Assembly: GCA_017454485.1 (NCBI GenBank)
Contig: JAFTCX010000049.1
Location: 1 to 41,805, forward strand
Source of the DNA: Clostridia bacterium
Lineage (GTDB): Bacteria > Bacillota > Clostridia > Oscillospirales > Acutalibacteraceae
DNA length: 41,805 nt
Direction: 5' to 3'
The position numbers and the translations under genes were made by a program. This document shows, in pieces, positions 1 to 41,805 of the stretch; position 1 is the first letter of the stretch; every line of letters begins with the position of its first letter. A model generated the notes under the pieces. That model was not told the DNA's origin, did not search any database, and saw only the letters and a list, made by a program, of their open reading frames with translations.

Positions 1-36
1 ACCCACTGATTCACTCGTATACGTGAATCAGTGGGT
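1..36. repeat. Dispersed palindromic repeat, copy 1
   Basis: Perfect 14-bp inverted repeat: ACCCACTGATTCAC at 1-14 and its complement at 23-36, around an 8-nt centre. The same core (CTGATTCAC / GTGAATCAG) recurs at 303-340, 343-386, 33643-33804 and 37810-37850. This copy touches the left edge of the window, so its true extent is unknown. Confidence 0.9.
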
Positions 37-53
37 ATCAAAATGTAACCGCC

Positions 54-94
54 CCTTTTTCGCGATTTTCGCGGTGCGAAAAGCGCGAAAAAGG
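54..94. repeat. Nested hairpin beside the four-way-junction element
   Basis: Two nested inverted repeats. An 11-bp outer arm (54-64 with 84-94) encloses a 7-bp inner arm (66-72 with 76-82) with a 3-nt loop. No T-run follows on either strand, so it is not a typical terminator. It ends immediately before the junction element that starts at 95. Confidence 0.75.
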
Positions 95-222
95 CGGCGG
101 GGCGAGCCGCACAGCGAACGCTGTGCGGTCAGCAGGGCGCAAGAACAACCTGCCATTTCCCGAAACGTACACCTGCGCCCTGCTGCAGCACCGCGCTGTG
201 CGCGGTGCTGCTCGCCCCGCCG
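95..222. other. Four-way-junction structured element, copy 1
   Basis: The bases pair into a cloverleaf. The closing stem is 95-107 with 210-222 (13 bp, no mismatch). Arm one is 108-116 with 119-127 (AA loop). Arm two is 130-141 with 174-185 (12 bp), with a 32-nt open loop 142-173. Arm three is 187-196 with 200-209 (TGT loop). Only three bases at the junction are unpaired. The arm-two loop holds ACAACCT at 145-151. The same fold and loop motif occur at 37885-37999 with different stem sequences. It could act as RNA or as a DNA cruciform. No open reading frame here is credible. This is not a family I recognise. Confidence 0.7.
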
Positions 223-225
223 GTG

Positions 226-278
226 TGCGCACGGCGCAGCCGTGCGCAAAAACGCCGCAGGCCGAAAGGCCTGCGGCG
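226..278. repeat. Two further strong hairpins
   Basis: A 10-bp perfect hairpin (226-235 with 239-248, GCA loop) is followed by an 11-bp perfect hairpin (253-263 with 268-278) capped by a GAAA tetraloop. They lie between the junction element and the next palindromic repeat. The whole of 1-390 is therefore hairpins with no gene. Confidence 0.8.
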
Positions 279-302
279 CCATACGTCTGCGTATAGTCTG
301 TG

Positions 303-340
303 TACCCGCTGATTCACTCTGATATGTAAATCAGTGGGTA
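303..340. repeat. Dispersed palindromic repeat, copy 2
   Basis: TACCCGCTGATTCAC at 303-317 pairs with 326-340 apart from two wobble positions. Same family as copy 1. Copies 1 and 2 bracket the hairpin cluster 54-278, as if they marked the ends of one composite element. Confidence 0.85.
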
Positions 341-342
341 CC

Positions 343-386
343 AAAGGGCTGCTCATTTCACGTTCTGCGTGAATCAGCAGCCCTTT
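343..386 (-). terminator. Terminator of the HAD phosphatase gene, made from the palindromic repeat
   Basis: Read on minus, a stem of about 19 bp (343-362 with 368-386, one bulge and one mismatch) starts 10 nt after the HAD stop codon and ends in a short T-run. The stem contains CTGATTCACG, the core of the dispersed palindrome, so the repeat seems to have been recruited as a terminator. Confidence 0.65.
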
Positions 387-396
387 CATTGAAAAT

Positions 397-1041
397 TCAC
401 TTGGAATCCTTTTCGACCAGATGGATGTTCCACCCCGTATCGACCTTCTTTTTCACCGTCTTCATGGTGTTCTCGTCCAGGTCCGGCCAATCGTTCACGG
501 TGCTCGCCTTGTTTGTGACCAGATGGGCCTTTTCCGCGCACAGCGCAAGGGGCGTGTCGGCAAGCGAATCGGAATAGAAGTTTTCGATCATCGGGAACCC
601 GTGATCAATGATGTATTTGGACTTTTCCTTGGCATACATCAGATTGTTGACGAAAACGCCGAATTCACGGTCAAATTCCGACGCTATGTAGTTGACGCCC
701 AGCCGCTTTGCAATCGGTCCGATGATGCAGGCCGGCGAAGCGCTGATGATCAGATCGTCGGGCCGTTTCTGCGCCAAATACCACGCGGAAATGCGCTTTT
801 CATACTTATCCCAGTAGCGCTCGATCTGTTCGTCAAAATCGTCAACCATCGTCAAATAGCTGAACATCCTGCGCTGCATCAAATAATTGGGGATCTTTCC
901 GGTTTTGTACTGAATCAGGCTTTTCAAAACGTGCGGAAGATAAGTAAAGCAAAGCTTGGGATGGCGGATGAGACACCAGCGTGCGAAGCCGATGGAACAA
1001 TCCGAATAAAAAATGGTTCCGTCAAAATCGTATACATTCAT
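397..1041 (-). CDS. HAD-IB family phosphatase
   Basis: A 214-residue haloacid-dehalogenase hydrolase. Motif I is DFDGT at residues 5-9 (Asp5 nucleophile, Asp7 general acid). Motif II is the Ser in IISAS, and motif IV is SDSLADTPL. The family removes phosphate from small metabolites or phospholipid head groups in the cytosol; SerB and phosphatidylglycerophosphatase C are relatives. The substrate cannot be read from sequence. The ATG at 1041 was chosen because GGAGAG sits 6 nt upstream and the DxD motif begins at residue 5. The longer frame (to 1155) adds 38 residues with no homology signal. It has its own promoter and terminator, so it is probably monocistronic. Confidence 0.85.
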   Translation of the reverse strand: MNVYDFDGTIFYSDCSIGFARWCLIRHPKLCFTYLPHVLKSLIQYKTGKIPNYLMQRRMFSYLTMVDDFDEQIERYWDKYEKRISAWYLAQKRPDDLIISASPACIIGPIAKRLGVNYIASEFDREFGVFVNNLMYAKEKSKYIIDHGFPMIENFYSDSLADTPLALCAEKAHLVTNKASTVNDWPDLDENTMKTVKKKVDTGWNIHLVEKDSK

Positions 1042-1114
1042 GTGATTCTCTCCTTCTGCGCCTGTGCACGCGCGAAAAACAAGCCTTTTAAAAAGACGTA
1101 TGATTCTAAAATCA

Positions 1115-1143
1115 ATTGTAATACATTTGCCGGCCGTTTTCAA
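1115..1143 (-). promoter_or_regulatory. Promoter of the HAD phosphatase gene
   Basis: On minus: TTGAAA (1138-1143), 17-nt spacer, TACAAT (1115-1120). It lies about 75 nt upstream of the chosen start. Confidence 0.6.
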
Positions 1144-1175
1144 GACCGGTAGCACAAAAAAACAAAGAAAAAAGA

Positions 1176-1197
1176 AAAAGCCGCTGATGCGACTTTT
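1176..1197 (-). terminator. Terminator of tRNA-Gln
   Basis: On minus, a 9-bp stem (1189-1197 with 1176-1184, one G-U) with a 4-nt loop. It is followed by a T-rich stretch (A-run on plus 1166-1179) just after the encoded CCA. Confidence 0.75.
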
Positions 1198-1204
1198 CTT
1201 TACA

Positions 1205-1278
1205 TGGCTGCGGATCTAGGATTCGAACCCAGACATACAGAGTCAGAGTCTGCTGTGCTACCCTTACACAAATCCGCA
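1205..1278 (-). tRNA. tRNA-Gln (anticodon CUG)
   Basis: A 74-nt cloverleaf on minus. The acceptor TGCGGAT pairs with ATCCGCA. The D-arm is GTGT/GCAC with GG in the loop. The anticodon stem is GCAGA/TCTGT around the loop CTCTGAC, giving anticodon CTG, which reads CAG. The T-loop is TTCGAAT. CCA is encoded at 1205-1207. The U1-A72 pair and G73 discriminator are glutamine identity features of bacterial tRNA-Gln. It is a single gene with its own promoter and terminator. Confidence 0.95.
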
Positions 1279-1290
1279 ACAACATGAGAT

Positions 1291-1319
1291 ATTATACACG
1301 AGCAAACGGAAAATGTCAA
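1291..1319 (-). promoter_or_regulatory. Promoter of tRNA-Gln
   Basis: On minus: consensus TTGACA (1314-1319), 17-nt spacer, TATAAT (1291-1296). It lies 13 nt upstream of the mature 5' end and is one of the strongest promoters in the window. Confidence 0.85.
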
Positions 1320-1355
1320 GGCTTTTTTGAAAAAAGATGGGAAAACAGAAAAAAG

Positions 1356-2087
1356 TTATGCGTTCATCTCGTTTTGCGCCGCAATCATCGTGTCAGGATA
1401 GTTACCGATCAGCGCATCTACGCCCAGTGCGGACAGCCGTTTGACATCCTCCGGCTCATTTACCGTGTAGGTATTGATCTCACGCCCCTGCGCGTGGATT
1501 TCACGGACAATCTCAGGCTGAAGCGTCACGAACCACGGGTGGCAGCACTCCACACCGCGCTCCTTTGTATAAGCGCCGAACGCCGCCAGCCAGTCGCCGG
1601 TCAAAAAGCCGCACTTGATTTCCGGCGCAATCTCCTTGCAGCGCAAGACGGTGTAGTGATTGAAGGAGGAAAAGATGATTTTTTCCTCCAGGTGATACGC
1701 GCGAACCATCTCGATCACGCGGCGTTCAATCGTCGGGTACTCATACACACCGGTTTTCAGCTCAATGTTTGTAATGAGCGGAAGATCCTTCACATAATCG
1801 AAGTATTCCTCCAGTGTCGGAATCGCGTTAAAGCCGTATTTGCCGGCAAACGACGCGGAATAATCGAATTTGCGCAGCTCCTCGAGCGTCATATCCTTGA
1901 CACTGCCGCTGCCGTTGCTGGTGCGGTCAATCGTTTCGTCGTGGATGATGACCAGCTTGTTGTCCTTGGTCAGATGCACGTCCAGCTCAATGCCGTCCAC
2001 ACCGGCCTCCACCGCCTTGCGGAAGGAAAGCATGGTGTTCTCAGGGTAGTTGCCGCTGAAGCCTCTGTGACCGAAAATTTTAGACAT
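1356..2087 (-). CDS. Glycerophosphodiester phosphodiesterase
   Basis: A 243-residue GDPD-family TIM barrel. The signature residues are HRG (His7 region), ELDVHLTKD (Glu34, Asp36, metal ligands) and HD with His49. The family hydrolyses glycerophosphodiesters to glycerol-3-phosphate and an alcohol. No signal peptide is seen at the chosen start, so a cytosolic enzyme is likely. The ATG at 2087 (MSKIFGHRG) follows an AGAAGAGAT Shine-Dalgarno-like stretch; the frame upstream is AT-rich promoter sequence. It belongs to phospholipid turnover or glycerol-3-phosphate salvage. No partner gene is adjacent. Confidence 0.92.
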   Translation of the reverse strand: MSKIFGHRGFSGNYPENTMLSFRKAVEAGVDGIELDVHLTKDNKLVIIHDETIDRTSNGSGSVKDMTLEELRKFDYSASFAGKYGFNAIPTLEEYFDYVKDLPLITNIELKTGVYEYPTIERRVIEMVRAYHLEEKIIFSSFNHYTVLRCKEIAPEIKCGFLTGDWLAAFGAYTKERGVECCHPWFVTLQPEIVREIHAQGREINTYTVNEPEDVKRLSALGVDALIGNYPDTMIAAQNEMNA

Positions 2088-2133
2088 AGATGATCTCTTC
2101 TTTCTCTTTGTGTTCTGCATATTGCCAAAGTGA

Positions 2134-2161
2134 ATTATACTCCAAAAGTCAAAAGATGCAA
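2134..2161 (-). promoter_or_regulatory. Promoter of the GDPD gene
   Basis: On minus: TTGCAT (2156-2161), 16-nt spacer, TATAAT (2134-2139). Confidence 0.6.
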
Positions 2162-2206
2162 GGGGTTTGCGCGTCTTTTTCTGAAATCGGCAGTTTCCAC
2201 AAAAAA

Positions 2207-2241
2207 CAAAAAAAGCTACGCAAATTTTCATTCGCATAGCT
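2207..2241 (-). terminator. Terminator of the surface-protein gene
   Basis: On minus, a 12-bp stem (2230-2241 with 2214-2225, one wobble) with a GAAA loop, followed by T7. It begins 17 nt after the stop of the gene at 2259. Confidence 0.9.
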
Positions 2242-2258
2242 TGATATTTACCTTGAAA

Positions 2259-3215
2259 TTACTCTTTCTTCATCAGGCAGACAAACGCTGCAGCCGCCGC
2301 GACGGAGATGGTGCCGATTGCAACAAGAACAGCGGAGGTGTCGCCAGTGTTCGGTGTCACAGCGTCGGTGGAATAGCTGCCGCTGTAATCAGAGGAACCG
2401 GAAGAGCTGCTGTCGCCGCCGCCGAGCATGGAGCCGAGGCTGCTGATGTCGCCGGATTTGACAACGTCGCCGAGACCGATGAACAGGTTCGCAAAGAAGT
2501 TCACGATATCGTTATCCATCATGCCGTCCAGGAAGGAGGTGTCGATGCCGAGAGACTGCAGACCGCCCTTGAGACCGTCTGTCAGGCTCGCAACCATATC
2601 GCTCACGCCGCTGGCCGCGTCGCCGCCGAGACCGCCGCCAAGACCGCCGAGCAGGCTGGTGATGTCGAAGGAACCGAGGTCGATGCCGCTGGTCAGGGAG
2701 GCAAGGTCAAGACCGCTGCCGCTGAACACGCCGCCGATCATATCTTCCAGCGCGCTGAGGTCAAAGCCGCCGCCCGCGGAAGCATCGGTAAACATGGAAG
2801 CAATGCTACTCGGATCGGAGACCACGTTCGGCAGCCAGGACATATCCACGCCGCCCAGAAGACCGGACAGGTTGGAAAGGCTGGAATCGCCGGTTGCGGC
2901 GCTGCCGTTTGCGGGCACGCTGCCGTTGGCAAGGCCGGAGATCGCGTCGCTCAGTTCGCTGAGCTTGCTGTCCTTCGCGTCGCCTTCGCCAACAAGGGAG
3001 CCGAGCTGATTTTTCAGGGAATCGAGATCCACGCCCTGCAGATCCAAACCGTCCAGAATGGAGGTCAGTTCCGAATCAGACAGCGAGGAGATATCTACGC
3101 CTTCCAGTGCGCCGGCGAGAGAGTCCAGATCGAGACCGTCAGCGGCAAGCGCCGAAGGAACGATCAGGCACAGGCACATCATAACTGCCACAACAATGCT
3201 GAAAACTTTTTTCAT
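2259..3215 (-). CDS. Secreted surface protein, D/S/L-rich, with a sortase-like C-terminus
   Basis: A 318-residue protein of unknown function. Residues 1-25 form a clear signal peptide ending in PSALA-A. The body is low complexity with recurring D-x-x-S-L and L-D-G-L units and Gly-rich stretches; no enzymatic motif is seen. The C-terminus reads TPNTGD, about 20 hydrophobic residues, then MKKE. This matches the layout of an LPxTG-type sorting signal with a variant xPNTG pentapeptide, so the protein is probably wall-anchored by a sortase not in this window. The ATG at 3215 follows an AAAGGA site; the longer frame would add 13 polar residues before the signal peptide. It has its own promoter and terminator. 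Confidence 0.75.
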   Translation of the reverse strand: MKKVFSIVVAVMMCLCLIVPSALAADGLDLDSLAGALEGVDISSLSDSELTSILDGLDLQGVDLDSLKNQLGSLVGEGDAKDSKLSELSDAISGLANGSVPANGSAATGDSSLSNLSGLLGGVDMSWLPNVVSDPSSIASMFTDASAGGGFDLSALEDMIGGVFSGSGLDLASLTSGIDLGSFDITSLLGGLGGGLGGDAASGVSDMVASLTDGLKGGLQSLGIDTSFLDGMMDNDIVNFFANLFIGLGDVVKSGDISSLGSMLGGGDSSSSGSSDYSGSYSTDAVTPNTGDTSAVLVAIGTISVAAAAAFVCLMKKE

Positions 3216-3276
3216 TTTATTTTCATCCTTTCCGTTCTCTATGCATTCACGCAAGATATTACCCTATCACTGATGT

Positions 3277-3305
3277 ATTATACAACATCTTTTATCAAAA
3301 TTCAA
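3277..3305 (-). promoter_or_regulatory. Promoter of the surface-protein gene
   Basis: On minus: TTGAAT (3300-3305), 17-nt spacer, TATAAT (3277-3282), about 60 nt upstream of the start codon. Confidence 0.65.
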
Positions 3306-3349
3306 TAGCTAATCTTATAATTTTTAAAAAATTATCTGCCTGTTTTTGG

Positions 3350-4336
3350 TTAGTTCCACGTGATGTAAACATCCAGACCGGAGACGGAATAGGTTTTATC
3401 CTTGACAAAGCCGTTGCTTTCCAGCGAAGCGGTAAACAGACCGAGCATTTTCTTGTCCTTCATCGTCAGGCGTGCGCGCATGGAGAGCTCGGAGCGGTCA
3501 CGGAAGGAATTCAGCGAACCGGGCACGAAGCCGGTGCACCACCAGTATTTCCCGTAATCGCGGGTCAAACGCTCTTCGCCGTTACGATAAAAGCTCATGG
3601 ACATATACAGCGCGTCCTCGTCGCTCACAGCGTCGTAGTGTACGCCGTCGTCGTCCGTCGGCTTATAGTAGCAGCCGATTTCGCTGCCGACAAAGACCAG
3701 CCCGTACTGCCCCTTCCAGAACTGGATGAGCCAGTCCTTTTTCTTATAAGTGAACTTCACGCGGAACGTGTCGTAATAGAAATTCAGGAACGGCGCACCG
3801 ATGTCATACAGCGCGTTGAAGCCGAAATTGCGCTGCCAAGGGTCGTTGACCGTATAATAGTAGTTGCCGTCTTTGTTGTACTGATAGCCGAGGAAGCCGT
3901 TGGAAAACACGGCGGCGCGCTGAATAACCTGTTGCGCCTCTTCCTCCGCTGTGGTTTTCGGCGCAGCGGTCGTCGTTGTGTTCAGCGTAAAGCTGTTCGT
4001 GGTGGGCGCCGTGGTGGTCACGGTGTTGTAGTCGATCGTCGGAATCTCGGTCTCCTCGGTCGCGCTTGTTAAATCGGCCATATCAAAGGTCGTGAACAGA
4101 TCGGTGTTCATCGTCTCATCGGTCGGCGCAATGAGCTGCGAGGTTTCCAGCGGTGCCGCGGTTTCGCTCGTCTGCGACTCGCTCGGCACTGCCTGCTGAT
4201 CCATGGAAGAAATGGTGACCGGCTGTTCGGTTGTCAGGTTGTTGTTGATCATCCGCACGGCAAAAAACGAGCCGGCGCAAAGGACGGTCAATACCGTCAC
4301 GATGATGATCGTTGTTTTCGGTTTATCCAGTCGCAC
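3350..4336 (-). CDS. Membrane-anchored WKGQYG-domain protein (DUF4474-like), paralog 1
   Basis: A 328-residue protein of unknown function. A single N-terminal membrane segment (about residues 8-28) acts as anchor. A Thr/Ser/Pro-rich linker (about 35-135) follows, then a domain of about 180 residues running to the C-terminus. Landmarks are LGYQY, WQRNFGF, FTYKKKDW, FWKGQYGL and YWWCTGF. The same domain is found at 31355-32692 and 36461-37789. Those copies have an Ig-like domain and a C-terminal anchor, so this one carries the domain in the opposite topology, still outside the cell. It resembles Pfam DUF4474, named from memory and unchecked. The start is GTG with AGGAGG 8 nt upstream. It lacks three cysteines that the other two share. 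Confidence 0.75.
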   Translation of the reverse strand: MRLDKPKTTIIIVTVLTVLCAGSFFAVRMINNNLTTEQPVTISSMDQQAVPSESQTSETAAPLETSQLIAPTDETMNTDLFTTFDMADLTSATEETEIPTIDYNTVTTTAPTTNSFTLNTTTTAAPKTTAEEEAQQVIQRAAVFSNGFLGYQYNKDGNYYYTVNDPWQRNFGFNALYDIGAPFLNFYYDTFRVKFTYKKKDWLIQFWKGQYGLVFVGSEIGCYYKPTDDDGVHYDAVSDEDALYMSMSFYRNGEERLTRDYGKYWWCTGFVPGSLNSFRDRSELSMRARLTMKDKKMLGLFTASLESNGFVKDKTYSVSGLDVYITWN

Positions 4337-4391
4337 AATAGAGACCTCCTGTATTTTTCACAAAAAAGAACGCCAATTTTCGTTACTATAT

Positions 4392-4420
4392 AGGATAACA
4401 GAATTTTTTTGAAAGGTCAA
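4392..4420 (-). promoter_or_regulatory. Promoter of WKGQYG paralog 1
   Basis: On minus: TTGACC (4415-4420), 17-nt spacer, TATCCT (4392-4397). A small inverted repeat (4428-4433 with 4444-4449) lies between it and the tcdA stop and may be a weak tcdA terminator. Confidence 0.6.
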
Positions 4421-4458
4421 TAGAAAAGAAGAAACTTTTCAACTTCTTCGCTGCTTGT

Positions 4459-5184
4459 TTACAATCTTTCCAAACCGATCAGATCTTTGATGACCGCGCC
4501 GGCAAGCAAAAAGCCCGCCACCGGCGGCACAAACGGCACCGACCCCGGCACACTGCGTCTGCTTTGCTGCGCTTTTTCCGTGCAGTCCCCTTTTGGCTCA
4601 AGCGGCGGCTCCGGCGACCAGACGACCCGCAGCGAGGTGATGCCGCGCTTGCGGCATTCATGGCGCATCACGCGTGAAAGCGGATCGCCCGACGTTTCAA
4701 ACAGATCGCACACGCGAAAGAGCGAGGGGTCCAGCTTGTTGCCCGTGCCCATGCAGGAAATCAGCGGCACGCCGCTCTTTTTTGCGCGTTCGGCAAGGGT
4801 GAGCTTTGCCGCGACGGTATCGACCGCGTCGATAATATAATTGTATAAAGAAAGGTCGATCGCATCGGCGCTCTCCGGCAAGTAAAACAGATCGTGCACC
4901 GTCACGGCGCACTGCGGATGGATCGCGTGCACCCGCGCGGCAGCAGCCTGCGTTTTCTTTTGGCCGAGCGTGTCATGCGTCGCAATGAGCTGACGGTTGA
5001 GATTGCTGGGAGAAACGCTGTCGTTGTCGATCAGATCAAGCGCACCCACACCGGCGCGTGCAAGCGCTTCCACAGCCGCGCCGCCGACGCCGCCGAGACC
5101 GAACACCGCCACACGCGCGTGCGCGAGCCGTTCGGTCGCCTGTTTGCCGAGCAGCAGTTCGGTTCTTGCAAAGGGATGGTCCAT
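4459..5184 (-). CDS. tcdA: tRNA threonylcarbamoyladenosine dehydratase (TcdA/CsdL)
   Basis: A 241-residue E1-like ThiF/MoeB-fold enzyme. It uses ATP to cyclise N6-threonylcarbamoyladenosine at position 37 of ANN-decoding tRNAs to the hydantoin form (ct6A). Visible motifs are GLGGVGG at residues 29-35 (nucleotide loop), the DNDSVSPSNLNRQ segment and SCMGTGNKLDPS. The last is characteristic of TcdA rather than ThiF or MoeB. Two in-frame ATGs are close together. The first (5193) overlaps the AAAGGATG site, leaving no spacing, so the second (5184) is preferred. It is transcribed divergently from the Cthe_2159-like gene. Confidence 0.92.
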   Translation of the reverse strand: MDHPFARTELLLGKQATERLAHARVAVFGLGGVGGAAVEALARAGVGALDLIDNDSVSPSNLNRQLIATHDTLGQKKTQAAAARVHAIHPQCAVTVHDLFYLPESADAIDLSLYNYIIDAVDTVAAKLTLAERAKKSGVPLISCMGTGNKLDPSLFRVCDLFETSGDPLSRVMRHECRKRGITSLRVVWSPEPPLEPKGDCTEKAQQSRRSVPGSVPFVPPVAGFLLAGAVIKDLIGLERL

Positions 5185-5213
5185 AGCCCTCATCCTTTCT
5201 GAAAAGCTGCCCT

Positions 5214-5242
5214 ATTATACCCCCAAAGCGCAGGAATGTCAA
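5214..5242 (-). promoter_or_regulatory. Promoter of tcdA
   Basis: On minus: TTGACA (5237-5242), 17-nt spacer, TATAAT (5214-5219). Full consensus, back to back with the repeat array at 5263-5301. Confidence 0.85.
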
Positions 5243-5262
5243 AGTTTTTAAAAATATTTAAA

Positions 5263-5317
5263 TTTCAGCTTTTTTTCAGCTCTGTTTCAGTTTCGTTTCA
5301 GAAATTGCCGCTATACT
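5263..5317 (+). promoter_or_regulatory. Four TTTCAG direct repeats at exact 11-bp steps plus a -10 box
   Basis: TTTCAG occurs at 5263, 5274, 5285 and 5296, each separated by 5 nt. A -10 box TATACT follows at 5312-5317, 10 nt after the last repeat, and the -35 position (5289-5294) has no consensus. Tandem hexamers on an 11-bp period directly upstream of the -10 are the known layout of OmpR/PhoB-family response-regulator sites, such as the B. subtilis PhoP box. Inference: the downstream gene is switched on by a two-component system that is not in this window. Confidence 0.75.
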
Positions 5318-5379
5318 ACAGACAATCCAAACAGCACCGGAGCAGCAAGCCCGGGCAAAATTCAAAGGAGGATTAACTT

Positions 5380-7296
5380 ATGAAAACAAAAAAAACCAAC
5401 CGCATCCGCAAGGTCTTCGCACTTCTGATGGTGATGCTCCTTGCCCTTCCGTCAGCCGCCCTGTGTTCCTTTGCGGCAGACGGCTACACCGCAACCTTTG
5501 CTGTCACCGGCGGCGAAGCGACAGTCAACATTTATTACACACAAGACTTAACCGCACCGGACGAAACAAACGTCACCTCAGCTGTGGCAAGAAACAGCGA
5601 CACCGGTGAAATTGACGTTTCGGGCGACGGGCAAATCAACTTTGTTGTTGTTCCGGCCGACGGCTATACTGCCACGGTGACAGCGACCGGCAACTACAAG
5701 AACCTGAAGGTCGTTTCCGACAACGCCTATCGCCTCACAAAAGTCACAGGCGATGTTGAAGTTACGATCAGTGTTGCAGCAGCTTCCGAAACCGACACAT
5801 CCGATCCGGTCATCACCTTCACCGACAGCGCGGCAACGCTCACGAGCGGCAGCGCCACCGGCATTTCCATCAACGGCACGGCTGTGAAAATCAACAACAG
5901 CGGCACCTACACCTTCACCGGCTCCTGCTCCAACGGCTCCATCGTGGTCAAAAAAGGCGTCACCGATGTTACGTTGATTCTGAACGGTCTGACCCTCACC
6001 GCTTCGGCGACTGCACCCATCACTTGCAATAAAGGCAGCGGCGTAACAATTTTTGCAGCGGCAGGCACAGTCAACAACCTCGCCGACGACAAATACAACA
6101 ATGACGACTATTACACCGACGAGACGCTTTATCCCGACATTGAAAACGCGGTCATCAAATGCAAGGACGGCTCCAATGTGGTCATTGACGGCACAGGCAC
6201 AATCAATATCAGTGCCTATGGCAAAAACGGCGTCAAGGGCGGCGCGGATCTCTATGAGGAGGATGCAGACGGCAACTACACCGACGTGCTGCTTTCCACC
6301 GCGTCATTGACCATCCAAAATGTGACGCTCAACGTCAGTATCCTGCACAGCTACAAAGATCCCGATGATACGAGCTCCTATGACGGAGACGCCATCAAAT
6401 CAGAGAAGCTGCTCAACATTCTCTCCGGCAACATCACGGTATCTGCAAATGACGACGGCGTCAAATGCGACTACACGCTGAACATCGGCGCAAACGGCAC
6501 GGCAGGCCCGACCATCAAAGTCACAAAAGCAACCGAAGGCATCGAAGGCTCCGTGGTCAACGTCTACAGCGGCAACGTCTATGTGACAGCGACCGACGAC
6601 GGCATCAACGCCGCCAACGGCGACATCGCCGAACGCAGCGCCGACTTCCAATATAACCAGTACGGCGGTTACGTCTATATCAACGTGACGAACGGCGATG
6701 GGCTGGATTCCAACGGCAGCGCAACCTTTGCAGGCGGCGTGGCAGAGATCTACACGCCCTCGCAGGGCGACGGCGACCCGATTGACACGGAATACGGCAC
6801 CGTCTTCAGCGGCGGCACAGTGCTCGGCGTCGGCAACAGCATGATGCAGCAATCCTACAGCGGCACCTATGTCACCTTCGGCAGCGCCTCCGGCGGCATG
6901 GACGGCGGCTTCGGCGGCAGATATGCGCCCGGCATGAGCGGCACCTCCGGCAGCAGCATTGTGAGCGCCGGCAGCACAATCTCCATCAAGGACAGCAGCG
7001 GCAACGTGATCTATACCGCGCAAAGCACAGCGCCGCGCGCAGCGAGCTATGTGGTCTTCGCCTCCCCGTCTATCAGCAGCAGCGGCTCTTACACCCTTGC
7101 TGCGGGCTCGTCCTCATCCAGCGGCTCGTCAACAACCGGCACCGGCAGTCAAGGCAGCCAAGGCGGCGGAAGCTGGGGCGGCAACAGCAACAGCACAAAC
7201 AGCAGCAGCAGCTACGGCTCCTCCTTCAGCTTCTTTTCCGATTTCATTCAGAAAATCATCGATTTCTTCGTGAATTTGTTCTCCTTCCAGTTCTGA
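5380..7296 (+). CDS. Secreted carbohydrate-binding beta-helix protein (Cthe_2159-like)
   Basis: A 638-residue protein. Residues 1-33 are a signal peptide ending in SFAA. About 35-145 form a beta-rich module. About 150-500 are a right-handed beta-helix-like region with the phrases NGLTLTA, DGTGTINIS, GDAIKSEK, ANDDGVKCD and ATDDGINAANG. These match the Cthe_2159 family (formerly DUF4353), whose founding member binds acidic polysaccharide. The C-terminus is Gly/Ser-rich and ends in a short aromatic amphipathic segment. A role in adhesion or binding of plant or host glycans outside the cell is inferred. AAAGGAGG stands 8 nt before the ATG. It is likely controlled by the TTTCAG array upstream. 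Confidence 0.82.
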   Translation: MKTKKTNRIRKVFALLMVMLLALPSAALCSFAADGYTATFAVTGGEATVNIYYTQDLTAPDETNVTSAVARNSDTGEIDVSGDGQINFVVVPADGYTATVTATGNYKNLKVVSDNAYRLTKVTGDVEVTISVAAASETDTSDPVITFTDSAATLTSGSATGISINGTAVKINNSGTYTFTGSCSNGSIVVKKGVTDVTLILNGLTLTASATAPITCNKGSGVTIFAAAGTVNNLADDKYNNDDYYTDETLYPDIENAVIKCKDGSNVVIDGTGTINISAYGKNGVKGGADLYEEDADGNYTDVLLSTASLTIQNVTLNVSILHSYKDPDDTSSYDGDAIKSEKLLNILSGNITVSANDDGVKCDYTLNIGANGTAGPTIKVTKATEGIEGSVVNVYSGNVYVTATDDGINAANGDIAERSADFQYNQYGGYVYINVTNGDGLDSNGSATFAGGVAEIYTPSQGDGDPIDTEYGTVFSGGTVLGVGNSMMQQSYSGTYVTFGSASGGMDGGFGGRYAPGMSGTSGSSIVSAGSTISIKDSSGNVIYTAQSTAPRAASYVVFASPSISSSGSYTLAAGSSSSSGSSTTGTGSQGSQGGGSWGGNSNSTNSSSSYGSSFSFFSDFIQKIIDFFVNLFSFQF

Positions 7297-7330
7297 TCAT
7301 AACAACTCCTCTTTTCTCCTCTCTTTTTCC

Positions 7331-7364
7331 AAAGCGGGCATCGGCTGCGGTCGGTGCCCGCTTT
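7331..7364 (+). terminator. Terminator of the Cthe_2159-like gene
   Basis: A 13-bp stem with one G-U pair (7331-7343 with 7352-7364), 35 nt after the stop codon. The T-run is short. Confidence 0.7.
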
Positions 7365-7389
7365 CCTTGCATTGAATTGGTCAAAGCGC

Positions 7390-7419
7390 TTGCATTTTTA
7401 CGGCGGATTATAGTATAAT
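7390..7419 (+). promoter_or_regulatory. Promoter of ccdA-tlpA
   Basis: TTGCAT (7390-7395), 18-nt spacer, TATAAT (7414-7419), 30 nt before the ccdA start. Confidence 0.65.
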
Positions 7420-7449
7420 AAATGAAACGAAGCAAAAGGAGGGTGTGCG

Positions 7450-8103
7450 ATGCAATATCTGATCACGGCGCTGGAAGGCGTCAGCTCTTTCATTTCCCCC
7501 TGTATGCTGCCGCTGCTGCCGGTGTACCTGTCCTACTTTGCCGGCGAAAAGAAGCAAAAGGGAACCACGTTTTTGCGCGCGCTGTTTTTTGTGTTCGGCT
7601 TTTCGGCGGTGTTCAGCCTGCTCGGTCTGTTCGCCGGATCGCTCGGCGCGCTGCTTGCGAAATACCAATCCGCAGTCAACATCATCAGCGGCCTTGCTGT
7701 GATCCTGTTCGGCCTGTCCTATCTCGAGGTGATCCGTCTGCCGTTTTTCAAAGGACAAAGCAAGGGGAAAAAGGTCGGCTCGGTTGCGGGCGCGTTTTTG
7801 TTCGGCATGATCTATTCCGTCAGCCTGACCCCGTGCGTCGGCGCGTTTCTCGGTTCGGCGCTCATGCTTGCCGCAAACAGCGGCACCGCCGCGCAGGGCG
7901 TGAGCTTGCTTTTGACCTATGCGGCAGGTCTTGGCATTCCGTTTTTGCTTTGCGCCGTTCTGCTCGATAAATTTAAATCCGCGTTTTCAAAAATCAAACA
8001 GCATTACAAAGTCATCAACCGCGTGTGCGGCGGCTTTCTCATCGCTGTCGGCATCTGCATGTGCTTCGGCTGGATGAACGCGCTGATGGCAATCTTTTCG
8101 TGA
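7450..8103 (+). CDS. ccdA: CcdA-type thiol-disulfide membrane transporter
   Basis: A 217-residue integral membrane protein of the CcdA/DsbD-beta family with six predicted membrane segments. It carries electrons from cytosolic thioredoxin across the membrane to extracytoplasmic thiol proteins. The two family cysteines are visible in SPCMLP (Cys18) and in LTPCVGA, each followed by Pro or Gly in a membrane segment. GGAGGG stands 6 nt before the ATG. It lies 10 nt upstream of tlpA, its natural electron acceptor. No cytochrome c maturation genes are nearby, so the pair may serve general disulfide reduction outside the membrane. Confidence 0.9.
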   Translation: MQYLITALEGVSSFISPCMLPLLPVYLSYFAGEKKQKGTTFLRALFFVFGFSAVFSLLGLFAGSLGALLAKYQSAVNIISGLAVILFGLSYLEVIRLPFFKGQSKGKKVGSVAGAFLFGMIYSVSLTPCVGAFLGSALMLAANSGTAAQGVSLLLTYAAGLGIPFLLCAVLLDKFKSAFSKIKQHYKVINRVCGGFLIAVGICMCFGWMNALMAIFS

Positions 8104-8113
8104 GGTGGTTCTG

Positions 8114-8665
8114 ATGCAAAAAAAGCTTCGACTTCTGATTCTCGTTCTGGTCTTCGTCCTTGTGCTTGGCGGCGCTTATGCCGCGTATCACAAACTGCGC
8201 ACTGATGTGGAGGTTCCGGCTCCGCCGGCAGCCGCAGAGCGGTCGGATGCGTTCATTGATTTTACCGTTTACACCGCCGAAGGCGAACAGGTCAAGCTTT
8301 CCTCGCTGCCGGGAAAACCGACCCTCGTCAACTTTTGGGCAACGTGGTGCCCGTACTGCCTGCAGGAGTTCCCCGAAATGCAGAGCGCTTTTGACGCTTA
8401 CGGCGACAAAGTCAACTTTGCAATGGTTGACGCGACCGACAGCAAACGCGAAACCGTTGAAAAAGCGAAAAGCTTTTTAGAGGAAAACGGCTACACCTTC
8501 CCCGGCTATTATGATCTGGACACCGATGCGCTGAACGCCTACGGCGTATACAATCTCCCGACGACGATCCTTCTGGATGCAAAGGGCACCATCGTCTTTC
8601 GGCATGCGGGCGCGTTGACGTATGAGATTCTTGAGCAGCAGATTTTAAAGCTGCTGAATTCGTAA
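8114..8665 (+). CDS. TlpA/ResA-like membrane-tethered thioredoxin
   Basis: A 183-residue protein. One N-terminal membrane anchor (about 5-25) is followed by a thioredoxin fold on the outer face. The active site is WCPYC (Cys79, Cys82) and the cis-Pro loop is LPTT. It reduces disulfides in extracytoplasmic proteins with electrons from CcdA. The ATG at 8114 was preferred over the GTG at 8105 because GAGGTGG then sits at a normal distance. The last 254 nt overlap, antisense, the read-through tail of the LRR gene on minus. Confidence 0.9.
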   Translation: MQKKLRLLILVLVFVLVLGGAYAAYHKLRTDVEVPAPPAAAERSDAFIDFTVYTAEGEQVKLSSLPGKPTLVNFWATWCPYCLQEFPEMQSAFDAYGDKVNFAMVDATDSKRETVEKAKSFLEENGYTFPGYYDLDTDALNAYGVYNLPTTILLDAKGTIVFRHAGALTYEILEQQILKLLNS

Positions 8666-9842
8666 CCTTTGAGCCGCTGCAAATGCAGCGGCTCCTGTTT
8701 TTGTTCATCTGTGGGCACCTCACGAAAAAAAACAAAACAAAAAGCGGACAGGAAACCCTGTCCGCAAAGATGCGTTCTGATTTCGCGGTTGCCGTTGTGG
8801 CGGCAGCATTGCCGAAACCGCTGAACAGACCGGCGATCGTGGAAAAAATGCTGCTCAGAGAAGCGCCTGCGTTCGCGGTGTTCGTGTTGGTGTTTGTGTT
8901 TGTGTTTGTATTGGTGTTTGTGTTCGTATTGGTATCCGTGGTTGTGCCGGCAGTCTGGCCGCCGCTCAAGGAAGCGAGTGCCTGCTTCACGAACGCCATA
9001 AAGCTGTTGAGGATGCTGCTGAGCATACCGAGCGGGTTGCTGCCGGTCTGCGCGGGATCCGTAGTTGTACCTGTACCTGTGCCCGTACCCGTGCCTGTGC
9101 CGTTACCGTTCGCGGCGCCGGCAAGGAGTTGAGAGAACAGACCCTTGAACATTTCAAGCAGCGGCTGAATGTAGGTGGAAAGCGAACCGAGGATCTTGTC
9201 GATGTCCACATTGGTGGCGTTGCCGGAAGCCGGTGTGTCGGAAACAGCCTGCGTGCCGGAGTTTAACGCTTCAAAGGTTCTGCCGAATTTCTTGGCATAA
9301 GCGTCCGCCGTGGAGCCTGTGTAGCCGTAAATCTTCGTGCCCTGGGGAATCGTGTTGCCGGAATCGCCGATCTGGCAGGATGTGTTGAGCACAGAGACTT
9401 CCTTCAGCGCGGTGCAGCCCTTGAACGCGTCAACGCCGATCTCCTTCAAAGTTGACGGAAGCGAAACCATAGTCAGGCGCGTGCAGTTTTCAAACGCGTT
9501 GTTTTCGATTTTGACCACCGAGTTCGGAATGGTCACGTTGAGCAGGTTGCTGCAGCCGGCAAACGCGTAGCTGCCGATGCTTGTTACGCCGCCGCTGATT
9601 CTGACCTCACGGATGGAAAGCGCGTTCGAGTTCCAGGGAACAGCAGCCGCACTCGTCCATTTGTCTGCAGCGGGCATCGCGCCGGAGCCTGCGATCGTCA
9701 TCACGCCGTCAGAATCCAAAGACCAGGTGATGCTCTCCACAGAGCCGGAAGCGGCAACTGCAGCAAACGCCATCGGGAGCGTTGTGAACAGAAGAAGCGC
9801 CGAAAGAAGAATTGCCAGTGTTCGTTTCCATGTGTTTTTCAT
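8412..9842 (-). CDS. BspA-type leucine-rich-repeat surface protein with lost stop codon
   Basis: Signal peptide at residues 1-28, then a Ser/Trp-rich module. BspA/LRR_5 repeats follow at about 60-150 (IGSYAFAGCSNL, IENNAFENCTRL, IGVDAFKGCTAL). The C-terminal half is low complexity with tandem Gly-Thr and Thr-Asn dipeptides. BspA-like proteins bind matrix or host proteins. The frame stays open for 476 codons: it passes the terminator at 8744-8765 and runs 254 nt antisense into tlpA. The natural end is probably near residue 350, where AAA TCA could be an AAA TAA or AAA TGA changed by one base, about 12 nt before the terminator stem. Residues after about 355 look like non-coding translation. GGAGG is 8 nt before the ATG. 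Confidence 0.7.
   Translation of the reverse strand: MKNTWKRTLAILLSALLLFTTLPMAFAAVAASGSVESITWSLDSDGVMTIAGSGAMPAADKWTSAAAVPWNSNALSIREVRISGGVTSIGSYAFAGCSNLLNVTIPNSVVKIENNAFENCTRLTMVSLPSTLKEIGVDAFKGCTALKEVSVLNTSCQIGDSGNTIPQGTKIYGYTGSTADAYAKKFGRTFEALNSGTQAVSDTPASGNATNVDIDKILGSLSTYIQPLLEMFKGLFSQLLAGAANGNGTGTGTGTGTGTTTDPAQTGSNPLGMLSSILNSFMAFVKQALASLSGGQTAGTTTDTNTNTNTNTNTNTNTNTNTANAGASLSSIFSTIAGLFSGFGNAAATTATAKSERIFADRVSCPLFVLFFFVRCPQMNKNRSRCICSGSKVTNSAALKSAAQESHTSTRPHAERRWCPLHPEGSSSGDCIRRRRSAHRCPDHNSRGRCSRFPLKSFSLFQRFRVCCRSRQPLQS
8671..8703 (+). terminator. Terminator of ccdA-tlpA
   Basis: A 10-bp perfect stem (8671-8680 with 8685-8694), AAAT loop, then a T-rich tail, 5 nt after the tlpA stop. Confidence 0.9.
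8725..8765 (-). terminator. Terminator of the LRR protein gene
   Basis: On minus, a 9-bp perfect stem (8757-8765 with 8744-8752) is followed by a long T-rich tract over 8725-8743. It is a textbook terminator, yet the LRR reading frame runs through it without a stop codon. Confidence 0.88.
8878..8935 (-). repeat. Thr-Asn coding hexanucleotide tandem repeat
   Basis: About ten degenerate hexamer units encode (TN)n in the LRR protein. Synonymous differences between units show they are not freshly expanded. A length-variable linker is likely. Confidence 0.75.
9064..9105 (-). repeat. Gly-Thr coding hexanucleotide tandem repeat
   Basis: About seven degenerate hexamers encode (GT)n in the same LRR protein, a second linker repeat separated from the first by about 130 nt. 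Confidence 0.7.
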
Positions 9843-9872
9843 TGCATGGACCTCCTTTATATAGTTTTCTAT

Positions 9873-9900
9873 ATTATAATCCTTTTTTGTGAAATGTCAA
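9873..9900 (-). promoter_or_regulatory. Promoter of the LRR protein gene
   Basis: On minus: TTGACA (9895-9900), 16-nt spacer, TATAAT (9873-9878). Its -35 box is 19 nt from the -35 box of the divergent thrE promoter. Confidence 0.82.
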
Positions 9901-9919
9901 TGCCGGCGCCGCACTTTGC

Positions 9920-9948
9920 TTGACTTTCCTTTGCGAAAGGCTTATAAT
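9920..9948 (+). promoter_or_regulatory. Promoter of the ThrE pair
   Basis: TTGACT (9920-9925), 17-nt spacer, TATAAT (9943-9948), 30 nt before the first gene. Confidence 0.85.
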
Positions 9949-9978
9949 GCAGACAGCAAACCAAAAGGAAGCGATGCT

Positions 9979-10743
9979 ATGGCCGAAAACAAGGCAAACA
10001 CCCATCAGATTCTGTCTGTCGCAATGGACATCGGCAAAAGCATGATCCGCTGCGGCGCGGAGATCAACCGGGTGGAAGAAACCGTCACACGCATCTGCAG
10101 CGCCTATGGCGCGGAAAGCATCGAGGTGTTTTCCATCGTCTCCATGATCGTGGCCACCGTTTCGCGTGCAGACGGTTCCACCGACACGCAGACCCGCCGC
10201 ATCTACAGCTACAGCACCGATTTTGAAAAGCTGGACAAGCTCAACGCCCTCTCGCGGCGCATCTGCCGTGAAACGCCCGCAGTCGCCGAGGTGCAGCGCG
10301 CACTCGATGAAATTGAACGCGACACGCGGCATCTGCTCTGGTATGTCGGCGTGGGACATGCGCTCGTTGGCTTTTCGTTTGCGCTGTTTTTCGGCGGAAC
10401 ATGGAAAGATGCCGCCTCCTCCGCTGTGATTGCGCTTGTGCTCTGGCTGCTGACGTCGTTTGTGAAGGTGCAGGGATTAAGCAAGCTGTTCTTCACCGCG
10501 CTCTCCTCCGCCGCGCTGGGCTTTCTTGCGCTGTTTGCCGAAAAGCTCGGCTTTGCAGACAACGCCTCCATGGTCATGATCGGCGACATCATGCTGCTCA
10601 TTCCGGGGCTTTTGCTCATCAACTCGGTGCGTGAAATGCTTTGCGGCGATTTGATGAGCGGCCTGCTGCGGCTGCTGGAATGCATCATTCTCGCGCTGGC
10701 AATCGCCTGCGGCTTCGCCGTTCCGATTCTGCTGTTCAAGTGA
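9979..10743 (+). CDS. Threonine/serine exporter, large subunit (ThrE N-terminal half)
   Basis: A 254-residue ThrE_1 (formerly DUF1212) protein. The N-terminal cytosolic part, about 110 residues, carries the family motif GAEINRVEETV. About five hydrophobic segments follow. The family exports threonine and serine; in many Bacillota the protein is split in two, as here. The ATG at 9979 follows AAGGAAG at about 8 nt. The next gene starts 10 nt after the stop, so the two halves are co-expressed. Confidence 0.88.
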   Translation: MAENKANTHQILSVAMDIGKSMIRCGAEINRVEETVTRICSAYGAESIEVFSIVSMIVATVSRADGSTDTQTRRIYSYSTDFEKLDKLNALSRRICRETPAVAEVQRALDEIERDTRHLLWYVGVGHALVGFSFALFFGGTWKDAASSAVIALVLWLLTSFVKVQGLSKLFFTALSSAALGFLALFAEKLGFADNASMVMIGDIMLLIPGLLLINSVREMLCGDLMSGLLRLLECIILALAIACGFAVPILLFK

Positions 10744-10753
10744 GGTGCCCGTT

Positions 10754-11200
10754 ATGACGATTGCAAAAATGATCACGCTGATCCTCACCGGAACGCTCGG
10801 CACGCTCGCCTTCGCGCTGCTGTTTCGAATGCGCAAGCGGCTGATTCTTTGGGCGGTGCTCTGCGGCTTTTTGACAACGGCGCTGTATGTGCTTTGCGCG
10901 CAGTTTTGGGACCACGCGTTTTTTCAAAATCTCATTCCGGCGCTGTTTGCAACCGCGTTTTCTGAGGTGCTTGCCCGGATGACAAAGGCGCCGACGACCC
11001 CCTATATCGCCTGCGCCATCATTCCGCTCGTGCCCGGCGGCGCACTGTATTACACGATGTATCACTTCATTCTCGGCGAAATGAGCCTGTTCCACGAAAA
11101 GCTGATTGAAACGCTGCGCGTGTCCTCCGGGCTCGCCGTCGGCATCCTTTGCGTCAGCGCCGTGATGCAGATTGTTCGGTTGAAAAAGCCGAAGAAATGA
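10754..11200 (+). CDS. Threonine/serine exporter, small subunit (ThrE_2)
   Basis: A 148-residue protein of the ThrE_2 (DUF3815) family with four hydrophobic segments. The typical Pro-Gly-Gly phrase IIPLVPGGALYYTMY is present. It completes the transporter made with the upstream gene. The ATG at 10754 was taken rather than the GTG at 10745 because GAGGTG then lies at a usable distance. Confidence 0.88.
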   Translation: MTIAKMITLILTGTLGTLAFALLFRMRKRLILWAVLCGFLTTALYVLCAQFWDHAFFQNLIPALFATAFSEVLARMTKAPTTPYIACAIIPLVPGGALYYTMYHFILGEMSLFHEKLIETLRVSSGLAVGILCVSAVMQIVRLKKPKK

Positions 11201-11220
11201 CCCTTTGAAAACACACTAAA

Positions 11221-11250
11221 ACCCCGCGGGCCGAACCTGCGGGGTTTTTG
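11221..11250. terminator. Bidirectional terminator between the ThrE pair and ftsZ
   Basis: A 10-bp stem (11221-11230 with 11236-11245, one G-U), loop CCGAA, T5 on plus and TTTT on minus. It serves both convergent units. Confidence 0.9.
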
Positions 11251-11270
11251 ATGTGAAACAGCTTATGAAC

Positions 11271-12698
11271 TCAGTTGTTGGAGAAAATGTTTCTGCCCTT
11301 GAAGATCGGCAGCTCGTCGCTGTCATCCTCGGCAGCGTCATCAAAAATGGATGCGCTCTTGCTCGGCGTTTCAATCACATCAAAGCTCTGCGCGGGCGCT
11401 GCAGGAGCAGCGGGCGCAGCGGGTGCTGCCGGTGCGGCGGGTTCCATCGGCTGCGCGGCCTGTGCGCCGGGGAAGATATCCTCGGGGCGGGTCGCTGCCT
11501 GACGCGCATTTTCAAACGCGGAGACAAAGGTTCTGCCGAATTCGGTGGAGCGGAAGTTGGAAGCATCGGAGCCCATGCTGGTAAAGATGGACTGCCCTTC
11601 GCTCTTGGGCTTGGTGGAATTGCTGATGAAGGAGCTGCCCTGAGGCTGACGGCGTACAGGGGCGCTCTGCTGCGGTGTGGAGATCGGCTGTTTTGCCGCA
11701 GCGTTTTCAGCGCCGCGCATGGTGTCGGCGTCGTTTTCGTCCAGCGTGCCGAAGCCGGTCGCAATGACGGTGATGAGCATCTCGTCGCCCATGTCCTCGT
11801 CAAAGACGGAACCGAAGATGATGTTGGCGTCGGGATGTGTCGCCTGGGTGATCAGATCGCCCGCCTGCTCAATCATGTCAAGGGACATATCGGAGGAGCA
11901 GGTCACGTTGATGATGACGCCGGAAGCGCCGTCGATCGCGGTTTCCAGCAGCGGGCTGGTAATGGCCTGCTTGGTTGCCTCGTTCGCGCAATCCGCGCCG
12001 CGGCCGCGGCCGATGCCCATGTGCGCACGGCCTGCGTCCTTCATGACGCTCTTGATGTCGGAAAAGTCAAGGTTGATATAGCCGGGCACCTTGATGGTGT
12101 CGGAAATGCTCTTAACGCCCTGCCACAGCACTTCGTTCGCCTTGCCGAACGCGTCTTTCATGGAAAGGGACTTGTCGCCCAACAGCTTCAGACGCTCGTT
12201 CGGAATCACGATCAGCGAGTCCACATGCTTTTGCAGCTCGCGGATGCCGTCTTCGGCCTGCTTCATGCGCTTTCTGCCTTCAAATTTGAACGGCTTAGTC
12301 ACGATGCCGACGGTCAGTGCGCCGAGTTCACGCGCAATTTCCGCAACCACAGGCGCAGCGCCGGTGCCGGTACCGCCGCCCATGCCGGCGGTGATGAATA
12401 CCATATCGGTCGAACGCAGTGCGTCTTCAATCACATCGCGGCTCTCTTCGGCAGCCTTTTTGCCAACAACGGGATCGCCGCCGGCGCCCATACGGCCGGT
12501 GACTTTTTCGCCGATTTGAATTTTATGCGTGGCCTTGGAGTTTTCCAGAATCTGCGCGTCGGTGTTGATTGTGAGGAATTCCACGCCGTAAACGCCGGAT
12601 TCCACCATGCTGTTGACCGCGTTTCCGCCGCCGCCGCCAACGCCGACCACTTTGATCTGGTTGTAAGCAATGTTGTCATTGTCCATAATAAAGCTCAT
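11271..12698 (-). CDS. ftsZ: Cell division GTPase FtsZ
   Basis: A 475-residue tubulin homolog that polymerises into the Z ring. The tubulin signature GGGTGTG is at 107-113 and the T7 synergy loop NLDFSDI at 209-215 (Asp211, Asp214 for GTP hydrolysis). A linker of about 150 residues follows, longer than the roughly 50-60 of B. subtilis, with a [10 protein letters not shown] stretch near 415-435. The conserved C-terminal peptide ends [10 protein letters not shown]. It has its own promoter and AGGAGGA 8 nt before the ATG. It is last in the dcw cluster, and ftsA, its usual partner, is not adjacent. Confidence 0.97.
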
Positions 12699-12755
12699 TA
12701 TACTTCCTCCTGCTACTATGATATCCCAAAGTAATTACATTATGATATTTGGGTT

Positions 12756-12784
12756 ATTATATCATGCATTTCCCAAAAAGACAA
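12756..12784 (-). promoter_or_regulatory. ftsZ promoter
   Basis: On minus: TTGTCT (12779-12784), 17-nt spacer, TATAAT (12756-12761). The 57-nt leader holds an inverted repeat CCCAAA/TTTGGG (12748-12753 with 12725-12730, 17 nt apart) that could be an operator. Confidence 0.75.
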
Positions 12785-12838
12785 TCCTTCCGGCGCATAT
12801 CTTTAAAATTTTTTTACTTTTTTTGCGTGATCGGGTGC

Positions 12839-14086
12839 TCAATCCTTGACCATAGTGCCCTCGCGGAAGAAGATTTTTCCCTCATAGGAAATTTCAAGAT
12901 AGCCGATCGTGTTCTCGCTCACATACTTTTCCAGCGCTTCGGCTGTTGCGCGCAGGCGCACGGCAAGGTTATCCGTTGTGCCGAGATAAAAGTTGACGCG
13001 CCCGTCATAGCGCAGAACGATATGGGAAAGATCGCTGAGATCCAGCACATTCGCTTTTTGCAGCCCGTTGTTTTCAAGCTGCGCAATGATCTCCTTCGCC
13101 GCGTTAAAGCGCTTTTCGTCGTCGCCTGCGGGCTTGTAAACCGCGCCGACCTCCCCTTCCGTTGCGTCAAAGCCGTCCAGCCGATATTGGCCATCCTGCG
13201 GCTTTTTCTTTTTGAGCGAAAGAATTTTCTGCGTCTCGCTCAGGCACAAAAACGCGCTTTTTCCCGAAATGAGATATTTATCCGTGGTATCTGTGACCGC
13301 AAGCTCCAGCACATCGGGGAGCTGATATTTCACATCCACGCTGCCGACATAGGGAAGCAGCGCGCAGATGCGCTTGTTCATTGCGCGGTCGCTCACGCGG
13401 AACATATTCTCGCCGGTCATAACGCCGCTGGCGTTCACGATCTCCTCCTGCGAATACACGCTGTCGCCGGTGACAATAATCTGCGCGATCGGCGCGCCGA
13501 CAACGAGCGCATAGATGAGCGCCGCTGCTCCTGCGACGATGAGAACCGCAATCACGGTCAGCACAGCGGCAACACGGCGCTTTCTGCGTTTGCGCAGCAC
13601 CTCGTCGCGCCGGATATCGTCGCCGGAATCGCCGTTTCGTCTGCGCCGGTTAAACCGTTCCTTGGAACGCTGCGCATGCTTCTGCCGATGAATGTTATCA
13701 CGGCGCTGCCGGTTTTGTTCGTTTTGCTGCAGCATTTTTTCCGCGCGGGAAATCACCAGCGCGGTTTTACGCGGAGACGCCGGCTGCGCTTTGGGCTTTG
13801 CGGTGCGCTTTTGTTTCTTTTTGGGCGCACCCTTTTTCGCAACGACCGGACGGTTTTCCGGCTGTTTTTGGGCGCGCTTTTTTTTCTGCGGCTTTGCCGG
13901 TGCCCCCTGCGCCTTTTCGGAAAGCGACACCGTACTTTGCGCGTCTTTCAGCCGAACGGCGCCGGGCATGGGCGCACCGGTGCTGATCGGCGTCCACATA
14001 TCGGACGTGACGTCCAGCGGAAGATTCGGTTTTTCGCCCCCGTTATTTCCGAACGGGTGGCTGAAGTTGTTGTTGTCTGCCGGCAC
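12839..14086 (-). CDS. ftsQ: Cell division protein FtsQ/DivIB
   Basis: A 415-residue single-pass divisome protein. The N-terminal cytosolic tail, about 170 residues, is extremely Lys/Arg/Ala/Pro-rich. One membrane segment (about 172-196) follows, then a POTRA domain beginning at IIVTGDSVYSQEEI and the beta domain. The start is GTG at 14086 with AAAGGAG 8 nt upstream. The longer frame would run deep into murA. The first 44 nt overlap the end of murA, so translation is likely coupled. The cytosolic tail is far longer than in most FtsQ proteins. Confidence 0.88.
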   Translation of the reverse strand: MPADNNNFSHPFGNNGGEKPNLPLDVTSDMWTPISTGAPMPGAVRLKDAQSTVSLSEKAQGAPAKPQKKKRAQKQPENRPVVAKKGAPKKKQKRTAKPKAQPASPRKTALVISRAEKMLQQNEQNRQRRDNIHRQKHAQRSKERFNRRRRNGDSGDDIRRDEVLRKRRKRRVAAVLTVIAVLIVAGAAALIYALVVGAPIAQIIVTGDSVYSQEEIVNASGVMTGENMFRVSDRAMNKRICALLPYVGSVDVKYQLPDVLELAVTDTTDKYLISGKSAFLCLSETQKILSLKKKKPQDGQYRLDGFDATEGEVGAVYKPAGDDEKRFNAAKEIIAQLENNGLQKANVLDLSDLSHIVLRYDGRVNFYLGTTDNLAVRLRATAEALEKYVSENTIGYLEISYEGKIFFREGTMVKD

Positions 14087-15344
14087 GTTCGGCACTCCTT
14101 TCAATATCCGCACAAAGCGTGCGCAAACACGCTTCGATTCTTTCATATCCTCTGTCGATGTGATGCACACCGGAAATTTGTGTGGTTCCCGCTGCGGCAA
14201 GCCCCGCAACGACCAGCGCGCCGCCTGCCCGCAGGTCGACCGCTGTGACGGGTGCGCCCGAAAGACGCGCCACCCCGTCAATGATTGCCACGCGCCCTTC
14301 CACGCGGATGCGCGCGCCCATCCGGTTCAGCTCATGCACATGATGAAACCGGTTTTCAAAAATGGTTTCCACCATCACGCTCGTGCCGTCGGCTTTGCTG
14401 AGCATCGCCATCACGGCCGCCTGCGCGTCAGTCGGAAAGCCCGGATACGGCAGCGTGCGGATGTCGCGCACCGCCGAAAGACGCTTCGGCGCACGAATAC
14501 GCAACGAATCCGGCGTCGCTGTGATCTGACAGCCCGCCTGCTCAAACACGCGGTTGACCGAAAGAAAATGCGCGGTCTGCACCTGCTGCAGCAGCACATC
14601 GCCGCCGCAGGCCGCCGTTGCCGCCATATAGGTCAGCGCGGCGATGCGGTCGGAGATCACGGTATGTTCCGCGCCGTGCAGCCTTCCGACGCCCTCAATC
14701 TGAATGGCGCCGCCGGCGCAGATGCGCACTTTTCCGCCGCAGGCGTTGAGAAACGCGGCAAGATCGTCGATCTCCGGCTCCCGTGCGGCGTTGAGGATCG
14801 TTGTGCTGCCCGCTGCGGCTGCCGCGGCGAGCATGATGTTTTCCGTTGCGCCGACCGACGGGAAGGAAAGGCTGATCACGCAGCCGCGCAGTTTTTCTTT
14901 ACAGGCACAGTGCAGACAGGCGTTTTGTTCTTCAATCTCCGCGCCGAGCGCGCGCAGCGACGACAGATGCAGGTCAATCGGGCGTAAACCGATCTCGCAG
15001 CCGCCGGGCGTGCAAAGCTCCGCTTTTCCCAACCGGGAAAGCATGGCGCCGAGAAACACGATCGACGAGCGCATCTCGTGCATCATGTGTTCGGGAATAG
15101 TATAGCACGAAACGCCGCGCGAATCAACTGTCAATGTATGCCCCTGCCGTTTCACGCTGCAGCCCAGGTGCTCCAAAATGCGCACAGCCGCCGCCACATC
15201 GGTCAATTCCGGAATGTTGTGCAGCACACTTACGCCGTTTGCGAGCACACACGCGGCAAGGATCGGCAGCGAAGAGTTCTTGCTGCCCTGCAGCGGCAGC
15301 TTGCCGTCCAGCTTTCGCCCGCCGCGAATGATGATCTCTTCCAT
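14043..15344 (-). CDS. murA: UDP-N-acetylglucosamine 1-carboxyvinyltransferase MurA
   Basis: A 433-residue EPSP-synthase fold enzyme. It transfers enolpyruvate from PEP to UDP-GlcNAc, the first committed step of peptidoglycan synthesis. Lys22-Asn23 (SKNSS) and the PEP-binding cysteine in PGGCEIG (Cys116) are present. With Cys rather than Asp there, the enzyme is expected to be fosfomycin-sensitive. The ATG at 15344 follows AAGGTGG; upstream sequence in frame belongs to murG. Its place between murG and ftsQ is where many Bacillota carry murB or a murA copy. Confidence 0.95.
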   Translation of the reverse strand: MEEIIIRGGRKLDGKLPLQGSKNSSLPILAACVLANGVSVLHNIPELTDVAAAVRILEHLGCSVKRQGHTLTVDSRGVSCYTIPEHMMHEMRSSIVFLGAMLSRLGKAELCTPGGCEIGLRPIDLHLSSLRALGAEIEEQNACLHCACKEKLRGCVISLSFPSVGATENIMLAAAAAAGSTTILNAAREPEIDDLAAFLNACGGKVRICAGGAIQIEGVGRLHGAEHTVISDRIAALTYMAATAACGGDVLLQQVQTAHFLSVNRVFEQAGCQITATPDSLRIRAPKRLSAVRDIRTLPYPGFPTDAQAAVMAMLSKADGTSVMVETIFENRFHHVHELNRMGARIRVEGRVAIIDGVARLSGAPVTAVDLRAGGALVVAGLAAAGTTQISGVHHIDRGYERIEACLRTLCADIERSAERAGRQQQLQPPVRK

Positions 15345-15412
15345 CGAAGTCCCACCTTTTTTGAAGCATTTACGCTCTATTCTATGTAAAGGCGGGGAAA
15401 ATGTGCAATGAT

Positions 15413-16540
15413 TCAGTGCTTTTGCTGCGCAAGGGCAACGATCAGATCGGCGATTTTGCGTTTTGCGTCGGGCAAGCCGAGCTTCCTTGCGTTTTCGCCG
15501 AGGGTCTGTAGTTTTGTTTTGTCTCCCACAACGGATGCAAACAGCGCTTCCATCGCTGCAGGGGTATAGTCTTTTTCTTCCAGCAGCAGCGCCGCGTTTT
15601 GCTCCACAAGCGCCATTGCGTTGTGATATTGGTGATTTTCCGCCACATTCGGCGACGGAATCAGAATGGACGCTCTGCCCAGCGCTTCCAGCTCCGAAAG
15701 CGAGCTTGCGCCGGCGCGGCAAATCACAAGGTCGGCAGCGGCCATGCAGCGATCCATGTCATTGATGTACGGGCGAATCTCCACGTTTTTCGCCTGTTCC
15801 AGCGCCACACCGTTTTCGCTCAGCTTTTCAGGCACCCAGTCGCCGAACTGTCCGGCGGCGTGGAGAAAATACAGGCTTTGATCGTTCCAATGGTCGGCAA
15901 TCAGGCGCACCATCGCGTCGTTGATCGTCTGTGCGCCGAGGGAGCCGCCCATGGAGAGCACAAGGGTCTGATCGTCGCGCACGCCGAGCTCGGCGCGGCT
16001 GACTGCACGGTCGGCACGCAGCATTTCGCCGCGCACGGGAAGCCCCGTGACGACCGGCGTGTTTTTCGCGTTCATCAGCGCAGCGGCTTTTTCCACACCG
16101 AGCATCACAAGGTCCACACGCTTGGCCAGCGCCTTGTTCGTGATGCCGGGATAGGCGTTTTGCTCGTGAATCGCGGTGGGAATGCCCATTTTTGCCGCCA
16201 TACGCACCACAGGACCGCTGACATAGCCGCCGAAGCCGACGACCGCGTCGGGCGCAAAGGCGCGCAGGATCTTTTTTGCCTGCGAAGAGGCGCGCAGAAT
16301 TTTGAACAGCGTGGCGATGTCACGCTTGATGTTTTCGAGTGTCAGTTGACGGTAGAACCCGTCGATATCGATCGTTGAAAAGTCAAAGCCCGCCGCCGGC
16401 ACCAGCCTTGCTTCCATCTTATTTTTGGTGCCGACAAACAGAATCTCTGCGTCGGGATAACGCTCACGGATGTCGCCGGCCGCCGCAAGGGCCGGATTGA
16501 TATGGCCGCCGGTGCCGCCGGCAGCAAACAAAATTTTCAT
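15413..16540 (-). CDS. murG: UDP-GlcNAc:lipid I N-acetylglucosaminyltransferase MurG
   Basis: A 375-residue GT28 glycosyltransferase that makes lipid II at the inner face of the membrane. The glycine loop GGTGGHINP is at residues 8-16, and the UDP-GlcNAc site includes CRAGASSLSELEALG. Length is normal. Its ATG overlaps the ftsW stop by 4 nt (ATGA), so it is translationally coupled. GAGGAGG lies within the ftsW end. Confidence 0.96.
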   Translation of the reverse strand: MKILFAAGGTGGHINPALAAAGDIRERYPDAEILFVGTKNKMEARLVPAAGFDFSTIDIDGFYRQLTLENIKRDIATLFKILRASSQAKKILRAFAPDAVVGFGGYVSGPVVRMAAKMGIPTAIHEQNAYPGITNKALAKRVDLVMLGVEKAAALMNAKNTPVVTGLPVRGEMLRADRAVSRAELGVRDDQTLVLSMGGSLGAQTINDAMVRLIADHWNDQSLYFLHAAGQFGDWVPEKLSENGVALEQAKNVEIRPYINDMDRCMAAADLVICRAGASSLSELEALGRASILIPSPNVAENHQYHNAMALVEQNAALLLEEKDYTPAAMEALFASVVGDKTKLQTLGENARKLGLPDAKRKIADLIVALAQQKH

Positions 16541-17829
16541 GCTGCTTCCTCCTCATGGACTGCTGTGCGCATCGGGATGCGCCGTGAAACAGACAGCACG
16601 ACGCCCATTTCACACAGCATAAAGAACAGCGCGGTGCCGCCGTAGCTGAAAAACGGCAGACCGATGCCGGTATTCGGAATCGTATCGGTCACCACGGCGA
16701 TGTTGAGGATCACCTGCAGAGCGACCTGCATGACGATGCCGATGACAAGCAGTGCGCCGAACAGATCGCGCGTTCTTGTGGCGATCATGAAGCCGCGGCA
16801 AACCAGCGCCGCAAACAGCAGAATGATGAGCGTGCCGCCGATATAGCCGAGCTCCTCCACCACCACAGCAAAGATGAAATCGTTCTGCGGTTCGGGAATA
16901 TAAAGGTATTTTTGCTTGGAATTGCCGAAACCGACGCCGAACGGGCCGCCGGAGCCGATGGCGAGCAGGCTCTGGCGCGTTTGCCAGTTATCGGCGTCTC
17001 CGGACGCCTCCTTGGTCTTCCAGACCATCACGCGGTCATAACCGAAGCCGCGCATCAACTTGAGCACTTCGGGTTTGAAATAGACGACGAGCACCGCCAC
17101 GGCGACAACGATGCCGAGCAGGACGAACCATTTCTTTTTCACGCCGCCGACCCACATCATGGAAACACCCAAGAGGAACATCAGAATCGTGCAGGACAGA
17201 TGGCTTTCGATGATGATCAGGCCGCAGAACACGACGACCACGAGCGCCAGCAGCACGGTGCATTTGAAATTGTTGTCAAAGTAATCGAGAAACAGGCGCT
17301 CTCCCCTTGTCAGTTGCGCAACGCGCGGCGCCGTGCGGCGCTTGAGATCGTTCACCGGCATCACGCGGTAAAAAATACAGATCAGATACGCCATGGTGAG
17401 AATGAGTGCGAATTTTGCAAATTCCGAAGGCTGGAACTGGAACGAGCCGATCTTGATCCAGCGCTTGATTTCACTGTGGATGTTGATTGCAAAGGTGCCC
17501 AGCAGCACCAGCACAGTGATAAAAAACACGACCGGCGTCCAGTAGCTGTTGAGAATGCGGTAATCGATCTTGCTGATGATCCACATGGCAATAAAGCCCA
17601 GCGCGCCCCACATGAGCTGGCGCAAAAAGTAGCTGTTCGGTTTTCCTGTTTTGTTCAGCGCATACACATACGACGCGGAATACATCATGGTGATGCCGAC
17701 CGCAAACAGAAGGAACACAAGAAACAAAAACGGAATGTCCATGGCGCCGGCGTGAAACAGCTTCACTCGCTTTTGCGGCCGTGCCGTACGGATGTCGATG
17801 GGCCGGTTCGGCAATCGTTTGGGTTTCAT
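16537..17829 (-). CDS. ftsW: Lipid II polymerase FtsW (SEDS family)
   Basis: A 430-residue SEDS glycosyltransferase with about ten membrane segments. It polymerises glycan strands at the septum with the class B PBP of the same cluster. SEDS landmarks include QPSEFAK, GSGGPFGVGFGNSKQK, PEPQNDFIFA and the C-terminal TGIGLPFFSYGG. Two ATGs stand side by side (17832 and 17829) behind AAAGGAG. The second gives the better 8-nt spacing, but either is possible. SpoVE is the sporulation paralog and cannot be excluded by sequence; the position favours the vegetative role. Confidence 0.93.
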   Translation of the reverse strand: MKPKRLPNRPIDIRTARPQKRVKLFHAGAMDIPFLFLVFLLFAVGITMMYSASYVYALNKTGKPNSYFLRQLMWGALGFIAMWIISKIDYRILNSYWTPVVFFITVLVLLGTFAINIHSEIKRWIKIGSFQFQPSEFAKFALILTMAYLICIFYRVMPVNDLKRRTAPRVAQLTRGERLFLDYFDNNFKCTVLLALVVVVFCGLIIIESHLSCTILMFLLGVSMMWVGGVKKKWFVLLGIVVAVAVLVVYFKPEVLKLMRGFGYDRVMVWKTKEASGDADNWQTRQSLLAIGSGGPFGVGFGNSKQKYLYIPEPQNDFIFAVVVEELGYIGGTLIILLFAALVCRGFMIATRTRDLFGALLVIGIVMQVALQVILNIAVVTDTIPNTGIGLPFFSYGGTALFFMLCEMGVVLSVSRRIPMRTAVHEEEAA

Positions 17830-17861
17830 CATCACCTCTCCTTTCGAGAAACCGCGTTTGT

Positions 17862-18902
17862 TTATGGAACGGTGTTATACATCACGACCACGCCGAACGC
17901 GCAGCCGATCACACTCACGAACGTCAGCACGCGCACAATGCGCTTTTCGCTCCAGCCGCTCATCTCCAAATGGTGATGCAGCGGCGCCATTTTGAAGATT
18001 TTGCGTCCGGCAAGCTTGATGGCGAGAATTTGCAGAATATCCGAAAGCGCCTCCGCCACATAGACGATGCCGACCGGCAGCAGGATCAGCGGGCAGTCAA
18101 GGCAATAGGCCAGCGCGACCACAAGGCCGCCGAGGAACATCGAGCCGGTGTCGCCCATCATGACCTTTGCCGGATAGTGGTTCCAGATCAGATAGCCCGC
18201 GCAGCAGCCTGCAAGCGCAGCGCCGAGAACGGACACGGAGGTGTTCTTCATCAGCACCGCCATGACCGTGAATGCAACGCCGACCGGAACGGTCACGCTG
18301 CCGCAAAGGCCGTCGATGCCGTCGGTGAAGTTGACGGCGTTGACCGCGCCGTAGATCACCGCCGCGCCGAAAAGATAAAAGAAGATCATGCCCGGCACGG
18401 AATCGAGGCTCACGCGGCCGAACAGCGGAACAAACATGGATTTGTTGCCCGAAAGCAGCAGCGACGTCAGATAGGCCACGATCACCATCGCCTGCGGAAC
18501 GGTTTTTTGCAGCTCCGTCAAACCGAGGTTGCGCTTTTTGGCAACCTTGATATAGTCATCCGCGAAGCCGACCAGACCCAGACACACCGCAAGCAGCAGC
18601 CCCGCATACAGCTTGGTGCGCTGCTGATTGGCGTCAAACGTGATCTCGCTGAACACGGGGAAGTTTGTCAGCTTGCACACAAGCAGCGTGACAAGCACGG
18701 CAAGCAGGCTGCCGATGATGAACATCAGACCGCCCATGGTGGGCGTGCCCTGCTTTTTCGCGTGCCAGCGCGGACCGATGTCCGTTAAAATGTTCTGGCC
18801 GAATTTCAGCTTGTGCAGCGCCGGAATGAGCACAAAGCCCAGCAGTGCCGTAACGCCGAACGCCACAGCGGCCGAAATGAGGATGGCAAGAAAAATGTTC
18901 AA
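17862..18902 (-). CDS. mraY: Phospho-MurNAc-pentapeptide translocase MraY
   Basis: A 346-residue polytopic enzyme that attaches phospho-MurNAc-pentapeptide to undecaprenyl phosphate (lipid I). Catalytic landmarks are ADDYIK, NFTDGIDGL and the HHHLE histidine triad; Mg-binding Asp residues lie in the first two. The start is TTG, directly abutting the murE TAA with no spacer (TTTTAATTG). AAAGG inside the last murE codons serves as ribosome binding site. murF, which usually separates the two genes, is absent. Confidence 0.95.
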   Translation of the reverse strand: MNIFLAILISAAVAFGVTALLGFVLIPALHKLKFGQNILTDIGPRWHAKKQGTPTMGGLMFIIGSLLAVLVTLLVCKLTNFPVFSEITFDANQQRTKLYAGLLLAVCLGLVGFADDYIKVAKKRNLGLTELQKTVPQAMVIVAYLTSLLLSGNKSMFVPLFGRVSLDSVPGMIFFYLFGAAVIYGAVNAVNFTDGIDGLCGSVTVPVGVAFTVMAVLMKNTSVSVLGAALAGCCAGYLIWNHYPAKVMMGDTGSMFLGGLVVALAYCLDCPLILLPVGIVYVAEALSDILQILAIKLAGRKIFKMAPLHHHLEMSGWSEKRIVRVLTFVSVIGCAFGVVVMYNTVP

Positions 18903-20315
18903 TTAAAACATCCCTTTCACTATGTTTTTCACAATCTCACGTTCATCGAACGCGAGCACTTCTTCGTTGATGATCTGTGTTGTCTCGTGCCCCTTGCCCG
19001 CAAGCAAAACCACGTCGCCCTGCTTTGCCGTTTTCAGCGCAAAGGCGATCGCCGCGGCGCGGTCGGGCTGAAGAAAGACCGGCGTTTTGCTGTCTCCGGT
19101 GCCGGCAAGGATGTCGTCGATGATCGCGTTCGGGTCCTCCGCGCGGGGATTGTCGTCGGTGAGCACGACCAGATCGGCAAACGAGACGGCGACCTTGCCC
19201 ATCTCGGGACGTTTGCCCCGGTCGCGGTTTCCGCCGCAGCCGAAGACGACGATCAGCCGCCCTTTGCAAAACCGGCGCAGCGAACGCAGTGCGCGCTGCA
19301 GACTGTCGGGTGTATGCGCGTAATCGAGGAACACGCGAAACGGCGCGTTCAGCGCAAGATGCTCCATCCGTCCGGGCACCGGCGAAAACGAAGAGAGCGC
19401 AGCGGCGCTTTCCTGCACAGGAACGCCGAGCTGCATTGCCGCAATGACGGCGGCCATGGAATTTTCAATGTTGAATTCGCCCTGCAGCGGCAGATGTACA
19501 CGGTGGATCAAATAATCCGAAACAAGCGCGTAGTCGATCGCGCCCTCCTGCAAGCGCACATCCTTCGCGGAAAAATCCGCCTCATTGCTCTGCACGGAAT
19601 AGGTCAGCACACGGCCGCTGCAGGCGGACGCCATGTCGCGCCACGCGGGGTCGTCAAAGTTGAGCACCGCCGTTTCACACAACGGAAACAGCGTGCGCTT
19701 TGCGGCCTTATACGCTTCAAACGTGCCGTGCACATCCAGATGGTCGCGTGAAAGATTCGTAAACACGCCGACGGAAAAATGCAGCCCGTCCAACCGGTGT
19801 TCGGCCAGTCCCTGCGACGAGGCTTCGAGCACGCAGAACGTCTTGCCCTCGTCCGCCATCTTTCGCAGAGCGCGGTGCAGCGCAAAGCAGTCGGGCGTGG
19901 TCATGGTGCAGCCGAGCGATTGTGTGTTCGTCACTGTGGAAAGCAGACCCGCCGGTTTTCCGCAAAGCGCAAGAATGTGCGCGAGCATGAAGGCAACGGT
20001 CGTTTTGCCGTTGGTGCCGGTGACGGCGATCAGGTGCAGACGCTGATCGGCAAAGCCGAAAAAGGCGCGGCAAAGCACAGCATAGGCGGAGCGGGTATCT
20101 TCCGCAACAAAGCAGGGCGCTTCCAACTGCTTTGACGCAACAACGGCAACGGCGCCGTTCGCTTTCGCTTCGGGCAAAAACCGTTCTGCGCCGCTGTGGC
20201 AAACAAACAGGGTACCCGGCACGCAGGCGCGGGAGTCGTCTGTGATGAATGTAATTTCTTCGTCCGCTTTTTGCTTCGTCCCATACAATGCCTTCAGCAA
20301 CAGGGAAAGCTTCAT
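18903..20315 (-). CDS. murE: UDP-MurNAc-L-Ala-D-Glu:meso-diaminopimelate ligase MurE
   Basis: A 470-residue Mur ligase with three domains: UDP-binding, ATPase with GTNGKTT (100-106), and C-terminal. The substrate-specificity motif is DNPR (388-391) followed by AEDP, which selects meso-DAP over lysine, so the wall is A1-gamma type. The ATG at 20315 follows GGAGG at 5 nt. It sits between the division PBP and mraY. Confidence 0.96.
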   Translation of the reverse strand: MKLSLLLKALYGTKQKADEEITFITDDSRACVPGTLFVCHSGAERFLPEAKANGAVAVVASKQLEAPCFVAEDTRSAYAVLCRAFFGFADQRLHLIAVTGTNGKTTVAFMLAHILALCGKPAGLLSTVTNTQSLGCTMTTPDCFALHRALRKMADEGKTFCVLEASSQGLAEHRLDGLHFSVGVFTNLSRDHLDVHGTFEAYKAAKRTLFPLCETAVLNFDDPAWRDMASACSGRVLTYSVQSNEADFSAKDVRLQEGAIDYALVSDYLIHRVHLPLQGEFNIENSMAAVIAAMQLGVPVQESAAALSSFSPVPGRMEHLALNAPFRVFLDYAHTPDSLQRALRSLRRFCKGRLIVVFGCGGNRDRGKRPEMGKVAVSFADLVVLTDDNPRAEDPNAIIDDILAGTGDSKTPVFLQPDRAAAIAFALKTAKQGDVVLLAGKGHETTQIINEEVLAFDEREIVKNIVKGMF

Positions 20316-20344
20316 CGTGACCTCCATCGGGTTTGCGTTGATAG

Positions 20345-22717
20345 TTAATCGTTCATATTTGCGGTGGCCTGGAAATAGACCGTGATGCGTGAGCCGGCCT
20401 GCACTTCGGTATCCGTAGCAATGCTCTGCTTATACACGAGCGCACCGGCGGACTGATAGGGACCGGAAAGCGAAGCGTTGAGTCCGTAGCGCACCGCAGT
20501 CTCGTTGACCTCGGCGGCTGTCATGCCGGTGAAATCCGGCACCTTGGTCTTTTCGCTTGCAACGTTCTTTTCGGTATAGGCGATGATGACGCCCTTTTCC
20601 GGAATCGACTGTCCTGCGGACGGCACCTGCGAAAGCACCGTTTCGCCGGAGCCGATGACCTTGAGTGTGATGCCCTGCGCACTCGCCTTGCTGCGCGCGT
20701 CAACAATGGTTTTGCCAATCAGCGACGGGGTGGTCTTGCTGACAGATTTCAGCTCGCTCTCCGTATACTGCGGCTCCACACCGAGATATTTCAGCGTCGG
20801 CTCCAGCACCTCTTTTGCAATCGGCGCTGCAAGCACGCCGCCGCCGCGATACTGTCCCGGCGGTTCATCCACACCGACGAGCACGGCGACCTGCGGGTTG
20901 TCTGCCGGCGCAAAGCACAGGAACGACGCAACATACAAGAACTGTCCCGTGCTGCGCTTGTCAAGCTTTTCACTCGTGGCGGTTTTGCCCGCCACACGGT
21001 AGCCTTCGATATAGGCGTTTTTACCGGTACCGCCCTCGACCACGGCCTCCATCATCTGACGCACCGTGGCGGCAGTGCCGTTGGAAACGACCTGGCGGCG
21101 AACCTTCGGTTCGGTTTTTGAAATCAGGTTGCCCTTGCTGTCGATCACGCTGTCCACAACATAGGGCGTCATGAGCTGGCCGCCGTTGGCGATGGCGCAG
21201 CCGGCGGTGATCATCTGGATCGGGCTGACGCGGAAGGACTGGCCGAACGAGGTACTCGCAAGCTCGACCTTGCCCATTTTTTCGTGGCTGTGCACCACCG
21301 GCGTCGCTTCGCCCGTCAAATCGATGCCCGTGCGCTCGGTAAAGCCGAACGCTTCAAAGTATTTGTAGAAGGCGTCCACGCCGAGCTTCTGGCCGAGATT
21401 GATGAAAAACGGGTTGCAGGAGTTCATCAATCCCTGCGTAAACGTCTGATAGCCGTGGCCGCGCGTGTTGGCGCAGTGAATGAGCGTATCCGGCGTGACC
21501 TGATAGGCGCCGCTGCAGGTGTAGGTGGTGTTCAGATCGGCAACGCCCTCCTCCAGCGCCGCAGCGGCGGTGAAGATCTTGAACGTCGAGCCCGGCTCAT
21601 AGGTGCTTGTTACGCAGAAGGAATCCCATTGTTCAAACAGCTTTTCGCTGAGCTTCGCACTGTATTGGGGGGAGTTTTTGTATTCCTTCAGCTCCTTGAC
21701 AGCCGCCTTATCCAGCAGCTTGCGCGGGTTGTTCAGGTCAAAGTCGGGCTTGTCGCTCATCGCCAGCACAGCGCCCGTTGCCGGGTCCATCACAATGCCG
21801 TAAACGCCCTTTGCCTTGGTTGCGTCCAGCGCGTTCTTCAGCGCATTTTCCAAATAAAACTGAATGTTTTCGTCAATCGTCAGCACAAGGCCGTTGCCCT
21901 GCTGCGGCTCCTCCACGGATTCATAGCCCGCTTCAATGGGGTTTTGGTGCGCGTCCTTCGCCGTGACCTGGCGGCCGGCGATGCCGCTGAGCGTGGCGTT
22001 ATAGAATTTTTCAACGCCGGTGACGCCTTCGCCCTCAGCGTTCGTTACACCGATGATCGTGGATGCAAAATTGTTTTCCGGGTACATGCGCAGCGTGTCG
22101 TTTTCAAAAGCGAAGAAGGACGACGCTTTGAAGGTGAGGTCCTTTTGCTCCCCTTTTTTGTTCACATAGGTGCCGTAGGCGTGCTTTTCGGAAAACAGCT
22201 CGTCAAGATCGTTTTTCTGCTTCGCGTCGATCTTGCGCTGCAAGCGCACATAGCTCTTTTCCTCCTGGCGCAAATTGAGCACGATGGGCTTGATGCGCAC
22301 GTCGAGAATGTGGCCGATCTCGCGGCCGATCTCCTTGGTATATTCCTTCCATGCATCCTCCCATGCCGTTTCGGATTCGGGATGCGCTTTTTTGACGGTG
22401 GTTTCATAGAAGCTATGCAGGCCGGCAGGCGACGCGGTCAACATCCAAGCCGTGGCGCCTGTAACCATCTCGTTCATATTGCGGTCGTAAATCGTGCCGC
22501 GCAGCGCCGGAATCTGCGTATCGTAAAGCTGATTTTTTTGCGCTTCTTCGCGGTATTCATCACCGTGGGCGATCATGATATACCCGATACGTATCATCGG
22601 CATCAGCACAAGCACGCACAGAATCGCGGCCGTGATGGCACGTGCGCGGCGTTTGAATTCAAGATCGCTGCGGCATTTTACAACATTCTTTTTCAAAAGT
22701 CTTTGGAAAAACGACAT
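20345..22717 (-). CDS. ftsI: Division-specific class B penicillin-binding protein with two PASTA domains
   Basis: A 790-residue PBP2/SpoVD-type transpeptidase. A single N-terminal membrane segment (about 30-50) is followed by the dimerisation domain. The transpeptidase motifs are STFK (Ser377, Lys380), SCN (433-435) and KTAT (578-581). Two PASTA modules follow at about 650-790. It cross-links septal peptidoglycan and pairs with FtsW. KTAT rather than KTGT at the third motif is a small departure from consensus. Two PASTA domains resemble PbpB more than SpoVD, which usually has one. AAGGAGG lies 8 nt before the ATG. Confidence 0.93.
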   Translation of the reverse strand: MSFFQRLLKKNVVKCRSDLEFKRRARAITAAILCVLVLMPMIRIGYIMIAHGDEYREEAQKNQLYDTQIPALRGTIYDRNMNEMVTGATAWMLTASPAGLHSFYETTVKKAHPESETAWEDAWKEYTKEIGREIGHILDVRIKPIVLNLRQEEKSYVRLQRKIDAKQKNDLDELFSEKHAYGTYVNKKGEQKDLTFKASSFFAFENDTLRMYPENNFASTIIGVTNAEGEGVTGVEKFYNATLSGIAGRQVTAKDAHQNPIEAGYESVEEPQQGNGLVLTIDENIQFYLENALKNALDATKAKGVYGIVMDPATGAVLAMSDKPDFDLNNPRKLLDKAAVKELKEYKNSPQYSAKLSEKLFEQWDSFCVTSTYEPGSTFKIFTAAAALEEGVADLNTTYTCSGAYQVTPDTLIHCANTRGHGYQTFTQGLMNSCNPFFINLGQKLGVDAFYKYFEAFGFTERTGIDLTGEATPVVHSHEKMGKVELASTSFGQSFRVSPIQMITAGCAIANGGQLMTPYVVDSVIDSKGNLISKTEPKVRRQVVSNGTAATVRQMMEAVVEGGTGKNAYIEGYRVAGKTATSEKLDKRSTGQFLYVASFLCFAPADNPQVAVLVGVDEPPGQYRGGGVLAAPIAKEVLEPTLKYLGVEPQYTESELKSVSKTTPSLIGKTIVDARSKASAQGITLKVIGSGETVLSQVPSAGQSIPEKGVIIAYTEKNVASEKTKVPDFTGMTAAEVNETAVRYGLNASLSGPYQSAGALVYKQSIATDTEVQAGSRITVYFQATANMND

Positions 22718-22903
22718 CGGGCAAGCCTCCTTTTCATCCCCTCAAATTCCTGCTGATTTGCCTGTCCGCGTAAAGCAGCGGATCCTCAAATATAGCCAAA
22801 GGCGGCGGATCGTCTGACAGTGAATTTCTGTCCTTCAAACGTCCGCCTTTTTTCATTCAAACATATGTATATGCGCCCGGCACTTCATTTTTTACCAAAC
22901 GCA

Positions 22904-23383
22904 TCATTTTCCCTGCGAAGTCCGCACGCGGTTTTCGCCGCTGAGGTTCAAATAACCCTCGCTGCCGCTCTGCACCTTGACAAGGCCGAGCGACGCGGCG
23001 ATCTCGTCGATGTTTTCCGCTGTGACGAGATTGGAGCGCTTTTTATCAAGCACACGGAAAATGCCGGTCTGACGTTCCAGCTCCCGGTTTGCGGCGTTGA
23101 GCGCGTTGCGGCTCGTTGTGCGCGCAACAAAGCTGTTGCAGAACACGCCGAACAAAACGATGGCAAGCGCCATAAACGCAAAGAGTCTTGCGGCCTTTCG
23201 GTTCGCCGCTCTTTCCTGCGCTTTGCGCTGCCGGGCAAGGTGCCGCTGTTTCGGCACACGGCGAAGCTCGTCCTTTTGCTGCGGCACACGCTGCGGTACA
23301 CGCTGCGGCACCTCCTGCGGAACACGCTGGGGTGCAGCGCTGCCGTATTGATAATTCAAGTCGTATGCAAATTCTGCTGCCAT
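22904..23383 (-). CDS. ftsL: Cell division protein FtsL
   Basis: A 159-residue bitopic divisome protein. The cytosolic part (about 1-66) contains a PQRVPQ-type repeat (residues 18-36) and a basic stretch. One membrane segment (about 67-87) is followed by a short coiled coil. The sequence is weakly conserved, so identity rests on topology, length and place between rsmH and ftsI. GGGAGAGGG precedes the ATG. The 186-nt gap after it, before ftsI, holds a hairpin-forming segment and no convincing gene. Confidence 0.82.
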   Translation of the reverse strand: MAAEFAYDLNYQYGSAAPQRVPQEVPQRVPQRVPQQKDELRRVPKQRHLARQRKAQERAANRKAARLFAFMALAIVLFGVFCNSFVARTTSRNALNAANRELERQTGIFRVLDKKRSNLVTAENIDEIAASLGLVKVQSGSEGYLNLSGENRVRTSQGK

Positions 23384-23409
23384 GGTTCCCTCTCCCTATC
23401 TCTTTTCAT

Positions 23410-24333
23410 TCATATCTTTTCAATCGTCCTGAGCTTTGCGCTTCTTGCACGGGCATTGCGTTCGAGCTCTTCCTCTGACGGTTTGGCGGGTTTGCCGCAG
23501 CGTTTTCCGCGCGGCGTTTTTCCGCACACGCACACCGGAAACTCCGGCGGGCAGGTACAGCCCTGCAGATAGGACGCAAATTTTGTTTTGACAATGCGGT
23601 CCTCCAGCGAATGGAAGGTGATGATGCACAGCCGTCCGCCGGGCGAAAGCAGATCAAACATCGTGTCGAGCGAATTTTCCAGCCGATCGAGCTCTCCGTT
23701 CACGGCGATGCGCAGCGCCTGAAACGAGCGCCTTGCCGGGTGTCCGCCGGTGCGGCGCAGCTTTGCCGGGATGGAAAGTTTCACGAGCTCCGCGAGCTCC
23801 AGCGTGGTTTTAATCGGCTTTTCCTGCCGTGCGCGGCAGATGCTGCGCGCGATGGACGCGGCGCATTTTTCTTCGCCGTAGCGCCAGAGGATGGACGAAA
23901 GCTCCCGTTCGGGCAGTGTGTTCACCAAATCGGCCGCAGTCGGCCCTGTTTGCGACATGCGCATATCCAGCGGCGCGTCGTTATGAAAGGAAAATCCGCG
24001 TTCCGGGGTGTCGAGCTGATGCGAACTCACGCCGAGGTCGGCGAGGATGCCGTCGACCGCAAAGACATCTTGCGCCGAAAGCACGTCGCGCAGCGCGTCA
24101 AAATTGGTGTGAATGACCGTAACGCGGCGATCGTCCCGAAAGCGTTCCCGCAGCGTTTCGATCGCGTCCGGATCCTGATCCAAACAGAACAGCCGCCCGG
24201 TTTCAAGCTTTTCCAAAATCGCGGCGCTGTGGCCGCCCCCGCCGGCGGTGCAATCCACATAGGTGCCGTCCGGCCGAATGCGCAGCGCTTCGATCGTCTC
24301 ATTCAGCAAAACGCTGGTGTGTGAAAATTCCAT
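23410..24333 (-). CDS. rsmH: 16S rRNA (cytosine1402-N4)-methyltransferase RsmH
   Basis: A 307-residue MraW-family SAM methyltransferase that modifies C1402 in the ribosomal P site. The SAM-binding loop is DCTAGGGGHS (28-36 region). LADLGVSSHQLD and RGFSFHNDAPLDMRM are family signatures. Near the C-terminus, cysteines lie in CTCPPEFPVCVCGK. The ATG at 24333 with AAGGGTGAG was chosen; it lies 4 nt after the mraZ stop. Confidence 0.96.
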   Translation of the reverse strand: MEFSHTSVLLNETIEALRIRPDGTYVDCTAGGGGHSAAILEKLETGRLFCLDQDPDAIETLRERFRDDRRVTVIHTNFDALRDVLSAQDVFAVDGILADLGVSSHQLDTPERGFSFHNDAPLDMRMSQTGPTAADLVNTLPERELSSILWRYGEEKCAASIARSICRARQEKPIKTTLELAELVKLSIPAKLRRTGGHPARRSFQALRIAVNGELDRLENSLDTMFDLLSPGGRLCIITFHSLEDRIVKTKFASYLQGCTCPPEFPVCVCGKTPRGKRCGKPAKPSEEELERNARARSAKLRTIEKI

Positions 24334-24337
24334 CTTC

Positions 24338-24832
24338 TCACCCTTCGCCGCCGGGCAGATACGCACCGGCCGCCTTGCGTTCGAGCGAAAGCTTTTCTTC
24401 GCTTTCGCTTGCCGCCTCCTGCGCCATATAGTTTTCGGTGACATGGGCGAAGTACGCGTCGAAGGTTGCGGGGTTCCAAATCTCTACATGGTCGCCCATG
24501 CCGACGATCAGCGTTTCCTTGGTCAGCCCGGCGATCTGCGCGATCTTGTTCGGAATCGGGATTCTGCCCTGTGCGTCCACGGTCGCGTCGCTCGTGCCGG
24601 CATAAGCGGCAAAACGGCGCATACGGCGGATGGTGGGATCCGCAACCGCGGACAGCGCTTCTTCGGTTGCGCTGTCGTAATCGTCCTTACGGAAAGCTTC
24701 GATGCACGGATACTCGGACACGACGGCCTTGATGAGAAAATGACCGCCGAGGTCTTCACGGAACTTTGCCGGCACAAACAGGCGGTTTTTCGCGTCGAGG
24801 TTATGCTCAAACGTGCCGATAAAGCTCTGCAT
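24338..24832 (-). CDS. mraZ: Transcriptional regulator MraZ
   Basis: A 164-residue protein with two SpoVT-AbrB-like modules (about 5-50 and 78-125). MraZ forms ring oligomers and binds repeats in front of its own operon; in other bacteria it adjusts dcw transcription. The start ATG at 24832 (MQSFIGTFEHNLDAKNR) follows GGAAGGTG. The tail after about residue 140 is charged. It is first in the dcw operon behind a full-consensus promoter. Confidence 0.95.
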   Translation of the reverse strand: MQSFIGTFEHNLDAKNRLFVPAKFREDLGGHFLIKAVVSEYPCIEAFRKDDYDSATEEALSAVADPTIRRMRRFAAYAGTSDATVDAQGRIPIPNKIAQIAGLTKETLIVGMGDHVEIWNPATFDAYFAHVTENYMAQEAASESEEKLSLERKAAGAYLPGGEG

Positions 24833-24863
24833 TCCGTACACCTTCCTTTCTTTTGATTCAGGA

Positions 24864-24885
24864 CAAAAAAACGTGGCGCCCCACG
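24864..24885 (-). promoter_or_regulatory. Possible attenuator in the mraZ leader
   Basis: On minus, a 5-bp GC-rich hairpin (24881-24885 with 24872-24876, GGCG loop) is followed at once by T7 (A-run 24864-24870). It lies between the dcw promoter and the mraZ ribosome binding site and looks like a short intrinsic terminator. The stem is short, so it may only cause pausing. Confidence 0.4.
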
Positions 24886-24900
24886 ATTCCCCCTGGAGAT

Positions 24901-24921
24901 GTTCCAATTCACCACTGGAAC
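24901..24921 (-). promoter_or_regulatory. Operator-like inverted repeat at the dcw transcription start
   Basis: GTTCCA and TGGAAC are 9 nt apart, placed from the 3' side of the -10 box across the expected start site. On minus this region and the next 25 nt also contain several TGG/GGGG runs like the DNA motifs bound by MraZ. The assignment is inferred. Confidence 0.45.
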
Positions 24922-24923
24922 CT

Positions 24924-24952
24924 ATTATACAAGACCGAAAAAGGATTGTCAA
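24924..24952 (-). promoter_or_regulatory. dcw operon promoter
   Basis: On minus: TTGACA (24947-24952), 17-nt spacer, TATAAT (24924-24929). Full consensus, about 92 nt upstream of mraZ. Confidence 0.9.
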
Positions 24953-24960
24953 GCCTTTTA

Positions 24961-24997
24961 AAAGAAAAAAAGACCGAATGTGAAAGAACATTCGATC
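24961..24997 (-). terminator. Terminator upstream of the dcw promoter
   Basis: On minus, a 10-bp stem with one mismatch (24988-24997 with 24972-24981) followed by T7. It ends the GH3/EEP/small-peptide transcript just before the dcw promoter. Confidence 0.85.
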
Positions 24998-25038
24998 GGG
25001 GTTTAAAGGGTCGTTTTCAGATACAAAACGGCTGCAAA

Positions 25039-25152
25039 TTACGGGCGAAACAGGCGGCTGAACAATGCGCGGAACCATCGTCCGACGGTGGCGATCAAAG
25101 CCGGCAGCACAAGCATCGCCAGAACGCAGAGAATGCTTTTCATCTGTTTCAT
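25039..25152 (-). CDS. 37-residue single-pass membrane peptide
   Basis: A small reading frame: Met-Lys-Gln-Met-Lys, a hydrophobic segment SILCVLAMLVLPALIATVG (residues 6-24), then a basic aromatic tail ending RLFRP. AAGGAG lies 3 nt before the ATG, and an in-frame ATG 24 nt upstream has no ribosome binding site. It sits between a terminator of the upstream EEP gene and a strong terminator of its own, so it is the only coding content of that stretch. The layout resembles small regulatory or toxin-like membrane peptides, but no family is recognised. Confidence 0.5.
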   Translation of the reverse strand: MKQMKSILCVLAMLVLPALIATVGRWFRALFSRLFRP

Positions 25153-25181
25153 AGGCTCCTTCTTCTGTTCCGTCATATAAG

Positions 25182-25209
25182 AAAAGGGCCGTTTTCAAAA
25201 CAGCCCCTT
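25182..25209 (-). terminator. Terminator of the EEP gene
   Basis: On minus, a stem of about 12 bp with two wobble pairs (25197-25209 with 25182-25194) starting just after the EEP stop codon, then TTTTC. Some read-through would be needed to express the small peptide downstream. Confidence 0.65.
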
Positions 25210-25215
25210 CTTCAT

Positions 25216-25971
25216 TCAAAACGTTACATCCGCAAAAACGGGATAGTGGTCGCTCGGCAGCATACCGTCGATCCGATCACGGATGACAGCAAAGCGCTGC
25301 ACGCTGACGTTGCCCTTGCAGAACACATAATCGATCACACAGCCCGGATCGTCCGGCCTGCCGTAATTGTGGAAGGTGTCGTCCGTATCTGTTTCTTGCG
25401 CCATGCGGCGGCAATCCTTGAAGCCGCCCGCCAGCACTGCCTGATAGGGCGCGGAATCGGGTGTGACGTTGAAATCGCCGGTGAAAAACGCCGGATCGCT
25501 GCCGCTGATCGCCTTGCCGCGTTCGGCAACGAGCTGCGCGCCTTTTTGCATTGCGGTTTGTCCTCTGTGGTCAAGATGGGTGTTCAGGTGCGTAAAGGTT
25601 TTGCCGGTTTCCTTTTCGCGCAGCTTTGCCCAAGAGCAGATGCGAATGCACGCCGCATCCCAGCCCTTGCCCGGTTTTTCCGGCGTTTCGGAAAGCCAGA
25701 ACGAGCCGGAATCCAGCAGTTCGAACTTGTCCTTTTTATAGAACACCGCAGAAAACTCGCCGTCCTCTTTGCCGTCGTTGCGGCCGATGCCCACATAATC
25801 ATAGTCCGGCAGGCACGCGCACAGCGCACGCATCCAGCCGATATGCGCCTCCTGCACGCCGAAGGTGTCGGGGTCGGCGTTGTAGATGGTGCGGACAACC
25901 AGCGGTGTGCGCGCCGGCCAATCCTTGATGCCCGCGCCGCCGCAAAGGACGTTGAAGCTCATAATTCTCAT
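25216..25971 (-). CDS. Endonuclease/exonuclease/phosphatase family hydrolase
   Basis: A 251-residue EEP-fold metal-dependent phosphodiesterase. Landmarks are SFNVLCGG (Asn7), VQEAH (Glu41), THLNTHLDHRG, TGDFNVTP and the terminal SDHYPV with the catalytic Asp-His. There is no signal peptide. The EEP family covers nucleases, sphingomyelinases and inositol phosphatases; the closest types in gut bacteria are unassigned, so the substrate is unknown. GGAGG lies 8 nt before the ATG at 25971. It starts 28 nt after the GH3 gene and is surely in the same operon. Confidence 0.88.
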   Translation of the reverse strand: MRIMSFNVLCGGAGIKDWPARTPLVVRTIYNADPDTFGVQEAHIGWMRALCACLPDYDYVGIGRNDGKEDGEFSAVFYKKDKFELLDSGSFWLSETPEKPGKGWDAACIRICSWAKLREKETGKTFTHLNTHLDHRGQTAMQKGAQLVAERGKAISGSDPAFFTGDFNVTPDSAPYQAVLAGGFKDCRRMAQETDTDDTFHNYGRPDDPGCVIDYVFCKGNVSVQRFAVIRDRIDGMLPSDHYPVFADVTF

Positions 25972-25999
25972 ACGATTCACCTCCGTCTTACTCAGACAC

Positions 26000-28444
26000 T
26001 CAGATAGATTTCAGCAGGTTCGGCAGCTTGGAAACCGCCTGCGGAATGCCCTTGAGGATTGCGCCGAGTCCCTTGGCGGAGGAGGCGTCGTCGTTGAGGA
26101 TGTTCAACAGTCCCTGCGCCATCTCTTCGGTGAACACGCCCATGGACATGGCGATGAAGTTGCGGATGGGGATCTGCGTCGCCATGGCGGCCAGCATTTT
26201 TCCGTCGCCGTTTTCGGCGGAGCCGAACTTGCTCATGGCCGCGCCGATCAGCTTGCAGATGCGGCCGCCCCACTTGGTGCCCCGCGCATCGTTCAGGCAG
26301 CAATAGATATCAATCGGCTTGCCCTGCGTGCGCTCAATCGCCGGCAGATCGCCGTACAGCGCGGCAAAATCATCGCGGGTGAACGCGGATATATTATAAT
26401 AGTATGCGGGAGCGCTCTCGCGGTAATCGGGGATAGACGCTTCCTCGGTCGCGGTGACGTTCACGCTGCTCGTCAGACGAATATCACGCGAGGAGGCGCC
26501 GACGAGGATGTTGAATTTGCCGCTTTCCACACACCAGTCGTTGGTGTTGACGTTCCAAAACGCAAACGCGCGCTTGTCAAGCTCGATGGAAACGCTCTGC
26601 TCTTCGCCGGGCGCAAGGAAAACTTTTTTGAAGCCCTTGAGCTCCTGCTTCGGACGGAAGATGGTGCTTTCTTCGTCAGCGACATAAAGCTGGGCGATCT
26701 CCGCGCCGGGCACACTGCCGGTGTTTTTGATTTTGAAGGTGACCTTGATCTTATCGGTGTCCTTGATGTTCTTGCGCGAAACGCGGATGCCGCTGTATTC
26801 GAACGTGGTGTAGGACAGACCGTGGCCGAACGGGAAAAGCACGTCCTTGCCCGCGGCGTCATAGTAGCGGTAGCCGATGTAGATCGACTCGCGGTGCTCG
26901 CTTGTGACCGGGCCGCCGGGATAGTTGCCGTAGGTCGGGTTGTCGGAGAACTGCAGCGGATAGGTCTCGGTGATCTTGCCGCTCGGATTGACTTCGCCCA
27001 AAAGCAGACGCGCAACCGCTGTGCCGCCGCCTTCTCCGCCGAGGCCGGAGTTCAGCAGCGCCTTGACTTCGCCGATCCACGGCATTTCGACCACGCTGCC
27101 GCCGGCGAGCACCACAACGGTGTTCGGGTTCACTTCGGCGATCTTGGAGATCAGGTCGTTGTGGCAGTTCGGCATCGCAATGTTCTCGCGGTCATAGCCC
27201 TCGCCCTCAAACTCTTCGGTCAAACCGGCGAACACCACAGCCACATCGGCCTGCTTTGCGTTTGCAACCGCTTCGGCAACAAGGTCGTGGTTGATCACGT
27301 CCTTGCCCTTTTCATAGCCGCGCGCATAGGTGAAGTTCACGCCGCGGCAGCCGAGCGCATAGTAGGCGCTGTCCACTTCAAAGGGATTGACAACGGACGA
27401 ACCCGCGCCCTGATAGCGCGGCGCCTTGGCCATTTCGCCGATCACGGCGATCTTCTGTTCCTTTTTGAGCGGCAGGATGCCGTCGTCGTTTTTGAGAAGC
27501 TGCATACACTGCGACGCAATGTCCGCAGCCAGCGCGTGATGCGCTTTTTGGTCAAAGTCGTGCGGCTCGGCGAGCGCAGGCACGCTTTTGAGGATCAGCT
27601 CCACCACATTGTCCACAGCGGTATCGAGCACCGCAACGTCCAACTCGCCGCTTTCCACGGCGGCAATGATCTTCTTGGTCGCATAATCGCCGCTGGAAGG
27701 CATTTCAAGATCGGTGCCGGCCTTCAGTCCGGGCACACGGTCCACAGACGCGCCCCAGTCGGTAACGAACATACCCTCAAAGCCCCATTCGCCGCGCGCG
27801 ATCTCCTGCTGCAGATGCACCTGTTCGGAGCCGTAAACGCCGTTGACGCGGTTGTAGCAGTTCATGATCGTCCAGGGCTGTGCCTTTTTCACGGCGATTT
27901 CAAACGCGGTCAGATACAGCTCGCGCAGCGCGCGCTCGTCCACCACCTCGTTGATCACCATACGGAACGCTTCCTGGCTGTTGCAGGCAAAATGCTTGAG
28001 CGACGCGCCCACGCCCTTGCTTTGGATGCCGTTGATCCACGCGGCGGCACATTCGCCGGAAAGCAGCGGATCTTCGGAAAAATATTCAAAGTTTCGACCG
28101 CAGGTCGGCGCACGTTTGATGTTTGTGCCGGGGCCGAGCAGCACGGAGACGCGCTCTTTCAGACATTCCTCCGCCAGCGCCTGCCCTTCTTTATAGATCA
28201 GATCGGGATCCCACGAGCAGCTCAGTGTTGCGGAGTTCGGAAACGCCGTTGCCGGGAACGAGTTGCCAAGACCGACGTTGTCGCCGTTCGGATTCTGCTT
28301 GCGCAGACCGTTCGGGCCGTCGGTGATCATGATCTTCGGCAGACCGAGCGCCTCATTTTCTTCCAGATGCCAGTAATCAAAGCCGGAAACAAAGGCGGCT
28401 TTCTGGTCCAGTGTCATTTTGTTTACGATTTCGGGATGTTTCAT
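26000..28444 (-). CDS. Glycoside hydrolase family 3 beta-glycosidase
   Basis: An 814-residue GH3 enzyme. The TIM barrel (about 1-290) carries KHFACN (150-155) and the nucleophile in VTDWGA (Asp229). The alpha/beta sandwich (about 320-540) and fibronectin III-like domain (about 565-640) follow. The C-terminal extension of about 130 residues is rich in M, A and G. There is no signal peptide, so it acts on imported oligosaccharides, probably a beta-glucosidase or beta-xylosidase. AAGGAG precedes the ATG. The divergent AraC gene likely regulates it. Confidence 0.92.
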   Translation of the reverse strand: MKHPEIVNKMTLDQKAAFVSGFDYWHLEENEALGLPKIMITDGPNGLRKQNPNGDNVGLGNSFPATAFPNSATLSCSWDPDLIYKEGQALAEECLKERVSVLLGPGTNIKRAPTCGRNFEYFSEDPLLSGECAAAWINGIQSKGVGASLKHFACNSQEAFRMVINEVVDERALRELYLTAFEIAVKKAQPWTIMNCYNRVNGVYGSEQVHLQQEIARGEWGFEGMFVTDWGASVDRVPGLKAGTDLEMPSSGDYATKKIIAAVESGELDVAVLDTAVDNVVELILKSVPALAEPHDFDQKAHHALAADIASQCMQLLKNDDGILPLKKEQKIAVIGEMAKAPRYQGAGSSVVNPFEVDSAYYALGCRGVNFTYARGYEKGKDVINHDLVAEAVANAKQADVAVVFAGLTEEFEGEGYDRENIAMPNCHNDLISKIAEVNPNTVVVLAGGSVVEMPWIGEVKALLNSGLGGEGGGTAVARLLLGEVNPSGKITETYPLQFSDNPTYGNYPGGPVTSEHRESIYIGYRYYDAAGKDVLFPFGHGLSYTTFEYSGIRVSRKNIKDTDKIKVTFKIKNTGSVPGAEIAQLYVADEESTIFRPKQELKGFKKVFLAPGEEQSVSIELDKRAFAFWNVNTNDWCVESGKFNILVGASSRDIRLTSSVNVTATEEASIPDYRESAPAYYYNISAFTRDDFAALYGDLPAIERTQGKPIDIYCCLNDARGTKWGGRICKLIGAAMSKFGSAENGDGKMLAAMATQIPIRNFIAMSMGVFTEEMAQGLLNILNDDASSAKGLGAILKGIPQAVSKLPNLLKSI

Positions 28445-28505
28445 AACAGACTTCTCCTTTTCTTTCGTATTGCAGTTTCTATTTTAATGCTTCCACACGA
28501 AAAAG

Positions 28506-28533
28506 AATATAACAATTCCGTGTTTTTTATCAA
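28506..28533 (-). promoter_or_regulatory. Promoter of the GH3 operon
   Basis: On minus: TTGATA (28528-28533), 16-nt spacer, TATATT (28506-28511). Weaker than consensus, as expected for an activated gene. It lies next to the AraC promoter at 28541. Confidence 0.5.
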
Positions 28534-28540
28534 TTTTCCG

Positions 28541-28570
28541 TTGCTTTTTTCAGAAGTATCGTGCTATAAT
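28541..28570 (+). promoter_or_regulatory. Promoter of the AraC-type regulator
   Basis: TTGCTT (28541-28546), 18-nt spacer, TATAAT (28565-28570), 18 nt before the start codon. Confidence 0.55.
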
Positions 28571-28588
28571 CAAAGCGAGGTGAAACGT

Positions 28589-29335
28589 ATGCAGACACAG
28601 GCGTCTTTTACGATTGAAGTTTTGGAAAACAGCGACCTTGTCACAGAGCGTGAAAGCGGCCGCACACACACGCCCTATGAAACGGAGCAGCTCTTTTATG
28701 CGTGCATCCGCAGCGGCGATGTGCCGCGCACAAAGGAGATGATGCAGCATCTTCTCGCGCAGACGGTTGTTGCGGGCAAGCTGTCCAACGATCCGCTGCG
28801 GCAAATGAAATACTGGGCGGTGTGCTGCATCACACTCGCCACACGCGCAGCGATTTCCGGCGGGCTGGACGAAACGCAGGCGTTCAACCTTTCGGATGAG
28901 AGCATCCGCGCCGTGGACGCGCAAAGCAAGGCCGAGGATATCCTTTCGTTTTTGCAGTCGCTTTGTCTGACGCTGACCGGCCGGGTTGCGCAAAGCCGCA
29001 AACAGCAAACCTATCCGCTGGCGGTGCGCAAGGCGATGCACTACATCCACACGCATCTGCACAGCCGGCTGCACGCGGCTCAGATCGCAGAGGTCTGCAA
29101 TCTATCGCCGGATTATCTCGGTGCGCTGTTCAAAGCCCATGTCGGGCTGCCGCTGGGCGCTTATTTGCGCAAAGAGCGGTTGAACGCCGCAAAGCAGATG
29201 CTCATGCAAACGCAGAAAAGCACGTCCGAGATCGCCTACCTGCTCGGCTTTTGCTCGGAGAGCTATTTCATCAAGTGCTTCCGCGAAGCGTTCGGCGTCA
29301 CGCCGGGGGAAATGAGGAAGCAGGGAAGGGATTGA
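28589..29335 (+). CDS. AraC-family transcriptional regulator
   Basis: A 248-residue regulator. The N-terminal part, about 145 residues, has no cupin signature. It resembles the helical YSIRK/MSM-type domain of AraC proteins, seen in phrases such as EQLFYACIRSGD and MKYWAVCCITLATRAAI. The C-terminal double helix-turn-helix (about 150-245) has the AraC signature ending in SESYFIKCFREAFGVTPGEMR. It is divergent from the GH3 operon and shares a 144-nt intergenic region, so control of sugar use is inferred. GAGG lies 8 nt before the ATG. The frame is open far upstream, antisense to GH3, but that part is not coding. Confidence 0.9.
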   Translation: MQTQASFTIEVLENSDLVTERESGRTHTPYETEQLFYACIRSGDVPRTKEMMQHLLAQTVVAGKLSNDPLRQMKYWAVCCITLATRAAISGGLDETQAFNLSDESIRAVDAQSKAEDILSFLQSLCLTLTGRVAQSRKQQTYPLAVRKAMHYIHTHLHSRLHAAQIAEVCNLSPDYLGALFKAHVGLPLGAYLRKERLNAAKQMLMQTQKSTSEIAYLLGFCSESYFIKCFREAFGVTPGEMRKQGRD

Positions 29336-29374
29336 GGGGCTGAGGGATTCAATCCCTCCGTCCTAAAATAGCAC

Positions 29375-29402
29375 TTGACTTTTCACCCGAAACGTGTATA
29401 AT
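29375..29402 (+). promoter_or_regulatory. pfkA promoter
   Basis: TTGACT (29375-29380), 16-nt spacer, TATAAT (29397-29402). A small hairpin GAGGGAT/ATCCCTC lies just upstream (29342-29358), after the AraC gene. Confidence 0.82.
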
Positions 29403-29462
29403 AAACCAAATGACTCTTTACTCGCTAAATGCGGATAAATGAAAATATCGGAGGGTAAAAAT

Positions 29463-30425
29463 ATGAAAACGATTGGCGTATTGACCAGCGGCGGCGACGC
29501 ACCCGGCATGAACGCTGCCATCCGCGCCGTTGTGCGCGCCGGCATCGAAAACGGACTGACCGTTTACGGCATCCGCCGCGGCTACAACGGTTTGATGGAA
29601 GACGATATGTATCAGATGGATCTGCGCTCGGTTTCGGATATCATCAACCGCGGCGGCACGATCCTTTATTCCGCGCGCTCCAAGCGCTTCATGACCGAAG
29701 AGGGTATGCAGGCGGCTGTGCGCACCTGCAGAGAAAAAGGCATCGACGGCATTGTTGTCATCGGCGGCGACGGCTCTTTCCGCGGCGCGCGCGACCTTTC
29801 TTTGCACGGCGTGCCCTGCATCGCCATTCCCGGCACGATCGACAACGACATCGCCTGCTGCGACCGCACCATCGGCTTCGATACGGCGATGAACACCGTT
29901 GTGGAAATGGTTGACCGCATCCGCGACACCACAGAATCGCACGACCGCTGCGCCGTTGTGGAAGTCATGGGCAGAGGCGCGGGTTATCTTGTGCTCGGCG
30001 CGGGCATCGCCTGCGGCGCAACGTCCATTCTGATGCCGGAAGTGCCGTTTGATTTTGAGCGCGACGTGATCGAGCGCATGAAACGCACCCAGCGCAGCAA
30101 GAAGGTCCATTTTGTCATCATGGTTTCCGAAGCCATCGGCGGCGTGCATGATATGGCAAAGCGCATTCAGGAAGAAACCGGCGTGGAAAGCCGCGCAACC
30201 GTGCTCGGCCATGTCCAGCGCGGCGGTCATCCAACGGCGGCCGACCGCATCCTCGCCAGCCGTTTGGGCTATCACGCGGTGGAGCTGCTGCTTGCCGGCG
30301 CGAGCAACCGTGTGGTTGCAACACAAAAGGACAAAATTCTCGACTTCGACATCTACGAAGCGCTGAATATGACCAAGAGCATCGATACGAATCTTTACAA
30401 AATGGCGATGGAGATCTCCATCTGA
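29463..30425 (+). CDS. pfkA: ATP-dependent 6-phosphofructokinase
   Basis: A 320-residue PfkA of usual length. It phosphorylates fructose 6-phosphate in glycolysis. The nucleotide loop is TSGGDAPGMN. GGDGS (101-105) has Gly104 and PGTIDND (123-129) has Gly124 with catalytic Asp127; both glycines mark the ATP-using type rather than the pyrophosphate type. The effector-site Arg residues of the allosteric family are present. GGAGGG lies 7 nt before the ATG. Confidence 0.96.
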   Translation: MKTIGVLTSGGDAPGMNAAIRAVVRAGIENGLTVYGIRRGYNGLMEDDMYQMDLRSVSDIINRGGTILYSARSKRFMTEEGMQAAVRTCREKGIDGIVVIGGDGSFRGARDLSLHGVPCIAIPGTIDNDIACCDRTIGFDTAMNTVVEMVDRIRDTTESHDRCAVVEVMGRGAGYLVLGAGIACGATSILMPEVPFDFERDVIERMKRTQRSKKVHFVIMVSEAIGGVHDMAKRIQEETGVESRATVLGHVQRGGHPTAADRILASRLGYHAVELLLAGASNRVVATQKDKILDFDIYEALNMTKSIDTNLYKMAMEISI

Positions 30426-30459
30426 TTTGAGGCTTCGGTCGAAACAAAGCAAACGCGCG

Positions 30460-30487
30460 GCCGTCACACCTTGTGGCGGCTGTTTTT
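30460..30487 (+). terminator. pfkA terminator
   Basis: A 9-bp stem with one wobble (30460-30468 with 30472-30480) followed by TGTTTTT, 35 nt after the stop codon. Confidence 0.82.
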
Positions 30488-30504
30488 GAAGGGAGGCGGC
30501 TCAA

Positions 30505-31221
30505 ATGGAAAAGGCGGAAAATCCGCACAAGGGACACCGGCAAAAGGTGCGCGAAAGCTATCTTGCAAACGGACTGAACGGCATGGCTGACCACAATGTG
30601 CTGGAATTCCTGCTGTTTTTCGGCATCCCGCAAAAAGACACCAACGTCCTTGCCCATGAGCTGCTGGGGCGCTTCGGTTCGTTTGCCGATGTGCTGCGCG
30701 CCGACGTTTCAGAGCTGAAAGCGGTCAAGGGGATGACCGAAAACGCCGCGTGTCTGCTGAGTATGATTCTGCCGGTCTATCAGCGTTTTTGCACCAGCCT
30801 TGCCGCCGAACGTCCGGTTTTTGAAACCACCGCAGACCTTGTGGCGTTTGTGCGTCCCTATTATTTGGACGCGACAAAGGAGCGCGTGTTTCTGCTTTGT
30901 CTGGACGATCAGAACCGCCTGCTCTCCCTGCGCTGTCTCAACGAGGGCAGCTTGTCCGACGTTGCGCTGGATATGCGCGTGTTCGCCTCCACGGTGCTGG
31001 AAACAAAGGCGAAGAGCGTTGTGCTGGTTCACAATCACCCCAACGGCATTGCGCAGCCCTCCGGCAACGACATTGAGACCACGCGCGAGGTTTACGCGTT
31101 TCTTGACCAGTTGAAGGTCCGTCTGCTCGATCATTTGATCCTGACGGAAACCGATTACTGCGCGCTGGCGCAAACGCGGCGATACTGCCATCTGTTCTAC
31201 GGCGTAGACCCGCTGGAGTGA
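30505..31221 (+). CDS. radC: RadC-family JAB/MPN-domain protein
   Basis: A 238-residue protein. The N-terminal helix-hairpin-helix-like part (about 1-90) is followed by a JAB domain whose metal motif is HNHPNGIAQPSGND (His176, His178, Ser186, Asp189). RadC was named for DNA repair, but a direct repair role is not supported in all species and the true function is unsettled. GGGAGG lies 8 nt before the ATG. It begins 17 nt after the pfkA terminator, and no separate promoter is evident. Confidence 0.92.
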   Translation: MEKAENPHKGHRQKVRESYLANGLNGMADHNVLEFLLFFGIPQKDTNVLAHELLGRFGSFADVLRADVSELKAVKGMTENAACLLSMILPVYQRFCTSLAAERPVFETTADLVAFVRPYYLDATKERVFLLCLDDQNRLLSLRCLNEGSLSDVALDMRVFASTVLETKAKSVVLVHNHPNGIAQPSGNDIETTREVYAFLDQLKVRLLDHLILTETDYCALAQTRRYCHLFYGVDPLE

Positions 31222-31283
31222 AGCGCAAAAGCATCCTTTTTTCATTTTTGTTGATTCTCTTCATTAATTTTTATTAAACAGGT

Positions 31284-31312
31284 TGATTTTTCCGCCTGTT
31301 TTCTTTATAATA
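31284..31312 (+). promoter_or_regulatory. Promoter of WKGQYG paralog 2 and trxB
   Basis: TTGATT (31284-31289), 17-nt spacer, TATAAT (31307-31312). Confidence 0.75.
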
Positions 31313-31354
31313 AGTAGGATACATTTGGAAAAATGAAAACATGGAGGTACCGCA

Positions 31355-32692
31355 ATGAAACTTTTCCAAAAATGCACAGCAGCGCTGCTGGTGCTGCTGA
31401 CCCTTTGCAGCTTTATGAACTGCTTCGCCGTCGGCGACACGCAGGCGGAACAGACGCCTGCCGCGCTGAGCGAAGAAGCCGCGCCCGCAGCACAGACGGA
31501 AGCTGCACCGCAGGCAACAGCAACGCTTCCGCAGGCGCCTGTCATCACAAAGATTGAAGGCTCCAACGAACCGTTTGACACGAGCCTGCCCGTTGTCGGC
31601 GAAGAGCCGGAACAGCCCGCAGAGGAACCTGCTGCACCGCAGGAGCCGCAGGCGCCCGAAACACCTGCTGCACCCGCAACGGTGAAGATTGTCACCGACA
31701 CCACGGAGCTCAAGCCCCTGTCCCGTCTGAAGCTGGACGCACAGGTCTCCGGCTTTGACGGCGACGTGAAGCTTTCCTGGGAGAGCAGCAAAAAGATTGT
31801 TGCCACTGTGAACGGGAGCGGCGAAGTGTTCGGTCTGACGGTCGGCAAAACGACCGTCACGGTCAAGGCGGAAGCCGGCGGCAAGAGCGCCACGGATTCC
31901 ATCGACATCTTTGTCACCCAGCCGTTCGGCCAAATCCACAACTTCCTGCGCGATCACGAGGTGCTCGGCTATCAGTACAGCTACCCCGATGATTACTACT
32001 ACACCAACGATAAGAAGTGCTGGCAGAAGTATTTCGGCTTCTCCAAGTTCTATGACCTCGTCTCCCCGTACATTTTGCTGGAATATGACTATGTCCGTGT
32101 TTACTTCACCTATGAAGGCAAAGACTGGATGATCCAGTTCTGGAAAGGCCAGTACGGTCTGATCTTCTACGGCTGCGAAGTCGGCGTTTACAACCGCCGC
32201 CATTCCTCCAAGGAGCCCGGCGTGTTCACCCTTTATAACTGCGCGAAGGAAGAAGACTGGATGTACATGGAGCAGAGCCTGTATCATGACACCACAGGCC
32301 TCGGCACCTACAAGCGTGAATTCACCCGCCCCTGGGATAAATACTGGTGGTGCACCGGCTTCAAGCGCGGCCATTTGCGTGTGGAAGAGCCCGCAAGAGA
32401 GCTGCGTTCCGTCGGTACGATCGAAATGAAGGATGAAGAGATGGTACGCCTGTTCACCGAAGGTCTTGAAAAGTGCGGCTTCACAAGAGTGGAATACGGC
32501 GCTGACCTCGGTCTTGACAGCTTCTCTGTGGACGGCAGAAATGTCCACTTTGTCTGGCAGAACATCTCTCACGCGGAGACCACCATGCCGGTGAAGGCGC
32601 TTGCCGTTGCCAACGTGCTCGCCCCGATTGCCGGTCCGTTTGCTATGGCAGCCATGTTCTTCCTTGACATCGGTCTGCTGCTGCTTCTGTAA
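31355..32692 (+). CDS. Secreted WKGQYG-domain protein (DUF4474-like) with Ig-like domain, paralog 2
   Basis: A 445-residue protein of unknown function. Signal peptide at 1-25; Ala/Pro/Glu-rich linker to about 107. A Big_2-type Ig-like domain spans about 108-190 (IVATVNGSGEVFGLTVGKTT). The WKGQYG domain spans about 195-410 (LGYQY, CWQKYFGF, FWKGQYGL, YWWCTGF). It ends in a hydrophobic C-terminal anchor. It is about as similar to paralog 3 as two duplicates would be, and less so to paralog 1. Cysteines in CWQ, GCE and KCGF are shared with paralog 3 only. It is followed after 10 nt by trxB, so the two are co-transcribed. GGAGG lies 7 nt before the ATG. Confidence 0.78.
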   Translation: MKLFQKCTAALLVLLTLCSFMNCFAVGDTQAEQTPAALSEEAAPAAQTEAAPQATATLPQAPVITKIEGSNEPFDTSLPVVGEEPEQPAEEPAAPQEPQAPETPAAPATVKIVTDTTELKPLSRLKLDAQVSGFDGDVKLSWESSKKIVATVNGSGEVFGLTVGKTTVTVKAEAGGKSATDSIDIFVTQPFGQIHNFLRDHEVLGYQYSYPDDYYYTNDKKCWQKYFGFSKFYDLVSPYILLEYDYVRVYFTYEGKDWMIQFWKGQYGLIFYGCEVGVYNRRHSSKEPGVFTLYNCAKEEDWMYMEQSLYHDTTGLGTYKREFTRPWDKYWWCTGFKRGHLRVEEPARELRSVGTIEMKDEEMVRLFTEGLEKCGFTRVEYGADLGLDSFSVDGRNVHFVWQNISHAETTMPVKALAVANVLAPIAGPFAMAAMFFLDIGLLLLL

Positions 32693-32702
32693 GGTGACGA
32701 CT

Positions 32703-33605
32703 ATGGTTGACGTTCTCATTATCGGCGCGGGCCCTGCGGGTCTGACGGCTGCAATTTACGCCTGCCGCGCGGAAAAAAGCACCCTTGTGCTGGAAGCGAA
32801 AAGCTACGGCGGACAGATCATCAACACCCCGGACATCGCCAACTACCCGGTTGCACCGAACATTTCCGGCTTTGAATTTGCCACAACGCTTTATAATCAG
32901 GCAAAGGATCTCGGCGCTGAGATCAAGTTTGAAAAGGCTGTCTCCATTGACGACGGCGAAATCAAAACCGTGCACACAACGAAGAACACCTATGAGGCAA
33001 AGACTGTCATTCTCGCCACCGGCGCGGAAAACCGCAAGCTCGGTGTGGCGGACGAAGACAAGCTTGTCGGCAAAGGCGTCTCCTACTGCGCCACCTGCGA
33101 CGGAAACTTTTTTCGCAAAAAGGACGTTGCGGTCGCCGGCGGCGGCAACACCGCCGTTGAGGATGCGCTGTATCTTGCCGATCTTGCAAACACCGTGTAT
33201 CTCATCCACCGCAGAGACACGTTCCGTGCCGACGCCGCGCTGGTCAGCCGGTTGAAAGCGCGCGAAAATGTCAAGCTTGTGCTCAACAGCAACGTCACAA
33301 AGCTCGTTTCCGATGTGCGCCTGCAGGCGGTGGAGGTCACCGACAAAAACACCGGCGAAGTCACTGTGCTGCCCGTACAGGGCTTGTTTGTGGCGGTCGG
33401 TCAGGTGCCGGAGAACGAGAACTTCAAAGCCCTTGTGGACCTTGACGCGGGCGGCTATGCCGTTGCCGGAGAGGACTGCAAAACCAAAACAGCGGGCATC
33501 TTCGTTGCCGGCGACAACCGTGTGAAGGATGTGCGCCAGCTCGTGACCGCTGCCGCGGACGGCGCTGTTGCCGCCACGGAAGCCATCAAATATCTGAATA
33601 ACTGA
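32703..33605 (+). CDS. trxB: Thioredoxin-disulfide reductase
   Basis: A 300-residue flavoprotein that passes NADPH electrons to thioredoxin. The FAD loop is GAGPAG (8-13), the redox centre CATC (Cys129, Cys132), the NADPH loop GGGNTAVE and the HRR phosphate-binding motif are all present. The C-terminal FAD motif is GIFVAGD. The ATG at 32703 follows AAGGTG; the upstream in-frame codons belong to the previous gene. It is second in a two-gene operon behind a secreted WKGQYG protein, an unusual pairing for trxB. No clear terminator is seen. Confidence 0.95.
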   Translation: MVDVLIIGAGPAGLTAAIYACRAEKSTLVLEAKSYGGQIINTPDIANYPVAPNISGFEFATTLYNQAKDLGAEIKFEKAVSIDDGEIKTVHTTKNTYEAKTVILATGAENRKLGVADEDKLVGKGVSYCATCDGNFFRKKDVAVAGGGNTAVEDALYLADLANTVYLIHRRDTFRADAALVSRLKARENVKLVLNSNVTKLVSDVRLQAVEVTDKNTGEVTVLPVQGLFVAVGQVPENENFKALVDLDAGGYAVAGEDCKTKTAGIFVAGDNRVKDVRQLVTAAADGAVAATEAIKYLNN

Positions 33606-33642
33606 CCCGCCACCGGGTGGGGAATACAAAACGTATTCGTTT

Positions 33643-33804
33643 GGTACCCGCTGATTCACTCGGTGTGTAAAGATTGGCGAGGAAATTTTTTGTCAGATGT
33701 AACGGAAATCACGCAGACAACCTTCCGGTTTTCAAGAGATTTCCGTGCAAAATGACAGAAAATTTACCGTCAAGATTTGCACAACCGAGTGCATCAGTGG
33801 GTAC
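33643..33804. repeat. MITE-like 162-bp imperfect palindrome
   Basis: The ends are inverted repeats starting GGTACCCGCTGATTCACTCG on plus and GGTACCCACTGATGCACTCG on minus. Pairing continues inward with scattered mismatches for about 66 bp per arm (33643-33709 with 33739-33804). The remaining loop of about 28 nt holds ACAACCT at 33717-33723. The ends are the dispersed palindrome split by about 110 bp. It contains no gene. A second partial end (GTGCATCAGTAGG) follows at 33808-33820. Confidence 0.75.
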
Positions 33805-33873
33805 CTTGTGCATCAGTAGGTCCTGGAAGATGCGCAGCGGATACGTTTTTTCATGAAACTCGTGGGAGGAACT

Positions 33874-34587
33874 ATGCAATTCAAACGCTTTTTTCGGGAA
33901 TTGACCGTGTGGGAGTGGCTGCTCTGGATGAGCTCTCTGCTGCTGATTACCACCTCGTTTTTCTTGACGCCGCATTCGGATGCGCTGACGCTTATCGCGT
34001 CGCTGGTCGGCGTTTCGGCGCTGATTTTTGCCGCAAAGGGGCATGTGATGGGGCAAATTTTGATTGTCATTTTCTCGCTCATTTACGGCGTCATCTCTTT
34101 TCGTGTGCGCTATTACGGCGAGATGCTGACCTACCTCGGCATGTCGATGCCCATTGCGATCGCAAGCGTCGTCACCTGGCTGCGCAACCCCTTTGCACAA
34201 TCGGCGCAGGTCGCTGTGGCGCGAATGCGTGCGCGACAGCTTGCAGTGATGCTTTCTTTGGGCGCCGTGGTCACGGTCGGGTTTTACTTTTTGCTGCGTG
34301 CGCTCGGCACGGCGCAGCTCTTGTTCAGCACCCTTTCCGTGTTCACCAGCTTCATCGCCGCGTGGATGGCAATGAAGCGCAGCGCGTTTTACGCTTTGGG
34401 CTATGCCGCTAACGATGCGGTGCTGATCATTCTTTGGCTGCTGGAAAGCAGAAACGACCCGGGCGCCCTTCCGATGCTCGTCTGTTTTGTTGTGTTTTTG
34501 TGCAACGACCTCTATGGCTTTTTCAACTGGCTGCGGATGCGAAAGAAACAGGAAAGCGACAATTCGCATGAAAATGTCTTTCCTTAA
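33874..34587 (+). CDS. pnuC: PnuC-like nicotinamide riboside/mononucleotide transporter
   Basis: A 237-residue membrane protein with about seven segments. PnuC phrases are GVSALIFAAKGHVMGQI, SFRVRYYGEMLTYLG and FVVFLCNDLYGFFNWLRM. The family takes up nicotinamide riboside for NAD salvage by facilitated diffusion. The ATG at 33874 follows GGGAGGA closely; an upstream ATG at 33853 lacks a site. There is no NAD riboswitch: the leader is occupied by the palindromic element. No nadR or other NAD gene is adjacent. Confidence 0.85.
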   Translation: MQFKRFFRELTVWEWLLWMSSLLLITTSFFLTPHSDALTLIASLVGVSALIFAAKGHVMGQILIVIFSLIYGVISFRVRYYGEMLTYLGMSMPIAIASVVTWLRNPFAQSAQVAVARMRARQLAVMLSLGAVVTVGFYFLLRALGTAQLLFSTLSVFTSFIAAWMAMKRSAFYALGYAANDAVLIILWLLESRNDPGALPMLVCFVVFLCNDLYGFFNWLRMRKKQESDNSHENVFP

Positions 34588-34638
34588 TGAAATTTTAAAA
34601 AAATTTGTTTCTAAATGGTGAAAAGCAACAAAACCATC

Positions 34639-34667
34639 TTGAAAGTCGAAGAAAAAAGTGGTATAAT
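34639..34667 (+). promoter_or_regulatory. Promoter of the lipase-like gene
   Basis: TTGAAA (34639-34644), 17-nt spacer, TATAAT (34662-34667), 31 nt before the start codon. Confidence 0.8.
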
Positions 34668-34698
34668 TAGCCTATCTTCTAAGAGGAGTGTGCTAATT

Positions 34699-35901
34699 AT
34701 GGCAAAAAACAAGTATCCGTTTATTTTTGTGCACGGAATGTTCGGCTGGGGCATGGATGAGGGACTTGATAAAAAGTTCCCCTATTGGGGTGCAACCACC
34801 GGAAATCTGATGGACTTTCTTGCCGAAAACGACTATGAAGGTTATGCACTCTCCGTTGGCCCCGTTTCCTCCGCATGGGACCGTGCATGTGAGATCTATG
34901 CGCGTCTGATGGGCACCACCGTGGACTACGGCAAAGCCCATTCCGCGCGTCACAACCACCGCCGTTTCGGGCGTACCTATGATAAGCCGTTGTTTGAAGG
35001 CGGTGTTTCCTCCGAACGAAAGATCCATTTGATCGGTCACAGCCATGGCGGCATCACAGTGCGTCTGCTGCTGCATCTGCTCACCGACGGTGACCCCGAG
35101 GAGCGGGCGGCAAGCGGCCCGGACGATATCTCCGGTCTCTTCACCGGCGGAAAAGGTGACTGGGTCCAAAGCATCACCTGCATCTGCACCCCCCATAACG
35201 GTACAGTTTCATTTGACGTTGCAAAGAAATATAAGATCCTCGCGCTGCTGGAGGCCGTGGCATTCAACTATGTTAATGTTGCGGGCCGTATGTCCATGCA
35301 GACCAAGCAGTTCTTTGATTTCCATCTGGAGCAGTTCGGCATCAACAACACCCCAGGCAAGGAAGACCGCCATGATTTCTTCCAATCCAAGCGCAACCTT
35401 GCCAATGGTACCGACACCATCCGCGACGATATGTCGGGCGAAGGCGCAAGCTGCATGAATCTGAATTTGAAACCCTTCAATCCCACACCATTCTATTTTT
35501 CCTATTATTTTAACGCTGTTGGCAAAAAGAAGCCGGACAAGGACAAGATCGCTCCGATCAAAACGGATTTTGCGTTTTTGTATTTGACGTCAAGTCTGAT
35601 TATGTTCGACAACAAAAAGAAAATGAAAAACGGCGATATTTCCTATGAAGATTTTGCAAATGACGGACTGGTCAACGTCAGTTCCGCCATGCATCCCGCA
35701 GATGAGCCGTTCAAGAAGTTCGATCCCAACAACATTGAGCGCGGCGTATGGCAGGTCATGCCCGAACGCGAGGGCGACCACGGCACAGCGGTCGGTCTGT
35801 TTGCCGATGTTGAAAAAACGCACAGCTTCTATCTTGAAATCGCAGAAATGCTCACTTCCACAGAGACCATGGAAGCCCCTGCGCCTGCAGAAAAAGCATA
35901 A
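34699..35901 (+). CDS. Lipase-like alpha/beta hydrolase (bacterial family I.5/I.6 type)
   Basis: A 400-residue hydrolase. The oxyanion phrase is FVHGMFGWG (9-17) and the nucleophile elbow is GHSHGG (Ser115). A metal-binding-like His/Asp region occurs near 80-95. The likely Asp and His of the triad are NDGLVN and GDHGTAV near the C-terminus. The closest known layout is the staphylococcal/Geobacillus triacylglycerol lipase group, but those are secreted and this protein has no signal peptide. A cytosolic or lysis-released esterase acting on lipids is inferred. GAGGAG lies 10 nt before the ATG. Confidence 0.85.
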   Translation: MAKNKYPFIFVHGMFGWGMDEGLDKKFPYWGATTGNLMDFLAENDYEGYALSVGPVSSAWDRACEIYARLMGTTVDYGKAHSARHNHRRFGRTYDKPLFEGGVSSERKIHLIGHSHGGITVRLLLHLLTDGDPEERAASGPDDISGLFTGGKGDWVQSITCICTPHNGTVSFDVAKKYKILALLEAVAFNYVNVAGRMSMQTKQFFDFHLEQFGINNTPGKEDRHDFFQSKRNLANGTDTIRDDMSGEGASCMNLNLKPFNPTPFYFSYYFNAVGKKKPDKDKIAPIKTDFAFLYLTSSLIMFDNKKKMKNGDISYEDFANDGLVNVSSAMHPADEPFKKFDPNNIERGVWQVMPEREGDHGTAVGLFADVEKTHSFYLEIAEMLTSTETMEAPAPAEKA

Positions 35902-35926
35902 TACAGAAAACATGAACATATGATAT

Positions 35927-35954
35927 GGCAGCCTGACTCGGGGCTGCCTTTTTT
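35927..35954 (+). terminator. Terminator of the lipase-like gene
   Basis: A 7-bp stem GGCAGCC/GGCTGCC (35927-35933 with 35942-35948) followed by T6. Confidence 0.88.
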
Positions 35955-35990
35955 GTTGAGAGTACAGATTTTCCGCGCTTTTTTACGAAA

Positions 35991-36020
35991 AAAACGGATT
36001 TCTTTTCAAAGTCCGTTTTT
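35991..36020 (+). terminator. Second terminator-like hairpin
   Basis: An 8-bp stem AAAACGGA/TCCGTTTT (35991-35998 with 36012-36019), T5 at the 3' side and A-run at the 5' side, so it could work on either strand. It may back up the terminator at 35927. Confidence 0.5.
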
Positions 36021-36055
36021 AGGGACACGAAAACCGCCGATTCGGAACATTTGTC

Positions 36056-36083
36056 TTGACTTTTCAAAAAAACATGGTATAAT
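36056..36083 (+). promoter_or_regulatory. Promoter of the 74-residue membrane protein
   Basis: TTGACT (36056-36061), 16-nt spacer, TATAAT (36078-36083). Confidence 0.8.
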
Positions 36084-36130
36084 CAAAATACAGAAAACAA
36101 AAACGAATGTTTTTTCAGGAGGTTATTCTT

Positions 36131-36355
36131 ATGTTTACAACGATGCAAAGCTTTTTATGCTTCTTCATTCCCATGGTGGTCGCGATCATTCTCGGCATCC
36201 TTTTTGAGGAACGCCTGATTGCCTTTGAACAGCGCATCAAAGCCCGCTTGCGTGCACGAACCAACAAAAAAAGCGCCGGTCAGCGCCCTGCTTTGAAAAA
36301 GGTTCAAAAAAGCGCAGCGAACCGCCGCGTCGCCTCCCGACGTCCCGCCGCATAA
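36131..36355 (+). CDS. Small membrane protein with basic tail
   Basis: A 74-residue hypothetical protein. One hydrophobic segment (about 5-25, FLCFFIPMVVAIILGILF) is followed by a strongly basic tail of about 45 residues rich in Arg, Lys, Ala and Gln. AGGAGG stands 8 nt before the ATG and a good promoter stands upstream, so it is very likely expressed. The tail could contact nucleic acid or the phospholipid surface from the cytosol. No family is recognised. Confidence 0.75.
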   Translation: MFTTMQSFLCFFIPMVVAIILGILFEERLIAFEQRIKARLRARTNKKSAGQRPALKKVQKSAANRRVASRRPAA

Positions 36356-36392
36356 GCAAGCGCCGCCATGCCGTTGAAATATGCCGCAGGTA

Positions 36393-36421
36393 TTGACAAA
36401 TTTTTCTTTTTCCAATATAAT
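36393..36421 (+). promoter_or_regulatory. Promoter of WKGQYG paralog 3
   Basis: TTGACA (36393-36398), 17-nt spacer, TATAAT (36416-36421). Full consensus, 39 nt before the start. Confidence 0.88.
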
Positions 36422-36460
36422 AACAAAGCATTTTTTAACGAGAGACATGGAGGAACCCCA

Positions 36461-37789
36461 ATGAGATGCACAAAAAAGGCAATCGCCGTTCTGCTCGTCC
36501 TGTTGACGCTTTCCGCCTGGGCTGCTGTTTTTGCCGCCGCCCTGCCGCAGGACGCGCTGCCGGTCGAAGCCATGCAAACCCCGCTTTTGCATGATGAAAC
36601 AGCAACCCCGCCGGAGAATAAAGATAGCCTTGCTCCCGCCGCCGACAACAACGGCAAATTACGCGGGGAAACGCAGGACACTGAAGAACAGAACCCGGCG
36701 GATCCCACACCGGCATCGCAGCCTGAAACGCCGGCCAAGCAAGATCCCATTTCAGTCAGCCTGACAGCCAGCAATGTGGAAGTCACAGTGCGCAGAACCA
36801 TTCAGATGACGGCTGAAACAAAGGGCTTCACACAGACGCCGACGTTGACATGGACCAGCAGCGATGAAAGCATCGCCACGGTGGATCAGAACGGTCAGGT
36901 GAAAGGCGTCAAGGCCGGGAAAGCGACCATCACCGTGACGGCAAAAAGCGGCGACACAACCGCACAGGACAGCATGGTGATCTTTGTCATCAAGCTCAAA
37001 ACGCCGATCAAGCTTCTGCTGCAGGAATATCAGGTGCTTGGCTACAAATATCACTTCCGCGACGATTACTACTACGTCAACGATGTGCAATGCTGGCAGC
37101 GCGGCTTCGGCTTTGGCCGGTTTTACGATCTCGTTGCACCGTATATTCTGCTGGAATACGACTACGTCCGCGTGTTCTTCACCTATCAGGACAAGGACTA
37201 CATGGTGCAGCTTTGGAAGGGACAGTACGGGCTTGTGTTCTATGGCTGCGAGCAAGGCATCTATTGCAAGGAGCACAGCGACAAGCAGGATTCTGTTTTC
37301 ACCTTCTATAAATCCATGGAGCAGAACGAATGGCCAGAAATGGAGCTGACGCTGTATCACGACAAGCAGGGCAACGGCAATTACGTGCGCGAATTTACGC
37401 GCGACCGCGGCACACACTGGTGGTGCAGCGGCTTCAAGCCCGGCCACCTGCGCAAAGAAGAACCGGCAACCGAGCTGCGGCAGGAAGGCAGCATCTTCTT
37501 CAAGGATGCGGAAATGGCGCGCCTGTTTGCCGACGGGCTGAAGGTCTGCGGCTTTGGCGAAGCGAAGGACGCCGAAAGCATGGAGCTGGATGAATACAAC
37601 CTGAACGGGTCAACCGTCTCCTTCCGCTGGCAGAACATCAACGACGCAGAGACCACCATGCCAATCAAAATTGCAGGCGGCACGGCCTTTGCGGTCGGCG
37701 GTCTGGCGTTCATCGTCGGTCTGCTCCTCCTGCTGGCCATCATTGCTATGATGGGTATGGGCATTATGCTCTTCATCATCATCCTTTAA
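36461..37789 (+). CDS. Secreted WKGQYG-domain protein (DUF4474-like) with Ig-like domain, paralog 3
   Basis: A 442-residue protein of unknown function. Signal peptide at 1-26; Pro/Thr/Asn-rich linker to about 92. A Big_2 Ig-like domain spans about 94-180 (ESIATVDQNGQVKGVKAGKA). The WKGQYG domain spans about 185-395 (LGYKY, CWQRGFGF, LWKGQYGL, HWWCSGF). It ends in a long, Gly/Met/Ile-rich C-terminal membrane segment. The domain order equals paralog 2, so the two probably arose by duplication with pnuC, the lipase-like gene and others now between them. Unlike paralog 2 it stands alone. GGAGG lies 7 nt before the ATG. Confidence 0.78.
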   Translation: MRCTKKAIAVLLVLLTLSAWAAVFAAALPQDALPVEAMQTPLLHDETATPPENKDSLAPAADNNGKLRGETQDTEEQNPADPTPASQPETPAKQDPISVSLTASNVEVTVRRTIQMTAETKGFTQTPTLTWTSSDESIATVDQNGQVKGVKAGKATITVTAKSGDTTAQDSMVIFVIKLKTPIKLLLQEYQVLGYKYHFRDDYYYVNDVQCWQRGFGFGRFYDLVAPYILLEYDYVRVFFTYQDKDYMVQLWKGQYGLVFYGCEQGIYCKEHSDKQDSVFTFYKSMEQNEWPEMELTLYHDKQGNGNYVREFTRDRGTHWWCSGFKPGHLRKEEPATELRQEGSIFFKDAEMARLFADGLKVCGFGEAKDAESMELDEYNLNGSTVSFRWQNINDAETTMPIKIAGGTAFAVGGLAFIVGLLLLLAIIAMMGMGIMLFIIIL

Positions 37790-37809
37790 TGATCGGAGCT
37801 GTCCTGCTG

Positions 37810-37850
37810 AGTCCCCGCTGATTCACTCGGTGCGTGAATCAGCGGGGACT
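37810..37850. repeat. Dispersed palindromic repeat, copy at 37.8 kb
   Basis: A perfect 17-bp inverted repeat (37810-37826 with 37834-37850) around TCGGTGC. It is the best preserved copy. It follows paralog 3 by 20 nt but lacks a T-run, so terminator function is doubtful. GGTACCCGC, the end sequence of the 33643 element, occurs again at 37868. Confidence 0.92.
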
Positions 37851-37884
37851 TCACCGTCGCAGCGGTAGGTACCCGCTTCGGCAA

Positions 37885-37999
37885 GCGGCGGGATCGCGGC
37901 TGCGCCGCGCGAAAAGGGGCGCAAACGCGCGTATCAAGGTTGGTTAGGTTGTCCCCTGCCCCTTTTCGAAACCGCGCTGCGCGCGGTTTATCCCGCCGC
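37885..37999. other. Four-way-junction structured element, copy 2
   Basis: The closing stem is 37885-37894 with 37990-37999 (10 bp). Arm one is 37895-37900 with 37904-37909. Arm two is 37910-37920 with 37958-37968 (11 bp), with a 37-nt open loop. Arm three is 37969-37977 with 37981-37989. Every base at the junction is paired, so the four helices abut with no linker. The long loop carries AGGTTGT at 37946-37952, the complement of the ACAACCT in the copy at 95-222. Arm order and loop size match that copy, while stem sequences differ. Function unknown. Confidence 0.72.
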
Positions 38000-38032
38000 G
38001 GACGGCCGCTCCCGATCCTGCACCGGTAATAT

Positions 38033-38063
38033 AAAAAGGCAGCCGCGCATTTGCGCGGCTGCC
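38033..38063 (-). terminator. Terminator of the 620-residue surface-protein gene
   Basis: On minus, a 12-bp perfect GC-rich stem (38052-38063 with 38038-38049) followed by T5 (A-run 38033-38037). Confidence 0.92.
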
Positions 38064-38071
38064 GCAGTTAT

Positions 38072-39934
38072 TTAATCCAGCTCTTCTTCGTCAAAGCTTT
38101 TCTCTGTGCTCAGATCGGGGAAGCTGTTGTCCTCCTCCGATTCGTGACGTTCGTCCTTGCGCTTCTTGTTCCACACATATCCGGCCAAACCGCCGAGGGC
38201 GATGATGCCGGTGGGTGCGGCGGCAATTTCGGGGTTCTCCTTGATCGCCTCCCAGGCGCGGGTGCCGAGTGAAGCGTCGTTGCTGACCGGCTTGTCCAGT
38301 ACAAGTTCATTGTCGGACGGTGTTGTGATCTCGTCCACAGCGTAGGTTTCGCCGATGAACTGGTTGAAATAGCTCGCGTCGTCGCTGACTTCCGCCTGTG
38401 TGTCAAAGAGGGCGGACGGATCTTCGATCGGCTCAAGGACGATGCTGTTGTCCAAGCTGTCAATGGCGCTCAAATCAAAGATCGCATTGTCTCCCTGCGC
38501 TTCCACGGCGCTGATCACATGGTTCACCATATCCTGCGCCGCCTGTGCTTCTTTGGAGGCGTTGGAGTTCACAAGGGTCTGCATCTGATCCAGCAGATTG
38601 CTGCCGTTTTCGGTCGTTTGCGCCGCCGCGGCGCCGGTTTTGTAGACGTTAAACGTGTAGGTCACTGTGTCGGTGTTGGCAAAGGAACCGTCGTTGTATG
38701 TCACAGTCAGATCGATCTGTTCGGGTGCGTTGGTGCCGTTCAGTGCGGCGGCCGCCGTTGCGTTGGAGCGCATCTCTGTGCCGTTCAGCGTGACCAGCAC
38801 GTTTGCGTTGCTGCCGCCGAGCTGATCCGCAAGGGAAATCGGCGTGAACCAAACCTTTTTGCTGTCGGCGGCGACAAAGAGATCGTAGTTGAAGATGTCG
38901 CTGAAGAATTCTTCGTCCAGATCAAAGCAGCCGGCAAGGCAGGCCATATCAAACAATTCCTCGGTCGAGACGGAATCGCTGTAAGGCACGTCCTTTTCGT
39001 CGAGCATCGTTTTCAAAATGAGCGTCTGCACGGCGTTTTCTTTACCGCTCTTGTCAGCGTCGGAAAGACGCACGGGATTGATCGTCACATCGTATGCCGT
39101 GTTGAGGATCGAAGCATAATACGCGTAGTCCACATATTCCTTCTGCGCGCCGTTCGTTTCTTCATAGGGCGTCAGCGGAACCTTGTAGCTTTGCGCGGCG
39201 GCGGTGAGCACCTTGGACCAGTGGAATATCTCGGCGTTGCTCGGGTTTTCGCTCAACGGCAGCTCCGGGAATTCCTGCACATGGGTCTTGACCGCCTGCA
39301 CGGCGAAACCGTTGATGGTTGTGACGCCGGAGGGCAGGAACACCCCTGTCAGTTCAGAGAGGATGATAATCTGAGCGGCTTCCAGCGTGATGCCCTTGGG
39401 CAGTGTAACTTCCTTTCCATACAGCGTGTAAACGGCGTTGTATCGCAGTGCGGCATAAACCACAGCGACAGCCGGTGTATCCTGCGGCGTCAGCTCCTGC
39501 GGAAGAACAATGCCATACGCTTCCAGATATTCGGTCATGGTCGGCAGATCGTCGGTCATGCCCATTGCGGTTGCGGTATAATAGAAGAGGGTCAGAACTT
39601 CGTCATAGGCCTGTCCGACATTTTCTTCGTTCAAATCGTTCAGTTTTGTATATCGGTCCACTTCGGTGAGGAACTGATCGTATGTTTGGCTGTACGGATA
39701 CTCCGCACGCGGCACGATCTTCGCCGTTGTGAAAGAATTTGCGTTATCGCGAATAATCAAGGTGTCCAGCCACGCCATTGTCGGCTGTGACGAGGCAAAA
39801 CGCGGGTGACCGGCAACCACTTCCGGCTTCCCGTTCTGCAAAGTCACGCCCGCAAACGCGAGCATCGGGGAAATCGCCAGACAGAGGATCAACAGCGCCG
39901 TCACGCCGGCCGCAAAAGGCTTTATCAATCTCAA
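38072..39934 (-). CDS. Large unknown exported protein with C-terminal membrane anchor
   Basis: A 620-residue protein of unknown function. N-terminal signal peptide (about 1-27, ending AFA-G). The helical body (about 60-350) is rich in Tyr, Thr and acidic residues. A beta-rich module spans about 370-445 (VLVTLNGTEMRSN to TYTFNVYK) and recalls cadherin-like beta-sandwich domains. An acidic Asn/Asp/Glu-rich spacer, one membrane segment (about 575-592) and an acidic cytosolic tail follow. The start is uncertain: the GTG at 39943 overlaps its AAAGGAG site, so the TTG at 39934 (10-nt spacing) is preferred. It has its own promoter and terminator. It may be a cell-surface sensor or adhesin; the sequence does not decide. 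Confidence 0.65.
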   Translation of the reverse strand: MRLIKPFAAGVTALLILCLAISPMLAFAGVTLQNGKPEVVAGHPRFASSQPTMAWLDTLIIRDNANSFTTAKIVPRAEYPYSQTYDQFLTEVDRYTKLNDLNEENVGQAYDEVLTLFYYTATAMGMTDDLPTMTEYLEAYGIVLPQELTPQDTPAVAVVYAALRYNAVYTLYGKEVTLPKGITLEAAQIIILSELTGVFLPSGVTTINGFAVQAVKTHVQEFPELPLSENPSNAEIFHWSKVLTAAAQSYKVPLTPYEETNGAQKEYVDYAYYASILNTAYDVTINPVRLSDADKSGKENAVQTLILKTMLDEKDVPYSDSVSTEELFDMACLAGCFDLDEEFFSDIFNYDLFVAADSKKVWFTPISLADQLGGSNANVLVTLNGTEMRSNATAAAALNGTNAPEQIDLTVTYNDGSFANTDTVTYTFNVYKTGAAAAQTTENGSNLLDQMQTLVNSNASKEAQAAQDMVNHVISAVEAQGDNAIFDLSAIDSLDNSIVLEPIEDPSALFDTQAEVSDDASYFNQFIGETYAVDEITTPSDNELVLDKPVSNDASLGTRAWEAIKENPEIAAAPTGIIALGGLAGYVWNKKRKDERHESEEDNSFPDLSTEKSFDEEELD

Positions 39935-40038
39935 CGGATACACACTCCTTTGTTCGTTACACGTTCCATTTCAAAAAGGCATTCGTCCGTTTTTTCAAAA
40001 AATCAGACGACACTCCGAGATATCTTTATACACGCTAT

Positions 40039-40067
40039 ATCATACAACGAAATCAAAATAAAGTCAA
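40039..40067 (-). promoter_or_regulatory. Promoter of the 620-residue surface-protein gene
   Basis: On minus: TTGACT (40062-40067), 17-nt spacer, TATGAT (40039-40044). The -35 box overlaps the stop codon of the YolD-like gene. Confidence 0.75.
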
Positions 40068-40315
40068 CAACTATTCCCGGAATTTTTCAGATTATTTATA
40101 AAAAGTTTTTTCCTGTTAAGGTTTGTATATCCAAGTGAATCGGCGGGTGCTTCACCGTCTTCCGGCCAAAAAGCGCCGTCCTGTGCGTCGAATTTTGCCT
40201 GCTTGCGCTCCTCCTCGTGCTGCAGCGCCTGTTCCTGTTCTTTCAGCAGACGTTCAAACCCCGACAACGCGGCGAACGCCAAAAACTGTTTTGCTCTGTC
40301 TGTGTCGTTATTCAC
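40064..40315 (-). CDS. YolD-like protein coupled to the Y-family polymerase
   Basis: An 83-residue protein. The N-terminal phrase DRAKQFLAFAALSGFERLL resembles the DRAAQF-PFAALTGY motif of Clostridia YolD-like proteins, which sit beside UvrX-type polymerases. A charged coiled coil follows (about 25-45). The GTG start at 40315 overlaps the polymerase stop by 8 nt, with GGAGG 8 nt upstream inside the polymerase gene: clear translational coupling. YolD proteins are thought to adjust the polymerase. The C-terminal 25 or so residues are encoded by a half copy of the dispersed palindrome (40131-40149) and following AT-rich DNA, so the natural C-terminus may be lost. Confidence 0.7.
   Translation of the reverse strand: MNNDTDRAKQFLAFAALSGFERLLKEQEQALQHEEERKQAKFDAQDGAFWPEDGEAPADSLGYTNLNRKKLFINNLKNSGNSC
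40131..40149. repeat. Half-site of the dispersed palindrome inside a coding region
   Basis: On minus, CACCCGCCGATTCACTTGG matches the end sequence TACCCGCTGATTCACTCGG of the 33643 element with four differences. On minus, ACAAACCT follows 6 nt later (40118-40125), close to the ACAACCT loop motif. It lies in the last quarter of the YolD-like gene. Confidence 0.5.
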
Positions 40316-41567
40316 CGTTATGACCTCCAATCAACGTGTTGCGTATGCGCGCCGTTCCTGCCGACGTGTAGCTTACGCCGCGCAGCAGCGCGTTTTTGCC
40401 GTATTTGTTTTTGATAAAAATGCGTGCCTGCTGCAGCCGCGCTTCCTTTTGCTGAGCGGCAAGATCATCAAACAGGGAAAACGTGGCCGTCGCCTTCGGC
40501 TGCAGACTTTCAAACGCGATAGCGAGCCGCCGGATGGGCTTTTCCGGCAGCGTTGTGTGCGCATAAACGGATTCAAACGTCGCCATGATCTTGCGGTAGG
40601 AATCCGTGGGCACCTCCAGCTTGCGGCTGCCCCCGCTCGACGGGATCACATCGCCCGAATAGCTGACCGACAGCGACAGCGCACCTGTGACCATTCCCGC
40701 CTCCACCAGCCGCAGCGTCATCGCGTCTACCATTTCGCGCAGCACGATTGCCGCTTCCGCCGCCGCGTAATCCCGAAACAGAATCTGACTGTTGGAAAAC
40801 GAAAGGTTCTTCGCCTGATAATTCTGAATGTCTGCAATCGTGCAGGATTCGCGTCCGTTGGCGTGGTCGATCAAAAACCGGGCGTTCACGCCGAATTCCC
40901 GAAACAGCGTGTCCTCCGGCAGCATGGCGACGCCGTGCAGATCGTATACGCCGAATTTTTCCAACCGCCGCGCCGTGCCGCGCCCGATGTTCCAAATATC
41001 CGTGATCGGCCGGTGGTGCCACAGCGTCTGCCGGAACGTCTCCTCATCCAGCACGCCGATGTGGTCCTGCGTGTGCTTGGCGGTGATGTCCAGCGCAACC
41101 TTGGCCAGAAACAGGTTCGTTCCGATGCCCGCCGTGGCACAGATGCCCGTGGCGTCGAACACAGCCTGCATGAGCTGCTTTGCAAATGCGACCGGCGCGG
41201 TATGGTACAGCTTCAGATATGCCGTGGCGTTGATAAAGCATTCGTCGATGGAATAGACATAGATGTCCTGCGGGCTGACATAGCGCAGATACAGCGCATA
41301 GATGTCCGCCGCCGTCTGCATATACAGGCGCATCCGCGGCTTTGCCGTGATATAATCCACATTGGACGGAATTTCGAACAGCCGGCAGCGGTTGCGCACG
41401 CCGAGCGTTTTCATCGCCGGACTGATGGCAAGGCAGATGGCGCCTTTGCCGCGCGACGGATCCGCCACAGCAAGGTTCGCCTGAAACGGATCGAGTCCCC
41501 TGCTGACACATTCCACCGACGCGTAAAAGCTTTTCAGATCGATGCACAGATAGATCGGTGTTTCCAT
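40308..41567 (-). CDS. Y-family DNA polymerase (UvrX/DinB-like)
   Basis: A 419-residue translesion polymerase. The catalytic motifs are CIDLKSFYASVE (Asp9/10 region) and YSIDECF (Asp108, Glu109). The helix-hairpin-helix phrase IWNIGRGTARRLEKFG and a little-finger domain follow. UvrX-type proteins in Bacillota lack the strict DinB steric-gate context and pair with YolD, as here. It copies past damaged bases during the SOS response. The ATG at 41567 follows GAGG; the longer frame runs into the promoter. Two LexA-like boxes overlap the promoter. Confidence 0.92.
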   Translation of the reverse strand: METPIYLCIDLKSFYASVECVSRGLDPFQANLAVADPSRGKGAICLAISPAMKTLGVRNRCRLFEIPSNVDYITAKPRMRLYMQTAADIYALYLRYVSPQDIYVYSIDECFINATAYLKLYHTAPVAFAKQLMQAVFDATGICATAGIGTNLFLAKVALDITAKHTQDHIGVLDEETFRQTLWHHRPITDIWNIGRGTARRLEKFGVYDLHGVAMLPEDTLFREFGVNARFLIDHANGRESCTIADIQNYQAKNLSFSNSQILFRDYAAAEAAIVLREMVDAMTLRLVEAGMVTGALSLSVSYSGDVIPSSGGSRKLEVPTDSYRKIMATFESVYAHTTLPEKPIRRLAIAFESLQPKATATFSLFDDLAAQQKEARLQQARIFIKNKYGKNALLRGVSYTSAGTARIRNTLIGGHNGE

Positions 41568-41583
41568 AAAATGACCTCTTTTA

Positions 41584-41636
41584 GAACATTTGTTTTCTTC
41601 ATAAAAAAGAATAGCACATTTGTTCTTCTTTGTCAA
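41584..41636 (-). promoter_or_regulatory. SOS promoter with two LexA-like boxes
   Basis: On minus: TTGACA (41631-41636), 17-nt spacer, TATTCT (41608-41613). One box, GCACATTTGTTC (41614-41625 on plus), fills the spacer. The other, GAACATTTGTTT (41584-41595), lies downstream of the expected start site. Each differs by one base from the palindrome GAACATTTGTTC, which fits the Gram-positive LexA form GAAC-N4-GTTC. Confidence 0.72.
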
Positions 41637-41682
41637 GAGGAATTTTCAGGCAGTTTGTTGTGCAAGGTGCGCTCGGCGGAAT

Positions 41683-41705
41683 AAAAAAAACGCGCAGCGT
41701 GCGCG
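41683..41705 (-). terminator. Terminator of a gene beyond the right edge
   Basis: On minus, a 6-bp GC stem CGCGCA/TGCGCG (41700-41705 with 41691-41696) followed by T8. It would stop transcription entering from the right before the polymerase promoter. Confidence 0.75.
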
Positions 41706-41733
41706 GCTTTTCGAAAAAAAGTTTGGCAAAAAA

Positions 41734-41805
41734 CAGACCGCTCACCTGCGCATTTGCGAGCAAATGCGCAGGTGGTCTGCGCCGCGCAGCAACGCTGCGC
41801 GGCGC
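41734..41805. repeat. GC-rich hairpin pair at the right edge
   Basis: Hairpin one (41734-41779) has a 14-bp perfect inner stem (41744-41757 with 41760-41773) and a 6-bp outer stem separated by a 4-nt bulge. Hairpin two is 12 bp perfect (41779-41790 with 41794-41805) and ends on the last base of the window. The style equals the hairpin clusters at 54-278 and 37885-37999; a third junction element may continue outside. 41637-41805 holds no gene. Confidence 0.75.

Follow-up and report, generated by a model that had tools for sequence, protein, structure and literature searches.

A genus-restricted family of cloverleaf-type palindromic repeats whose fold is probably kept by DNA-level copying

The contig analysed here, a stretch of 41,805 nucleotides from a Clostridia bacterium (hereafter the window), folds at positions 37885 to 37999 into a four-way junction, and the question raised by this locus is what kind of element it represents: a structured RNA, a boundary between genes, a dispersed DNA repeat, or a fold due to chance. 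The sequence is intergenic and lies between two convergent genes. The gene on its 5' side (36368..37789, plus strand) encodes a protein with Big_2 and DUF4474 domains and ends 95 nt before the element. The gene on its 3' side (38072..39943, minus strand), whose product has no Pfam match, ends 72 nt after it and has a homologue in all 34 genomes of the genus, the own genome included. A terminator-like hairpin of this convergent gene (38038..38063, minus strand) is found apart from the cloverleaf, and no promoter-like site was detected in 37700-38150. The window also contains two diverged duplicated stretches, 31946-32178 and 37019-37251 (73% over 233 nt), with an inverted match at 3519-3568; one of them is inside the DUF4474 gene, which suggests paralogues.

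A first-pass annotation had described the fold as a closing stem, a short hairpin, a long-loop arm and another short hairpin, joined without any unpaired junction base. For 37885-37999, folding and an exact-stem scanner both returned this arm order and an exact junction. The closing stem P1, which aligns with the family described below, has 10 bp (37885..37894 pairing with 37990..37999). Arm P2 (37895..37909) is a 6-bp hairpin with the 3-nt loop TGC, P3 (37910..37968) has 11 bp and a 37-nt loop (37921-37957), and P4 (37969..37989) has 9 bp and again a TGC loop of 3 nt. The minimum free energy is -67.4 kcal/mol on the plus strand, with z-scores of -4.3 (plus) and -4.9 (minus), and none of 200 shuffled sequences reached this stability on either strand; these energies use RNA parameters, and they rank with coarse gene calling, approximate model E-values and the fragmentation of the assemblies as the chief limitations of the analysis. 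The second cloverleaf of the window (95..222) has a P1 of 12 bp (95-106/211-222), a P2 at 107-128, a P3 at 130-185 (12 bp, 32-nt loop) and a P4 at 186-210. Here the absence of free junction bases did not hold, as the scanner places a single unpaired base at 129. This fold is the stronger of the two (z -7.1), and it is adjoined by an accessory hairpin (226..248) of the GCGCACGGC..GCCGTGCGC type, found next to many copies. In 804 kb (the window plus 762 kb of own-genome sequence), the exact scanner detected 13 junctions with three arms and 7 with two, versus 0 and 1, respectively, in the same 804 kb shuffled once. Palindromes of another family, whose core is TGATTCAC..GTGAATCA, are present at 1-37, 302-339, 33644-33671 and 37811-37849, the last copy sitting 35 nt upstream of the cloverleaf at 37885.

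Nine scanner-found copies proved to be similar elements of 88-90 nt, with which 37885-37999 aligns. A first covariance model was made of 11 sequences, with the 37885-37999 copy in and the 95-222 copy out. At E<=0.01 (E-values are rough) and counting both strands, it gave 62 matches in the own genome (G000), 93 in G004 and 68 in G019, the latter being two related genomes rich in elements; a broader model gave 70 to 94 matches in each of the three, both strands counted. These element-rich genomes look like one clade, since identity of the neighbouring protein is 92% in G019 and 77% in G004 and does not exceed 51% in other genomes of the genus. The model scored 37885-37999 at 65.8 bits and 95-222 at 60.4 bits, even though the latter was absent from it, indicating that the stems of both window copies are related. 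Moreover, GGCGGG and CCCGCC are common to the two closing stems, so that the earlier description of the stems as unrelated has to be abandoned. The opposite orientation proposed for the two copies is not clear either: the model prefers the plus strand for both (65.8 versus 49.1 and 60.4 versus 46.3 bits), while the hairpin adjoining 95-222 would suggest the minus strand for that copy, contrary to the model.

That orientation had been read from a word in the long loops, AGGTTGT at 37946-37952 and its complement ACAACCT in 95-222. The complementary match is present, but it fits chance: 261 of 1128 long-loop pairs have some 7-mer in common on either strand, and shuffles of both window loops yield a common 7-mer in 6.7% of cases. 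Of 48 long loops, 2 contain the word, and both orthologues of 37885-37999, in which the P3 loop differs, lack it. We therefore rejected it as a family mark. A genome search for ACAACCT followed by CC, as the first-pass annotation had suggested, was uninformative (83 forward and 109 reverse matches; the control, the pattern reversed, gave 108 and 48). Of the proposal that fold and loop word together mark a real family, as of the suggested comparison with shuffled sequence, the half that concerns the fold stood and the half that concerns the word fell.

At least 149 distinct elements were extracted (49 from the own genome, 55 from G004 and 45 from G019), which are minimum counts, as the weaker places in G004 and G019 were only partly fetched; a few of the elements are cut by contig ends. 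The actual number of copies is probably higher, since several elements lie at contig ends of G000 (C66:8-127, C24:32-121, C17:20-144, C45:23-131). Lengths are mostly 82 to 151 nt, with 86 elements below 104 nt and 63 of 104 nt or more, the longer ones mostly with an enlarged middle arm, and near-identical subfamilies are present. Either DNA strand can form a nearly perfect four-way cloverleaf, often with one extra hairpin per side: further perfect hairpins lie no more than 45 nt away on the left side in 92/140 elements and on the right side in 89/140, as compared to 1/270 distant windows and 2/280 shuffles. Cloverleafs of the 88-90-nt subfamily sit inside longer repeat blocks (about 1 kb at L036:14243-15253), with upstream sequence common among G000 and G019 copies. 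Two different cloverleafs lie 27 nt apart at L151:987-1077 and 1105-1186. Another dispersed repeat, about 165 nt long (L036:18488-18654) and distinct from the cloverleaf, has many matches in G019 and G004.

The family is a genus-restricted cloverleaf-type palindromic repeat, of which 37885-37999 is a divergent copy. The first model matched 5 of 59 relatives at E<=0.01 and 7 of the 34 genus genomes at E<=0.001, three of them richly. The broader model matched 8 of the 34, and with stricter filters its only match in an order-wide draw of 147 was the own genome. Searching one pattern against a collection of 84,980 species, which may leave out the own genome, returned 56 stretches, 50 in G004 and G019 and 6 in unrelated bacteria. 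Structure-only scans added cloverleafs whose stems are largely different, in G002, G005, G009, G020, G025, G011 and G014. Under a strict definition (closing stem of at least 9 bp, end arms of at least 5 bp with loops of up to 8, at most 2 unpaired bases), six congener matches were found, 3 of them in loci already picked by the model, and none in 352 kb of out-of-genus sequence or in 2.1 Mb block-shuffled three times. The structure matches in G002 (3 and 4 unpaired bases) fall outside this definition, as does a three-arm match in the out-of-genus G048 (four unpaired bases, 6-bp arms). Among eight congeners sampled by 80-115 kb of contig, seven were without a match by the strict definition and six by a looser scan.

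The fold is kept while the letters change, as the first-pass annotation had supposed. In the first alignment, double-sided change was seen in 17 of 40 pairs, compared to 0-4 in slid controls. An alignment of 150 rows, which contains both strands of many elements and is fitted to the structure, has 1705 double-sided cells versus 156-401 when slid and a shuffle mean of 432; all 40 of its pairs show double-sided change, but so do 24-31 slid pairs (shuffle mean 34). In the 144 of 149 elements with a clean fold, 4554 of 4636 interior pairs are Watson-Crick (98%), 43 are G-U (about 1%) and 17 are A-C, the last two mostly in P3; the helices were taken from RNA folds, which favour G-U. On the transcript strand of elements between tandem genes, G-U and A-C number 5 versus 7, and on the element strand 9 versus 4 in convergent and 3 versus 1 in divergent contexts. 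Tandem-context elements are about as pure as the rest (1343/1357 pairs Watson-Crick), without strand bias. This covariation pattern differs from that expected of an RNA family, with few G-U pairs and no tandem transcript-strand excess of G-U over A-C.

We found 30 orthologous element pairs with both flanks in common. In pairs of the same orientation, 552 helix pairs were unchanged, 60 showed double-sided change and 8 single-sided change, although in P3 the comparison was confined to the outer 8 pairs and the dropping of 23 unequal-length helices may hide single-sided changes at helix ends. Between G000 and G019, loops are 50-63% identical, the 60-nt flanks 88% ungapped and 77% gapped, and stem bases about 95% ungapped; as the stems are more conserved than the flanks (about 95% versus 88%), the structure may be under selection. 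Loops recur in inverted form. Where elements share an inner stem, loops occurred as reverse complement rather than complement in 59 versus 7 comparisons for P2, 31 versus 0 for P3 and 117 versus 10 for P4 (pairs are non-independent). Of 49 orthologous loops compared, 38 unequal or large ones being left out, 14 were identical, 6 reverse complement, 0 complement and 0 reverse; two of the six belong to the inverted window/G004 pair and may restate that inversion. Judged by the model-preferred strand, 6 of the 29 pairs of orthologues had the whole element inverted between the same flanks (1/15 G000-G019 pairs, 5/14 pairs involving G004); these inversions fall at 5 loci. At the 37885-37999 locus itself, the arm order is reversed in G004 and as in the window in G019.

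Gain or loss was observed at one orthologous site. The gene pair at L036:14959 is about 90 nt apart and without element in G004, and about 1 kb apart, cloverleaf included, in G000; the cloverleaf is also present in G019. No target site duplication was evident at this one empty site, inside a composite block of about 1 kb. Terminal inverted repeats, a feature of MITEs, are present as closing stem P1 (10 bp in 37885-37999). The palindrome size of REPs (20-40 bp) is exceeded by these four-way elements, and no dedicated transposase was found. The Y1 transposase domain PF01797 was matched in each of the three rich genomes, with a single weak match (22.3 bits) in the own genome, and also in 18 of the 31 remaining congeners. 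In Rfam, only tRNA reached the gathering threshold for the window, and 7 loci gave 3 weak matches, none at that threshold.

Elements are preferentially located between convergent genes. Of the 131 elements that could be placed with a crude ORF caller, 66 were in convergent, 49 in tandem and 16 in divergent contexts, compared to 33, 98 and 34 of 165 own-genome regions of at least 150 nt (convergent preference, p 7e-8); in the own genome alone, 16 of 35 elements were between convergent genes. In tandem contexts, the element was opposite in orientation in 27 cases and the same in 22. A further comparison used the gene that neighbours the element in the window, for which 30 of 34 genus loci were fetched. 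A cloverleaf follows it in 5 of 7 loci with a convergent next gene and in none of 20 with a tandem one (p 0.0003, uncorrected for relatedness); sorting was by eye, with the downstream starts in G001 and G023 read as tandem against the longest ORF, and 3 of 30 loci were left unsorted, including G019, with its element at a contig end. The stems of these cloverleafs differ, and the one in G002 has 3 unpaired bases and falls outside the strict definition. In G017 and G024 the next gene is convergent, yet no element is present at the locus. A relaxed scan after this gene also gave long-loop matches in G007, G015, G018 and G028, and a second one in G014, which we treated as chance.

This preference is what one would predict for a functional two-strand boundary element, in which transcripts from both sides fold between convergent genes and serve as bidirectional terminator, read-through block or protection of mRNA 3' ends. 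Watson-Crick purity would likewise be expected where both strands must fold, and the appearance of cloverleafs with differing stems after the neighbour gene in convergent loci points the same way. We nevertheless regard this function as less likely, as purity is much the same between tandem genes, where strand bias is also absent, the window locus already has a separate terminator-like hairpin, and two convergent congeners lack the element. A related and equally tentative proposal is that DNA cloverleafs throughout the genus would form one class whose inherited unit is geometry and not sequence: a closing stem, then a short hairpin, a middle arm that varies and another short hairpin, with hardly any unpaired base at the junction. 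Stems would be rewritten by hairpin-templated copying, elements would flip in place, and unrelated versions would recur at convergent gene ends, where a structure-reading protein or the transcription or replication machinery might use them as boundary marks.

A structured non-coding RNA acting from one strand could explain the strong covariation, the stable folds and the overall excess of G-U over A-C (43 versus 17). It appears very unlikely, given that G-U makes up only about 1% of interior pairs, tandem contexts show neither strand bias nor a preferred orientation, loops are unconserved and whole elements inverted, and neither Rfam (tRNA excepted) nor the search of 37700-38150 for promoter-like sites gave support. 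Movement of a RAYT/REP-type element by a Y1 tyrosine transposase agrees with the likeness of high-copy palindromes near gene 3' ends to REPs (PMC3733652), and with the PF01797 match in all three rich genomes. As the domain is also common in other congeners and weak in the own genome, it neither supports nor argues against such a route, and the units exceed REP length; we hold this origin improbable. Lastly, a chance fold of GC-rich sequence joined to a chance word would account for the loop word by itself. It is refuted by the shuffles, with their 0 three-arm junctions, and by the orthologous copies of 37885-37999 in two further genomes, and keeps next to no probability.

The reading we favour, with a probability of roughly two in three, is that 37885-37999 is a diverged member of a family of composite, REP/MITE-like palindromes that lie between genes, are confined to the genus and have their fold kept by DNA-level copying. 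DNA that is single-stranded during replication, or extruded as a cruciform, would fold up, and the polymerase might then switch template within or across the palindrome. Such a switch would rewrite one stem side from the other, flip loops and occasionally flip the whole element, so that geometry persists while letters drift. Coordinated double-sided changes and loop inversions, as expected of hairpins maintained in this way, are both present, and it is from these patterns that we infer template switching; conversion or replacement by another copy could explain some of the double-sided changes. New copies would arise as non-autonomous mobile DNA, and may survive best at convergent sites, which contain no promoter to break. 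A functional RNA is usually argued from compensatory change. With its strong covariation, about 1% wobble pairs and inversions of loops and whole elements, the family thus offers a natural test set for covariation made by DNA replication alone.

No four-way repeat family was named among the open-access PMC matches listed, which makes no claim of absence from print. The closest known systems share some of the features. REP, BIME and REPIN sequences (GTAG- or CGTC-tagged) are, as described in PMC3733652, high-copy intergenic palindromes of 20-40 bp, mostly between convergent or unidirectional genes. Our family resembles them in being high-copy, intergenic, often between convergent genes and possibly non-autonomous mobile DNA, but it differs by a four-way cloverleaf of mostly 82-151 nt with flanking hairpins. 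The bacterial MITEs ERIC, RUP, NEMIS, RPE and CIR, as described in PMC2229807, are about 100-200 bp long, mostly with terminal inverted repeats and stably folding transcripts. Size, terminal inverted repeats and stable folds are comparable in the family. In that description, however, these MITEs are end-paired stem-loops (two arms in CIR), mostly A+T-rich and with TA ends, whereas the family has GC-rich stems and three arms within a closing stem, and duplication was not found. Template-switch maintenance of hairpins, with double-sided stem changes and loop inversions, is described in PMC8794818 from rRNA gene histories, including bacterial examples. The same two signatures are found here; unlike those rRNA-gene cases, they occur in a dispersed DNA repeat family, which in addition shows inversion of whole multi-arm elements between the same flanks. 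To the intergenic palindromes of bacteria, described as stem-loops in one review (PMC2229807), the family adds a multi-arm shape.
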